NCBI GenBank assembly: GCA_031292215.1 | Contig: JARLHO010000039.1 | Coordinates: forward strand, 1 to 44,127 | Direction of reading: 5' to 3' | Length of the DNA: 44,127 bases | Origin: Syntrophobacteraceae bacterium | Lineage (GTDB): Bacteria; Desulfobacterota; Syntrophobacteria; Syntrophobacterales; Syntrophobacteraceae | Shown: positions 1 to 44,127 of the stretch, one piece after another | Position numbering within the stretch: position 1 is the first letter of the stretch | Layout: each line of letters opens with the position of its first letter | Program-made: the position numbers and the translations under genes | Notes under the pieces: model-generated | Databases searched by the model: none | The model's input: only the letters and a program-made list of their open reading frames with translations | What the model was told of the DNA's origin: nothing

Positions 1-221
1 CGGGAGACGACGGCCGGTCGAAAGGGCTGCGCCTTCGGACGCCCGATTGGCGAAGCCTCTTATTGCTTCCTTCTCCGTCCACGCGGGGGCAGGTTCTTTT
101 TCAGAGCGGAGGCAAAGTTTAACTCGGCGGTGAACGGTTACCCGATTTCAGCCAAGCCTCGAGGACGGGCCATCCCCGGTCATCTTCAACACTTAATGCG
201 AACAGAGCCACGGGATATATC

Positions 222-578
222 TTATTGTGTCTTAGATTCCAGTATATACTCAGTGCCTTTACATACACATTGGCTTGCTGACCCTAAAAAACCCCTCTGC
301 ATATTTATTGTAACTTCTTTCTGTGTTGACGATGTTATACGCCAACCGCTAATCAAATCGTTTATTTGCTGCGATCCAAATTGTCTTACACATGCATTTT
401 TGCAATAATTATCATGATATACTATGCCGCCGCGCCATAGACGTGCGGCACTATCAACACAGAAAACAACTTGTTGATTTTGTGCAGATGCTGAGAATGA
501 CGGCATTAAAAACATTGATGTCAACACTATCGCCATCACGACAATAATTCCTCTTATTGATCTTAAATAATCAGACAT
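222..578 (-). CDS. Small secreted Cys-containing protein, unknown function
   Basis: I do not recognise this 118-residue protein. The N-terminus has a short basic stretch (R-S-I-R), a hydrophobic core of about 20 residues and an A-S-A-Q-like cleavage site near residue 35, so export through Sec is likely. The mature part is about 85 residues with several Cys (C-V-D, Y-C-K-N-A-C, Q-C-V-C), which would suit disulfide bonds or metal binding. I chose the second ATG (578) because GAAGGG lies six bases upstream; the first ATG is two codons earlier. The gene and its flanks are clearly more AT-rich than the genes to the right, which hints at acquired DNA. No operon partner is visible. Confidence 0.55.
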   Translation of the reverse strand: MSDYLRSIRGIIVVMAIVLTSMFLMPSFSASAQNQQVVFCVDSAARLWRGGIVYHDNYCKNACVRQFGSQQINDLISGWRITSSTQKEVTINMQRGFLGSASQCVCKGTEYILESKTQ

Positions 579-765
579 CACCATCCCTTCAATAATTGAA
601 CGTTAAACAACTGGGATCCGCGCCCGCGAACAAGGCGCCATTCCGAGCAATAGGAAAAACAGCGACCGGCAGGTCGGACGAACCGGTTTTGCGGTGCATA
701 CGGGCCGTGTGTGGTGCTCTTGCGCCAGGCAGAAAAGTCGCGCCCTCGCGTCAAGGACTGGTTCG
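579..765. other. Intergenic, no gene seen
   Basis: Stretch between the small secreted ORF and higA. Short frames exist on both strands, but none has a convincing ribosome site or a recognisable protein. Base composition changes here from AT-rich on the left to GC-rich on the right. Confidence 0.4.
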
Positions 766-1056
766 TCAGGCAACCTTCGGCATCAACCGCTCGACAACTA
801 TGCCGGAAGCCCGCTGGCGCATCCGTGCAAGATCATAATTCGTCTGCATCTGGAGCCAGGTGTCCGCCGTGCCGCCAAACGCTTTTTCAAAGCGGATCGC
901 CATTTCCGGCGTGATGCCGCTGCGCGCGGCAATGACGTTGTGAAGCTGCTGGCGCGTGACGCCCAGCCCTTTAGCGGCTTCCGAGACACTTAAGCCGAGG
1001 TCTTCGAGGCAAGCCTTCACAAGCTCGCCGGGGTGTGCGGGGTTCTTCATCTCCAT
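766..1056 (-). CDS. higA: HigA-family antitoxin, XRE-type helix-turn-helix
   Basis: 96-residue protein starting M-E-M-K-N-P-A-H-P-G-E. The N-P-x-H-P-G-E start followed by an XRE helix-turn-helix (roughly residues 20-65, with L-G-V-T-R-Q-Q-L-H-N-V) is the hallmark of the HigA/VapI antitoxin family. Known HigA proteins neutralise the HigB mRNA-cleaving toxin and repress their own operon. The ATG at 1056 is preceded by GGAG at good spacing; a longer frame running upstream in this phase is only the broken toxin gene. The reading frame is intact and full length, although the toxin gene directly upstream (13 bases away) is not. It may persist as an orphan antitoxin or as a DNA-binding regulator. 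Confidence 0.9.
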   Translation of the reverse strand: MEMKNPAHPGELVKACLEDLGLSVSEAAKGLGVTRQQLHNVIAARSGITPEMAIRFEKAFGGTADTWLQMQTNYDLARMRQRASGIVVERLMPKVA

Positions 1057-1069
1057 GTCCTTACTCCTT

Positions 1070-1511
1070 TCAATGGTAATCGACGAAATCCACCTCCAAA
1101 GCGTTTCCGTCTTCCAACCGGAAAATGATCCGCCAATCGGCGCGGACAGTCGCCGCAAAAAAGCCCTTAAACTCCCCTTTGAAGCTGTGCAAGGGAAGGT
1201 CGGCACGTTCATGCCTTCAATATCCCGCGCGGCGTGCAGGGCCGAGAGAATGAGCCTCATATGAAACTTCAAATTGAAAGGGCCGTGGATTCCGGCTAAA
1301 AATTCGCCGGGGAGCAAATGTAGGTTGGGCTAAGCGCAGCGCAGCCCAACAAATTAATCGTATCTGAAACTTCAAGTTTCCTGTTCGTTCAAACCGCATC
1401 ACGGGATGCGGCGGCCCGCCTTATCCGTTCCAACATATCCGGCGGCAATTTGCTGCCGTCGTCATCTTCGAAGAACCGCTGCAGTCCTTTGTGGCGGAAG
1501 GTCTTTATCAT
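1070..1511 (-). pseudogene. higB: HigB toxin gene, split by a repeat element and frameshifted
   Basis: Two separated pieces of one RelE/HigB-superfamily toxin are visible. The first piece (1511 down to about 1418) reads M-I-K-T-F-R-H-K-G-L-Q-R-F-F-E-D-D and continues to M-L-E-R-I-R-R. The second piece resumes at about 1256 with I-L-S-A-L-H-A-A-R-D and later, in another frame, ends V-R-A-D-W-R-I-I-F-R-L-E-D-G and V-D-F-V-D-Y-H at the stop at 1070. These are standard start and end motifs of HigB. About 160 bases of repeat DNA sit between the pieces, and a further frame change lies near 1190. The toxin should therefore be inactive. Confidence 0.85.
1256..1418 (-). repeat. Composite palindromic element inserted in higB
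   Basis: Read on the minus strand it starts with GCCGCCGCATCC then GATGCGGTTTGAACGA, has a GAAACTTGAAGTTTC palindrome, a core hairpin (GTTGGGCTGCGC...CTTAGCCCAAC) and ends GAAGTTTCATATGAGG. The same left end, core and right end occur at 38.5-38.75 kb, and the ends occur at 21.26-21.46 kb. Limits are placed where the higB reading resumes, so they are good to a few bases. It contains no ORF and looks like a non-autonomous, MITE-like repeat. Confidence 0.75.
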
Positions 1512-1520
1512 GGCTCGAAT

Positions 1521-1546
1521 TGTAAATCGTAAATTTACATTTTACA
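1521..1546. promoter_or_regulatory. Dyad-symmetric operator upstream of higBA
   Basis: A 26-base region ten bases before the higB start with two-fold symmetry centred at 1533/1534. The inner part is the perfect palindrome GTAAATTTAC, and the outer arms are TGTAAA and TTTACA; 11 of 13 half-site positions match. HigA proteins are known to bind such AT-rich palindromes over their own promoter, so this is the likely autoregulatory site (inference). Confidence 0.6.
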
Positions 1547-1747
1547 AGAGCTCCTCGATCTCTACGCCGTTTTGTCCAATGTTTGGGGCTTTGGGTTTTT
1601 AACCCTGCCCGCCGGATTGCGTGGAAAGCAGTCCCTGGCATGCATAATACGGATGAATCGGTTTTTGCCATCCTTACCTTTAATTAGAGGGATAAGTGGA
1701 GGGGAAAATTGGGGCATTACAGCAAAAAATCAAGGAAGGATCCCAGT

Positions 1748-1918
1748 ATGGAATGGACAAGTTGCGAATTAGGCGAGATTTTCCTGGAGGGGAGTGTGAC
1801 ATGCATTGAAGAATTTGATCTGTGCTTACTCTGTTCCGGGGGAATATGGGAGCCCGTTGATTGCGAATCTAAAAGCGCCGTTCAAGCCGGAGGCGGTTTA
1901 AACGAGAATAAAACCTGA
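1748..1918 (+). CDS. Possible 56-residue Cys-rich small protein
   Basis: Unrecognised small frame beginning M-E-W-T-S-C-E-L-G-E and containing five Cys (including C-L-L-C) and a Gly-rich end (A-G-G-G-L-N-E-N-K-T). GGAAGG lies about eight bases before the ATG, which makes translation plausible. It has no signal peptide and no maturation enzyme beside it. The remaining part of 1547-2055 shows no other gene. It may be a chance frame. Confidence 0.25.
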   Translation: MEWTSCELGEIFLEGSVTCIEEFDLCLLCSGGIWEPVDCESKSAVQAGGGLNENKT

Positions 1919-2055
1919 AGTTTCCTGAAAGATTAGACTGCCCCCCGCACCCCGGAGCATCTAACCTCCCCGACTCTTCTAATAAAAAGAGACAATCCGC
2001 GCTCTGCCTGCGGCTCGCGCCGTTTGCCGGGGGGGGGGCTTCTCGGCCTCGCGCC

Positions 2056-2469
2056 TTATGCCGGTATTGGAGTATTTTCGCCGCGCGGGAACGGCTGTAG
2101 CATGCTCACCCTGTTTCCTTCCGAGTCCTGAAACGACACATACAGTCCCACGCCCGGTATCTCCATCGGTTCTCCAACCACCTGTCCACCCGCGTCTGTA
2201 ACCTTCCTGATCGAGGACTTGATGTCGTCCACGGCGATGACAATCGAGGGATACTGAGCGGGCCATTGCGCTTTTTTTTCATAGAACCCGCCATTGATGG
2301 CGCGGGCTGGTTTGAGCCCCTCCTCACCCTCCTCGGTAGTCTCGGCAAGGACATAGTTTCCCATTTCCTCGCCGAGCATCTGTGTTTTCCATCCGAATGC
2401 CGACTCATAGAATGTGGCCATTCGGTCCCGCTTTTCATAGGGCATCTCGAAATGAACGACAGGGTCCAT
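2056..2469 (-). CDS. VOC superfamily (glyoxalase/bleomycin-resistance-like) protein
   Basis: 137 residues in the usual two beta-alpha-beta-beta-beta halves of a VOC protein. The first half has V-V-H-F-E-M-P and F-Y-E-S-A-F-G-W; the second has I-V-I-A-V-D-D-I and ends V-S-F-Q-D-S-E-G-N-R-V-S-M-L-Q. In this superfamily H and E residues at the ends of the halves hold a metal; here H6, E8 and a late D/E are candidates. GGAGG precedes the ATG. The substrate cannot be told from sequence; members range from glyoxalases to proteins of unknown role. It is followed leftward by an intergenic stretch and is read in the same direction as the SDR gene upstream. Confidence 0.85.
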   Translation of the reverse strand: MDPVVHFEMPYEKRDRMATFYESAFGWKTQMLGEEMGNYVLAETTEEGEEGLKPARAINGGFYEKKAQWPAQYPSIVIAVDDIKSSIRKVTDAGGQVVGEPMEIPGVGLYVSFQDSEGNRVSMLQPFPRGENTPIPA

Positions 2470-2568
2470 ACTTTTCCTCCATATCTTTCATATCTTTCAG
2501 TACCAAACTTCTTTGGCCCCCTTCTCAAAATTCAACGCTGCTTTGCATTTCGCTAAACACCCATGGGA

Positions 2569-3330
2569 TCAGGCCGCCAACTCCTCCGCGCCTGACTGCA
2601 GCCAATCTTCAAAGGAGATATCCCCGAGTCGCGCGTAAACGCCCGGAAGGAGCGTGCTCTCGCTCACCTCCACGCCGTGGTAGCGTGCATGGGGGTCCGC
2701 GATAACCTCGCACGGTTCCTTGCGTTTGGTTAGACTTAGCCGGATGAGCTTATCGAGGCGAAACCGTTCGGGCCCCCCTACTTCGATGGCGCCATTTACT
2801 GGTGAGCCCATTGCCGTCCGGCCGACCGCACTGGCGACATCGTCGGCCGCCATGGGCTGGATGAGCACAGGAGGCACGCGGACTTTGTCGCCTTCGATGG
2901 AAAAATCGGCGATTTTGTGGACAAACTCGAAAAACTGCGTCGCGCGGATGATTGAATAGGGGGTTGAACCCCGCTTGATCAAATTCTCCTGGGCCATTTT
3001 TGCACGGAAGTAGCCGCTATCGAGCAGACGCTCGGTTCCTACTACTGATAACGCAATGTGATGTCCCACGCCTGCGGCCGCGGCATGGACAAGAAGATTC
3101 CGCGTCGATCTCTCGAAAAACTCCATTACAGCCGCGTCTTCCCACTCGGGAGAGTTCGATACGTCAACGACCACCGCCGCACCCTCCAGCGCTTCCGCCA
3201 GTCCCTCGCCGGTAATCGTGTTGATGCCCGAAGAAGGTGAGGCCGCCACAACCTTCTGTCCATGCTCTCGAAGGTTCCTGACGAGCTTTTGTCCGATGAG
3301 CCCGCTACCCCCGATGACCACGATCTTCAT
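2569..3330 (-). CDS. NmrA/SDR-type NAD(P)-binding oxidoreductase
   Basis: 253-residue atypical short-chain dehydrogenase fold. It starts M-K-I-V-V-I-G-G-S-G-L-I-G-Q, a clear G-x-x-G-x-x-G dinucleotide-binding motif, followed by the N-S-P-E-W and S-V-V-G regions and an Y-F-R-A-K segment where the YxxxK pair of this family lies. Such proteins act as NAD(P)H-dependent reductases or as redox-sensing regulators (NmrA type). The start at 3330 is chosen because AGGAG lies seven bases upstream; an in-frame extension of six codons lacks a ribosome site. It probably forms a short leftward unit with the VOC gene 99 bases downstream. Confidence 0.85.
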   Translation of the reverse strand: MKIVVIGGSGLIGQKLVRNLREHGQKVVAASPSSGINTITGEGLAEALEGAAVVVDVSNSPEWEDAAVMEFFERSTRNLLVHAAAAGVGHHIALSVVGTERLLDSGYFRAKMAQENLIKRGSTPYSIIRATQFFEFVHKIADFSIEGDKVRVPPVLIQPMAADDVASAVGRTAMGSPVNGAIEVGGPERFRLDKLIRLSLTKRKEPCEVIADPHARYHGVEVSESTLLPGVYARLGDISFEDWLQSGAEELAA

Positions 3331-3665
3331 GGTTTTCTCCTCTCGCATTTGCTTCTCGCATTTACCCCTTGCGTTGCGTCCATAACCCTGTCAGGGGGCT
3401 TTGCCCGGATAAATCTCGCCGGCCGAGTGGTCTATGTTCTCCCGACCCGCAAATCTTTTTTCCGCTTTTATTAAGATAATCAGTGCCACGCCGGCCGGCC
3501 AACGCGTACAGGAAAGTGGGCGAAAAGCGCCGCTGACAGGAAAGTGGTTGCTCTCTTTCCGGATGGTTTTCCGCGCCTCCCGGGCGACCACCACCCGGTA
3601 AATCGCTCGACTCGCCTCTCACTGGCGAAATTTTTGGAGGCCTCCCCGGCGCAGCGCCCGAGCGG
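3331..3665. other. Intergenic, no gene seen
   Basis: 335 bases between the sigma-54 activator stop and the SDR start. I see no convincing gene. ACAGGAAAGTGG occurs twice 28 bases apart (3508 and 3536), flanking a small GCGCTTTTC-type inverted repeat. The SDR promoter is expected here, but no clear -35/-10 pair stands out. Confidence 0.4.
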
Positions 3666-5036
3666 CTAATCGGCCTTAAAGACAGGGGTCGTGTATCCAT
3701 ACTGCTTAAGCTTCATCCTCAGGGTCGGCCGGCTGATGCCCAGGGTGCGGCACGCCTCTCCCAAATGGCCGTTTCGTGCCGAAACCACGCGCAATATGTG
3801 CTCTTTTTCCACTTCGGCCAGAGTCTTTTCCGGTGCGGTTTGCGACGCCGCATCCTCGATATCCGAGATAGCGGCCATAATGTCTTCAGTGGTCAGGACC
3901 ATCGACTTGGTCAATACGGCCGTTCTTGTCAGCGTGTTTTCCAGTTGCCTCACATTGCCCGGCCAGGAGTATCCTTCCAGTTGACGCATTGCCGAAGGGG
4001 TGAGGCTTTTGACGGCCATTCCGAGTTTTTGTCCTATTTTTCCAAGAAAGTAGTCAGCCAAAAGCCCGATGTCGGAGCGGCGGTCTCTAAGCGGTGGAAC
4101 GTGTATGGTGACCACCTGCAACCGGTAGAATAGATCTGCTCGCATTTGCCCCTCCGATGCCATGCGGGTCAGATCGAGGTTTGTAGCCGCCAAAATCCTC
4201 GCCTCCGAACGCTTTACCTCGCTTCCCCCAACCCTTGAATATTCCTTCTCCTGTAAAAATCGCAGCAGCTTCCCCTGGAGCCTCAGGGGCAGTTCGCCGA
4301 TTTCGTCAAAAAAAATCGTGCCCCGTCCGGCCAACTCCAGCGTCCCCCTCCGGGTGGCTTCGGCCCCCGTGAAAGCCCCTTTTTCATATCCGAACAGTTG
4401 GCTTTCGGTAAGCGTATCCACAAGGGTCGAGCAGTCCACGACACGAAAAGGCTCGCGTTGAAACGGGCACTGCTGGTGGATGGCCCGTGCTATGAGTTCC
4501 TTGCCCGTGCCGCTTTCTCCCTGGATGAGCACGCTCACCCCGGATTCGGAAACCATGGCTATCTTTTTGAACACATCTTTCATTGCCCGGCTTTTTCCGA
4601 CGATATAGGGCTTTCCGTCGCGGGGGTAGGAGATAATCGCCGGATCGCTCTGCTGCCGGGTAGCCTTGGCGAGGCGCACTTTCTCCAATCTATCCAAGGC
4701 GCTTTCGAGTTCGTTTATATCTATCGGTTTATGAATAAAATCGAATGCGCCAAGCTTTATGCAGCCAATAGTATTTTCCATATCCTGGAAGGCGGTGACC
4801 ACAATCACCGGGGTGGCCGCCATTTCACGGCGCAAATGTTCGAGTATCGCCTGCCCGTCCATGTCCGGAAGCCTCAGATCGAGGATCACGAGCGAGGGCG
4901 ACACACCTCGGGCGAGCCTCAACCCCTCCTTTCCCGTTGCAGCCGTAAAAACTTCCCAGCCGCGCAACTCGAAAAAGACCCTCATGGAATCCAAAAGGGA
5001 AGTCTGATCGTCGATTACAAGGACCCTCGGGGTCAC
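3666..5036 (-). CDS. Sigma-54-dependent response regulator (NtrC/AtoC family)
   Basis: 456 residues with the three classic parts. Receiver, about 1-120: acidic pair D9-D10, phospho-acceptor D53 in V-I-L-D-L-R-L-P-D, K103. AAA+ domain, about 145-380: Walker A G-E-S-G-T-G-K-E (173-180), the sigma-54 contact loop G-A-F-T-G-A (220-225), Walker B F-F-D-E-I-G-E-L (242-249) and the P-G-N-V-R-Q-L-E motif. A Fis-type helix-turn-helix lies at about 425-450. It will activate sigma-54 promoters after phosphorylation by the kinase encoded five bases upstream (5042-6556). Its target genes are not evident; I found no confident TGGCAC-N5-TTGC site in the window. Confidence 0.96.
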   Translation of the reverse strand: MTPRVLVIDDQTSLLDSMRVFFELRGWEVFTAATGKEGLRLARGVSPSLVILDLRLPDMDGQAILEHLRREMAATPVIVVTAFQDMENTIGCIKLGAFDFIHKPIDINELESALDRLEKVRLAKATRQQSDPAIISYPRDGKPYIVGKSRAMKDVFKKIAMVSESGVSVLIQGESGTGKELIARAIHQQCPFQREPFRVVDCSTLVDTLTESQLFGYEKGAFTGAEATRRGTLELAGRGTIFFDEIGELPLRLQGKLLRFLQEKEYSRVGGSEVKRSEARILAATNLDLTRMASEGQMRADLFYRLQVVTIHVPPLRDRRSDIGLLADYFLGKIGQKLGMAVKSLTPSAMRQLEGYSWPGNVRQLENTLTRTAVLTKSMVLTTEDIMAAISDIEDAASQTAPEKTLAEVEKEHILRVVSARNGHLGEACRTLGISRPTLRMKLKQYGYTTPVFKAD

Positions 5037-5041
5037 TATCT

Positions 5042-6556
5042 TTACTCCACAGGAAGACTGATGTAAAAACTCATGCCTTTTGGCCGGTTGAGCCTCACGC
5101 GCATCGAGCCGCCATGGGCGTCGATGATCCGCCGTACATTGTGCAGCCCCAAGCCATTGCCCATGACCTTTTGGCTAAATACCGGGTCGAAGAGGTAGGG
5201 CAACATCTCCCGGGGAACCCCCGGCCCCCGGTCCGAGATCTTTATCTCCAATCTCGGGCCGCCATCTGCCTTGCCTTTGGGAACTCGGGCGGAAATGGCC
5301 ACTTTGCCACCCGAGGGCTGGGCTTCCACGGCATTAAACAATAGGTTGATAAAGGCCTGTTCCAGCCGGTGCGGGTCGGCCTGTATCCGGGGGAGCCGCT
5401 CGATGAGCCGTAGCGAGGCCGTAACGTTATTGCTGACCAGGCGCTGATGAATACTTTCCAGGCAATGTTCGAGCAGTTTTTGCAAATCGACCGGCGCACG
5501 ACTTAGTCTTACTGGAAAACTGATATCCATCATATCCTGCAGGCCGCCCTCGATATGATCGACCTCCTCGAGGCTTGCCTGGAGAAGCTTTAGATGCTCC
5601 GGAGCCGCCTCGCGACGGCAAAGCAACTGAAGATTCATCTTTACCGTCGATAGGGGGTTTCTCACTTCATGGGCGACGGAGGCCGCCTGGTGGGCGAGAG
5701 CTTTAAGCTTTTCGGTTTCCCGGGTTTTTTTCTCCAGTTCCACTCGCTCGCTGATATCGCGGCAAATGCCGATATTGGCCATCTGGTGTCCGAACATGTT
5801 CCGCTTGGCTATGATCTCGGTTGGCGCCTTGCTCCCGTCCCTGCACAGACGAAGGTACTCGACCCGGGCGGGCGCGCTCCCCTCGTTGCAGCTTAGCTCG
5901 TAGACACTTCGCAGCTTTTCCCGGTGTTCTTCCGCGATAAAATCCAGGTACGCCGCCCGAAACACCTTCTCGCGCTCGTAGCCGTGCATGTGCGCAAAGG
6001 AGTGGTTGGCAAACACTATGCGCCCCTCCGACAAGACAAAGAACCCGTCATTTATCCCTTCGACAAGGGTTTTATACTTTTGCCGGGATTCGGCCAGCTC
6101 ATGAGTCCTGACCCGTATTTCTCTTTCCAGGATCTGGGCATGATCGCGCAGAAACGTCTCATGGATTTTCTGGAAGTGCTCGGAAAAATGAGTGATCGTA
6201 GAGACCATGCACCCCTGGAGTTTGAGAAGTATCCCCTCTACCTGCCGGGGTTCCATCTGCTCGAACAGAAAAGGAATGAGGGTTCCCCGATAGAGTTCGA
6301 AGGCCTTCTGAACCTCGGATACCTTAAAGCCCTCACTGAACCTTCGGTGGGCGATATGAGAGATGAACCGGTCGAGCTCTCCCCGGTCACCTTCGACCAT
6401 GAAGTGAAAAAATGCCAGCCCCGCCCTGTTGATGCTGCTGCGAAGATCGGCGAACGGTTCGTATTGGTAACGGATGGATTTGTCGCCGTGAAGCGATCGG
6501 GTCCAAAAATCTATTATTCTTTCATGATTTCCGAGGAAAAATTGGCCGGCATCCAT
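5042..6556 (-). CDS. Soluble PAS-domain sensor histidine kinase
   Basis: 504 residues, no transmembrane segment. Residues 1-140 are an all-helical region (with F-S-E-G-F-K-V-S-E-V-Q-K-A-F-E-L-Y-R) that resembles RsbRD-type N-terminal sensor domains (tentative). A short coiled coil follows, then a PAS domain at about 160-270 (V-F-A-N-H-S-F-A-H-M-H-G-Y). HisKA: phosphorylated H296 in S-V-A-H-E-V-R-N-P-L-S. HATPase: N box F-I-N-L-L-F-N-A-V-E-A, G1 D-R-G-P-G-V, G2 G-N-G-L-G-L. The ATG at 6556 has GGAG five bases upstream. It forms an operon with the response regulator (five-base gap). A cytosolic sensor suggests an intracellular redox or ligand signal. Confidence 0.94.
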   Translation of the reverse strand: MDAGQFFLGNHERIIDFWTRSLHGDKSIRYQYEPFADLRSSINRAGLAFFHFMVEGDRGELDRFISHIAHRRFSEGFKVSEVQKAFELYRGTLIPFLFEQMEPRQVEGILLKLQGCMVSTITHFSEHFQKIHETFLRDHAQILEREIRVRTHELAESRQKYKTLVEGINDGFFVLSEGRIVFANHSFAHMHGYEREKVFRAAYLDFIAEEHREKLRSVYELSCNEGSAPARVEYLRLCRDGSKAPTEIIAKRNMFGHQMANIGICRDISERVELEKKTRETEKLKALAHQAASVAHEVRNPLSTVKMNLQLLCRREAAPEHLKLLQASLEEVDHIEGGLQDMMDISFPVRLSRAPVDLQKLLEHCLESIHQRLVSNNVTASLRLIERLPRIQADPHRLEQAFINLLFNAVEAQPSGGKVAISARVPKGKADGGPRLEIKISDRGPGVPREMLPYLFDPVFSQKVMGNGLGLHNVRRIIDAHGGSMRVRLNRPKGMSFYISLPVE

Positions 6557-6667
6557 TGGAACTCCGCGCTGGTGTTGCCTCCCTTAAGTTATATGATTTT
6601 CCGGGACCTGACACTCGGAGCGCTGCTGCGGCTAATGGCACAAGCGCCGCCAAATCATAGACCGACA

Positions 6668-6878
6668 TCCCCCCCTTACAAACTTTTACAAAGGGAGGTA
6701 GAGGGCTAGGCCCGATCACCCCCCTTTATTCCAAAGGGGGCAGGGGGGATTTACTCTTTCGCCCCTTTTCCAATGACGCGCATGCCCGGCGTTGGCTCGA
6801 TCACTCCCAATTATAAAGTGTTACCCATGTCCCCGATCCATACACCCTTTGCAAAAGGGGGGCGATTGGAGCCAAGCC
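6668..6878. repeat. C-run/G-run hairpin repeats, three partial copies
   Basis: Between the kinase and the benzoate-CoA ligase gene. Runs of C, then a short T/A-rich centre, then runs of G form strong hairpins at about 6668-6753; a further half-copy at 6844-6878 ends GGCGATTGGAGCCAAGCCCC. The same family occurs at 8917, 9148, 32795 and 37431, typically linked to GGCTTGGCTCAATCG. No coding sequence is seen in 6557-7113. Confidence 0.7.
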
Positions 6879-6948
6879 CCTTCTTGAGAGTCTTTTGCTA
6901 AGGGGTAAGTGAGCCCATTATGTGGGTAATTGCAATACGGGGGGGCGC

Positions 6949-6992
6949 CTCACCCGGGACTCACCCGGGACTCACCCGGGACTCACCCGGGA
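6949..6992. repeat. Four tandem copies of an 11-base unit
   Basis: CTCACCCGGGA is repeated four times without a mismatch, followed by a partial inverted copy (GAGTGAGTG). It is intergenic. Perfect copies suggest a recent, slippage-prone array. Confidence 0.85.
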
Positions 6993-7056
6993 GTGAGTGT
7001 AACTCTGCGGCGACCTATCCGCCAAGAGCAATCGGATGCGCCTCTCTATATCCGGT

Positions 7057-7084
7057 CTCGGAGGGCCGGTCTTCGCCCTCCGAG
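7057..7084 (-). terminator. Strong hairpin downstream of the CoA ligase
   Basis: A perfect 10-base-pair stem (CTCGGAGGGC with GCCCTCCGAG) and an eight-base loop, 30 bases past the ligase stop. No T-run follows in the gene direction, so it may act as an attenuator, 3' stabiliser or Rho-aided terminator rather than a classic intrinsic terminator. Confidence 0.55.
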
Positions 7085-7113
7085 AGCTAAAATTGTCCTT
7101 TTTTCGCGCTCCT

Positions 7114-8655
7114 CTAAGCCTGCTTTAGCTCGAAGCGCTTCACCTTGCCGGTGGCCGTTTTTGGCAATTCGTCGATAAACTCGATCCATCTCGGGTATTT
7201 GTAGTGAGCAAGGGCTTTTTTCACATACTCCTTGAGCTCTTTTTCCAACTGCGGACCTGCCGCGTAGCCCCGTTTGAGCACGATAAAAGCTTTCGGTTTA
7301 ATGAGGTTTTCGGAATCGGGGGCGCCTACCACCGCGCATTCGAGTACTGACGGGTGCGTGATAAGGCACGCTTCCACCTCGATTGGCGAAACCCAGATTC
7401 CTCCAACCTTTAACATGTCGTTGCTGCGTCCGATATAGTAGAAGTATCCGTCCTTATCCCTCATGTATTGATCGTCGGTATTGATCCATTCCCCGAGCAT
7501 CGTTTTTTTAGTTTTCTCGTGCTTATTCCAGTAACTGGCCGCGATGCTGTCGCCCTTAATGAGAAGCGTCCCCACCTGCCCGTCTGTGACGTCTTTGAAT
7601 GCCTCGTCGACGATTCTTGCCTCGTAGCCCGGAACGATTGTGCCCGAGCAGCCGGGCCTGATGTTATCGGGCCGGTTCGAGATAAATATATGCGATATCT
7701 CCGTAGACCCGATGCCGTCGAGTATCTGCACGCCGTGGCGCTCGACCCATCGGTTGAGGATCTCGGCGGGAAGGGCTTCCCCGGCGGAGACGCACAGCCG
7801 CGCGCCGGCAAGCTCCCCTTCTGCCTGGAGCATGGAACCGTATAGGGTGGGGACGCCGAAAAAAAGGCTGGGTTTATAGCGCTCGATGGCCTTATACACC
7901 GACTGGGGAGTTGGCCGCTCCGGCATATAGGAGGTGGTGGCCCCGACGCTGAACGGAAGATAGAGCCCGTTGCCCAGCCCGTAGGCAAAAAAGAGCCTGG
8001 CCGCCGAAAAACAGGTGTCATCTTCTCGGATTCCAAGGACTTGCTTGCCGTAGGTCTCGCAGCAGTAGACCATATCGTGCTGGAGGTGGACTGTGCCCTT
8101 GGGTTGCCCGGTCGACCCGGAGCTGTAAAGCCAGAAACAGGGGTCATCGGCAGTGGTGGGGGCTGCGTCCAGTTCGCTGGACTCTTTGGAGACCAGCTCC
8201 GGGTAGGAAGTCGCCCAGTCGGGGGCAGCCCCGTTGACAACGACGATGTGTTCGACAAATCGGAAATCTTTGCGTATGGACTCGATGGTCTCGACCATCG
8301 CGGAATCGATCAGCAACACGCGGGCGCGGGAGTCGTTTAGAAAATAGAGATAATCCTTGGGGCGCATCATGGTGTTAAGGCAAATGGGAACGGCTCCAAT
8401 CTTTATGGCGCCGAAAAATGCCTGTGGATATATCTCCGTATCCAGCATAAGGAGCGCGACGCGGTTTTCCATCCTTACGGCCAGGCCCTTTAGAGCGTTT
8501 CCCACCCGGTTCATCCCTGCCTGGATATCCGCATAGGTAAGACTACGCTCCTCGCACAAAACCGCGGTTTTATTTCCGCGGCCTTCCCGGACATTTCGGT
8601 CCACAAAATAATCGGCGGCATTGAAAAACTCGGGCAGGTTCAGTTCAAAGCTCAT
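7114..8655 (-). CDS. Benzoate-CoA ligase family acyl-CoA synthetase (AMP-forming)
   Basis: 513 residues of the ANL adenylating superfamily. ATP-binding P-loop Y-S-S-G-S-T-G-Q-P-K-G-T is near residue 180; F-F-A-Y-G-L-G-N is typical of benzoate-CoA ligases; then G-I-G-S-T-E, W-I-N-T-D-D-Q-Y, R-S-N-D-M-L-K-V-G-G-I-W-V-S-P-I-E-V-E, and the catalytic Lys in P-K-T-A-T-G-K-V-K-R near the end. The family activates benzoate, hydroxybenzoates or similar acids to CoA thioesters using ATP. No benzoyl-CoA reductase or beta-oxidation genes are nearby, so the true substrate is open. I prefer the ATG at 8655 because GGAAAGG is ten bases upstream; another ATG three codons earlier sits too close to it. Confidence 0.9.
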   Translation of the reverse strand: MSFELNLPEFFNAADYFVDRNVREGRGNKTAVLCEERSLTYADIQAGMNRVGNALKGLAVRMENRVALLMLDTEIYPQAFFGAIKIGAVPICLNTMMRPKDYLYFLNDSRARVLLIDSAMVETIESIRKDFRFVEHIVVVNGAAPDWATSYPELVSKESSELDAAPTTADDPCFWLYSSGSTGQPKGTVHLQHDMVYCCETYGKQVLGIREDDTCFSAARLFFAYGLGNGLYLPFSVGATTSYMPERPTPQSVYKAIERYKPSLFFGVPTLYGSMLQAEGELAGARLCVSAGEALPAEILNRWVERHGVQILDGIGSTEISHIFISNRPDNIRPGCSGTIVPGYEARIVDEAFKDVTDGQVGTLLIKGDSIAASYWNKHEKTKKTMLGEWINTDDQYMRDKDGYFYYIGRSNDMLKVGGIWVSPIEVEACLITHPSVLECAVVGAPDSENLIKPKAFIVLKRGYAAGPQLEKELKEYVKKALAHYKYPRWIEFIDELPKTATGKVKRFELKQA

Positions 8656-8916
8656 TCGGGTCATACCTTTCCGTGGTCAGATTAGGACGTTACGCGTAAA
8701 AACGATGGGTTCCCCACCCCGCATCGCCTCGCGCAGTCTATGAGGCAATGGCCATGCCATAGCGTTTTCGCTGTGCTTTTAAGTGCTTAGTTCATGGCTG
8801 GGATAGTAATGTGAAAATTTATTTCCATCGAGATTGAAGAAAATCTTCAATCGGTCCGGCGGGAGGTTGTTGCGTTCAAGCCACGTCAAAAGGAGGGGGC
8901 AACGGTTGCCGATAAG

Positions 8917-8969
8917 GGCTTGGCTCAATCGCCCCCCTATTTTTCAAAGGGGAGTTGGGGGGATTTCGA
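8917..8969. repeat. C-run/G-run hairpin repeat, copy
   Basis: Reads GGCTTGGCTCAATCG, a C-run, T-rich centre, CAAAGGGGAGTTGGGGGGATTTCGA. Almost identical to the copy at 9148-9200. The 8656-9300 interval holds no supported gene; it contains these two copies and a small palindrome (GGGTGAAACGAAGTGCAACCC, 9032-9052) whose reverse complement is at 38.5 kb. Confidence 0.8.
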
Positions 8970-9147
8970 CTCTGTTCGTACAGCACGGAGTAAACCCCCT
9001 CCCCTATCCCATGCTCTTTTAAGATACAAGAATGGGTGAAACGAAGTGCAACCCATCGCTTCGGGGAGCCAATATTTAGCTCCTGAAGCCTCTTGTGAGT
9101 CGGCGCACCCTTCAACCCACTTACCTTAACGAAGACGCCCAAGAAGG

Positions 9148-9200
9148 GGCTTGGCTCAATCGCCCCCCTTTTTTTCAAAGGGGGGTTGGGGGGATTTCGA
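9148..9200. repeat. C-run/G-run hairpin repeat, copy
   Basis: Same element and orientation as 8917-8969, differing only at a few positions in the centre. Each copy can fold as a C-run:G-run hairpin around TTTTTTTCAAA. Confidence 0.8.
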
Positions 9201-9300
9201 TGGACCTTTACTGTGGCCGATCCGAGCTTGTTCTTTTAGAATTATGCGTCTCCGACGGCCTTTTTGCAGCCCTCCGGGCGCCTGGCCCGACCGAAGCCCT

Positions 9301-9729
9301 TTACCCCGGAATGTCCTTCTCTGCGCGATTTTCTTTCAAAATGTTCCATTTCAGATAGTTACCTCTGGCCGGAATGACGTTTCGAACACCCCCGGTGGGA
9401 TCTTCCACATCGCCCCGGTACCTCGGGATCACATGCAGGTGAAGATGAAAGATGGTCTGCCCGGCCACCTCTCCGATGTTTACTCCAAGATTGAACCCAT
9501 CAGGCGAAAAACGGGCCAGGATATTCTTTCTAGCGACATCGATCGCCGCCATGAGTTCCGCTTGCTCTTCCGGGGTTGCCTCAAACCAGTCGGCCACATG
9601 GCGCCTGGGGATGAGCAGCACATGCCCGTCGGAAACCGGAAAGCTGTCCCAGAGTCCGATGACAAGATTTCCCTCATAAAACACGCGGCTGTGATCCGGG
9701 TGGCAGAAAGGACATTGGCCTGCACTCAT
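9301..9729 (-). CDS. HIT-family nucleotide hydrolase/transferase
   Basis: 142 residues. Zn-ribbon-like start C-P-F-C-H, then R-V-F-Y-E-G-N-L-V-I-G-L-W-D, H-V-L-L-I-P-R-R-H-V, and the histidine triad H-L-H-L-H-V-I-P-R near residue 96-104, where the middle His is the nucleophile. HIT proteins hydrolyse nucleoside phosphoramidates or dinucleoside polyphosphates. The length fits the family. AAGGAG precedes the ATG. It is monocistronic between repeat-rich stretches. Confidence 0.93.
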   Translation of the reverse strand: MSAGQCPFCHPDHSRVFYEGNLVIGLWDSFPVSDGHVLLIPRRHVADWFEATPEEQAELMAAIDVARKNILARFSPDGFNLGVNIGEVAGQTIFHLHLHVIPRYRGDVEDPTGGVRNVIPARGNYLKWNILKENRAEKDIPG

Positions 9730-10055
9730 AACGGGTTCTCCTTTTTATCTTGGCGCTTCGCAATCCTCAATTCTCAGCTCGTTCCCTGCGCCGATCGGTT
9801 GCGGTCAAAGTTCGACTCTTATCCTGGAGAGCATCTCAGCCACTGACATGTCTTGGAGTAAAAAAAGTAACAAGGAAGGCTGCGTGGCAAAGTACACAGC
9901 CTTCGCAATTTTTCGGGAGATGGCTGTACAGACCTGAAGGTCTTTTTCAGGAATGTCCCCAAAAAAGGTAACAGATAAATTTTTTCTGTAAAGATAAAAT
10001 GTTGCGCTTTCGGGGCAGTCATTGATTCTGGAAAATGCTTTATGGAAGGGATTTC
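9730..10055. other. Intergenic, no gene seen
   Basis: Between the HIT gene start and the CRISPR relic. Only short unconvincing frames. An imperfect inverted repeat (AAGGCTGCGT... and ...ACAGCCTT) lies near 9875-9906. Confidence 0.35.
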
Positions 10056-10194
10056 GGGGCGACAGATCCCTTTATTTGAAGCCGCCCGAGCGACACAGTT
10101 TCAATCCACGCCCCCGCGTGGGGGGCGACATCGGCCATGGGGCGTTAACCGCCGTTTTTAGTGTTTCAATCCACGCCCCCGCGTGGGGGGCGAC
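10056..10194 (-). CRISPR. Residual CRISPR array, two full repeats plus a truncated one
   Basis: Two identical 32-base repeats at 10098-10129 and 10163-10194 (GTTTCAATCCACGC...GGGGCGAC) are separated by a 33-base spacer. Before the first, GGGGCGAC at 10056-10063, the last eight bases of a repeat, is followed by a 34-base stretch, consistent with a truncated third repeat and its spacer. The reverse complement ends GTGGATTGAAAC, the usual form of type I-C repeats, so the array reads on the minus strand, the same as the cas remnants beside it. Repeat identity with correct spacer lengths supports a true array, though tiny. Confidence 0.8.
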
Positions 10195-10339
10195 GGAGCC
10201 ACCCCAGAGGATAACGAAATTGTTCAGGAAACCTGTGAGTTACAAGAGCTTCTGCCCCGGAACCAGGCCGCTCAAGTAATAAAGGAAGAGCGGCGCCGTG
10301 TTCGGTTCGCTCAGGTTGAGGGTGGGAGGGTTTTAGATG

Positions 10340-10804
10340 TTAGCGAGTTGATGGACCTTGTTTATCGGATTCGGTGCCTTCGAGACTCACAAACTGCCGC
10401 ATCCTGCCCTGCAAGTGATCGAGCAGCCCGACCCCGGGCCAATTTTTGAAACCGTCGGCATGGAAAGACCCCTTTCCTACCAATTCCAGAAGATCTTTTC
10501 TCCGCTCACTATTCTTTCTGTCCTGAGCAGATCTGCGCAACGCGTCAATTTCCTGGTCCCCAGGAAAGCTCAGCAGGGGGACCTTGGGTTGGACAAACGG
10601 AAAGCTGTTATGCTGGCCCGACCGGAGCGTCCACGGCTTTGCTTGCTCCGGGACAGGCCGAACGCGCACGACCATCCCTTGTTGGTCAAGCTGAACCAGA
10701 AGCGTTGGCACCCGCCCGGTATCCTTCACATCCGGATGGGGTTTGATAATTCCAATCCCCGCCTTGCACAACCCGCGTTCAATGAGCAGCAATTCATTGA
10801 GCAT
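10340..10804 (-). pseudogene. N-terminal fragment of a Cas8-like large subunit (tentative)
   Basis: A 154-residue frame whose ATG overlaps the end of cas5 by 11 bases, the usual place of the large-subunit gene in type I-C operons. It begins M-L-N-E-L-L-L-I-E-R-G-L and has W-T-L-R-S-G-Q-H-N-S-F-P-F. Cas8-type proteins are several hundred residues, so this is at most the first quarter; the frame then ends close to the array. I assign Cas8 from position and length logic more than from motifs. The rest of the operon (cas7, cas4, cas1, cas2, cas3) is absent, which fits a deletion ending near the array. Confidence 0.45.
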
Positions 10805-11500
10805 CTTCGATCACCTCGCGATTCTGCCGGGAGGTCCAGCTCTTAGGCGCCCTGTACTCAAGAACTCCCTCCACTACGCGAATATTTTGATCGAACCTGG
10901 GCTCGTAAGCACCCGATGAAGGGCTGTTCCAAACGGCAATAAGCATCGAGGGGATCTCCATCGAAAGAGCGGCATCAATTTCCGTTATCCCATCGCGAAA
11001 CGGCCCCCAATAGGAGCAGGTAAACTCGCTCCAGCCAAGGCAGGGGGTCCGGAAACACTGCCCCCGCTTCAGCCTGCGGTTGAATAAGTCCTGTAAATGA
11101 TGCCGGGCGTTGATCGGCCCATCCCGGCGAGATCCAACAACCACACCATGCAATCGGTAGCAGACATCCCGCAGGATAGTGGCAAAAAGCTGCATGCTGC
11201 TGCCGCCGGAAATGGCCCCCTTGTGCAGCAAAGACGGCTTGCGGAGCGGCCCTCCATAGTTTGTCGTGTACCGCTGAAAATGTACCGCGCCTCCGGCCTC
11301 TCCTACCCGGCGGCATACCTCTATCCTGGTCGGACAAATCCATGCCCCCCGTCCACAAAGAAAGCAACAGATTCGAATAAGCCCTTTGCGGCAGACCATG
11401 TCGGAGCGGGATAGCTCGTCGGCGTCCCCCCCGTGTCGGGCCTCGCGAACATCGCGGCGGGGCCGGCAATTTCGAATTGAACTTCATAATCTTTACCCAC
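10794..11500 (-). pseudogene. cas5: cas5 (type I-C-like, Cas5d family) with a frameshift
   Basis: Start: GTG at 11500 after AAAGGAGG gives M-G-K-D-Y-E-V-Q-F-E-I-A-G-P, then M-F-A-R-P-D-T and S-Y-P-A-P-T-W-S-A-A-K-G. The frame breaks at a run of six G on the minus strand (11345-11350). Adding one G restores F-V-D-G-G-A-W-I-C-P-T-R-I-E-V and the remaining protein: N-Y-G-G-P-L-R-K, H-H-L-Q-D-L-F-N-R-R, T-P-C-L-G-W-S-E-F, ending at 10794. Cas5d-family proteins process crRNA and cap the type I-C Cascade; the G-rich and P-C-L-G-x-x-E-F motifs match that family. The single slip may be real decay, phase variation or a sequencing error. Confidence 0.8.
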
Positions 11501-11545
11501 TCTGCCTCCTTTCATGAAAAATGGCGCCCGCAGCGCCCTTCCCAA

Positions 11546-11637
11546 GGCGACTACGAAGCCCTAACCGCCGTTTTTTCGAATGCAAAAGCTCAATAATCCA
11601 AACCTCAAATACCGCCCTTATTTTTCAATCCACGCCC
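11546..11637 (-). CRISPR. Degenerate CRISPR repeat remnant upstream of cas5
   Basis: TTTCAATCCACGCCC at 11623-11637 equals 15 bases of the repeat, and GGCGAC at 11546-11551 matches the other repeat end. The 71 bases between contain TAACCGCCGTTTTT, which also occurs in the spacer at 10146-10159. It looks like a decayed piece of array on the far side of the cas genes. Confidence 0.45.
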
Positions 11638-11692
11638 GGACTCATCGACCCAATGATTCATAGCGAATCTTCTTCCCATACCGCTTTCGTTC

Positions 11693-12032
11693 TCACTTTT
11701 GCCTTTTCTGGTTGCCGTTTCTTTTGCCGTTTCTCGTTTCCATTTCCCGTTGCCGTTTTGCAGCTCGGCGCAATCTCGTGTTATATGCCATGTAGATTCA
11801 TTAGCCGGAAGATCAGGCGAGCGGCGAATTGCCCTCCCCACTTCCCCTCACTCCGGCAATGCCGTTCTTTCAAAAAAGAATACTGAATCGTCCCGCTCAA
11901 CCGATTCGTCACTCATCACCAGTCGCTCACCGCTCACCGCACACTGCTCACTGCTGTTATTTCGCTGTTACAACCCTGTTATCAGGCTGTTATTTGTGCT
12001 GTTATCCCTGCTGATATCACGCTGTTATTTTA
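11693..12032. repeat. Low-complexity three-block island A
   Basis: Read on the minus strand: a block of spaced ATAACAG words (12032 to about 11950), then GTGAGCGGTGAGCG words (to about 11910), a unique stretch, and a block of AACGGCAAC/GAAACGGC words (11764-11694). The same three blocks in the same order occur on the plus strand at 42143-42523. No gene is supported in 11638-12331. The units are spaced irregularly and are not a perfect tandem array. Confidence 0.6.
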
Positions 12033-12236
12033 GCCCTCAAATAGAATATACTTAGCTAAATCATACATTTAAAAAATTAGCAAAAAAGTTTTCCCTGTTT
12101 TAACAGCTTGACCGGCCAATCTTTGATCGCAGCAACTTGGAAGAATCGGCATGGATTTTATACCAAATCGGGTTCAAGATGATTCATAGTGATCGACTTC
12201 ATTACTCCCTCTTTCGATAAGCTGCATTTGTGCATT

Positions 12237-12269
12237 TGTAGGTTGGGTTGAGTGAAGCGAAACCCAACA
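12237..12269. repeat. REP-like palindrome
   Basis: TGTAGGTTGGGTTGAGTG followed by AAGCGAAACCCAACA folds into a hairpin (GTTGGGTT with AACCCAAC). It is a variant of the core palindrome in the higB insertion and in the 38.5 kb cluster. It lies in the 11.6-12.3 kb non-coding stretch. Confidence 0.75.
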
Positions 12270-12331
12270 AACCGATCATGAACGTAACTTGGTCTTAGCC
12301 GCCCGGGAAAGCTTCGCCCCAGCAATTAATT

Positions 12332-13285
12332 TCACAGCTTTCGCCTTTTCTTTTTCTCTCCTTCCTCGATTTTCTCGATCAGCGCGCGCCAGTCGGTCTG
12401 TAAAGCTCTAACGGCCCTGTCCATGAAAAAGTCGCTAAAGGGGTTGAGGTGCTCGGGCGTTTCTAGGGCGAACAAGGCGGGCAATACGGGGTGGACAGGC
12501 GCGACGAGCGCCCCGAGAAAACGGGTAGCACGAATAGATAGCAAAAGATCCCTTTGGCCGCCAAGCGTCCTGTTTGAAAAGAGCTTCAGCAAAAAATTCT
12601 GGCACGAAAAACACCAGGAGATCCGCTCTTTCGAAACAACCGCCCCACGCGCCCGGGGCGAAAAAAAAAGATCCTGCCCGCCCAAGCCCGCAAATTCCAA
12701 AAAGCTTAAGTAATGGGAGGCTGCGGCAAGGATCCGGCCCCGCTTGCCTCCAAAATCCAACGCCAAATAGTCGCTCTTATTGGCCTCAGGATTTCTTGCA
12801 AGCCAAAACGCCTCGATTTCCGACTCGATAAGTCTATGACGTTCTAGCGGGGAAAGTCGGCGCGCCCCGCCATAAATCTTGCTAAGGCCGCCGGAGCTCA
12901 AATCCTCGATTAGCGGATGCCAGAGCGCGTCGGCCATGAAATGACTTGCTACGCCAAGCCCCCAGGAGATCGCCGCACCGTTTGCTCCTTTGTTCGGCTC
13001 TTTCGAGTTCGGCTCTTTCGAGTTCGGCCCTTTCGAGTTTGGCTCATTCGAGATCGGCCCGCTCGAAATCCACTCGGAAATTATCGAAATTCCATCCCGC
13101 TCGATTATACCGTGAATCCGATCGCCTAACGGGGTAAGGGAAAAAAACGGCAGGTCGTAGTAAAAGATGTCCGGTGAAACGGCGCCAAGAAGAAAAGCGG
13201 CCCTGTCGAACCATATGGGCGGCCCGGTCTCGCACTCCCCTGCGAGCCGCTTGGCCAGGTAGATATGGAAACGCTCCTTGGGCAT
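12332..13285 (-). CDS. Zinc-dependent phospholipase C-like domain protein
   Basis: 317 residues. The N-terminal part resembles the zinc-dependent phospholipase C family (PF00882 type): F-H-I-Y-L-A near the start, F-L-L-G-A-V-S-P-D-I-F-Y-Y-D, I-H-G, and later S-H-F-M-A-D-A-L-W-H-P, giving the spaced H and D ligands for Zn. Such bacterial proteins are often annotated as membrane or phospholipid hydrolases but are mostly uncharacterised. No signal peptide is seen. Residues about 95-120 hold a repeated five-residue unit (N-S-K-E-P), encoded by a 15-base DNA repeat, which may be a flexible linker. The C-terminus is strongly basic (K-K-K-R-R-K). It is the last gene of the phoU-led leftward run, six bases after the unknown gene. 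Confidence 0.7.
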   Translation of the reverse strand: MPKERFHIYLAKRLAGECETGPPIWFDRAAFLLGAVSPDIFYYDLPFFSLTPLGDRIHGIIERDGISIISEWISSGPISNEPNSKGPNSKEPNSKEPNKGANGAAISWGLGVASHFMADALWHPLIEDLSSGGLSKIYGGARRLSPLERHRLIESEIEAFWLARNPEANKSDYLALDFGGKRGRILAAASHYLSFLEFAGLGGQDLFFSPRARGAVVSKERISWCFSCQNFLLKLFSNRTLGGQRDLLLSIRATRFLGALVAPVHPVLPALFALETPEHLNPFSDFFMDRAVRALQTDWRALIEKIEEGEKKKRRKL

Positions 13286-13291
13286 TGCACT

Positions 13292-13834
13292 CTATCCGAT
13301 ATCGTCTTCCGGATCGCAGAAAACCTTTATGACCTCGGGAATAAGCCTTCGAACAAAGGAGTGGCGATCAAAATCGAACTGCTCGGCATACTCTCTATAC
13401 TGGGGGTGTGTGCGGCAAAGTACGGGCGAGGAGTGCCTGCTGTCCGGAAACTTGTCCTGGAAACCCTCGACAATGTCTAGAAGCGCAACATTCAGGTAAG
13501 GGTAATCTTCCACCCAGCCCAGCCGAAACATTGCCTCGAAGCGGACCAGATCGAGCAGCAAAAGCGTTATGTCGGTCACACACATCTTGGAGCGGGCGTC
13601 GAGGAAATAAAACCTGGCGGCATGTCCCAGCCCCTTTATCCCCATGATCAGTTCATAGAGGGAAGAAGACGCTTCCTCGTTTCCCCGCGCGAGCCGCTTT
13701 ATAACCGCCCCGTCCAGGCTTCGGACCGATGTGTTTTCGTCAAACAAAATTCCAAAGCGGCGCCGCCACGGTTCGAATCCTTTTCTGGCGACAATTCGCC
13801 GCCGGCATTCGGCCATACTGAGTAGCCTGCCCAT
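13292..13834 (-). CDS. Conserved-looking protein of unknown function
   Basis: I do not recognise this 180-residue protein. It is mostly helical and charged, with no signal peptide or membrane segment. Visible features are M-A-E-C-R-R-R-I, F-Y-F-L-D-A-R-S-K-M-C-V-T-D and the acidic end D-P-E-D-D-I-G. The start at 13834 has a GGGGGAGG ribosome site three to five bases upstream. It lies 15 bases after the AMMECR1-like gene and six bases before the phospholipase C-like gene, so it is almost surely co-transcribed with both. Confidence 0.7.
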   Translation of the reverse strand: MGRLLSMAECRRRIVARKGFEPWRRRFGILFDENTSVRSLDGAVIKRLARGNEEASSSLYELIMGIKGLGHAARFYFLDARSKMCVTDITLLLLDLVRFEAMFRLGWVEDYPYLNVALLDIVEGFQDKFPDSRHSSPVLCRTHPQYREYAEQFDFDRHSFVRRLIPEVIKVFCDPEDDIG

Positions 13835-13849
13835 ACGCCTCCCCCGAGC

Positions 13850-14431
13850 TCAAAAGACATCGGCCGAAAAGACATATATCTCGACTTCTTTGTCTTTCCA
13901 GCCATCTTGAGTAAGCCCGGCCTTATGGCATGTCCACTGGAGAAACCCCTCCCCGTCGAGGTGGTGTTCGGTCGCCACCTGCGGCAGAAGAAGCCCGGAC
14001 AGATACCCCTTTCGAATGAGAAGACCGTGCTTGCCGATTTCGATCTCCGAAAGACCGCCTATCCGCCGCATCGGGGTGAGGACCGATATCTCGATGTCTA
14101 TCCCGTCGAGTTCGTTCGGGGAAACGGCGCAAAACCGCGGGTCTTTGAAGGCGGCCTCGACCGCCATACGCCTTACCGTTTCCCAAAGGGGAGCCTGCGC
14201 TTCGATCATCCCGATGCACCCGCGAAGCTCCTTGCCCTTGTGGATACATACGAAAGCCCCGCCCGGCGTCTGTAGCCGGGGAGCGTCCACGGTAATTTCG
14301 GGCAGGTCTTGGCCAAGGCATCGGCAACGGATCGCCTCAAAAGCCACCGCGCGCAACTGTTCCTTTTCCCGGGCGCTAAATCCCGGCCCCACTCCATCTT
14401 TTTCGCACTCGTGGCAACTGTAATCAACCAT
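13850..14431 (-). CDS. amrA: AMMECR1-domain protein (AmmeMemoRadiSam system protein A)
   Basis: 193 residues. After a short Cys-bearing start (M-V-D-Y-S-C-H-E-C-E-K) comes the AMMECR1 domain with G-A-F-V-C-I-H-K-G-K-E-L-R-G-C-I-G, the family hallmark, then F-K-D-P-R-F and I-D-I-E-I-S-V-L-T-P. Its biochemical role is unknown. In many bacteria and archaea it is encoded with a Memo-like protein and a radical SAM protein. The start at 14431 overlaps the end of the Memo-like gene by eight bases, implying translational coupling; an in-frame ATG at 14464 is the alternative. The radical SAM partner is not encoded next to it. Confidence 0.88.
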   Translation of the reverse strand: MVDYSCHECEKDGVGPGFSAREKEQLRAVAFEAIRCRCLGQDLPEITVDAPRLQTPGGAFVCIHKGKELRGCIGMIEAQAPLWETVRRMAVEAAFKDPRFCAVSPNELDGIDIEISVLTPMRRIGGLSEIEIGKHGLLIRKGYLSGLLLPQVATEHHLDGEGFLQWTCHKAGLTQDGWKDKEVEIYVFSADVF

Positions 14432-15266
14432 CTTGGGCGCCCCCGTAAAGTGCCGCAGCGGCATACCCCACCACCTCGGAGTTATCCCCGGTCACATCTG
14501 CCGAATTGGCGTAGTGTAGAACTTTGCACCGATTACCGCCAAGCTTTTTGCCTGCGTGCATCCAAGTAATTACTGGACCCGCCCCGCAAGCCTGGGTCCT
14601 CTGGTTTTCCACCTCCACGGCAAGTCCTTGCGGATCGAAGGCTTCCAGAAGCTTCAAAAAAACCCCGTCCAGCCGCCTGGCCGTCTCGGCCGGGTAGTAG
14701 TGGGATAAATCGCTGCTGGCGATAAGTAATATACGCTTTTCACAGCAGGTTTGCGCGATTGCCTCGGAGAGCTTGACACAGAATTCGGGGGCGCGCGTGC
14801 CGATTAGTAGCGGTGTCAGCCTAAAGTCTCCCAACACCACCTGCAGGAACGGGAGCTGGATTTCGAGGGAATGCTCCCCCGATTCGGCTTGCGGATTGTA
14901 TCCCACAAGCTCCGAGTATTTGCGCAGCTCCTCTATCAGCTCCCGGTCAAGGGGCACAACGCCCAAAGGGGTGCGATATCCATCGGCTGCCGAAACGCTT
15001 GCTCCGGTGAAACCGACCCTGTGGCTGGGCGCCATTATGAGTACCCGGTCGAACATCTTCTTCGAAAGAAGCTTGTAGGACCAGGCGGCCACGCCCCCAG
15101 AATACAGAAAACCGGCATGCGGGGCGACAAGGCCGATGAGCTCCCCTTCCAGGGCTTGCGGCTCTGCCAGGTCGAGGTAGCCGGCAAGTTCTCTTTTTAG
15201 CAAAACGGGATCCGAGGGGTACCAGGTTCCGGCTATCACCGATTCCCGGATCTTTTCGGCGCTCAT
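14424..15266 (-). CDS. amrB: MEMO1-family protein (AmmeMemoRadiSam system protein B)
   Basis: 280 residues, the usual Memo length. Motifs: G-T-W-Y-P-S-D near the start, V-A-P-H-A-G-F-L-Y-S-G (the H-A-G metal ligand), G-E-H-S-L-E-I-Q-L-P-F-L-Q, and S-S-D-L-S-H-Y, all typical of Memo proteins, which resemble extradiol dioxygenases and bind a metal. The enzyme activity of bacterial Memo is not settled. GGAG precedes the ATG. It is coupled to the AMMECR1-like gene and follows phoU by 132 bases. Confidence 0.9.
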   Translation of the reverse strand: MSAEKIRESVIAGTWYPSDPVLLKRELAGYLDLAEPQALEGELIGLVAPHAGFLYSGGVAAWSYKLLSKKMFDRVLIMAPSHRVGFTGASVSAADGYRTPLGVVPLDRELIEELRKYSELVGYNPQAESGEHSLEIQLPFLQVVLGDFRLTPLLIGTRAPEFCVKLSEAIAQTCCEKRILLIASSDLSHYYPAETARRLDGVFLKLLEAFDPQGLAVEVENQRTQACGAGPVITWMHAGKKLGGNRCKVLHYANSADVTGDNSEVVGYAAAALYGGAQDG

Positions 15267-15398
15267 CTCTTTTCTCCTTATTCGTTGGGAGCCGGACCGG
15301 ATCCCACGGTTTCAACTTCAGAAAACCCGGAGAGCACTGGAGAGTCAATCGATCCGGGGCATCAGCGCCCACTTTATGAACCACCACTGAGGGTGCGC

Positions 15399-16088
15399 TC
15401 ACCCTTTACCCATGGCCGTCGCCTGTTCCCTTTCCTGGCAGTGATGCTTGATGTTCACGCCTCTTACAATGAAAATCACGCTCTCGGCAATATTGGTAGT
15501 CTGGTCGGCTGCCCGTTCTAAACACTTGGCGATGATAATCGTTTGGACCGACCGTTCCACCGCAGGCGCTTCGCTTGCCATATAGGCAAGAGCGTCCTTT
15601 AGAATGCGGTAATGGAGCTCGTCGGCCGCATCATCCATCTTGCACACCTCGGTGGCGATGTCCGGATCCTGGTTCACAAAGGACGATATTACCGTCCGAA
15701 GCATATCGAGGGCCGTATCGGCCAGCTCCTCCAGGGCGTTGTTGCGCGGCAGAGGGGGCCGGCTGTTTAAAGACAGGGCCCTTCGGGCAATATTGGCCGC
15801 CTGGTCGCCAATGCGCTCGAGCTCCACCGCTATCCGAAGACTGCCGATGATAAAGCGAAGATCCCGAGCCATCGGCTGCCTGAGAGCAAGCAGTCTCAGC
15901 GAAAGGCGGTCAACTTCGAGCTCCAGCAGGTCGATTTCTCTATCTTCCTTTAAAACCTCCCTTGCCAGCTCGTCGCTTCTATCCAAAAGCGCCTTCGTCG
16001 CCTTTTCAAGAGCCTTTTCGGCAAGAGCCGCCATCTGCAGGATAATCATCTGGAGTTCTTCAAGACCGATGTTAAACCTGTTTTCCAT
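15399..16088 (-). CDS. phoU: PhoU-type phosphate signalling regulator
   Basis: 229 residues, all helical, in the two three-helix repeats of PhoU. Each repeat has the metal-binding E/D pattern: I-G-D-Q-A-A-N-I-A-R-R in the first and A-A-D-Q-T-T-N-I-A-E-S in the second. PhoU links the Pst phosphate transporter to PhoR and represses the phosphate regulon when phosphate is plentiful. No pst or phoBR genes are in the window, so this copy is apart from them, heading a leftward run with the Memo/AMMECR1 genes. The GGGAG-like ribosome site is about 11 bases before the ATG. Confidence 0.93.
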   Translation of the reverse strand: MENRFNIGLEELQMIILQMAALAEKALEKATKALLDRSDELAREVLKEDREIDLLELEVDRLSLRLLALRQPMARDLRFIIGSLRIAVELERIGDQAANIARRALSLNSRPPLPRNNALEELADTALDMLRTVISSFVNQDPDIATEVCKMDDAADELHYRILKDALAYMASEAPAVERSVQTIIIAKCLERAADQTTNIAESVIFIVRGVNIKHHCQEREQATAMGKG

Positions 16089-16388
16089 TTATCACAGACT
16101 CCCGACCCGTCGTGGGTTCTTGCCCGATTAGACGTAACGCGGGGTTGCCCCCGGCAGACATGAATCGCGCGAGGCGTCATAAAACGCTCTCCCGCGGGCG
16201 CCCGGCATGTTCTGTCGAATTCTAATCTCAAAAAACGACCGTATTCAACCCAAATCTTAAAATAGATATACTTTTTGAGAGCTCTCTGGTATTTAAGCTC
16301 GAAATTAACTTCCCGAAAATAATAACGGCAAAGCCGAAAAAGGGTTTGGACGTTTGCAAGACTTCCCCGCCCAACAGCTGGAGGATTT
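16089..16388. other. Divergent promoter region, no gene
   Basis: 300 bases between phoU and the small exported protein, read in opposite directions. It is more AT-rich in its middle (16220-16320), where promoters for both genes are expected. No pho-box-like tandem CTGTCAT pattern was seen. Confidence 0.4.
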
Positions 16389-16676
16389 ATGGCCCGGTAT
16401 CCCACTTTCCTTCTCGCAGCGCTTGTGTTGATCGTAGTCTTCGCATCGGCAGCGCCCCTTACACCCGCCCTTGCGGCCCGGGAACAAAAAGTCTTCGGCT
16501 GGCTCCTCAGCCACCAAAACGTATTGGTGCTCCAAAGCGACGACGGAGACTACACGGTAACCGGCAAGGACCTTACCGGGCTGGAAGGCAAAATGGTCGA
16601 AATTACCGGCACGGTAACCCGAAGCGACAAGGGCGATACTATCCATGTGGAATCGGCCCGGGAGGTCGACGAATAA
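16389..16676 (+). CDS. Small exported protein, OB-fold-like
   Basis: 95 residues. A clear signal peptide (hydrophobic L-L-A-A-L-V-L-I-V-V-F-A-S, cleavage near A-L-A-A-R at about residue 30) is followed by about 65 residues of beta-rich sequence: V-L-V-L-Q-S-D-D-G-D-Y-T-V-T-G-K-D-L and M-V-E-I-T-G-T-V-T. The pattern resembles small periplasmic OB-fold domains found in other bacteria, but I cannot name a function. GGAGG sits four bases before the ATG. It is convergent with the thioredoxin reductase-like gene. Confidence 0.7.
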   Translation: MARYPTFLLAALVLIVVFASAAPLTPALAAREQKVFGWLLSHQNVLVLQSDDGDYTVTGKDLTGLEGKMVEITGTVTRSDKGDTIHVESAREVDE

Positions 16677-16706
16677 GGCAGCCCTCCTTTTTTTGCCCGG
16701 TCTGCC

Positions 16707-17624
16707 TCACTCCTGGCGACCCGACGCACGGCGCGCGCGCGCGGCGGCCTCTAGTCCGGCCACGCACCCCTCGCCCACCGCTTTGGCTATCTGCCATGGC
16801 GGCCCGCATATGTCGCCTGCCGCAAAAAGGCCCGGCACGTTGGTTGCCTGCTTTTTGTCGACTGCCACAAAACGCATCGATTCGGAGTCAAGAGCCACGC
16901 CAAGAGCGGTTACCAGTTCGATGGCGCCCTTGGCCCCGAGCTCCACGAAAACCCCGCTGGTTTCTATTTCTTCCCCGTTATCGAGCAAAACGGCCCGCAC
17001 TGCGCCCTCTCCTACTATGCGGGTGACCTTTCGTCCGGCATGTACCTGCGCCCTGCTGCTCTCGAGTTGATAGCGGAGTTTCTCCGATATTTCCAAAGAT
17101 TCGCAAACCAGGTGCGTTTCGCTTGCCACCAGCAGCATCCTCAACGCACCGGACGCGGCCGCAGATCCGCTGCCGACAACAGTTACCACCTGGTTGCGGA
17201 AAAAATTGGCGTCACAGTCCACACAGTAGCTCACCCCCCTGCCCAGCAGTTCCTTTTCGCCCGCAACATTTAACCGGTTGCGTGAGACCCCCATCGCCAG
17301 AATAACCGAGCGCACAAGCAGGGTGTCCCCGGATTCGAGGGTCACACCAAATCTTTCGTCCTCACGCCGTTCGATGTGAAGGACGTCTTCGTCGATAAGA
17401 GCCGCCCCGAATCTTTCGGCCTGCTGCCGTCCTTCGTTAAGGATAGACTCGCCCGAAACGGTATCCAGCAGGCAGCAGTAGTTTTCCACATGGGCCCGGT
17501 ACAAGGCGCTGCTCCGCATTTTGCCAAGGACCGCCGTTTTGGCCTTCGCCCTGGCCGCGTGCACCGCCGCCTGCAGCCCCGCAGGGCCGCTTCCCAGTAT
17601 TACAACGTCAAATTCCGATTCCAC
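16707..17624 (-). CDS. Thioredoxin reductase-like FAD/NAD(P) oxidoreductase
   Basis: 305 residues, the standard length for TrxB-like flavoproteins. FAD motif V-I-L-G-S-G-P-A-G-L-Q-A-A; redox disulfide in S-Y-C-V-D-C-D (C-A-T-C in E. coli TrxB); NAD(P) motif V-V-G-S-G-S-A-A-A-S-G; C-terminal FAD motif G-L-F-A-A-G-D-I. It should pass electrons from NAD(P)H to a thioredoxin- or glutaredoxin-like partner, but none is adjacent. I choose the GTG at 17624 because GGAGGAG lies eight bases upstream; the longer frame to 17666 starts without such a site. Confidence 0.88.
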   Translation of the reverse strand: MESEFDVVILGSGPAGLQAAVHAARAKAKTAVLGKMRSSALYRAHVENYCCLLDTVSGESILNEGRQQAERFGAALIDEDVLHIERREDERFGVTLESGDTLLVRSVILAMGVSRNRLNVAGEKELLGRGVSYCVDCDANFFRNQVVTVVGSGSAAASGALRMLLVASETHLVCESLEISEKLRYQLESSRAQVHAGRKVTRIVGEGAVRAVLLDNGEEIETSGVFVELGAKGAIELVTALGVALDSESMRFVAVDKKQATNVPGLFAAGDICGPPWQIAKAVGEGCVAGLEAAARARRASGRQE

Positions 17625-17780
17625 TTGCGATTCTCCTCCCCCAATGTTCCCCCAATGCGATTGCACTATTCACTCCGAGCTTTGTATTGTAATATCGGAC
17701 GTGCGCAGGTTCAATCGAAACGATTCAAGCGTGCTCGACAAGTTCTCGCTCCGCGCCTTGAAGCGCCCGGGAGTGCTACC

Positions 17781-18194
17781 TTGCAGGAGACCTCGACAGG
17801 CTTTGTGGTGATCACTGCGGCCCTTATAACCTCCCTCGGGCGGTTGCTCGTAGCTAAGCGCCCGCCCGGGAAAAAATTCGGGCTCCTCTGGCAATTTCCA
17901 GGCGGTAAGGTTGAACCCGGCGAAGGACTCGAAGAGTCCCTGGTTCGCGAAATACGGGAAGAATTGTGTCTGGATATAAGGGTGCGCAGCCTTTTTAAAA
18001 CCATCTCGCGCCGCGAGCCGGGCTTTGAAGTGGACCTTCACGCTTACTGGTGCGAAATCTGCGGTGGGACTCTGCATCTTCTCGAACACGTTGCGATCGA
18101 GTGGGTAACCCCCTCTGAGCTAAAAGGCATGCAATTTACAAAGGCCGACTGCCTCCTCATTCCGTTTCTGGAAAAGCTTCCCCGTTTTGCGTAA
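17781..18194 (+). CDS. NUDIX hydrolase, MutT-like
   Basis: 137 residues if started at the TTG at 17781, which has GGGAG seven bases upstream and gives the normal length for MutT. The NUDIX box is complete: G-G-K-V-E-P-G-E-G-L-E-E-S-L-V-R-E-I-R-E-E-L, with F-P preceding it. MutT-type enzymes remove oxidised or damaged nucleoside triphosphates such as 8-oxo-dGTP. An ATG at 17655 in the same frame would add 42 residues, but it would overlap the start region of the divergent flavoprotein gene. It runs just ahead of resB. Confidence 0.85.
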   Translation: MQETSTGFVVITAALITSLGRLLVAKRPPGKKFGLLWQFPGGKVEPGEGLEESLVREIREELCLDIRVRSLFKTISRREPGFEVDLHAYWCEICGGTLHLLEHVAIEWVTPSELKGMQFTKADCLLIPFLEKLPRFA

Positions 18195-18273
18195 AAGTTT
18201 GTTGCCTGGAACGTATGTGCGGGTTACCCTTCCCATTCTTATTTTTGCGAAACCTTTGGAGAGTAAATACGGG

Positions 18274-19677
18274 ATGTCCAAAGAAACTAACGCGGTTTTC
18301 CGCCTGCTAACTTCTCTTAAACTTACGCTGGTTCTTTTCCTTCTCCTGGCTGCGGCTTCGGTTCTGGGGACAATTCTTCCCCAGGGAGCAAATCCTGCGG
18401 ATCTTAAAGCCCATTTCGGCCCGACCCTCGGGCCACTTCTTGAAACGCTCCAGCTAAACGACCTCTTCCACTCCGCGTGGTTTAGCGGGTTGCTCCTGCT
18501 TCTGGGCGCAAATCTTGTCGCGTGCACCCTCGACAGGCTTCCCAAAACGGTCCGCATCCTGCGAAAGCCCCAGGCGGCCTTCGACTCGCGAAAACTTTCC
18601 AACTTTTCCTTAAGCCGCGCCATCGCCACGACCCTCCCCTTTGAAACAACGCGCAGCCTCGTGGAAAGTGTAGTGGGCCAAGCCTTCGGCCAGATGTCGC
18701 CCATTGAGTCCGACGCAGGTTTTTGCACATTCCATGAATCGGGCAGATGGACCAGGCTCATGGTCCACGTGGCCCACCTGAGTGTTCTGGTGATCCTCGT
18801 TGGCGCACTTGTCGGATCGTTTCTGGGCTTTAAGGGCAACATAAATCTTGGCGAGGGCCAGACCTCGGACACCGTCATGCTCGCCGGCGGCAAAAGCGCT
18901 CTAAAGCTTCCCTTCTCCCTTCGGTGCGACAAGTTCACTGTCTCTTTCTACAATACCGGCGCCCCAAAGGAGTACAAAAGCGACCTCGCGGTAATCGAAA
19001 ACGGCAGAAAAGTCTTTAGCCGCTCGATTCTTGTCAACCATCCCCTTACCTTCCGAGGCATCACCTTTTACCAGTCTACCTACGGGACCGTTCTAAAGCA
19101 GGCCGCAATCGAACTCACCGACAAAAAATCGGGCAAAAAAATAGAACTCGTTTTGCCGTTTCAACAGCCCGTGACCATACCCGGCGACGACCACCTGCTC
19201 TTTATCGCCGACTACCAGGAAGACTTCATGGGGTTTGGCCGGGCGATCGAACTGGCCTACGGGAAAGTCGGGCAGCAAAAGGACTTTTCCGCCCGCTGGA
19301 TCCTGGTAGACAAACCGACGTTCCACGGAAACCTTATCGGAAACTACCTGGTGCATGTAACCCGGGCCGAAAAGACCCGATTTACGGGGATCGAAGTAAA
19401 AAAAGACCCCGGGGTCTGGCTGGTTTGGGTCGGTTTCATTCTGCTTACCGTAGCGATTGGCTTGACCTTTTATTCGAGCCATAAGAAACTGTGGGTCTGC
19501 ATCGAACCCGATGAAAAGAGGAAAAAGACCATCGTCACCCTTGCAGGCAGAGCGAACCGCAACCCTCATCTTTTCGAGGAAAAATTCGAACATCTGCGCG
19601 CAACGCTCGAACTCCGGCTAAAAGAGCTTCCCTCCCCCAAAGAGGGCGCATCGGATAAAGATATTAAGGGGCTTTGA
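18274..19677 (+). CDS. resB: Cytochrome c biogenesis protein ResB/CcsB (System II)
   Basis: 467 residues. Two N-terminal membrane helices (L-V-L-F-L-L-L-A-A-A-S-V-L-G-T and the W-F-S-G-L-L-L-L-L-G segment), a third near residue 170, a large periplasmic domain and a last helix near residue 390. V-L-G-T-I-L-P-Q and F-R-G-I-T-F-Y-Q-S-T-Y-G are typical of ResB. With CcsA it forms the heme exporter and cytochrome c synthase. The start M-S-K-E-T is chosen because TTTGGAGAG precedes it. The gene overlaps ccsA by four bases (ATGA), so the pair is translationally coupled. Confidence 0.95.
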   Translation: MSKETNAVFRLLTSLKLTLVLFLLLAAASVLGTILPQGANPADLKAHFGPTLGPLLETLQLNDLFHSAWFSGLLLLLGANLVACTLDRLPKTVRILRKPQAAFDSRKLSNFSLSRAIATTLPFETTRSLVESVVGQAFGQMSPIESDAGFCTFHESGRWTRLMVHVAHLSVLVILVGALVGSFLGFKGNINLGEGQTSDTVMLAGGKSALKLPFSLRCDKFTVSFYNTGAPKEYKSDLAVIENGRKVFSRSILVNHPLTFRGITFYQSTYGTVLKQAAIELTDKKSGKKIELVLPFQQPVTIPGDDHLLFIADYQEDFMGFGRAIELAYGKVGQQKDFSARWILVDKPTFHGNLIGNYLVHVTRAEKTRFTGIEVKKDPGVWLVWVGFILLTVAIGLTFYSSHKKLWVCIEPDEKRKKTIVTLAGRANRNPHLFEEKFEHLRATLELRLKELPSPKEGASDKDIKGL

Positions 19678-20528
19678 TGACAAGTTCTTTCTTGCTCAGT
19701 CTGACTACTTTCGTATTCCTGTTTAGCGCGATCTTTTACCTGTCCGGGACGATTTTTAGGTTCCAGCCCCTGCTAAAAGCCGGCGCCTTTGCGGGCTGGG
19801 CCGCGCTGATCGCTCAGACAGCGGGCATTGGGCTGCGCTGGGCCGAATCCTACCGCATGGGCTACGGCCACATCCCCCTTGCCGATATGTACGAATCGCT
19901 GGTCTTTGCTTCTTGGGCCATAATGGTCATTTACCTCGTATTTGAATGGCGCATCGGGCAGCGAACCCTTGGGGTCTTCCCGGCCCTCTTTTCGTCTCTG
20001 GCCATGGCCTACGCCTCCTTTTCAAAGGGCGTAGACTCAAAAATTCAGCCGCTCGTTCCCGCCCTGAAAAGCAACTGGCTGATTGCTCACGTGGTGACCT
20101 GCTTTCTGGGCTATTCGGCCTTTGCGGTCTCGTTCGGGCTTAGCGCCCTCTACCTGGCAAGAAGAAAGCATACCGAAAATCCCAACCCTCAAAGCGGTGT
20201 GCTGGGCCTTTTGCCAAGCGCCTCCCAGCTCGAGTGGTTTAACTACCAGATGGTGCTGTTCGGCTTCCTGTGGCTTTCGGTGGGAATAATAACCGGGGCC
20301 GTTTGGGCCAACTCGGCCTGGGGCACCTACTGGAGCTGGGACCCCAAGGAAACCTGGTCGCTTATAACCTGGCTGATTTACGCCGCAGTGCTCCACGCGC
20401 GCAATCTCAAGGGCTGGAAAGGCCAAAAAACGGCCTGGTTGTCAATAATCGGTTTTGGGTGTGTTCTATTCACCTATTTTGGAGTAAACTTCCTTTTAAG
20501 CGGCTTGCACAGTTATGCAAGACAATAA
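19674..20528 (+). CDS. ccsA: Cytochrome c assembly protein CcsA/ResC
   Basis: 284 residues with about eight membrane helices. The heme-handling WWD signature is present: W-G-T-Y-W-S-W-D-P-K-E-T-W-S-L-I-T-W-L near residue 215. P-L-A-D-M-Y-E-S and the late H-A-R are also typical, and several conserved His (for heme axial ligation) lie in helices. It works with ResB to move heme across the membrane and attach it to apocytochromes. The ATGA overlap with resB and the 17-base gap to tatA suggest one long transcription unit for cytochrome c and Tat export. Confidence 0.95.
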   Translation: MMTSSFLLSLTTFVFLFSAIFYLSGTIFRFQPLLKAGAFAGWAALIAQTAGIGLRWAESYRMGYGHIPLADMYESLVFASWAIMVIYLVFEWRIGQRTLGVFPALFSSLAMAYASFSKGVDSKIQPLVPALKSNWLIAHVVTCFLGYSAFAVSFGLSALYLARRKHTENPNPQSGVLGLLPSASQLEWFNYQMVLFGFLWLSVGIITGAVWANSAWGTYWSWDPKETWSLITWLIYAAVLHARNLKGWKGQKTAWLSIIGFGCVLFTYFGVNFLLSGLHSYARQ

Positions 20529-20545
20529 TTTTGGAGGATTAAGCC

Positions 20546-20761
20546 ATGTTGGACGGATTGGAATGGGCGGCGTTGCTGGCGATTGTGATAATCATAGCAG
20601 GCGGCAAGAAATTGCCCGAGCTGGGAAGCGGCCTGGGAAAAGGAATCAGCGAATTTAAAAAAGCTCTTGGCGCCGACACCAAACAGCAGGAAGAAACCAA
20701 GGCGGTTTCGGGGGCCGAAGCCAAAACCGCGGATGCAACAAATCCCAATGAATCCAAATAA
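20546..20761 (+). CDS. tatA: Twin-arginine translocase subunit TatA
   Basis: 71 residues. One N-terminal helix ([13 protein letters not shown]), the hinge G-G-K-K-L-P-E-L-G, an amphipathic helix with [10 protein letters not shown], then an acidic and polar tail. TatA oligomers form the pore for folded proteins. GGAGG is found eight bases before the ATG. It is the first of three tat genes. Confidence 0.93.
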
Positions 20762-20799
20762 AGGCCTATGGGGGTTGCGGAGCCTGCGGGAGGGGATCT

Positions 20800-21222
20800 A
20801 TGTTCGGCTTTGAACACATTCTTGTGATCATGATTGTCGTTCTTCTGGTGGTCGGACCCAATAAGCTGCCCGATGTCGCCAGGGCGATGGGAAAAGGTTA
20901 CGCCGAATTCAAACGGGCGATGGATGAGCTAAAAGGTGCGATGTTCCAGGACGAAACCGTTAGCGGTCTCAGGGAGGAATTTCGCTCGGCCCAGCGGGAA
21001 GTAAACCTCAAAAGGCGCCTGATGGATAGTCTTGTCTCGGACCAGGGGACGGCCATCAAGTCGGCCGTCTATGATGAGCCGAAAAAAGAGTTCGAAGCCG
21101 CGCTGACCGAGTCCAAGTCTTCGGGCGAGGCGCCTGTTGCCGATACTCAAACCGGCGCCCTGCCAGACGAAAAGGCCCGGTCTTCGCAGCAGACCGTAGG
21201 AGAGCCGATCGACAAAGTATAA
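20800..21222 (+). CDS. tatB: TatA/TatB-type translocase subunit
   Basis: 140 residues. Starts [25 protein letters not shown], the TatB-like form with G-P-x-K-L-P, then an amphipathic helix and a long polar tail (about 85 residues). The length and second position in the operon favour TatB, which with TatC recognises RR signal peptides, but a second TatA is possible. A strong GGGAGGGG precedes the ATG. Confidence 0.88.
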
Positions 21223-21262
21223 GTCAATCTTATACCAACGCTATTTTTTTCAAACCAACCAC

Positions 21263-21458
21263 GCCGCCACGTCCTTTAGACGCGGTTTGAACGAGATGAA
21301 ACTTCGGCAAATACGGCAGGCGGTGCGGACTGCCGTCCGAGCTGCCGCCGGCGCAGCCAGTCGGGCAGGTCGGGGCTTGGCAATCCGTCTGCGGCGACAC
21401 GCCGCTTCGGGGCTTGGCAATCCGTCTGCGGCGACACGCCGCTGAGGTTTCATAAGAG
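21263..21458 (+). repeat. Repeat element between tatB and tatC with a 37-base duplication
   Basis: Left end CGCCGCCACGTCC then GACGCGGTTTGAACGA and ATGAAACTT; right end GAGGTTTCATAAGAG: the same ends as the higB insertion and the 38.5 kb cluster. The inside differs: it contains two perfect head-to-tail copies of a 37-base unit (GGGGCTTGGCAATCCGTCTG...ACACGCCGCT) from about 21372 to 21443. No ORF is supported. It separates tatC from its operon partners by about 250 bases. Confidence 0.75.
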
Positions 21459-21469
21459 CAGGAATGGAG

Positions 21470-22231
21470 ATGTCGGACGAAGAAAACAAAATGCCCCTGT
21501 TTCAGCACCTCGAGGAGCTGCGAAGCAGGATACTGGTCTGCGGCCTCGCCATAGGTGTTGGCTTCGTCCTGTGTTATTGCTTCAAGGAAAGGGTTTTCGA
21601 CCTGTTTATAATGCCCTGGGTCAAGGCGTTGCCCCCGGGACAGCCCTACAAGCTTATCTATACGGTTCCCTATGAGGCCTTTTTGGCGGAGATGGAGGTC
21701 TCCTTTATCGCCGGCGCCATCCTTGCCGCCCCGGTAATTCTATGGCATGTATGGAGATTTATAGCTCCGGGCCTCTATGCCAACGAGAGAAAGTATATTC
21801 TGCCGGTCATATTCTGTTCGAGTTTGTTTTTCGTCTCCGGCGTCTTGTTCGGGTACTTCGTGGTCGTTCCGGTAGCCTTTAAATTCTTTGCCTCCCCGGC
21901 CTCCCCCTACATCACCCCCATGATGAGCGTCGAGAAGTATCTGTCTTTTGCCGAAAAGATGCTGCTCTGCTTCGGCCTGGTGTTTGAACTTCCCGTGTTC
22001 GCCTTTTTTCTTGCAAAGCTTGGCGTACTGAGCGCCGATTTTTTGAGACGAAAGCGCAAATGGGCGATAGTTTTGATTTTTGTCCTGGCTGCTGTCCTTA
22101 CTCCAAGCCCGGATATCGTATCCCAGCTTTTAATGGCCCTCCCGCTGCTGGTACTCTATGAGGTGAGCGTTTGGGTTGTCTATTTCTTCGGGGGAAAACC
22201 CGCTAAAGTCGTTGAAGAAGCAGGTAAATAG
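21470..22231 (+). CDS. tatC: Twin-arginine translocase subunit TatC
   Basis: 253 residues with six membrane helices. N-terminal motif F-Q-H-L-E-E-L-R-S-R (signal-peptide binding), F-I-A-P-G-L-Y-A-N-E-R-K, F-F-V-S-G-V-L-F-G-Y-F and F-G-L-V-F-E-L-P-V are family signatures; the conserved Glu in F-E-L-P is present. I prefer the ATG at 21470 because AGGA lies eight bases upstream; the ATG two codons earlier is too close to it. Followed by rdgB after three bases. Confidence 0.94.
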   Translation: MSDEENKMPLFQHLEELRSRILVCGLAIGVGFVLCYCFKERVFDLFIMPWVKALPPGQPYKLIYTVPYEAFLAEMEVSFIAGAILAAPVILWHVWRFIAPGLYANERKYILPVIFCSSLFFVSGVLFGYFVVVPVAFKFFASPASPYITPMMSVEKYLSFAEKMLLCFGLVFELPVFAFFLAKLGVLSADFLRRKRKWAIVLIFVLAAVLTPSPDIVSQLLMALPLLVLYEVSVWVVYFFGGKPAKVVEEAGK

Positions 22232-22234
22232 CCG

Positions 22235-22918
22235 ATGTCCGAAAATGTAGCAGATCAAATTCTAGTAATTGCGACAAGAAACAGGGGAAAGTCTGCCGAG
22301 ATAAAGGAAATGCTCGCCGACTTTCCGATTCTGGTTAAGGATTTAAACGATTTCGGCCCGATTCCGGAGCCGCTCGAAGATGGCGCGACCTTTGAGGAAA
22401 ACGCCTACAAGAAGGCAAGCTTTACGGCCAAAGTCCTCGGCCTGCCGGCTCTAGCCGACGATTCGGGGCTAGCAGTTGACGTGCTTGATGGCGCCCCCGG
22501 GATCTATTCCGCCCGCTATGCGGGTCCTAAGGCCACAGACCTTGAAAACAACGCAAAGCTACTCGATGCCCTTTCCGCAGAGACAAACCGAAAGGCCAGA
22601 TTTTGCTGCGTTTTATCCCTGGCCGTTCCTGCCGGGGCAGCCCTTACCTACGAAGCTTTCTGCGAAGGCGTGATTCTTGATTCCCCCAGGGGCTCGAACG
22701 GTTTTGGCTACGATCCGCTTTTCTTATATCCGCCCCTGAACAAAACTTTCGCGGAAATGAGCATGGGGCAAAAACTTGGGGTTTCTCACAGAGGGCTCGC
22801 GCTGCGCGAACTAAAAGGCGAGTTCGAAAAGGTGCTCCGATGGCTCAGACAAAGGCAGGAAGAGGAAAACACGCGTCGGGGAGCAAACGATATCTGCCTT
22901 AGCCCCGGAAAACATTGA
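22235..22918 (+). CDS. rdgB: RdgB/HAM1 non-canonical purine NTP pyrophosphatase
   Basis: 227 residues. N-terminal I-V-I-A-T-R-N-R-G-K-S-A-E-I-K (written here as I-L-V-I-A-T-R-N), T-F-E-E-N-A-Y-K-K-A, A-D-D-S-G-L-A-V-D, G-F-G-Y-D-P-L-F and S-H-R-G-L-A-L are all hallmarks of the family. The enzyme hydrolyses dITP, XTP and ITP to their monophosphates, keeping deaminated purines out of DNA and RNA. The C-terminal tail after S-H-R-G is about 38 residues, a little long. It is coupled to tatC by a three-base gap. Confidence 0.95.
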   Translation: MSENVADQILVIATRNRGKSAEIKEMLADFPILVKDLNDFGPIPEPLEDGATFEENAYKKASFTAKVLGLPALADDSGLAVDVLDGAPGIYSARYAGPKATDLENNAKLLDALSAETNRKARFCCVLSLAVPAGAALTYEAFCEGVILDSPRGSNGFGYDPLFLYPPLNKTFAEMSMGQKLGVSHRGLALRELKGEFEKVLRWLRQRQEEENTRRGANDICLSPGKH

Positions 22919-22920
22919 TC

Positions 22921-22951
22921 GAAGGGCCCAAACACTCCTCTGGCCCTCTTC
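22921..22951. terminator. Bidirectional hairpin between rdgB and the CpxP-like gene
   Basis: GAAGGGCC pairs with GGCCCT(C)TTC around a 13-base loop, in the 40 bases between two convergent stops. It lacks a long T-run on either side, so its strength is uncertain. Confidence 0.55.
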
Positions 22952-22958
22952 CAGACAA

Positions 22959-23537
22959 CTAATTACCGGGCGGCTGGGCCACGGGAGGTTGCGGACCGTT
23001 AACCGGATTTACGCCCGGCTTTTTCGGTTCCTGGTTCGAGAGATACTCCTGTAGCCCCCGCCAATTTCGAAAAATCGTCTTTAAATGAGCGAAACGTTCG
23101 TATCCGAGTAATTTCCTGACTTCCAGCGAGTAAGTAAATCGTGTTGCGGCCATCAGGGTCCGGCTGTTCTCCAGTTTTGTCATTCTAGACATCGCCGCTC
23201 TCTCATCGAGGTGTTCGCGGTCGATCGCCTCCACCAGTTCGACTCTTTCCCGCTCTATCTGCGTCTTAAGCTGCATGAGCCTGTTTCGGTTATAATCGAA
23301 GAGCTTGTCTAGTTGCGCCTTCTGCTGGTCGGAGATATTTAACTGTGTTGCAAAATATGGCAGGTGCCACCACCGTCCGGGAGGGATCTCTTTGGCCCTC
23401 TGGGCGGCCTCGTTGGCAGCGGCGTTGGCAAGCGTGCGGTGTATCCACTTGCCGGGCGCAGCCCGCTGTGCTCTGCACGCCGTTGAGAGCCCAAGCACAA
23501 TCACACCCGCGACTATTGCAAACAGCGCTTTACGCAT
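22959..23537 (-). CDS. CpxP/Spy-like periplasmic stress protein
   Basis: 192 residues. Signal peptide M-R-K-A-L-F-A-I-V-A-G-V-I-V-L-G-L-S-T-A-C, where the Cys could be a lipobox-like site. The mature part is helical, with L-N-I-S-D-Q-Q-K-A-Q-L-D-K-L-F-D-Y-N-R, resembling the LTxxQ repeats of CpxP/Spy and other heavy-metal-resistance-type chaperones. A Pro-rich end (P-K-K-P-G-V, P-Q-P-P-V-A-Q-P-P-G-N) follows. The ATG at 23537 overlaps the anti-sigma stop by eight bases. A longer in-frame extension upstream is only the anti-sigma gene in another frame. Likely a chaperone or sensor accessory for the ECF system. Confidence 0.75.
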   Translation of the reverse strand: MRKALFAIVAGVIVLGLSTACRAQRAAPGKWIHRTLANAAANEAAQRAKEIPPGRWWHLPYFATQLNISDQQKAQLDKLFDYNRNRLMQLKTQIERERVELVEAIDREHLDERAAMSRMTKLENSRTLMAATRFTYSLEVRKLLGYERFAHLKTIFRNWRGLQEYLSNQEPKKPGVNPVNGPQPPVAQPPGN

Positions 23538-24060
23538 TGCGCAATCCGACCTTGGGGGCCGGGCGGACATCATTTTTCGCGCCGGGCTTTGCAGACTCCA
23601 CATTCGGCTTGTGTGAGCCTGGACCCGAAATATCCACATAGAAACCGGGCAGAGGATCGTCTTCGAGATTTCGAACCTCGGCCATGAACTTCTCGTCCTG
23701 AAGCATCTCACGGTAAACAACCCTTTTCGTGAAGATCTTGTCCCTGTTAATGACGATGGGAGTCAGGAAAAGAACCAGGACGCTCAAGGCCGCGCATAGG
23801 GAAAGCACGGGATGAATTCTCCAAACATTTACCATTCCTCCGCCGCTCTTTTCGGCGGCCAGCTTCGGTTTTCTGAAATCAAGCGGTATTTCACCGCGCG
23901 AAAATTCTGCGAATCGAGCAAGTCCGGCTTGCAGCTCCTCTTTTTGGGCGCGGCAGGCGGTGCACTCGGACAAATGACGACGCAGCAACCCATCAAGGCC
24001 TATTTCATCGATTGCGGCCTCCACAATCTGATTATCGTCAAGATGTCTTATCTTTTTCAC
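23530..24060 (-). CDS. Membrane anti-sigma factor with ZAS-type zinc motif
   Basis: 176 residues. Cytoplasmic N-terminus with H-L-S-E-C-T-A-C (the H-x3-C-x2-C zinc-binding anti-sigma motif, about residues 29-36), one membrane helix at about residues 85-105 (L-S-L-C-A-A-L-S-V-L-V-L-F-L-T-P), then a periplasmic tail with D-D-P-L-P-G-F-Y-V-D-I. It should hold the ECF sigma factor until a cell-envelope or redox signal. The start overlaps the sigma gene end by 23 bases, and its own end overlaps the CpxP-like gene. Confidence 0.85.
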   Translation of the reverse strand: MKKIRHLDDNQIVEAAIDEIGLDGLLRRHLSECTACRAQKEELQAGLARFAEFSRGEIPLDFRKPKLAAEKSGGGMVNVWRIHPVLSLCAALSVLVLFLTPIVINRDKIFTKRVVYREMLQDEKFMAEVRNLEDDPLPGFYVDISGPGSHKPNVESAKPGAKNDVRPAPKVGLRNA

Positions 24061-24682
24061 CTTGCCATTCTCCCTGTAAAAATTCGCTCAAAGTCGTGTC
24101 CTCTTTGAATTTGCGGATCGCGCGGTAGAGGTGGGTCTTAATCGCGCTTTCGCTCCTGTGGAGCGTCAGAGCTATTTCCCTCAAGTTGAGATCATCGATA
24201 AACCTCAAAAGAAACACCTCTTTTTCCATTCGCGAAAATCGCTCCGTCAACCGCTTCACATGCGACCAGAATTCTTTACGGATCACAGTGTCTAGCGCCC
24301 CGGGATTGCGATGCGGTTCGATGTCCGCAGCATCTGCATCCTCCCTGGACTCGGTAAACCCGAAGTACGCGAGAAACTTATTTTTGCGGTGAAAATCGTG
24401 TACCCGGTTGAGCGCTATTCTATAGAGCCAGGGACGAAATCTGTCCGAGTCCTTGAGTTGAGGCAGATATTTGAACACGGACAAAAAGATGTCTTGCGTC
24501 AAGTCTTCTGAATCGATTTTGGAGCGAGTGCGGAAAAATACCAGCCGAAAAATCTCGTCCTGATGAAGAGCTATCAGTTTTTCGAAAGCATCCCTGTCCC
24601 CCCCTCTGGCTTTTTCCACGAGCGCAGAAATATGCCCGTCCCTGAGGGAGACTTTCAGTTCAAGTTCTTCGGTCAGATTCAT
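24038..24682 (-). CDS. ECF (RpoE-like) RNA polymerase sigma factor
   Basis: 214 residues. Region 2: D-A-F-E-K-L-I-A-L-H-Q-D-E-I-F-R-L, D-L-T-Q-D-I-F-L-S-V-F, W-L-Y-R-I-A-L-N-R-V-H-D. Region 4: E-V-F-L-L-R-F-I-D-D-L-N-L-R-E-I-A-L-T-L-H-R-S-E-S-A-I-K-T, interrupted here for length, with the recognition helix S-A-I-K-T-H-L-Y-R-A. No region 3, so group 4. The N-terminus is about 25 residues longer than usual and the ribosome site is weak (AGG next to the ATG), so the start could be a little later. It is the first gene of a three-gene overlapped unit. Confidence 0.9.
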   Translation of the reverse strand: MNLTEELELKVSLRDGHISALVEKARGGDRDAFEKLIALHQDEIFRLVFFRTRSKIDSEDLTQDIFLSVFKYLPQLKDSDRFRPWLYRIALNRVHDFHRKNKFLAYFGFTESREDADAADIEPHRNPGALDTVIRKEFWSHVKRLTERFSRMEKEVFLLRFIDDLNLREIALTLHRSESAIKTHLYRAIRKFKEDTTLSEFLQGEWQGEKDKTS

Positions 24683-24939
24683 CCTGAAGAGAACACACCC
24701 TGTCGTGTATGAGATTTTATCCCCCTTGCGCTCCGTTCATTATGAACCACTTCCCAGCGATATCAACCGCTTTTCGCGCCCCCCCCAATGCTTGGGTCAA
24801 GAGCCGCGAAAAGCCCTTCACTGGAATAACGGACGAAGCCGGGAATTAGTTTACAAACCATTGTTTTTTGATCGAAACGGACAGGCCTTGCCCGAGCAGG
24901 TAATGCTCCGGCACGAAGTGAAATTGAAGGAAGTTCGAT
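24683..24939. other. Intergenic, no gene seen
   Basis: 257 bases containing the expected promoter of the ECF unit and the 3' side of the flavoprotein gene. No hairpin terminator or coding frame is convincing. Confidence 0.35.
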
Positions 24940-26067
24940 TTAGATGCTTTCGTCAAGCTCGCCGGTTATCTGAAACTTGCGCATGAAGCGCCGGTCAATG
25001 AAGTCTTTCAACAGAAAGGGCAACCTGCCGCCGCATGTCCGGCCGCGTTTAAACAGGATCCCTTTGCTGTCGCCCATGTTCAAAATCAGCATGTAATCCT
25101 CTTTGGGTATGTAGCTTTTCATTTCCCCCCCATCGAGAGCGGCCAGCAGATTGTTATGAAGTATCGGACCTTGCCTTACCGCGTGGACTCCGACCCTGGC
25201 AAGTGTGGCTCCCTCCAGACTGATGCAGTCTCCGCCTCCAAACAATTCCGGATAATCAATGCTTTGGAGGAACCTGTTGACTGGTAAGCTCCCGTCTAGC
25301 GCAACCCGGAGGCCGGAGTCTCTGAATATGACGGAGGGCCTTATCCCCATCGCCAAAAAGACATAGTCATAAGAAAGAGTTTCCTTGTCGGATAAGGTCA
25401 GCCAGGTTTTTTCAACCGAGCGCACCCTCTTGCCTTCAATTACTTCGATGCCTCGCCCACCAAGCGACTTCAGGGCAAGGCGCCTCGCCCCGGGAGGACA
25501 ACCTTCCAGTAACCTCTCGCCGGCAACAAGGACTATTTGCGCTGGTCTTCCGTTATTGTGCAAAAGTCTCCATAGATTCGCGCACACTTCCACACCGCCT
25601 GGTCCACCCCCGGCGACAACGATCCGCAGGGGTCTCCCGTGAGCTTCGTTTAGAATGGAGGAGCGGGCTTTATAAAGATTTAGGACAGGTTTTACCGCAA
25701 TCATTCGGCTGTTAAGAGACCACAGTGGATCGATGGACACATCGCTACCGCAGTTAAAAGAAGCGACATCGTAGGGCAGAATTTGTCCCCCCCTTAACAA
25801 AAGTCTGCGGTTGCCGGCATCGATTGCCGACACGCTGTCTTCGATAAACTCGGCCCCACCCCGCTCGGCCATCTTCCGCACGTTAAAGCGTACCCGGGGA
25901 GGGTCGTAGACACCCGAGAGCAAGCCAGGCCCCATTCCTGAGTAATATGAGTACGAAAAGGGATTAATGAGAGTGACCCTGTGGCCTCTATGCAGGTAGA
26001 CGGCAATTCGGGTGAGTGGTGTCAACTGCGCGTGACCTGCGCCAACCAAGACCAGATGTTTGCCCAT
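24940..26067 (-). CDS. NAD(P)/FAD oxidoreductase of the type fused to SelD
   Basis: 375 residues, two-dinucleotide-domain flavoprotein. M-G-K-H-L-V-L-V-G-A-G-H-A-Q begins the FAD site; Y-S-Y-Y-S-G-M-G-P-G-L-L-S-G matches the family in which this domain is fused N-terminally to selenophosphate synthetase SelD (I recall model TIGR03169). NAD(P) site V-V-A-G-G-G-P-G-G-V-E-V; C-terminal FAD site F-G-G-G-D-C-I. Related proteins include NDH-2 and sulfide:quinone reductases. The ATG at 26067 is preceded by AGAGGA. It is divergent from the radical SAM gene, so they share a control region of about 240 bases. A selenium link is an inference from family and neighbours. Confidence 0.82.
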   Translation of the reverse strand: MGKHLVLVGAGHAQLTPLTRIAVYLHRGHRVTLINPFSYSYYSGMGPGLLSGVYDPPRVRFNVRKMAERGGAEFIEDSVSAIDAGNRRLLLRGGQILPYDVASFNCGSDVSIDPLWSLNSRMIAVKPVLNLYKARSSILNEAHGRPLRIVVAGGGPGGVEVCANLWRLLHNNGRPAQIVLVAGERLLEGCPPGARRLALKSLGGRGIEVIEGKRVRSVEKTWLTLSDKETLSYDYVFLAMGIRPSVIFRDSGLRVALDGSLPVNRFLQSIDYPELFGGGDCISLEGATLARVGVHAVRQGPILHNNLLAALDGGEMKSYIPKEDYMLILNMGDSKGILFKRGRTCGGRLPFLLKDFIDRRFMRKFQITGELDESI

Positions 26068-26306
26068 AATAGTCCTCTGTGACAAGATTTACGGCGCGGC
26101 CCCAAAGCACTCTCAGCATGCAATTTGCCCGGCAGGCCCCCCAAGTGAAATCTAAACGACACAATCGCGAGGCTAAAACCATGGAAATTATAGCTCACAT
26201 ACCAAGAGTGTATAGCAATGGCCAGTATTTTGTAGCATAGTTAAAAGTCGAAGGGTGCGCTTCGAAGCTCTCCTTGAAGGAACTGTCATTACCAGAGAAA
26301 AACGTA

Positions 26307-27461
26307 ATGGCTATTGCATTTCTGCGGGGTAAAATATCGTATCATTCTTCAAAAGTCGGCAAATTCTTTGGCGCTACCGGAAAAAGAATAGATAGCCGGA
26401 TAACGGGCATTGGGGAAGGTATGGCCCAGGCGTTTATGGAAAAGACGATAAGCAGCGAGTTATCAAAAGTTGGCGAGGCAATTGGCGCCGAAGAGCAAAG
26501 CGTGCCCCCCGCATCATTTGCTTCGATGCTGGCCCGCCACGAGCTAAAACTTGTTCGCGGAAACACCTCGGTTTTGCAGATCAACATGGGACTTCTTTGC
26601 AACCAAAGGTGTCGCCACTGCCATTTGGAAGCCGGTCCGGACCGCGTCGAAATGATGGATGAAAAAACGACGGCCGAAATCATCGAGTTTGCCGGCCGCG
26701 GTCGTTTTCAGACAGTCGATATCACGGGCGGCGCCCCTGAGCTGAACAACAACCTCGCCACCCTTATCGAAAACCTCGCAGGTCTTGCCCCAAAAATCAT
26801 GCTTCGTTCCAACTTAACGGCTTTAACCGATGTTGGGCGCAGATATCTGGTGGAACTTTGCAGGGAATATAAAGTGGTCCTGGTTGCCTCTTTCCCATCC
26901 CTTAACCAGGGACAGACGGACTCACAACGCGGCAGCGGAATCTGGGAAAAAAGCATTGCCGCCCTAAAAGAACTCAATGCCGCAGGATACGGTGAACCTG
27001 ATTCAGGCTTGGTACTCGACATTGTCTCCAATCCTTCGGGCGCTTTTCTTCCCTCTTCTCAGGAGGCGACCGAAAAAAGGTTTCGAAGGGACCTCGGGAG
27101 CAGGTGGGGCATAGGGTTTAACCATCTCTACACGTTCGGCAATGTCGCCCTGGGAAGATTTCGGAAATGGCTGATAGATTCGGGGAATTTCGAATCATAC
27201 ATGCGAAGGATTACCGAGAGTTTCAACCCCTGCACGATTGACGGTCTCATGTGTCGAACACTGGTATCCGTCTCCTGGGACGGATACCTCTATGACTGCG
27301 ATTTTAACCTGGCGCAAGCCATCCCGATGGGAGGACGGGCGATGCATGTTTCTGAGGTTGAAGGCCCCCCGAAACCGGGGACACCGATCGCCGTGGGGGA
27401 ACACTGCTATGCATGCACGGCCGGCCCCGGATTCACCTGAGGAGGGGCCATCGAAGGCTGA
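26307..27461 (+). CDS. arsS: ArsS-like radical SAM / Cys-rich protein with probable selenocysteine
   Basis: 384 residues if UGA 27438-27440 is read as Sec. Radical SAM site C-N-Q-R-C-R-H-C (C-x3-C-x2-C); G-G-A-P-E-L follows. The C-terminal Cys-rich domain ends G-E-H-C-Y-A-C-T-A-G-P-G-F-T-[UGA]-G-G-A-I-E-G. Known family members (radical SAM/Cys-rich, ArsS, the rSAM_SeCys type) end C-x-A-G-x-G-S-S-C-G-G, so the UGA sits where they have Cys or Sec. ArsS is linked to arsenosugar synthesis, using S-adenosylmethionine. The N-terminus has an extra stretch of about 75 residues. I place the start at ATG 26307; a TTG at 26274 is possible. The AhpD-like partner follows. Confidence 0.85.
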
Positions 27462-27476
27462 GTTCAGCGCAAAGGT
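27438..27476 (+). promoter_or_regulatory. Candidate bacterial SECIS hairpin after the in-frame UGA
   Basis: GCTG (27457-27460) pairs with CAGC (27465-27468) around an AGTT loop, about 21-24 bases after the UGA, inside the 16-37 base window known for bacterial SECIS. Lower pairing is possible between GCC (27447-27449) and GGT (27474-27476). The loop holds a G-U as in E. coli fdhF. The second stop at 27459-27461 lies within the hairpin. Confidence 0.55.
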
Positions 27477-27545
27477 ATTTAACAAAACTCCCCACCCGGA
27501 AAAGATCTCCCAACCTGCAAAACAAGAAAAGAGGAGGCAAGTGGC

Positions 27546-27878
27546 ATGGAAAGTTATTATCAGCCCGAAGATCTAGCAAAGTTTGAGGAAATCGGAAAAG
27601 AAGCCCCGGAGCTCGCGAAAAAATTCTTTGATTACTACGCGGCGGTCTTTGCCGATGGCGAGTTGACGGAAAGAGAAAAATGTCTCATCGCTCTCGCCGT
27701 GGCCCATACCATTCAGTGCCCCTATTGCATCGAAGCCTACACGCGGGCCTGCCTGGAAAAGGGTTCCAACCCCGGCGAAATGACCGAAGCCGTTCATGTC
27801 GCCACAGCAATTCGCGGAGGGGCCTCTCTTGTCCACGGCATCCAGATGCGCAACATCGCTCAGAAGATATCGATGTGA
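27546..27878 (+). CDS. AhpD/CMD-family peroxidase-like protein, arsenosugar/selenium-associated
   Basis: 110 residues of the carboxymuconolactone decarboxylase/AhpD fold. The redox motif is C-P-Y-C-I-E-A-Y (C-x2-C), followed by M-T-E-A-V-H-V-A-T-A-I-R-G-G-A-S-L-V-H-G. This matches the subgroup usually encoded beside the ArsS-like radical SAM protein, named an arsenosugar biosynthesis-associated peroxidase-like protein; some members carry Sec. Here both catalytic positions are Cys. GAGGAGG precedes the ATG. It lies 84 bases after the radical SAM gene on the same strand. Confidence 0.88.
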   Translation: MESYYQPEDLAKFEEIGKEAPELAKKFFDYYAAVFADGELTEREKCLIALAVAHTIQCPYCIEAYTRACLEKGSNPGEMTEAVHVATAIRGGASLVHGIQMRNIAQKISM

Positions 27879-27971
27879 ACCGACACCACTTTGATTTTTC
27901 CCAGATAAAGGCCTTGGCGCCGATCGGCATGTTCAGCAAAGCTTTTGAACTGGAAAACGGGAGCAGCGATC

Positions 27972-29528
27972 ATGGATACTGAGGGGTCTAAAGGCGTTTT
28001 CCCGCAGGATCGATACAATAAGATCCTAATTGCAAACGTTTTCCCGCCCGATTGGAGAAACCCCGCGCCTTCGGGCAGATACAACCTTGTAGTAATCGGA
28101 GCAGGGACGGCCGGCCTTGTCGCTGCAGCAGGCGCCGCAGCCCTTGGGGCCAAGGTTGCCCTGGTCGAAAGGCATCTTATGGGGGGCGACTGCCTCAACT
28201 ACGGGTGCGTTCCCTCCAAGGCGGTTATCCGCTCCTCCCGGCTAGCCGAAGATGTGCGATCGGCGGATGGCTTTGGCGTGCGCATCCCGCAGGGTGTTAC
28301 GGTCGATTTTTCGGCGGTCATGGAACGGATGCGAAGGTTGCGAGCGAAGATCAGTTCGCACGATTCGGCAAATCGTTTCCGGGAACTCGGAGTGGATCTT
28401 TTTTTTGGAGAAGCTCGGTTTACAGGGAAAGATTCACTCGAAGTCGGCGGGAAAAAGCTACGATTTGCGAAGGCGGTGATCGCCACCGGAGCACGGGCTG
28501 CCGCACTTCCGATAGAAGGGCTAAGGGAAGCGGGATACCTTACCAACGAAACGGTCTTCTCGCTAACCGAGCGGCCGGAGCGGCTTGCGGTGATAGGAGG
28601 TGGCCCGCTTGGCTGCGAGCTTGCCCAGGCGTTTCAAAGGCTTGGCTCTAAGGTATCCATCATCCACACCGGTGAGCATCTCCTTGGAAGAGAGGATAGC
28701 GATGCGGCAAGGATAATTCAGGAGACTTTTTTACAAGAAGGCGTGCAACTGCTGCTACATGCCAGGCCGGAGAAGATCTCCGGAACAAGTGAAGGGAAGA
28801 TGGTCTTCTACGAAAATGAGATAGGGAAGGGGAGTATCGTTGTTGACGAGATCCTGCTGGGAGTGGGGCGGGCCCCGAATGTGGAAGGGCTTAATCTCGA
28901 AGCCGCAGGGGTCGCATATGATGTAAAAGCAGGAGTCACGGTAGACGATTTCCTTCAAACCAGCAACCCGCGGGTCTATGCCGCAGGAGACATTTGCCTC
29001 CCGTACAAATTCACGCACATGGCAGACGCCACGGCGCGAATCGTGATTCAAAACGCGCTTTTCATGGGGCGAAAGAAACTGAGCGAACTGACCATTTCCT
29101 GGACAACCTACACGGACCCTGAGATTGCCCACGTGGGGATGTACGAATGGCAAGCCAAAGAGCGGGGCATCGAGGTAGATACTTTCCTGAAATCTTTTAG
29201 CGAGGTCGACCGCGCGGTTATCGACAGTGAAGAGTCCGGGTTTGTCAAAATCCACGTCAAGCGGGGCAGCGATAAAATTTTAGGCGCAACAATCGTAGCG
29301 CGACACGCCGGGGAGATGATCGGTGAAATCGGCCTTGCCCTGGTAAAAGGAGTTGGCCTTGGCGCCCTAGCCAATGTCATCCACCCCTACCCGACCCAGG
29401 CGGAAGCCATAAGGCAGGTTGCGGATATGTACAAGCGCACCCGCCTTACCCCTTTTATCGAGAGCCTTCTCTCCTTCTGGCTAAGGCTTCGGCGCTGGAG
29501 TCCCAAAGGTTCCAGCTATTCCAGCTAA
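27972..29528 (+). CDS. MerA-like FAD pyridine nucleotide-disulfide oxidoreductase
   Basis: 518 residues. FAD motif V-V-I-G-A-G-T-A-G-L-V; active disulfide G-G-D-C-L-N-Y-G-C-V-P-S-K; NAD motif V-I-G-G-G-P-L-G-C-E; C-terminal H-P-Y-P-T-Q-A-E-A base motif. It resembles mercuric reductase in its core, but the MerA N-terminal metal domain and the C-terminal Cys-Cys pair are missing, so mercury reduction is unlikely; the end is instead basic and Ser-rich (K-G-S-S-Y-S-S). Proteins of this kind are often next to or fused with TVP38, as here. The start at 27972 has GGGAG nine bases upstream. Substrate unknown. Confidence 0.85.
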   Translation: MDTEGSKGVFPQDRYNKILIANVFPPDWRNPAPSGRYNLVVIGAGTAGLVAAAGAAALGAKVALVERHLMGGDCLNYGCVPSKAVIRSSRLAEDVRSADGFGVRIPQGVTVDFSAVMERMRRLRAKISSHDSANRFRELGVDLFFGEARFTGKDSLEVGGKKLRFAKAVIATGARAAALPIEGLREAGYLTNETVFSLTERPERLAVIGGGPLGCELAQAFQRLGSKVSIIHTGEHLLGREDSDAARIIQETFLQEGVQLLLHARPEKISGTSEGKMVFYENEIGKGSIVVDEILLGVGRAPNVEGLNLEAAGVAYDVKAGVTVDDFLQTSNPRVYAAGDICLPYKFTHMADATARIVIQNALFMGRKKLSELTISWTTYTDPEIAHVGMYEWQAKERGIEVDTFLKSFSEVDRAVIDSEESGFVKIHVKRGSDKILGATIVARHAGEMIGEIGLALVKGVGLGALANVIHPYPTQAEAIRQVADMYKRTRLTPFIESLLSFWLRLRRWSPKGSSYSS

Positions 29529-29548
29529 ATGTCAAGGGGGAGAGGGAA

Positions 29549-30241
29549 ATGAAAGAAATAGCTCCGGGCGCAAGGCGTCGCACCGCGTGGGTAAAGGCAC
29601 TATTTTTGGCCTGCTTTTTTGTTGCGGCCATTGCTCTTGTGCATTTCACCCGGGTATCCGATTATCTACAAGCCAAGACGCTTTCTCGGCTGCTGCATGA
29701 AGCAGGGCCATGGGCGCCCGTCTTATTTATCCTTATCTATGCCATGGGAGTGTGCATACTGATCCCCGGCACGGTGCTGACCGGCCTTGGGGCCGCGATA
29801 TTTGGCCCCTACCTGGGGTTTGCCTACGTGTGGATAGGGGCGATGGCGGGCGCAGCCGGGGCATTTCTTCTAGGCCGAACGCTTGGAAGAGATTTTGCCA
29901 CCTCTCTTATCGGGGAGAAGCTCAAAAAATATGACGAAGCCATCGAGCGAAACGGTTTTGCGACGGTACTCTACCTTCGGCTTATCTATTTCCCCTTTTC
30001 GGCCATGAATTACGGAATGGGGCTAACGAGGGTGCGCTTCCGCGATTATTTCCTGGGCACGGCCATCGGGATTATAGTAGGCACTTTCGTTTTCACCTTT
30101 TTTATAGGAACCCTTCGAGATGTCTGGGCATCGGGACAATGGGGTCAACTGCTTACCCCAAGAGTTTTTATTTCACTCGGGCTCTTTGTTTTCTCATTTT
30201 TCATTCCCAAAATCATAAGGAAAATGAGTAAGGGCGCCTGA
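29549..30241 (+). CDS. TVP38/TMEM64-family (DedA-like) membrane protein
   Basis: 230 residues, about six membrane segments. The SNARE-associated core has G-A-A-G-A-F-L-L-G-R-T-L-G-R-D-F and L-R-L-I-Y-F-P-F-S-A-M-N-Y, the F-P-x-x-x-x-N-Y/N motif of the family. Members of DedA/TVP38/VTT are implicated in lipid movement across membranes; the bacterial role is unsettled. It follows the MerA-like gene by 20 bases, so they are probably co-translated. Its last 48 bases overlap the end of the convergent glycosyltransferase gene. Confidence 0.88.
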   Translation: MKEIAPGARRRTAWVKALFLACFFVAAIALVHFTRVSDYLQAKTLSRLLHEAGPWAPVLFILIYAMGVCILIPGTVLTGLGAAIFGPYLGFAYVWIGAMAGAAGAFLLGRTLGRDFATSLIGEKLKKYDEAIERNGFATVLYLRLIYFPFSAMNYGMGLTRVRFRDYFLGTAIGIIVGTFVFTFFIGTLRDVWASGQWGQLLTPRVFISLGLFVFSFFIPKIIRKMSKGA

Positions 30242-31582
30242 GACCGTACCAGGTTTTAGCTTCTCTACTTTTGATCCGTAATATCTTCGGTACAGTTCGG
30301 TTTCCTTGCAGCCAAGAGCGGAGAGGAAAAAGATCAGATGATTTTGCAAGGAAGCTTTGAGCACCCCGTTTCGCAGATATCTGCCAGGGGAGGTATATAC
30401 ATACTCAGCCATTATCGAGATATCCCTTGCGCCCCCTCCGATTTTTCGAAGCTTTCGAACGATCTCCACGTCTTCCATGAGATATTTTCGCCCGAAACCG
30501 CCTGCTCTTTCAAAGAGGTCTTTTCGGCAAAAATACCCCTGGTCCCCGTAGGGAAGCTTACAGAGGGAAGTCCTGAGATTGGCCCACCCGGAGATAAGAT
30601 CAAGTGCCCGGTTAGAGGGCCGGAAGCGAAGCTTGAAACAACCCGCAACTTTAGGCTTGTCCCTGCAGGAGCTTCTTATCAGGTAAGCAAATTGGGGTGG
30701 GGGAGTGGTATCGTCATGCAAAAAGAAAAGTATATTTCCCCGAGACAACATGGCCCCGACGTTTTGCTGAATACCCCGCCCTCTAATCGTTTTAATGACC
30801 GTTAGGGCCGGCGACTTGCGGTGCAAGGCGGTTTTATCAAAAGCCCCTCCCTCCACGACAACTATTTCGTCTCCCGGCCAGAGTAAATTTTCGAGGTAGT
30901 GCAAAAGAGGCGACAACCTTTCCGTCTCGCTAAGGGTTGGGATTATTATTGAAATAGAGTCGCTAAAAAGGGGGTTTCGATCCAGCCTCGCCAGGTCGGA
31001 CTTTTGGTCCACGTCGTATCTTCGCGGGGCGAGGTGTACTCGAAACCCTGCGGCTTCGAATTCCCGGGCGGTTCGGGAGAAGACCTCATTTGTACCCCAC
31101 GTGGTGAAATCAAAGGGCGAGTCAATCGCTCGATCGGTACCTACGAGATAAAAACCGCCATCGGCGGCGGGTCCCAGGACAACGACATTTTCTCCCCAAT
31201 TTTTAAATGCTTCCTCTATATCGCCTGCCTCGACATCGGCAAGATCGGTTCCGATGAGAACCGCGCGGCCGGCGCCCTGTGCGAAAGCCGAGCGCAAGGC
31301 GCTCGCCATTCGGTAACCGAGGTGATCGCCTTCCTGCTCTTGAAATTTCCATGGCCCCCGGAATTTGTTCACAAGGCCTTGCAGCGGATCTTTTGGCATA
31401 TAGAAAAGGGTAATATCGATCTGCGGGGATTTGCGCTTCACATCACACGCTATGCCAAGGGTCCTTCGCACCAGCTTTTCATAGATCCGGGCGGCGCCTT
31501 CGACACCCACTTCCTTTGCAAGGCGGCTTTTTACTCTGCCCGGCGCCGGATATTTTAAAAAAATCAAAAGAGCGTTACCCAC
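30194..31582 (-). CDS. Fused rSAM/selenodomain-associated transferases 1 and 2
   Basis: 462 residues, two enzymes in one chain. Residues about 1-200: DUF2064/CofC-like nucleotidyl-sugar transferase (L-K-Y-P-A-P-G-R-V-K-S-R-L-A; L-I-G-T-D-L-A-D-V; G-P-A-A-D-G-G-F-Y-L-V-G). Residues about 205-462: GT2-family glycosyltransferase (I-I-I-P-T-L-S-E; F-L-H-D-D-T with a D-D metal pair; L-P-Y-G-D-Q-G-Y-F; M-E-D-V-E). From family naming (transferase 1 and 2, rSAM/selenodomain-associated; separate genes in many genomes) it belongs with the ArsS-like gene. The GTG at 31582 follows AGGAGG; a TTG 15 codons earlier is not needed. Transcribed toward the radical SAM set. Confidence 0.85.
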   Translation of the reverse strand: MGNALLIFLKYPAPGRVKSRLAKEVGVEGAARIYEKLVRRTLGIACDVKRKSPQIDITLFYMPKDPLQGLVNKFRGPWKFQEQEGDHLGYRMASALRSAFAQGAGRAVLIGTDLADVEAGDIEEAFKNWGENVVVLGPAADGGFYLVGTDRAIDSPFDFTTWGTNEVFSRTAREFEAAGFRVHLAPRRYDVDQKSDLARLDRNPLFSDSISIIIPTLSETERLSPLLHYLENLLWPGDEIVVVEGGAFDKTALHRKSPALTVIKTIRGRGIQQNVGAMLSRGNILFFLHDDTTPPPQFAYLIRSSCRDKPKVAGCFKLRFRPSNRALDLISGWANLRTSLCKLPYGDQGYFCRKDLFERAGGFGRKYLMEDVEIVRKLRKIGGGARDISIMAEYVYTSPGRYLRNGVLKASLQNHLIFFLSALGCKETELYRRYYGSKVEKLKPGTVSGALTHFPYDFGNEK

Positions 31583-31741
31583 GCAGGCCTCCTCTTGGCT
31601 ATTACCCTCTCGCACGTGGCGGAGCAAATACGATGAATTAAACCACTATAGTTCATGCCGGCTAAACGGCTAATGATTAAATTAGATAATAAACAGTGAG
31701 ACCGGGTGATTATGTAAGACCATCCGGCGGGAGGTTTTTAA

Positions 31742-32245
31742 ATGTCAGTCAAAAAAGTAGTTTTCCCTGTGGATCTGGCCGGCTCTTCGTACCGGATAGC
31801 TTCCAGGGTGCGTTCCACGGTAGAAAAGTTAAATGCCGAGTTGCACTTGGTATATGTAATGGAAACATTCAAAGGATATGATACCTTTTTTATCCCTCAC
31901 CGGTCGCTTGACCTGATGGAAAGGGAGGATAGATCGCTTGCTAAAAGGGAGCTCGAAGAATTCGCCGAAAAATATTTCGAAGATTTTCCCGGGGTAAAGC
32001 TGGTGGTGTTGCGTGGAAAGCCAGTCAAGCAAATCTTACAGTATATCGTCTCGGAAGGTATTGACATGGTTATCGAGGCATCCAATGACCGGACTTTCCT
32101 CGACAGGAAAATCTTTGGAGAAACGGCTGAAAAAATAGCCCGGACTTCGCCTGTCCCGGTGAGGACCATCAACCCTTTTGAAATGGGAAAATACCACCTT
32201 CCTGCTCCTTACGCGAGTCACGTTCTCGCCAGCCACAGCCACTGA
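31742..32245 (+). CDS. Universal stress protein (UspA-like)
   Basis: 167 residues. V-F-P-V-D-L-A-G-S-S at the start, L-H-L-V-Y-V-M-E, then V-V-L-R-G-K-P-V-K-Q-I-L and the late F-G-E-T-A-E-K-I-A-R-T-S-P-V-P-V. The usual nucleotide-binding G-x2-G-x9-G-S/T motif is altered: the first part reads E-A-S-N-D-R-T-F-L-D-R, so ATP binding is doubtful. Good GGGAGG ribosome site. Small unit with its own terminator. Confidence 0.87.
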   Translation: MSVKKVVFPVDLAGSSYRIASRVRSTVEKLNAELHLVYVMETFKGYDTFFIPHRSLDLMEREDRSLAKRELEEFAEKYFEDFPGVKLVVLRGKPVKQILQYIVSEGIDMVIEASNDRTFLDRKIFGETAEKIARTSPVPVRTINPFEMGKYHLPAPYASHVLASHSH

Positions 32246-32264
32246 TAGAGTTTACCTTTAACCG

Positions 32265-32304
32265 ATGCCGAGAAGGGCGAATACAAACCAACCCCTCCCG
32301 GCAT
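32265..32304 (+). terminator. Hairpin terminator after the usp gene
   Basis: ATGCCG pairs with CGGCAT, with further GA:TC and GGG:CCC pairs inside and a loop of about 14 bases, followed by TATCACTTTTG. It lies between two convergent genes and may serve both. Confidence 0.55.
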
Positions 32305-32326
32305 TATCACTTTTGAAGGTCGGAAG

Positions 32327-32620
32327 TTATCCCGCATGAAAGTAGAAGAAGGGTAATCCGATCGAAAAGCCCGGCTGGTTATAGTAATAGTCGTAGTAGG
32401 GAGGTCCGTAATAGTATCCGGGCGCAGGGTAGTAGTAGCGGTCACGATACACCCGGTGATACACCCGGTGGACCTCAGCAACTGTTTGATAGTGCGCGGG
32501 AGCTGTTAGGCTAACCTGACTCGGATAGCTTCCGAACGCATGGCTAACGGTCGCAAGACCGGGAACGACAAATAATCCGATCAACAGCGCAAGCGCCATT
32601 GAAATTACTAGACGTTTCAT
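32327..32620 (-). CDS. Small exported Tyr-rich protein
   Basis: 97 residues. M-K-R-L-V-I-S-M-A-L-A-L-L-I-G-L-F-V-V-P-G-L is a signal peptide with cleavage near S-H-A-F. The mature part is rich in Tyr and Pro-Gly (Y-Y-Y-P-A-P-G-Y-Y-Y-G-P-P-Y-Y-D-Y-Y), with no catalytic motif. Similar low-complexity envelope proteins occur widely in Deltaproteobacteria without known function. The start at 32620 is set by AGGAG; a longer frame upstream has no site. Confidence 0.75.
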   Translation of the reverse strand: MKRLVISMALALLIGLFVVPGLATVSHAFGSYPSQVSLTAPAHYQTVAEVHRVYHRVYRDRYYYPAPGYYYGPPYYDYYYNQPGFSIGLPFFYFHAG

Positions 32621-32976
32621 ATTTTCTCCTCTTCGATCGCATTGAGGATCGCATTCGAGGTTCGTGATTGGGCCTTTCCTTGCATACATTAAAAATAAAC
32701 ACCATGGGAAGCACCGCAACCTTTCCCTATAACATATCGATTGCCCAAAGGGCCTTCGGCCCCGGCCGAACGTCATCGCAAAGGCGGCAGGAGAGTAAAT
32801 CCGCCCGACCCCCCTTTGAAAAAAAGGGGGGCGATCGGGCCAAGCTCGTCCAGGGGGCGCTGCGGTCTTGGCGCCTCCCCCGGCAAATGGCTTGACGGAC
32901 ATAACCGACTGCAATAAGCTGGAACCCCCTCAAAGAGGGGGAAATATTTACCTTAGAACATGTGGAGGACAAATCG
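32621..32976. other. Divergent intergenic region
   Basis: Holds a hairpin repeat copy (32795-32852) and the control regions of the Tyr-rich and nitroreductase genes. No further gene is supported. Confidence 0.4.
32795..32852. repeat. C-run/G-run hairpin repeat, copy
   Basis: GTAAATCCGCCCGACC, a C-run, CTTTGAAAAAAAG, a G-run, CGATCGGGCCAAGC. This is the reverse orientation of the copies at 8917 and 9148. Confidence 0.8.
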
Positions 32977-33519
32977 ATGGCCGATCTGATCGATGTTATT
33001 AAGAATCGCCGCAGCATTCGAAACTATGAGGACAGGGAGGTTCCCGAAGAAGTACTCGCGCGAGTGATGGAAGCGGTGAGGTGGACGCCCTCCTGGGCCA
33101 ACACCCAGTGCTGGGAAATCATCGTGGTTACAAACATGGAGGCGAAAACCAAGCTCCAGCAAACGATGTCGAAAGGAAATCCGGCGACCCGCGCGATGGT
33201 GGAGGCCCCGATCGTCATTGCAGTATGCGGCAAGCTTCAATCTTCGGGATACTATAACGGGCAGGTTACGACAAAATTTGGCGACTGGTTCCTGTTCGAT
33301 TTGGGACTGGCTACCCAGACTCTTTGCCTGGCGGCGCAAAACGAAGGGCTGGGGACGGTTGTAGCCGGTTTGTTCGACCAGGATAGCGCGAAGAAGGCCC
33401 TTGAGGTACCCGAGGGTTATGAGTTGGTGGCGCTCATTCCCCTCGGATATCCGGCGAAGGGCGCCGGGGCGCCAAAACGGCGGGAAGTCGCCCAGTTCGT
33501 GCATCGCGAAAAGTTCTAA
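32977..33519 (+). CDS. Nitroreductase-family flavin oxidoreductase
   Basis: 180 residues. I-K-N-R-R-S-I-R-N-Y with the FMN phosphate-binding R-R-S-x-R motif at the N-terminus, T-P-S-W-A-N-T-Q-C-W for substrate/FMN contact, and L-G-T-V-V-A-G-L and I-P-L-G-Y-P late. Family members reduce nitroaromatics, enones or flavins, and some act in cofactor synthesis; the substrate is not given by sequence. GGAGG lies nine bases before the chosen ATG. Convergent with gpmI (24 bases apart). Confidence 0.9.
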   Translation: MADLIDVIKNRRSIRNYEDREVPEEVLARVMEAVRWTPSWANTQCWEIIVVTNMEAKTKLQQTMSKGNPATRAMVEAPIVIAVCGKLQSSGYYNGQVTTKFGDWFLFDLGLATQTLCLAAQNEGLGTVVAGLFDQDSAKKALEVPEGYELVALIPLGYPAKGAGAPKRREVAQFVHREKF

Positions 33520-33543
33520 GATGCGCCGCGCGAGCCTCCCGGG

Positions 33544-35214
33544 TCAGCACCGCTCCTTAAACAGCAGCAAAGGCGGATCGTAGATCTCGGGGGGCTTGAT
33601 GCCGAGCAGTTGCAGGAGAGTGGAGGCGACATTTGTAAGGCTCGGCGCCTTGATTTCGGGGTTAAACTCGATACAGTCCTCTCCCGTCGGGTCATAGACG
33701 ATAAACCACACGGGGTTTAGCGTGTGGGCGGTTTTCATCCTGATTCTGCCGTCCGGGTAGAGCTTTGGCTTTTTGGTTTTGCTGTCTATTTCAAACATTT
33801 CCTCGGCGTTTCCGTGATCGGCGGTGACAATCAGGATTGCGCCCGCCTTCCGGGTGGCCTCCATGAGTCTTCCCAGGCAGAGATCGACGGTTTCCACAGC
33901 TATGCGAGCGGCCGGATAGACCCCGGTGTGGCCCACCATGTCGCCGTTGGGGTAGTTGAGCCTGATCAGGTCGTAGCGTTTCGACAGGATCGCCTCGACG
34001 GTCTTATCCGTTATTTGCGCCGCCTTCATCCACGGCCGCAGCTCGAAGGGGGTTATGTCGGAGGGTATTTCGATATAATCTTCCAGCCTTTCGTCAATTT
34101 TACCGGACCGGTTCCCGTTCCAAAAATAGGTGACATGGCCGAATTTTTGGGTCTCGCTAATGGCCATCTGGCGCAGGTTATGGGCGCAGAGGTACTCGCC
34201 GACGGTGTGTTCGATATGCGGGGGCTCGACCAGGAAAAGGCCGGGGATGTGCAGTTCGGTGTCATACTCCATCATTCCGGCATAGAGTGCTTTCGGATAA
34301 GGAGAGCGAGGGAACGGGGCAAACTTTTCTTCTTCGAAGGCCCGGCTTATCTCGATCGCCCTGTCGCCACGAAAGTTGAAAAACACAACCGAGTCGCCGT
34401 CCCGAACGGGTCCAAGAGCGCTACCGGCTTCATCGACAATGACAAAGGGGGGCAAGTCCTGGTCCATCAGGCCCGGTTCTTCCCGGCGCAAGGTTTCTAT
34501 GGCTTCTTTCGCCGAAGCAAACCGCCTGCCCTGTGCGGCGACATGGGTCTTCCAGCCGAGCTCGACCATGGCCCAGTTAGCTTCATAGCGGTCCATGGTG
34601 ATTTTCATGCGCCCGCCGCCGCAAGCGATCCGGTAGTCGACGCCGGCCTGCTCCCTGAGGCTTTGGAGCAGTTTTTCCAGCCGCTCGACGTATTCGAGAG
34701 CAGAGGTTGCCCCCACGTCGCGGCCGTCGAGTAAGATGTGGACCCTGGCCCTTTGCAGTTTATCGGTAAACGCAAGGCGTTCGAGCATGGCTTCGAGGTG
34801 CGCTATATGGCTGTGAACGGCGCCATCGGACAGCAGGCCGATGAAATGGAGAGCACCGCCTTGTTGGAAACAGTTTTTAACCAGGCGGGGCCAGGCGGCG
34901 CCCTCAAAGATCGCGCCGGTTTTAACGGCCTCATTTACGAGCCTTGCCCCCTGGGGATAGAGACGGCCCGCGCCAAAAGCATTATGGCCTACTTCGGAGT
35001 TACCCATATCGTCATCTGAAGGAAGGCCTACCGCTGTCCCGTGGGCGCAAAGCAAACGGAAGGGGCAGTTGGCGAGCAGCCAGTCCAGATTGGGAGTGAA
35101 GGCCTCCGCGACTGCATTGCCCAGCGCGTCTTCCCGGCAGCCCACGCCGTCCATGACTACTATCGTGACAGGGCGAGGACTGCGATGCGTTAGCAAATCA
35201 ACCATACCTGACAT
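33544..35214 (-). CDS. gpmI: 2,3-bisphosphoglycerate-independent phosphoglycerate mutase
   Basis: 556 residues, the longer form of iPGM. Phosphatase-type metal site: V-V-M-D-G-V-G near the start; the nucleophile Ser in D-M-G-N-S-E-V-G-H-N near residue 72; G-L-L-S-D-G-A-V-H-S-H; L-L-D-G-R-D; N-Y-P-N-G-D-M-V-G-H-T-G; T-A-D-H-G-N-A-E. It interconverts 3- and 2-phosphoglycerate using Mn. Located 20 bases after the PDZ protease gene, so it is the last gene of a three-gene leftward unit. Confidence 0.95.
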   Translation of the reverse strand: MSGMVDLLTHRSPRPVTIVVMDGVGCREDALGNAVAEAFTPNLDWLLANCPFRLLCAHGTAVGLPSDDDMGNSEVGHNAFGAGRLYPQGARLVNEAVKTGAIFEGAAWPRLVKNCFQQGGALHFIGLLSDGAVHSHIAHLEAMLERLAFTDKLQRARVHILLDGRDVGATSALEYVERLEKLLQSLREQAGVDYRIACGGGRMKITMDRYEANWAMVELGWKTHVAAQGRRFASAKEAIETLRREEPGLMDQDLPPFVIVDEAGSALGPVRDGDSVVFFNFRGDRAIEISRAFEEEKFAPFPRSPYPKALYAGMMEYDTELHIPGLFLVEPPHIEHTVGEYLCAHNLRQMAISETQKFGHVTYFWNGNRSGKIDERLEDYIEIPSDITPFELRPWMKAAQITDKTVEAILSKRYDLIRLNYPNGDMVGHTGVYPAARIAVETVDLCLGRLMEATRKAGAILIVTADHGNAEEMFEIDSKTKKPKLYPDGRIRMKTAHTLNPVWFIVYDPTGEDCIEFNPEIKAPSLTNVASTLLQLLGIKPPEIYDPPLLLFKERC

Positions 35215-35234
35215 TACCGTTTTCTCCGAGGGTT

Positions 35235-36353
35235 TTAGACAGCCCCGGGCCGGTGGATAATGCGGCTAACGGCTGCCCTGTTGTGTTCTCCCGGGGGTCT
35301 TTCGCCAAGAATAAAGGTGAGAATCTTCGGTGTTCCGTCACTTCGGACAATTCCCAGCCGGACGACGTCTCCGGGACGCAGCCTGTGGATTTCGCGAACG
35401 GCCGCATCGGCGTTATTCACCTGGACCCCGTTCACACTCACTATCACATCTGCGCCGGACATTACAATGTCGTTTCCGATCCGCCCCTTGGCAATCCCAC
35501 CCTTTAGACCCGCTTTTTGAGCGGGTCCGCCGGGGACCACCACAGTCACCAGCGCCCCTCTTTTTACCGGAAGCTTAAGCACGCGGGAGATCTCCGGGAA
35601 CAGATCCATCAAGGCGGCGCCCAGATAGGAGTAACTGTAGTATCCCTTCTTAATCAGTTGGGAGGCGACCTTCCTGGCCAGGTTTACGGGAATCGCAAAC
35701 CCGATCCCGACACTTGCCCCTGTCGGAGAGAAAATGGCAGTGGTGATGCCGATAATCTTTCCGGAGGAATCGATAAGAGGTCCCCCGGAGTTACCGGGAT
35801 TGATCGCGGCATCTGTCTGGATAACGTTTTCGACAAGGAAACCGTTTGAGGCCCGCACCGTTCGCCCAACCGAGCTGATGACCCCGACGGTAAGGCTTTT
35901 GCCCAGCCCGAACGGGTCGCCGATGGAAATGGCTTTCTGGCCCACCTTAAGGCCTGCCGAATCCCCCATCGGAATAACGGTCAACCCTTCCGGGGGGACG
36001 TCAATCTTTACGATGGCAAGATCGGAGCCAAGATCGGAGCCTATAAGCCTTGCCCTGTACTTTTTGCCGTTGGCAAGCGTTACCACGAGCTTACCGCTCC
36101 CGATTACATGTTTGTTTGTAAGGATGTAGCCCCGCGGATCGATGATCGATCCGGTCCCCGTCCCCTCGGCGGGAACCGCGTGCATTAAGACATCGTGTTC
36201 GATAACCGTACTGGTGATTTTTACCACCCCGGCCGCCAGGCGCTGATAGAGCTCTATATTGTTTACCTCTTCATCGGTAAGGGCGGAGGCCCGGGAGATC
36301 CATATAAGCAAGCAGACCGCAAGAGCCAGGCTAAAAAATTTGGCGTAGCGCAT
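35235..36353 (-). CDS. DegP/HtrA-type exported serine protease with PDZ domain
   Basis: 372 residues. Signal peptide at the start (F-F-S-L-A-L-A-V-C-L-L-I-W). Trypsin-fold domain with catalytic His in L-T-N-K-H-V-I, Asp in S-D-L-A-I-V-K and Ser in I-N-P-G-N-S-G-G-P-L. One C-terminal PDZ (G-A-A-L-M-D; V-V-P-G-G-P-A-Q-K-A-G-L; G-A-D-V-I-V-S-V-N-G). It is expected to degrade or refold misfolded envelope proteins. The start at 36353 is given by GGAGGAAAG. It is 38 bases after the second protease gene. Confidence 0.92.
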   Translation of the reverse strand: MRYAKFFSLALAVCLLIWISRASALTDEEVNNIELYQRLAAGVVKITSTVIEHDVLMHAVPAEGTGTGSIIDPRGYILTNKHVIGSGKLVVTLANGKKYRARLIGSDLGSDLAIVKIDVPPEGLTVIPMGDSAGLKVGQKAISIGDPFGLGKSLTVGVISSVGRTVRASNGFLVENVIQTDAAINPGNSGGPLIDSSGKIIGITTAIFSPTGASVGIGFAIPVNLARKVASQLIKKGYYSYSYLGAALMDLFPEISRVLKLPVKRGALVTVVVPGGPAQKAGLKGGIAKGRIGNDIVMSGADVIVSVNGVQVNNADAAVREIHRLRPGDVVRLGIVRSDGTPKILTFILGERPPGEHNRAAVSRIIHRPGAV

Positions 36354-36391
36354 TGCTTCTTTCCTCCCCCCATGCAAATAGAGAGCAAACC

Positions 36392-37231
36392 TCACCCGAC
36401 CTCGACAGCCCGGCGGCGCCGGCCAAATAGCGAACGCAGGACCAAAACGGCCAGCAGTACAATCGTGAGCAGGCCTACAGTTTTGGGCCAGGGATTCATG
36501 AGCCCGGGCGCCACCGCCTTGATGCGGTTTACCGGCGTGGCAAATCCAATGCGCACGCTGGCGCCGGTGGGACTAAGGATGGCGGTGCAAATCCCCACGA
36601 GCCTTCCCGAAAGGTCTATGAGGGCCCCTCCCGAATTGCCCGGATTTATGGCGGCGTCTGTCTGGATAAGGTTTTTTAGCACTTTGCCCTTATCTTTGAG
36701 GGTCCTTCCGGTCATGCTGACAACCCCCGCAGTAAGGGTTTCCCCCAAACCGAAGGGATTTCCAACGGCCAGGACCCGCTGTCCGATCCTAAGGGCATCC
36801 GAGTCTCCAAGCTTTATTGCCCTTAGCGGCCTTTTCCCGACATTTACCTTGATTACGCTCAGGTCGTAATCGGGGTCGGAGGCGATGATTCTGGCTTTTA
36901 GCCGTCTTTTGCCGGCAACCATTACTTCGATATCTCGTGCCCCGTAGACGACGTGGTAATTGGTGATGATGAGTCCGTTGGGTCTTAGCACTATCCCGGA
37001 GCCGGCCCCCTCGATCGATGGAACGGCGCAAAGGAAGTAGCCGGGCTCGCACTGGTGTGTCGTGATGTTTACAACCGATGGGGCGACCCGCTCGTAGGCT
37101 TTCATGGTTGCGATTTCTTCCGAGGTAAAAGCCAAGGCGCTCGTGCGGGAAAACCCGATACAGGCGAGCAGAGTGGCGACGAATAAGCCGCAATAACAAT
37201 AAATTGTAAAAATCGATAGTCTACCCAGCAT
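36392..37231 (-). CDS. PDZ-less trypsin-like serine protease with C-terminal anchor
   Basis: 279 residues. N-terminal hydrophobic signal/anchor, catalytic His in I-T-N-Y-H-V-V, Asp in D-Y-D-L-S-V-I-K and Ser in I-N-P-G-N-S-G-G-A-L. Unlike its neighbour it has no PDZ domain; the protein ends with a hydrophobic helix (T-V-G-L-L-T-I-V-L-L-A-V-L-V-L) and a basic R-R-R-R tail, so it is probably membrane-held. The two proteases look like an old duplication that has diverged in its ends. Confidence 0.9.
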   Translation of the reverse strand: MLGRLSIFTIYCYCGLFVATLLACIGFSRTSALAFTSEEIATMKAYERVAPSVVNITTHQCEPGYFLCAVPSIEGAGSGIVLRPNGLIITNYHVVYGARDIEVMVAGKRRLKARIIASDPDYDLSVIKVNVGKRPLRAIKLGDSDALRIGQRVLAVGNPFGLGETLTAGVVSMTGRTLKDKGKVLKNLIQTDAAINPGNSGGALIDLSGRLVGICTAILSPTGASVRIGFATPVNRIKAVAPGLMNPWPKTVGLLTIVLLAVLVLRSLFGRRRRAVEVG

Positions 37232-37321
37232 GGAAGACCGGTTCCTCCTCCGAGGTATCAGTTGCTAAGTTGAAAAGCTATTTCCAACATAAGGGCAATC
37301 CGGCCGGCCGCAACAGGCGAG

Positions 37322-37363
37322 GAGCGGGAAGCAGGGAGCGGGAAGCGGGGGGCGGGAAGAACC
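37322..37363. repeat. Three imperfect copies of a 14-base unit
   Basis: GAGCGGGAAGCAGG, GAGCGGGAAGCGGG and GGGCGGGAAGAACC in tandem. Confidence 0.75.
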
Positions 37364-37430
37364 GCTGCCCTAACCTCATTTGGGTGTTCCGAGGTAACAG
37401 GAAAGACTGCGATGGATTAAGCGGCAACAG

Positions 37431-37482
37431 AGTAAATCCCCCCGGCCCCCCTTTGAAAACTTTGAAAAAAAGGGGGGATCGA
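37431..37482. repeat. C-run/G-run hairpin repeat, copy with inner duplication
   Basis: GTAAATCC, a C-rich run, CTTTGAAAACTTTGAAAAAAA and a G-run. CTTTGAAAA is doubled relative to other copies. Confidence 0.8.
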
Positions 37483-37628
37483 GTCGCAGAGGCGATGTCT
37501 ATCGGTATTTTGATCGGAGACAATTCTAAATAGCCGATTTAATGGAGGCAGTGAGTTAGAAAAGAATACGCTTGGGTGGCGGGGTCACCGAGGTTTTCAT
37601 TTCAGGCGAGTCGGGCTATAGTGGGCAA

Positions 37629-38267
37629 ATGGCGATCAAGGTAAACGAAATTTTTTACAGCATCCAGGGCGAGTCCTCATGGGCCGGAAGGCCGTGCATT
37701 TTTATAAGGCTTACCGGGTGCAATCTCCGGTGCGCTTACTGTGACACGCGCTATGCCTACGAGCAGGGTAGGGTCATGGAGATATGGGAAATCCTCAAGC
37801 GGATCCGGGAGGCGGGATGCGATCTTGTCGAAGTAACGGGCGGCGAGCCCCTTCTTCAGGCAGAGACCCCGGAGCTTATCGCAACGCTTTTAGACGCGGG
37901 CTACACGGTCCTTCTGGAGACCAACGGGAGCCTGGATATCGGGCCGGTTGACAAGAGGTGCGCAAGGATTATCGATATCAAGTGTCCCACCAGCGGGATG
38001 TGCGGGCGAAACGATTTACAAAACCTTAGAAAACTGGGTGCGCGCGACGAATTAAAATTTGTCATCGGGACCCGTGAAGACTATGAATTCGCGCGGCACG
38101 TTCTGTCGACTATCCCCGCGCCAAGGTACACGATCAATTTTTCCCCGGTATCGGGGGCTGTCGAGCCTTGTCTTCTTGCCCGCTGGATACTCGAAGACCG
38201 CCTTGCGGTCCGGTTAAACCTCCAGCTCCACAAAATCATCTGGGGAGCGGAGGCAAGGGGAGTGTGA
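37629..38267 (+). CDS. queE: 7-carboxy-7-deazaguanine synthase (radical SAM)
   Basis: 212 residues. N-terminal I-F-Y-S-I-Q-G-E-S-S-W-A-G-R-P is a QueE signature. The 4Fe-4S site C-N-L-R-C-A-Y-C-D-T (C-x3-C-x2-C) follows, then V-T-G-G-E-P-L-L-Q and L-E-T-N-G-S. The enzyme makes CDG from 6-carboxytetrahydropterin, the third step of queuosine precursor synthesis. The start M-A-I-K-V is the first that gives the standard N-terminus; a longer frame to 37572 is unlikely. No other que genes are adjacent. Confidence 0.94.
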   Translation: MAIKVNEIFYSIQGESSWAGRPCIFIRLTGCNLRCAYCDTRYAYEQGRVMEIWEILKRIREAGCDLVEVTGGEPLLQAETPELIATLLDAGYTVLLETNGSLDIGPVDKRCARIIDIKCPTSGMCGRNDLQNLRKLGARDELKFVIGTREDYEFARHVLSTIPAPRYTINFSPVSGAVEPCLLARWILEDRLAVRLNLQLHKIIWGAEARGV

Positions 38268-38481
38268 TTTTAGTGAGTAGTGAAGAGTGAATAGCGGGGC
38301 CGCCTGTTCTGATCTGCGCCCCCTCACGGGGTCGTCTCTTTCATTTTCTTTCTTTTCCGGGGGTGTCGGCCTTGCGGCCTCAACCACCCGGCTAATGGCT
38401 TTGATCCCTCCGGGATCACGATCGTCTCTCTAGTCGCTTAACTCAACAACATTGCGCCCGGGGGGGCCCCAGCCCGTTCAA

Positions 38482-38745
38482 TCTGAAGTTTCACAAAAGA
38501 TGCGTCAAGAGGCGATGGGTTGCACTTCGTTTCACCCATCCTACAGTTTGGCCCAACCGGCGCTCCTGTTTGTTGGGCTGCGCTGCGCTTAGCCCAACCT
38601 ACAAATGAGGTTTCATACAAGCCCAGCCGCCGCCTCCTTGGATGCGGTTCGAATAAGAATGAAACTTGACGTTTCCTATACGATTAATTTGTCGGGTTGC
38701 GCTGCGCTTAGCCCAACCTACAAGTGAAGTTTCATACAAGTGTAG
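38482..38745. repeat. Cluster of REP-like and GAAACTT-ended elements
   Basis: A row of units: GAAGTTTCACAAAAG; a palindrome GGGTTGCACTTCGTTTCACCC; TTGGGCTGCGC...GCTTAGCCCAACCTACA; GAGGTTTCATACAAG directly abutting GCCGCCGCCTCCTTGGATGCGGTTCGAA; then ATGAAACTTGACGTTTC, a second TGGGCTGCG-type core, and GAAGTTTCATACAAG. Two complete composite units in tandem share ends with the higB and tat elements. 38268-38481 upstream holds a GATCCCTCCGGGATC palindrome but no gene. Confidence 0.8.
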
Positions 38746-38781
38746 AGAAAAAACATTCCGCCACGCACTCTTCATCAGTCA

Positions 38782-40173
38782 CTACAAAATATATCTGCTC
38801 AAATCTTCGTCTTTTATGATCTCGTTTAAAATATTTCGAACGTACTCCCTGTCTATCTGGATGGTCTGCCCCTTGAGGTCGGGGGCATTAAAGGAAATAT
38901 CGCTCAAAAGCTTTTCCATGATCGTGTGCAGCCGCCTTGCGCCGATGTTTTCGGTCCTGGAATTTACCTGGTATGCGATTTCGGCCAGCTCATCTATCGC
39001 CTCGGAATTAAAGACCAGTTCGACGCCTTCGGTTTGGAGGAGTGCCTTGTACTGTTCTATCAGAGCGTTTTCGGGCTCGGTTAGAATCCGCACGAAATCA
39101 TCCCTGGAAAGCGAGGTGAGCTCGACGCGGATGGGAAATCTCCCCTGGAGCTCCGGGATGAGGTCGGAGGGCTTGGAGATGTGAAAAGCACCCGAGGCGA
39201 TAAAGAGGATGTGATCGGTCTTGACCATTCCATACTTAGTGGTAACGGTCGAGCCCTCGACGATGGGCAATAGATCGCGCTGAACGCCCTCCCTGGAGAC
39301 GTCGGGGCCCCTGCCACCGCCCTCTCTTCCCGCGATTTTATCGATTTCATCCAAGAATATGATGCCGGAGTGTTCGACCCTGTCGATGGCAAGCTTTATC
39401 ACTCTATCCATATCGATCAGGCGCTGGGATTCTTCGGCGACAAGGATTTCACGGGCCTCGGGGATTTTGACCTTCCGGCGCTTGGTCCGCTTGGGCATCA
39501 TCGAGCCGAGCATTTCCCGCAGGTTAAAGTCCATGTCCTCCATGCCGGCCCCGGCAAATATTTCGATCATCGGTATGTTTCGGTCGGGGACATCGAGATC
39601 GACATAGCGGTCGTCGAGGGCGCCCTTTCGCAGGAGCTTTCGTAGTTTTTCCCTGGTGGAATCGGCCCGATCGGCCTCTTGCTTGGCTTCGATCAAGGCC
39701 GTGGGCTCATCGGGGAAAGGGTGCTCTCTTTCCTTTAACTCGGTATTGGATTGTTTGGGGGGCAGCAAGATATCGAGCAGTTTTTCCTCGGCGATTTCCT
39801 CGGCTTTTGCTTTTACCCCTTCCATCTCCTCGTTTCGGACCAGGCCGACCCCCAGTTCGGTAAGGTCGCGGATCATGGATTCGACGTCTCGGCCCACGTA
39901 TCCGACCTCGGTGAATTTGCTGGCCTCGATCTTAAGAAAGGGCGACTGGGCCAGTCGGGCCAGACGACGCGCTATCTCGGTCTTCCCGACGCCGGTTGGG
40001 CCGATCATGATGATATTTTTCGGCGCTATCTCGTCTCGCAGATGTTCGGGCACCTGCTGTCTTCGCCACCTGTTGCGCAGAGCTATGGCCACCATGCGTT
40101 TGGCGTCTTTCTGACCGATTATGTACTTATCGAGTTCGACTACTATTTCAGCCGGTGTATGGGGTGGTTGCAT
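38782..40173 (-). CDS. hslU: HslU, ATPase subunit of the HslUV protease
   Basis: 463 residues. [14 protein letters not shown] at the N-terminus, Walker [10 protein letters not shown], the pore motif [12 protein letters not shown], the I domain (about residues 110-240), Walker [11 protein letters not shown] and sensor/arginine motifs near the end, closing with D-L-S-R-Y-I-L, the HslV-activating tail. Start is the ATG at 40173, three bases after hslV, with GAGGAG inside hslV. Unfolds proteins for HslV. Confidence 0.97.
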
Positions 40174-40176
40174 CAA

Positions 40177-40722
40177 TCAAAGCTCCTCGATCACAAATTC
40201 CCTGTTGGTATAAATACAGATAGACGCGGCGATACTCATGGCTTCCTCGGCGATCCGGCGGGCAGACAGGTCGGTGTGGCGGTCAAGCGCGCGAGCGGCG
40301 GCAAGCGCATAGGGGGCCCCCGAGCCAACGGCGGCAAAGCCGTCGTCGGGCTCTATCACGTCCCCGGTACCGCTCAGTATGAAAGAATCCTTGGCGTCGG
40401 CCGCAACCAGGAGGGCTTCGAGCCTTCGCAGCGCCCGGTCTGTTCGCCAGTCCTTGGCCAGTTCCACCGCGGCCCGCTTGAGGTTCCCGTTATATTGTTC
40501 GAGTTTGGCTTCCAGCCTCTCAAACAGCGTGAACGCATCGGCGGTCGAACCCGCAAAGCCGGTCAAAATCTTATCGTGGTAGAGTCTGCGGATCTTTTTG
40601 GCCTGTTGTTTCACAATGGTATCCCCCATTGTCACCTGGCCGTCGCCGGCCATTACAACCCCGTCATTTTTCCGAACAACTATCACTGTTGTGCTGCGCA
40701 CCCTGGAACCAGGCTCAGCCAT
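40177..40722 (-). CDS. hslV: HslV, peptidase subunit of the HslUV protease
   Basis: 181 residues. After a short propeptide ([10 protein letters not shown]) the mature enzyme begins at T-T-V-I-V-V-R-K, with the Thr nucleophile. G-D-G-Q-V-T-M-G-D and [10 protein letters not shown] are family motifs. The ATG at 40722 with GAGAGGA is preferred to a longer in-frame extension of 21 residues. Co-transcribed with hslU; xerC ends 137 bases upstream. Confidence 0.96.
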
Positions 40723-40859
40723 TTTTTCCTCTCCATGCAGGTCACAAAAAGCGCTTGTATCAGGTCGCACAGCCGCTTTCGCCAAGTTGGGTCAAAAAAT
40801 CCAAGTTATCACGATTATTGAACTTATTTAATATAATCACAACGCTCTCGACAACGCTC

Positions 40860-41819
40860 TCAGTTTTTCCCGCTCCTGGGGTGGGACTCGTCGTATACCT
40901 TCATCAAGTGGTCGATGTCCACGTGGGTGTAGCGTTGCGTAGTAGACAGGCTTTCATGGCCGAGCATCTCCTGGATAGCTCGAAGATCGGCTCCGGCATT
41001 GAGAAGATGGGTGGCGAAAGTGTGCCTTAGCCCATGGGCGCTCAAATGCTGCCAGAGTCCGCACCCGATAAGTTCGGCCTTTAGTATCCTGTTGACAGAC
41101 CGTGCCGTTAGCCTTGCTCCCCTGGAATTTAGAAAAAGGGGCCGACAAGTCGGCGCCTTCCTTTGGGGAAGCTGAAATTCCCCGGCAAACTGAAATTCGA
41201 GCGCCGACAGATAATACTTCAAGGCTTCAAGGGCTTTTGATCCGATCGGAACGATGCGTTCCTTGCGCCCCTTTCCTCTCACGCGCACCACCCCCTCGTC
41301 AAAAATCACGGCTTCGCGGTTAAGCCCTGCGAGTTCGCTAACGCGGATGCCCGCCGAATAGAGCGATTCAAACAGCGCCCAGTTGCGGGCCTTTCTCCAC
41401 GAGCCTTCCCGCTCCAAAGCTTTTCGGGACAGAGCGTCTAGAAAGTGGAAAACGGCGTCCACCGTGAGAAAGGCAGGTACTTTTTGCTTTACCCTCGGAT
41501 GGCCGACCAATTCGGCCGGGTTCTCAGCCAAAAACCCCGCCGTGATCAGATAGCGATAAAAGGAGCGAAGCGCTGAGAGCTTGCGGGCACGGCTGGTTTT
41601 TTCAAGCGAGCCGTGGACCGAGGCCAGATACCCGCGAATGGTGGCCGGGCCAATCGATCCCGGCGCCAGGACGCCGGCGCCCGGGAGCGCGCGCGCATAT
41701 CCGGCAAACTGGTTTAAATCGCTTGCGTAGGCCCTCAATGTCTCTTCACTCAAGTTCCGCTCATAGCGAAGGTATTGCAGGAAAAGAGGCTGGGCGCTAT
41801 CCCAGTCGGGGCAGCTCAT
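40860..41819 (-). CDS. xerC: Tyrosine recombinase XerC-like
   Basis: 319 residues. N-terminal SAM-like domain (Y-L-R-Y-E-R-N-L-S-E-E-T-L-R-A-Y-A-S-D-L), then the catalytic domain: Arg in S-A-G-I-R-V-S-E-L-A-G-L, Lys in V-R-G-K-G-R-K-E-R, H-x-x-R in H-G-L-R-H-T-F-A-T-H-L-L, His in L-G-H-E-S-L and Tyr in T-Q-R-Y-T-H. Order xerC-hslV-hslU is common in bacteria, so this is most likely the chromosome dimer resolvase rather than a phage integrase. The start is ATG 41819 (M-S-C-P-D-W); the open frame continues about 155 codons upstream through simple repeats and is probably not translated. Confidence 0.92.
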   Translation of the reverse strand: MSCPDWDSAQPLFLQYLRYERNLSEETLRAYASDLNQFAGYARALPGAGVLAPGSIGPATIRGYLASVHGSLEKTSRARKLSALRSFYRYLITAGFLAENPAELVGHPRVKQKVPAFLTVDAVFHFLDALSRKALEREGSWRKARNWALFESLYSAGIRVSELAGLNREAVIFDEGVVRVRGKGRKERIVPIGSKALEALKYYLSALEFQFAGEFQLPQRKAPTCRPLFLNSRGARLTARSVNRILKAELIGCGLWQHLSAHGLRHTFATHLLNAGADLRAIQEMLGHESLSTTQRYTHVDIDHLMKVYDESHPRSGKN

Positions 41820-41937
41820 TGGTCTGGTTTCCTTTCCCCCGGGGGCAATCGCACAAATCCGGGCGGGCGAAAAAGGACCAGTCCAGACATAAGTCCTGTT
41901 ACCACAGGCCGGAAAAAAAGGACAGAGTATTCGGGAC

Positions 41938-41985
41938 GCACGGGGGGACGTACGGGGGGACGTACGGGGGGACGTACGGGGGGAC
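41938..41985. repeat. Four tandem copies of a 12-base unit
   Basis: GTACGGGGGGAC is repeated (first copy GCAC...), directly upstream of xerC. In the frame of the xerC extension it would encode a four-residue repeat. Confidence 0.85.
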
Positions 41986-42142
41986 GCAAAGCAGCGTAGG
42001 AAATGGGGGCTTTTTTCGGCGTCAAACGGCTGTCCGGGCGGAGGGGACCGTAGGGCTTTGGCTGTTAATACAGGGAAAATTGATTCGATGGTTTGCGTAT
42101 AGCCGCGATTTAATTGGTGTTTTGTGATTTGGCGGTCGCAAA

Positions 42143-42523
42143 TAACAGCACATAACAGCGCGCTGATATGTGCTGTTAACAGCGTAGTAACAGCAGTGAA
42201 ATAACAGCTGCCGGTCAAATAACAGCCGGTGCAATAAGAGCCGGTGAATCGGTGAATGGGTGAGTCGGTGAATAGCGAATGCATGTGCGATTCCCCTATT
42301 TTCCTATTTGGAAAACGCGCCGTGAAGTTCGCAGGACGCCGCCAGGATTTTACACGGCGCCCCGGGCCATAGCCGGGAGTGTTCGTTCATACGGTGTCCG
42401 GAGCGTTCGTATGGCATCGCGATTTTAGCACTGAGGGATCGGGGTCTTCAAAACGGCAACCGGAAGCGGCAGATAGAGACGGCAATGGAAACGGCAACCA
42501 GAAGTGGCAAAAGGGAACGGCGC
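42143..42523. repeat. Low-complexity three-block island B
   Basis: Plus strand: ATAACAG words (42143-42235), GGTGAATCGGTGAATGGGTGAG words (42236-42276, given here in part), a unique stretch of about 170 bases, and AACGGCAAC/GGAAACGGCAAC words (42450-42523). Same order as island A read on the other strand. Confidence 0.6.
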
Positions 42524-43044
42524 CGATTATTTTTTCTTTATCGATCTTAAAGACGGAAGGGTCGATCTTAAAGGTGAAAGGCGCAGACGTACAGTGAGTT
42601 GGTTTGAGGGCGCGAGGGGGCGCGGTTGCGCCTGCGATCGTAGCGTTTGCCGGCTGTCAGTTTTGCGATCAGCGCTGCGGGGTGATGGCCGACCATACAG
42701 CGAGGAAGACCTGCCTGTCGAATTCGGGTCAGGCAAAGCTCCGGGACTTGCGGGCATCGAGGTCGAACTTTACACATGAAGCGTCGGGGCATCCGGACCG
42801 ACCGGGTTAGGGCCGGTCGCAAGCTAGCCGAGGAAAACCAGCGCAACGAGGGCTCATCTTGGCAAAGATGCATCGATATAGCCGAAGCCCGCAGGCGGAT
42901 TGTCTAATTGTGCTCTAAACGTAAGCAATGGATTGGAACGAAACGGTCCATGTGAAATATGTGACACTTCACGCCACATATCGCCTAAAATCCACGCCGG
43001 ATAATTCCGAATGTTACTCTTCATCCACCCTCTTTTGCGGTTGA

Positions 43045-43068
43045 GTATGATAACGTCCTTTATCATAC
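43045..43068. promoter_or_regulatory. Perfect 9-base inverted repeat, operator-like
   Basis: GTATGATAA and TTATCATAC are separated by CGTCCT, in AT-rich DNA about 100 bases past the 3' end of the helicase fragment. It is not beside a confident gene start, so its role is unknown. Confidence 0.4.
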
Positions 43069-43164
43069 ATAAGATGGAGGGTCTATTCAAAACCATTTGT
43101 CCGCTCGCCGGGTGGCTGGGGGTCCCTCGGTGTGGCGCATAGGCAAGAAAAGAAGGTCAGGATG

Positions 43165-44037
43165 TTAGTGCCAAACCATCATCCAAACGAGGGTACGCGC
43201 CCGTGTGATGGCCACGCGGAGTAATCTCCGACTTCGTTCGTAAGGTGGGCTTTCCCACTTGGTGTTAAAAAAAGAACCCGAAAAGCGGCCTTCAACTAGG
43301 ACGACTCCATCAAATTCTTTGCCTTTCGATTTGTGCATGGTCATTAGAATGCAACCTCGATGGTCCTGTTCTGCGGCAATTATCCGTTCACGCTCTAAAA
43401 CCCTCCGCACTAATCCGGATGCCTCCTTGTATCTTCCGTTTGCAAGCCAAAGTGACGATAGGCCGCCGCCTAAATCGTCTGTCGCTCGAAACAATCTTAC
43501 CAGACGAGCATTACGGAAAATCTCGTTTAGCCCCTGGATTTTTTGAAGAAGTTCACGAGCACGCTTCCAATCGCCCACTGGATCGCCGACAAGAGCAAGA
43601 CCTTTTTCGAACTCCGATTTTAACGCTTTCGCGTCAGTAATCCTCGGCATCTTACCAGATATAATGGCTGCCGCAGATTCATTGAATTGCCTTACATGAT
43701 TTGTCGCTGTTTGCGATTGATTTTCAGCGTTTTTAAGTTCGTAATAGTATGAGATAAGACGTAAGGTTTTGCTGAGAAGCTCCGGATTGGTAGTCCCGGC
43801 CCATTCCATGATCGAACCGACTACAGCGGCCGATGCGGCCGATAAATCAGCATCCCAGACTACATCGTGATCGATTGGAGAAAGAGCCTTGCCCTTGTAA
43901 ACATGGTTTTCCGACAAAACACCTGATAACCGGACCACTAACCAGCAATTCCCGCAGTGCCGGAAAATCTGCTCAGGACGTAACTCGGGGTTATGAGCTT
44001 TCGTAAACGCGACTTCAATTTTGAGGGGCTCCCTCAA
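43165..44037 (-). pseudogene. UvrD-like superfamily 1 helicase, C-terminal part only
   Basis: 290 residues readable. Visible motifs are from the second RecA domain: H-K-S-K-G-K-E-F-D-G-V-V in M-T-M-H-K-S-K-G-K-E-F-D (motif V region) and R-R-L-L-R-V-A-I-T-R-A-R (motif VI). The N-terminal RecA domain with Walker A (G-x-x-G-x-G-K-T) is absent, and the frame upstream meets a TAA at about 44106, so no full-length helicase can be built here. The open frame actually runs a little upstream of 44037 without an ATG. It is either a 5'-truncated remnant or a gene broken by a frameshift just outside; the window ends at 44127, so I cannot tell. Confidence 0.7.
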
Positions 44038-44127
44038 AAATACTTCTGAAGGCCGTGTATTCCCGTGTATTCGTGCTGGACATCCCCGCCGGACTCTGGC
44101 ATGTTATGTTGCCATGAGTCCGAGACG

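Follow-up and report, generated by a model that had tools for sequence, protein, structure and literature searches.

The MerA-like flavoprotein disulfide reductase and the TVP38-type membrane protein encoded next to the radical SAM selenoprotein ArsS in the DNA analyzed here have a conserved association with ArsS in the phylum, and are probably its functional partners. The DNA (the window) is the 44,127-nucleotide contig JARLHO010000039.1 of a Syntrophobacteraceae bacterium from the phylum Desulfobacterota. The cluster is best read as a variant of the known arsenosugar cluster, in which the disulfide-reductase/membrane module is the new part. The chemistry is inferred, and it appears evenly balanced whether the cluster indeed carries out arsenosugar-type (organoarsenical) biosynthesis with this module dedicated to it.

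Organization of the locus and the selenoprotein ArsS

The genome from which the contig derives has a size of 4.9 Mb and is 97% complete. The preliminary description had named six genes, all of which are found by family scans at the positions it gave. Four of them, encoding ArsS, the AhpD-like protein, the MerA-like protein and TVP38, form a run on one strand (26274-30241) with gaps of 84, 93 and 20 nt as counted from the ATG starts. The fused transferase gene is convergent with this run, and the flavoprotein gene is divergent from it (Table 1). ArsS, the AhpD-like protein and both halves of the transferase score above the curated cut-offs that NCBIfam sets for its four "arsenosugar biosynthesis" families. 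The GTG at 31582 is the likely start codon of the fused transferase. A scan of the window against Rfam gave no match.

Table 1. Features of the ArsS locus, in coordinates of the window
Feature	Position	Strand	Evidence
NAD(P)/FAD flavoprotein, TIGR03169-like	24940..26085	-	260 bits (cut-off 310); judged outside the system
arsS, radical SAM selenoprotein	26274..27461	+	TIGR04167 370 bits (cut-off 300) and DUF3641; alignment
UGA read as Sec	27438..27440	+	invariant Cys column of the motif HCYxCTAGxGFT(U/C)GGA
bSECIS-like hairpin GCUG-AGUU-CAGC	27457..27468	+	17-28 nt past the UGA
AhpD-like protein, CPYC motif, without Sec	27546..27878	+	TIGR04169 190 bits (cut-off 120)
MerA-like flavoprotein disulfide reductase	27972 (or 27945)..29528	+	NF004991 831 bits (cut-off 620)
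TVP38/TMEM64-type VTT (DedA superfamily) membrane protein	29549..30241	+	PF09335
Fused CofC-like TIGR04282 and GT2-like TIGR04283 transferase	30194..31582 (or 31627)	-	both halves over cut-off: TIGR04282 167 bits (cut-off 134), TIGR04283 190 bits (cut-off 182)

The following observations show that the ArsS of the window is a genuine selenoprotein. The protein contains both the CxxxCxxC radical SAM motif and the C-terminal HCYxCTAGxGxxC/U motif, and its whole core aligns with other ArsS proteins, with an identical set of cysteines. The column that is an invariant Cys across 14 aligned ArsS proteins corresponds to the TGA codon 27438-27440. Among the 78 ArsS loci with a classifiable motif, this position is encoded by TGA in 49 and by TGC or TGT in 29. 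A bSECIS-like hairpin follows the codon in nearly all of the 49 Sec loci and is absent from the Cys loci. The hairpins are stable, their loop is often AGUU or AGGU, and their stem sequences vary clearly. The region downstream of the codon folds with a median free energy of -9.1 kcal/mol in the Sec loci vs -3.1 kcal/mol in the Cys loci, and with a mean z of -1.46 vs -0.26 (P 2e-9), the Sec set being richer in GC. The hairpin of the window, with its stem of 4 bp, is among the shortest, and the post-UGA region of the window folded alone is no better than its shuffles, so that the hairpin is convincing only because of its recurrence across the 49 loci. A second in-frame TGA (27459-27461) lies inside the hairpin and is taken to be the stop codon of ArsS because TAG or sense codons are found there in other loci. 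The genome encodes tRNA-Sec and SelB (362 bits).

The Sec form of ArsS (TIGR04167) is already listed among the prokaryotic selenoproteins as a GxxU protein, AAR34688.1 (PMC13188914, PMC9312934). The window protein resembles the known ArsS in its full-length match over the cut-off and in the Cys/Sec motif. It differs in an N-terminal extension of about 90 amino acids, in belonging to a genome that has no recognizable ArsM, and in its MerA-like and TVP38 partners, of which the accessible text of the two papers makes no mention for the known Sec-ArsS. The closest named matches, at 62% or less, come from metagenome-assembled genomes of Deltaproteobacteria/Desulfobacterales.

Association of the MerA-like and TVP38 genes with ArsS

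By examining 80 ArsS loci of the phylum, which were fetched irrespective of MerA, it is possible to describe the surroundings of ArsS in some detail. The AhpD-like gene adjoins ArsS in about 50 of the loci. A MerA-like gene is present in 28, at a distance of 5 kb or less in 24 of them, and a TVP38 gene in 23 to 28, with 23 at 5 kb or less. Some of the MerA-like neighbors are paralogs of 30-42% identity, and 13 have an identity of at least 48%. When all open reading frames are clustered blindly and antisense shadows are set aside, MerA-like and TVP38 rank directly after ArsS and AhpD. The conserved co-localization with ArsS on which the preliminary description had staked the membership of these two genes is therefore what the phylum displays, at 28 and 23 of the 80 loci.

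The genes occur in same-strand runs of variable order (AhpD-ArsS-TVP38-MerA-GT in locus L058, for example), and some of them are fused: AhpD with ArsS in L086, and TVP38 with MerA in L075, L081 and L244. These fusions add Rosetta-stone support for the partnership. The TIGR04282-TIGR04283 transferase fusion recurs in eight other loci, and the four arsenosugar families occur together repeatedly, in many genomes. In the ArsS tree, three rows of which were picked for adjacency, the adjacency of the MerA-like gene changes at least 11 times.

Over 395 genomes, ArsS is found in 37 of the 51 that contain NF004991 and in 83 of the 344 others (odds ratio 8.3, P 3e-11). With families instead of genomes as the unit, the proportions are 19/23 vs 38/84 (P 0.002). 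NF004991 lies within about 5 kb of ArsS in 15 of the 37 genomes with both, representing 10 families and varied gene orders, as read by hand from the coordinates; by chance, each genome would have a probability of about 0.3% of showing this. Within the genus, the set of genomes carrying ArsS and the set carrying NF004991 coincide exactly, at 7 of the 11 (P 0.003, assuming that the genomes are independent). The two are linked in two genomes only, and most congeners have the MerA-TVP38 pair at a distance from ArsS, the pairing itself being kept in all congeners with enough contig. The recurrent adjacency, the co-occurrence and the fusions mark the MerA-like and TVP38 genes as conserved partners of ArsS, in line with the proposal of the preliminary description that they may share its pathway. 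The joint recurrence of these genes and the arsenosugar families supports its view of a pathway-type cluster as opposed to a chance set.

The association between ArsS and the reductase is largely limited to the phylum of the window. In a second set of 80 ArsS loci, mostly from Bacteroidota, the neighbors are ArsM, a purine nucleoside phosphorylase (PNP) and a rhodanese, and a MerA-like gene is associated with ArsS in only 4 loci, all of them from Deltaproteobacteria. As the MerA-like gene is nearly absent from this set, the reductase module characterizes the window's phylum. The Bacteroidota cluster has the composition AhpD-ArsS-ArsM (NF038099)-PNP-rhodanese-TIGR04282/TIGR04283. It shares AhpD, ArsS and both transferases with the window, which lacks ArsM, PNP and the rhodanese and has the MerA-like and TVP38 genes instead. 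No report of a MerA-like/TVP38-ArsS association was found in the openly available literature; the subscription literature lay mostly outside this scope, and a prior report there is possible.

Properties of the reductase module and a possible mechanism

The MerA-like protein has a CLNYGC (CxxxxC) redox pair and an HPYPTQAE dyad, and it has no HMA domain. The HPYPTQAE motif, which is common to nearly all ArsS-linked MerA-like copies, is of the His-Glu kind present in Lpd and glutathione reductase. The C-terminal tail, RRWSPKGSSYSS, does not contain the vicinal Cys pair of MerA. Identity with the mercuric reductase MerA (TIGR02053) was rejected, the score being 387 bits against a cut-off of 454 and the C-terminal Cys pair being missing. 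Because the His-Glu motif is kept and both the Cys pair and the HMA domain are absent, reduction of a dithiol-disulfide or of an arsenical is likelier than that of mercury. Judged by its sequence, the protein is likelier to be a dithiol-disulfide flavoreductase than a mercuric reductase. It resembles the NF004991 family (PRK06370.1-3) in its 831-bit match and in the CxxxxC redox pair, and differs in its ties to ArsS and to radical SAM-ArsM fusions and in the lack of a mer operon.

TVP38 proteins are relatives of DedA, some of which have lipid-flipping roles, and fusions of COG0398 DedA/TVP38 proteins with flavoreductases are known in general (PMC10127716). The window TVP38 shares the VTT domain with COG0398, and fusions with PF07992/PF02852 occur among the window's relatives as well. 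Unlike the COG0398 flavoreductase fusions, it is encoded by a separate gene, and its association with ArsS is absent from the accessible part of PMC10127716.

The acceptor of the known ArsS is dimethylarsenite. In arsenosugar synthesis, the step catalyzed by ArsS is the adenosylation of a trivalent arsenical (Cheng et al. 2021, cited through PMC12159101). The Sec-ArsS of the window would likewise place a 5'-deoxyadenosyl group on a methylated arsenical in the trivalent state, as has been shown for other ArsS, and the fused CofC-like/GT2-like transferase would then add the sugar-side groups. The MerA-like protein might pass electrons from NAD(P)H, possibly via the CxxC AhpD-like protein, to keep the arsenic trivalent, and the same supply might keep the Cys and Sec ligands of ArsS reduced. 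TVP38 could have a role at the membrane, for instance on a lipid-linked product, which is the weakest step and a guess. The redox mechanism of the MerA-like/AhpD-like module is tentative and somewhat more doubtful than the arsenosugar-type assignment of the cluster. The AhpD-like protein is not an obligate electron carrier, because in the nearest congener ArsS and the MerA-like gene are not separated by an AhpD gene. Genes zwf, gnd and pgl are found near ArsS in 6-8 loci each, which would fit a reduction step fed by NADPH.

Alternative readings and implications

The preliminary description had called the neighborhood selenium-flavored, and its version of the locus can be put as a selenium pathway: an intermediate containing selenium would be processed by the flavoprotein, ArsS, the AhpD-like protein, MerA-like and TVP38. 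The selenoprotein nature of ArsS and the name of TIGR03169 (Nterm_to_SelD), which refers to domains N-terminal to SelD, speak for such a pathway. The flavoprotein, however, is a stand-alone protein below the TIGR03169 cut-off (Table 1). It is present in 2 of 11 congeneric genomes, in the other of which it lies away from ArsS, and it does not recur beside ArsS in the 80 phylum loci, so that neither its membership nor a selenium pathway built on it could be retained. Selenium enters the system solely as the Sec of ArsS, and the 29 of 78 ArsS proteins that use Cys include several with the same neighbors. The AhpD-like protein is a CxxC protein here, and the families concerned are those of NCBIfam arsenosugar biosynthesis. 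The handling of a selenium intermediate by this set of proteins is therefore very improbable.

A less remote alternative, yet still an unlikely one, is that MerA-like and TVP38 form a self-standing unit against metal or oxidative stress, reducing mercury or another electrophile, that is often found in the metalloid-resistance neighborhoods of ArsS and stands outside its pathway. Of the 51 genomes with the MerA-like gene, 14 have no ArsS, from which it follows that the reductase also serves elsewhere. The separation of MerA-TVP38 from ArsS in most congeners and the general occurrence of DedA-flavoreductase fusions (see above) agree with a unit of this kind. So does Synechocystis Slr1849, called MerA, which presumably falls within NF004991 (PRK06370.1-3). 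That protein is linked to mercury, and slr1849 is mercury-induced (PMC6741143). The stress unit is opposed by the coincidence of ArsS and MerA-like in the genus and the phylum, by runs that join the pair to ArsS and GT genes in the manner of an operon, and by the absence of the C-terminal CC pair and HMA domain of mercuric reductases. It is also opposed by five genomes without ArsS (G080, G162, G187, G316 and G334), in which NF004991 adjoins a fusion of radical SAM, ArsM-like and DUF5714 domains of about 1030 amino acids (domains read in two of the five, the G187 copy found by tblastn only). Genes gnd and zwf follow this pair once.

The substrate of ArsS might also differ. The genome of the window has no recognizable ArsM: the best scores, 100.8 bits against a cut-off of 263 and 41.6 bits, point to a generic methyltransferase, and none reaches 1e-50. 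A canonical ArsM elsewhere in the genome was rejected, as only a generic methyltransferase matched, and the "complete pathway" of the preliminary description lacks this step. Among the 395 genomes, the arsenosugar-type ArsM NF038099 is over its cut-off in none and the canonical ArsM NF008823 in 109. The presence of ArsS shows no association with that of ArsM across the phylum (36/120 vs 73/275, P 0.54), and at E<=1e-50 an ArsM match is missing from 64 of the 120 ArsS genomes. These findings, together with the restriction of ArsM and PNP as standard neighbors to the other, mainly Bacteroidota set, would agree with a Sec-ArsS that, in ArsM-less genomes, acts on an acceptor other than dimethylarsenite (arsenite in its unmethylated form, a selenium compound or some other thiophile) and gives a different adenosylated product. 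The alignment of the ArsS core throughout with other ArsS and the same Cys set argue against this, an ArsM of a different family could escape detection, and methylarsenicals can come from neighboring organisms of the sediment. An ArsM-like gene also adjoins ArsS at some phylum loci: in L108, the order on one strand is PHO4 transporter-ArsM-like-ArsS-MerA-like-TVP38, the ArsM-like and MerA-like proteins both scoring under their families' cut-offs. A different acceptor is improbable, slightly more so than the stress unit. Its extension, in which the dedicated MerA-like/TVP38 redox-membrane module would work with such an ArsS towards an undescribed adenosylated metalloid metabolite, is a little less probable again.

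For the variant arsenosugar cluster, the reductase and the membrane protein, which recur next to ArsS across ten families, are concrete candidates for the later steps and the electron supply of bacterial arsenosugar synthesis, which to our knowledge are unassigned. As far as we know, the partner families owe their "arsenosugar" label to co-occurrence rather than to an assay. The occurrence of ArsS independently of ArsM in this phylum calls into question the substrate that the family name assumes.

Variation at the ArsS locus within the genus

In L049, the nearest congener's locus, the AhpD gene is absent, and the MerA-like gene begins almost directly after the end of ArsS. The junction between the two genes contains a short stretch resembling AhpD, TTCAGTGCCCCTATTG, and looks like the outcome of a deletion or an assembly error. 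In another congener (L051), ArsS has the Cys codon TGC at the position of the Sec codon.

Surroundings of the SelD-N-like flavoprotein

Within the genus, the flavoprotein has just one further close copy (L257); the genes next to it were identified by eye as rubrerythrin-like and pirin-like, and ArsS is not nearby. Just past the window flavoprotein lie genes for an ECF sigma factor, a further ORF, the start of which resembles a zinc finger, and an LTXXQ (Spy/CpxP-like) protein. These genes look like a separate unit for envelope or metal stress.

Coordinates of the features
Feature	Locus	Position	Strand
ArsS/MerA-like junction	L049	~7440-7560	reverse
Sigma factor, ORF and LTXXQ genes	window	22959-24682	minus
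SelD-N-like flavoprotein	L257	2288-3460	
Fusion protein	L237	6875-9958	
Fusion protein	L238	5508-8630	
Fusion protein	L240	7035-10121	
Fusion protein	L244	6027-9167	

Radical SAM-ArsM-like-DUF5714 fusion proteins

The oxidative pentose phosphate genes zwf, gnd and pgl adjoin ArsS or the radical SAM-ArsM fusion in several loci (L057, L059, L060, L079, L090, L091, L244, L251).

In the proteins of the fusion family, ~1030-1100 aa long, radical SAM, ArsM-like methyltransferase and DUF5714 domains share one chain. Many more genomes have ORFs of ~1030-1130 aa that are listed with the family. No NCBIfam equivalog matched the fusion above cut-off, and a literature search gave no paper on it. The fusion may be a so far unstudied organoarsenical enzyme.

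Follow-up and report, generated by a model that had tools for sequence, protein, structure and literature searches.

A selenocysteine-type ArsS radical SAM protein predicted from comparative sequence evidence in a Syntrophobacteraceae genome

According to PMC12159101 (citing Cheng et al. 2021), ArsS belongs to the radical SAM enzymes and carries out the adenosylation of arsenic on the way to oxo-arsenosugars. The corresponding NCBIfam family, TIGR04167, carries the name rSAM_SeCys, arsenosugar biosynthesis radical SAM (seleno)protein ArsS, and is placed among the known selenoprotein families in two reviews, with AAR34688.1 as an example and with a GxxU motif given in one of the two (PMC9312934, PMC13188914). 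The selenocysteine (Sec) form of this family is therefore already known, and the novelty implied in a preliminary description of the present locus does not hold. The window analysed here, a stretch of 44,127 nucleotides from a Syntrophobacteraceae bacterium (contig JARLHO010000039.1), adds another example.

The arsS-type radical SAM selenoprotein gene is located at 26307-27461 on the plus strand and is predicted to encode 384 residues with Sec at position 378. Its frame scores 359.7 bits with the TIGR04167 profile (cut-off 300), in agreement with the initial assignment as an ArsS-like radical SAM protein, and the score rises to 366.1 bits when the UGA is read through. The Pfam domains are PF04055 (radical SAM) and PF12345/DUF3641. 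A search of the organism's own genome with the family profile gave a single full ArsS match, with one TGA inside. The frame from ATG 26307 ends in GEHCYACTAGPGFT, followed by UGA (27438-27440), the residues GGAIEG and a second UGA (27459-27461), exactly as first described; a standard gene call shortens the protein by seven residues, that is, by Sec and the six residues gained on read-through. The start codon is uncertain, because the first 65 residues are of low confidence in the structure model; it is possibly ATG 26307 or the in-frame ATG 26421 (MAQAF...), which has GGGGAAGG just before it. The radical SAM [4Fe-4S] motif CxxxCxxC appears as CNQRCRHC (26598-26621, plus strand; Cys98, Cys102, Cys105) and is invariant in an alignment of 26 sequences, as are Cys316, Cys331 and, within the C-terminal motif CYACTAGPGFTU (27405-27440, plus strand), Cys367, Cys370 and the column of Sec378. 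A search with the C-terminal motif recovered 103 related loci.

The C-terminus, HCYACTAGPGFTUGG, follows the conserved family pattern HCxxCTAGxGxx[C/U]GG, and the UGA at 27438-27440 occupies its last Cys. This placement had been proposed from the letters alone, and in the alignment the UGA does fall on the Cys/Sec column, which is invariant (one related locus, L073, was left out of the alignment; its frame has a further stop). At this exact codon 57 of the 103 related loci have UGA and the other 46 have a Cys codon, which takes the Sec reading beyond chance. The conventional alternative is that UGA 27438 is a genuine stop, the protein ending in ...GPGFT and GGAIEG following by chance; the standard frame does end there, and the hairpin described below is unexceptional when folded as a single sequence. 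Against this, GGAIEG agrees with the conserved [U/C]GGAI.. tail of the relatives, and a protein shortened at this point would lack an otherwise invariant residue. That all 103 relatives have UGA or Cys is to be read with the fact that the motif used to recover them itself demanded C or U at the Sec position, so that the weight lies in the intact continuation and the split between the two codons. For the same reason a profile search of 297 genomes served as an independent check, and this search, which is free of the motif bias, found exactly one TGA in many of the full-length proteins that scored above the family cut-off. With the complete Sec machinery of the genome (below) also speaking against it, we regard termination at UGA 27438 as highly improbable.

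Downstream of the Sec codon lies a putative SECIS apical stem-loop, GCUG-AGUU-CAGC (27457-27468, plus strand), composed of GCTG (27457-27460), the loop AGTT (27461-27464) and CAGC (27465-27468). The hairpin had been reported about 21 bases past the UGA; its loop starts at 20 nt and its stem at 16 nt. The CUG-AGUU-CAG core is present in most Sec forms and absent in Cys forms, and CUGAGUUCAG is the reading at a fixed register in most Sec forms, the Cys forms being different. Under the published model of bacterial SECIS elements (PMC13188914), the loop has 3 to 9 nt with G in its first two positions and lies 16 to 37 nt from the UGA, the stem has at least 4 bp and the minimum free energy is -7.5 kcal/mol or lower. 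The window hairpin agrees with this in its AGUU loop, the position of the G, its 4-bp stem and its 20-nt spacing, and narrowly misses the energy limit, with -7.0 kcal/mol when the apical stem is enforced. The unconstrained fold has -8.2 kcal/mol and prefers a different pairing. By single-sequence folding the hairpin, which is among the shorter ones, has no excess strength over shuffled sequences (z = -0.01), and a Rfam scan of the SECIS region gave no meaningful match.

The conservation of the pairing across the family is more informative. A loose count of stems of at least 5 bp (52 of 58 Sec forms including the window, 16 of 46 Cys forms, 0.479 in shuffles) was tried as a test and set aside, the signal being poorly separated from the shuffles, and pairing at the fixed register was therefore used instead. 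Sec forms have on average 5.00 of 6 pairs, compared with 4.53 (sd 0.08) when the 3′ arms are swapped among them, and the highest of 300 swaps gave 4.76 pairs; the Cys forms have 3.35 compared with 3.28 (sd 0.12). As the sequences are related and thus non-independent, this result counts as support and not as a probability. The hairpin thus speaks for the Sec reading by comparison across the family, the window hairpin by itself not being exceptional.

The second UGA (27459-27461, plus strand) lies inside the same hairpin. One could suppose that both UGAs, which are in frame, encode Sec and that the protein runs past 27461. The terminator of the 58 Sec forms, window included, is UGA in 49, UAG in nine and UAA in none, and it stands exactly six codons past Sec in 53 of the 58, while in Cys forms any of the three stops occurs and its distance varies. 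Since UGA 27459 is itself within the stem-loop, the hairpin cannot serve it, and residues past 27461 are conserved only where the hairpin forces them to be. Together with the use of UAG in nine Sec forms, this leaves the double-Sec reading a negligible probability. Its position inside the hairpin and the terminator pattern across Sec forms make a stop the best reading of UGA 27459, with the SECIS element placing a constraint on the choice of codon.

The genome that contains the window has matches over the cut-off for tRNA-Sec (74 bits), selA (614 bits), selB (362 bits) and selD (384 bits), so the sel genes proposed as a check on the Sec reading are all present. Its own selD (L018; G000 contig C53, 1390-2436, minus strand) is moreover of the Sec type: where SelD usually has Sec it has a UGA in frame (MGSSPVELAKTVRAAGUAAKIG), and this predicted codon is independent support for Sec decoding by this genome. 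These data also bear on whether UGA 27438 is decoded as Cys or another residue, either by near-cognate read-through or by wholesale recoding of UGA, an idea that finds some encouragement in the many relatives with Cys at the homologous position. The full Sec machinery, the Sec-type selD and the tie between hairpin and Sec forms are difficult to reconcile with it, and recoding is further contradicted by the neighbouring peroxidase-like gene, for which UGA 27876-27878 is a normal terminator that coincides with the end of its family profile; we find such decoding scarcely credible. Selenocysteine at UGA 27438 is instead supported jointly by the alignment column, by the sel genes and by the conservation of the hairpin, and we are highly confident that the window gene is predicted correctly as a Sec-containing ArsS, with actual insertion of Sec being what we infer from these comparisons.

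Across the sampled genomes, selB is over the cut-off in 11 of 12 with Sec-ArsS, with a partial match in the twelfth, and in 0 of 13 Bacteroidota genomes with ArsS relatives. It was also found in five of six Cys-type genomes from other groups, which is no contradiction to the Sec reading. Co-occurrence with selA says little in this phylum, as selA is nearly universal there (269 of 297 genomes); by table count it is present in 23 of the 26 Sec-ArsS genomes of the phylum, and the three without it are 62% to 81% complete. We also noticed, at 24940-26085 on the minus strand and divergent from arsS, a stand-alone oxidoreductase related to the domain that is usually the N-terminal fusion partner of SelD (TIGR03169, 260 bits, below the cut-off of 310); a similar oxidoreductase is near ArsS in only two of the 103 other loci.

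The genes downstream of arsS fit its family identity. An AhpD/CMD-type arsenosugar biosynthesis-associated peroxidase-like protein in the Cys form is encoded at 27546-27878 (plus strand; TIGR04169, 190.4 bits, cut-off 120), followed by an FAD-containing MerA/lipoamide-dehydrogenase-like oxidoreductase (27945-29528, plus strand; NF004991, 830.6 bits), a VTT (DedA-like) membrane protein (29549-30241, plus strand; PF09335, 91.7 bits) and, on the minus strand, a fusion of two arsenosugar-biosynthesis glycosyltransferase families (30194-31627; TIGR04282, 166.7 bits, and TIGR04283, 190.5 bits), both halves of which are over the cut-off. TIGR04169, TIGR04282 and TIGR04283 are thus all over their cut-offs within 27546-31627. 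A TIGR04169-type gene adjoins arsS in 52 of the 57 Sec-ArsS loci, upstream of it among the listed loci and downstream in the window. Sec in the window's peroxidase-like protein was considered as well and is ruled out by Cys at both CPYC positions. No NF008823 (ArsM) match over the cut-off was found in the window genome, which is 97% complete (best 100.8 bits against 263), and hence the arsenosugar role and the arsenic substrate are not secured here. An ArsM-like methyltransferase is present at G000 contig C61:50126-50734 (L131); it is below all ArsM cut-offs and closest to ArsM/AhpD selenoprotein fusions, and it may possibly be a partner of ArsS.

In a tree of 104 ArsS sequences the window pairs with locus L021 (support 100; 80% identity in the tree alignment), and the pair sits in a clade of 57 Sec and six Cys forms. 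Five changes on the tree suffice for the Sec label, compared with a mean of 34.3 when shuffled. L042, L067 and L083, three Cys forms that branch inside the Sec clade, are without the SECIS core; reversion from Sec to Cys would give this pattern, but several forks in that part of the tree are weakly supported. In L067 a decayed-looking GACC...GGUC pairing is kept at the place of the SECIS element. A single Sec form, L128 (G164 contig C10; GSTU, UGA at locus positions 2380-2382, hairpin GCAGGC-AGUUG-GCCUGC), falls within the other, Cys-dominated clade and is possibly an independent gain of Sec; selA was not found in its genome, which is 73% complete. Among the sampled genomes of the window genome's family and order no other ArsS is over the cut-off, so horizontal acquisition of the window's ArsS is possible.

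Taken as a mechanism, a ribosome on this mRNA would reach UGA 27438-27440 and incorporate selenocysteine there, delivered as Sec-tRNA(Sec) by SelB docked on the stem-loop at 27457-27468; six codons later it would stop at the UGA that forms part of this SECIS hairpin. The ArsS protein produced would then adenosylate a methylated arsenical; by analogy with described ArsS, adenosylation of this kind by radical SAM chemistry is the most likely activity of the window protein. No solved structure of an ArsS-like sequence was found. The structure model resembles SPASM/Twitch-type radical SAM enzymes, for which reason it is plausible that the conserved cysteines of the C-terminus are ligands of an auxiliary cluster or serve as thiols in the active site. 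Sec378 probably has a thiol/selenol function in or close to the active site or an auxiliary Fe-S site; the model has low confidence around this residue (block means of 59, then 32), and Sec378 therefore cannot be placed in it. The more specific idea that Sec378 takes part in catalysis or binds metal, for instance with its selenolate as a ligand to an auxiliary Fe-S cluster or to the arsenic substrate, appears unlikely to us; if true, it would make ArsS an unusual natural case of an Fe-S or arsenic site with selenolate ligation.

The corrected gene model restores seven lost residues, the key residue among them, and adds a Sec-ArsS to a lineage whose sampled relatives are without arsS. Across the family the Sec forms fall mainly into one clade, in which the nested Cys forms are without SECIS, and the stop of Sec forms is held inside the SECIS element; this natural Sec/Cys series is suited to tests of the role of selenium in a radical SAM enzyme. 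With SkfB, SuiB, BlsE and EpeE, all of the SPASM/Twitch type, the window protein shares the model fold (Foldseek E down to 2.1e-10) and the radical SAM core, but the identity is 14% to 17% and those enzymes are without Sec. Cys-type ArsS, such as those of Bacteroidota (loci L090-L100), belong to the same family and have the same invariant residues, with GSSC and no SECIS where the window has GFTU with SECIS, and the 13 sampled Bacteroidota genomes gave no selB over the cut-off. Compared with TIGR04167 rSAM_SeCys itself, the window protein is over the cut-off, has the same C-terminal motif and carries Sec at the listed GxxU position; nothing fundamental separates them, the window and L021 forming a divergent pair with a shortened SECIS stem.
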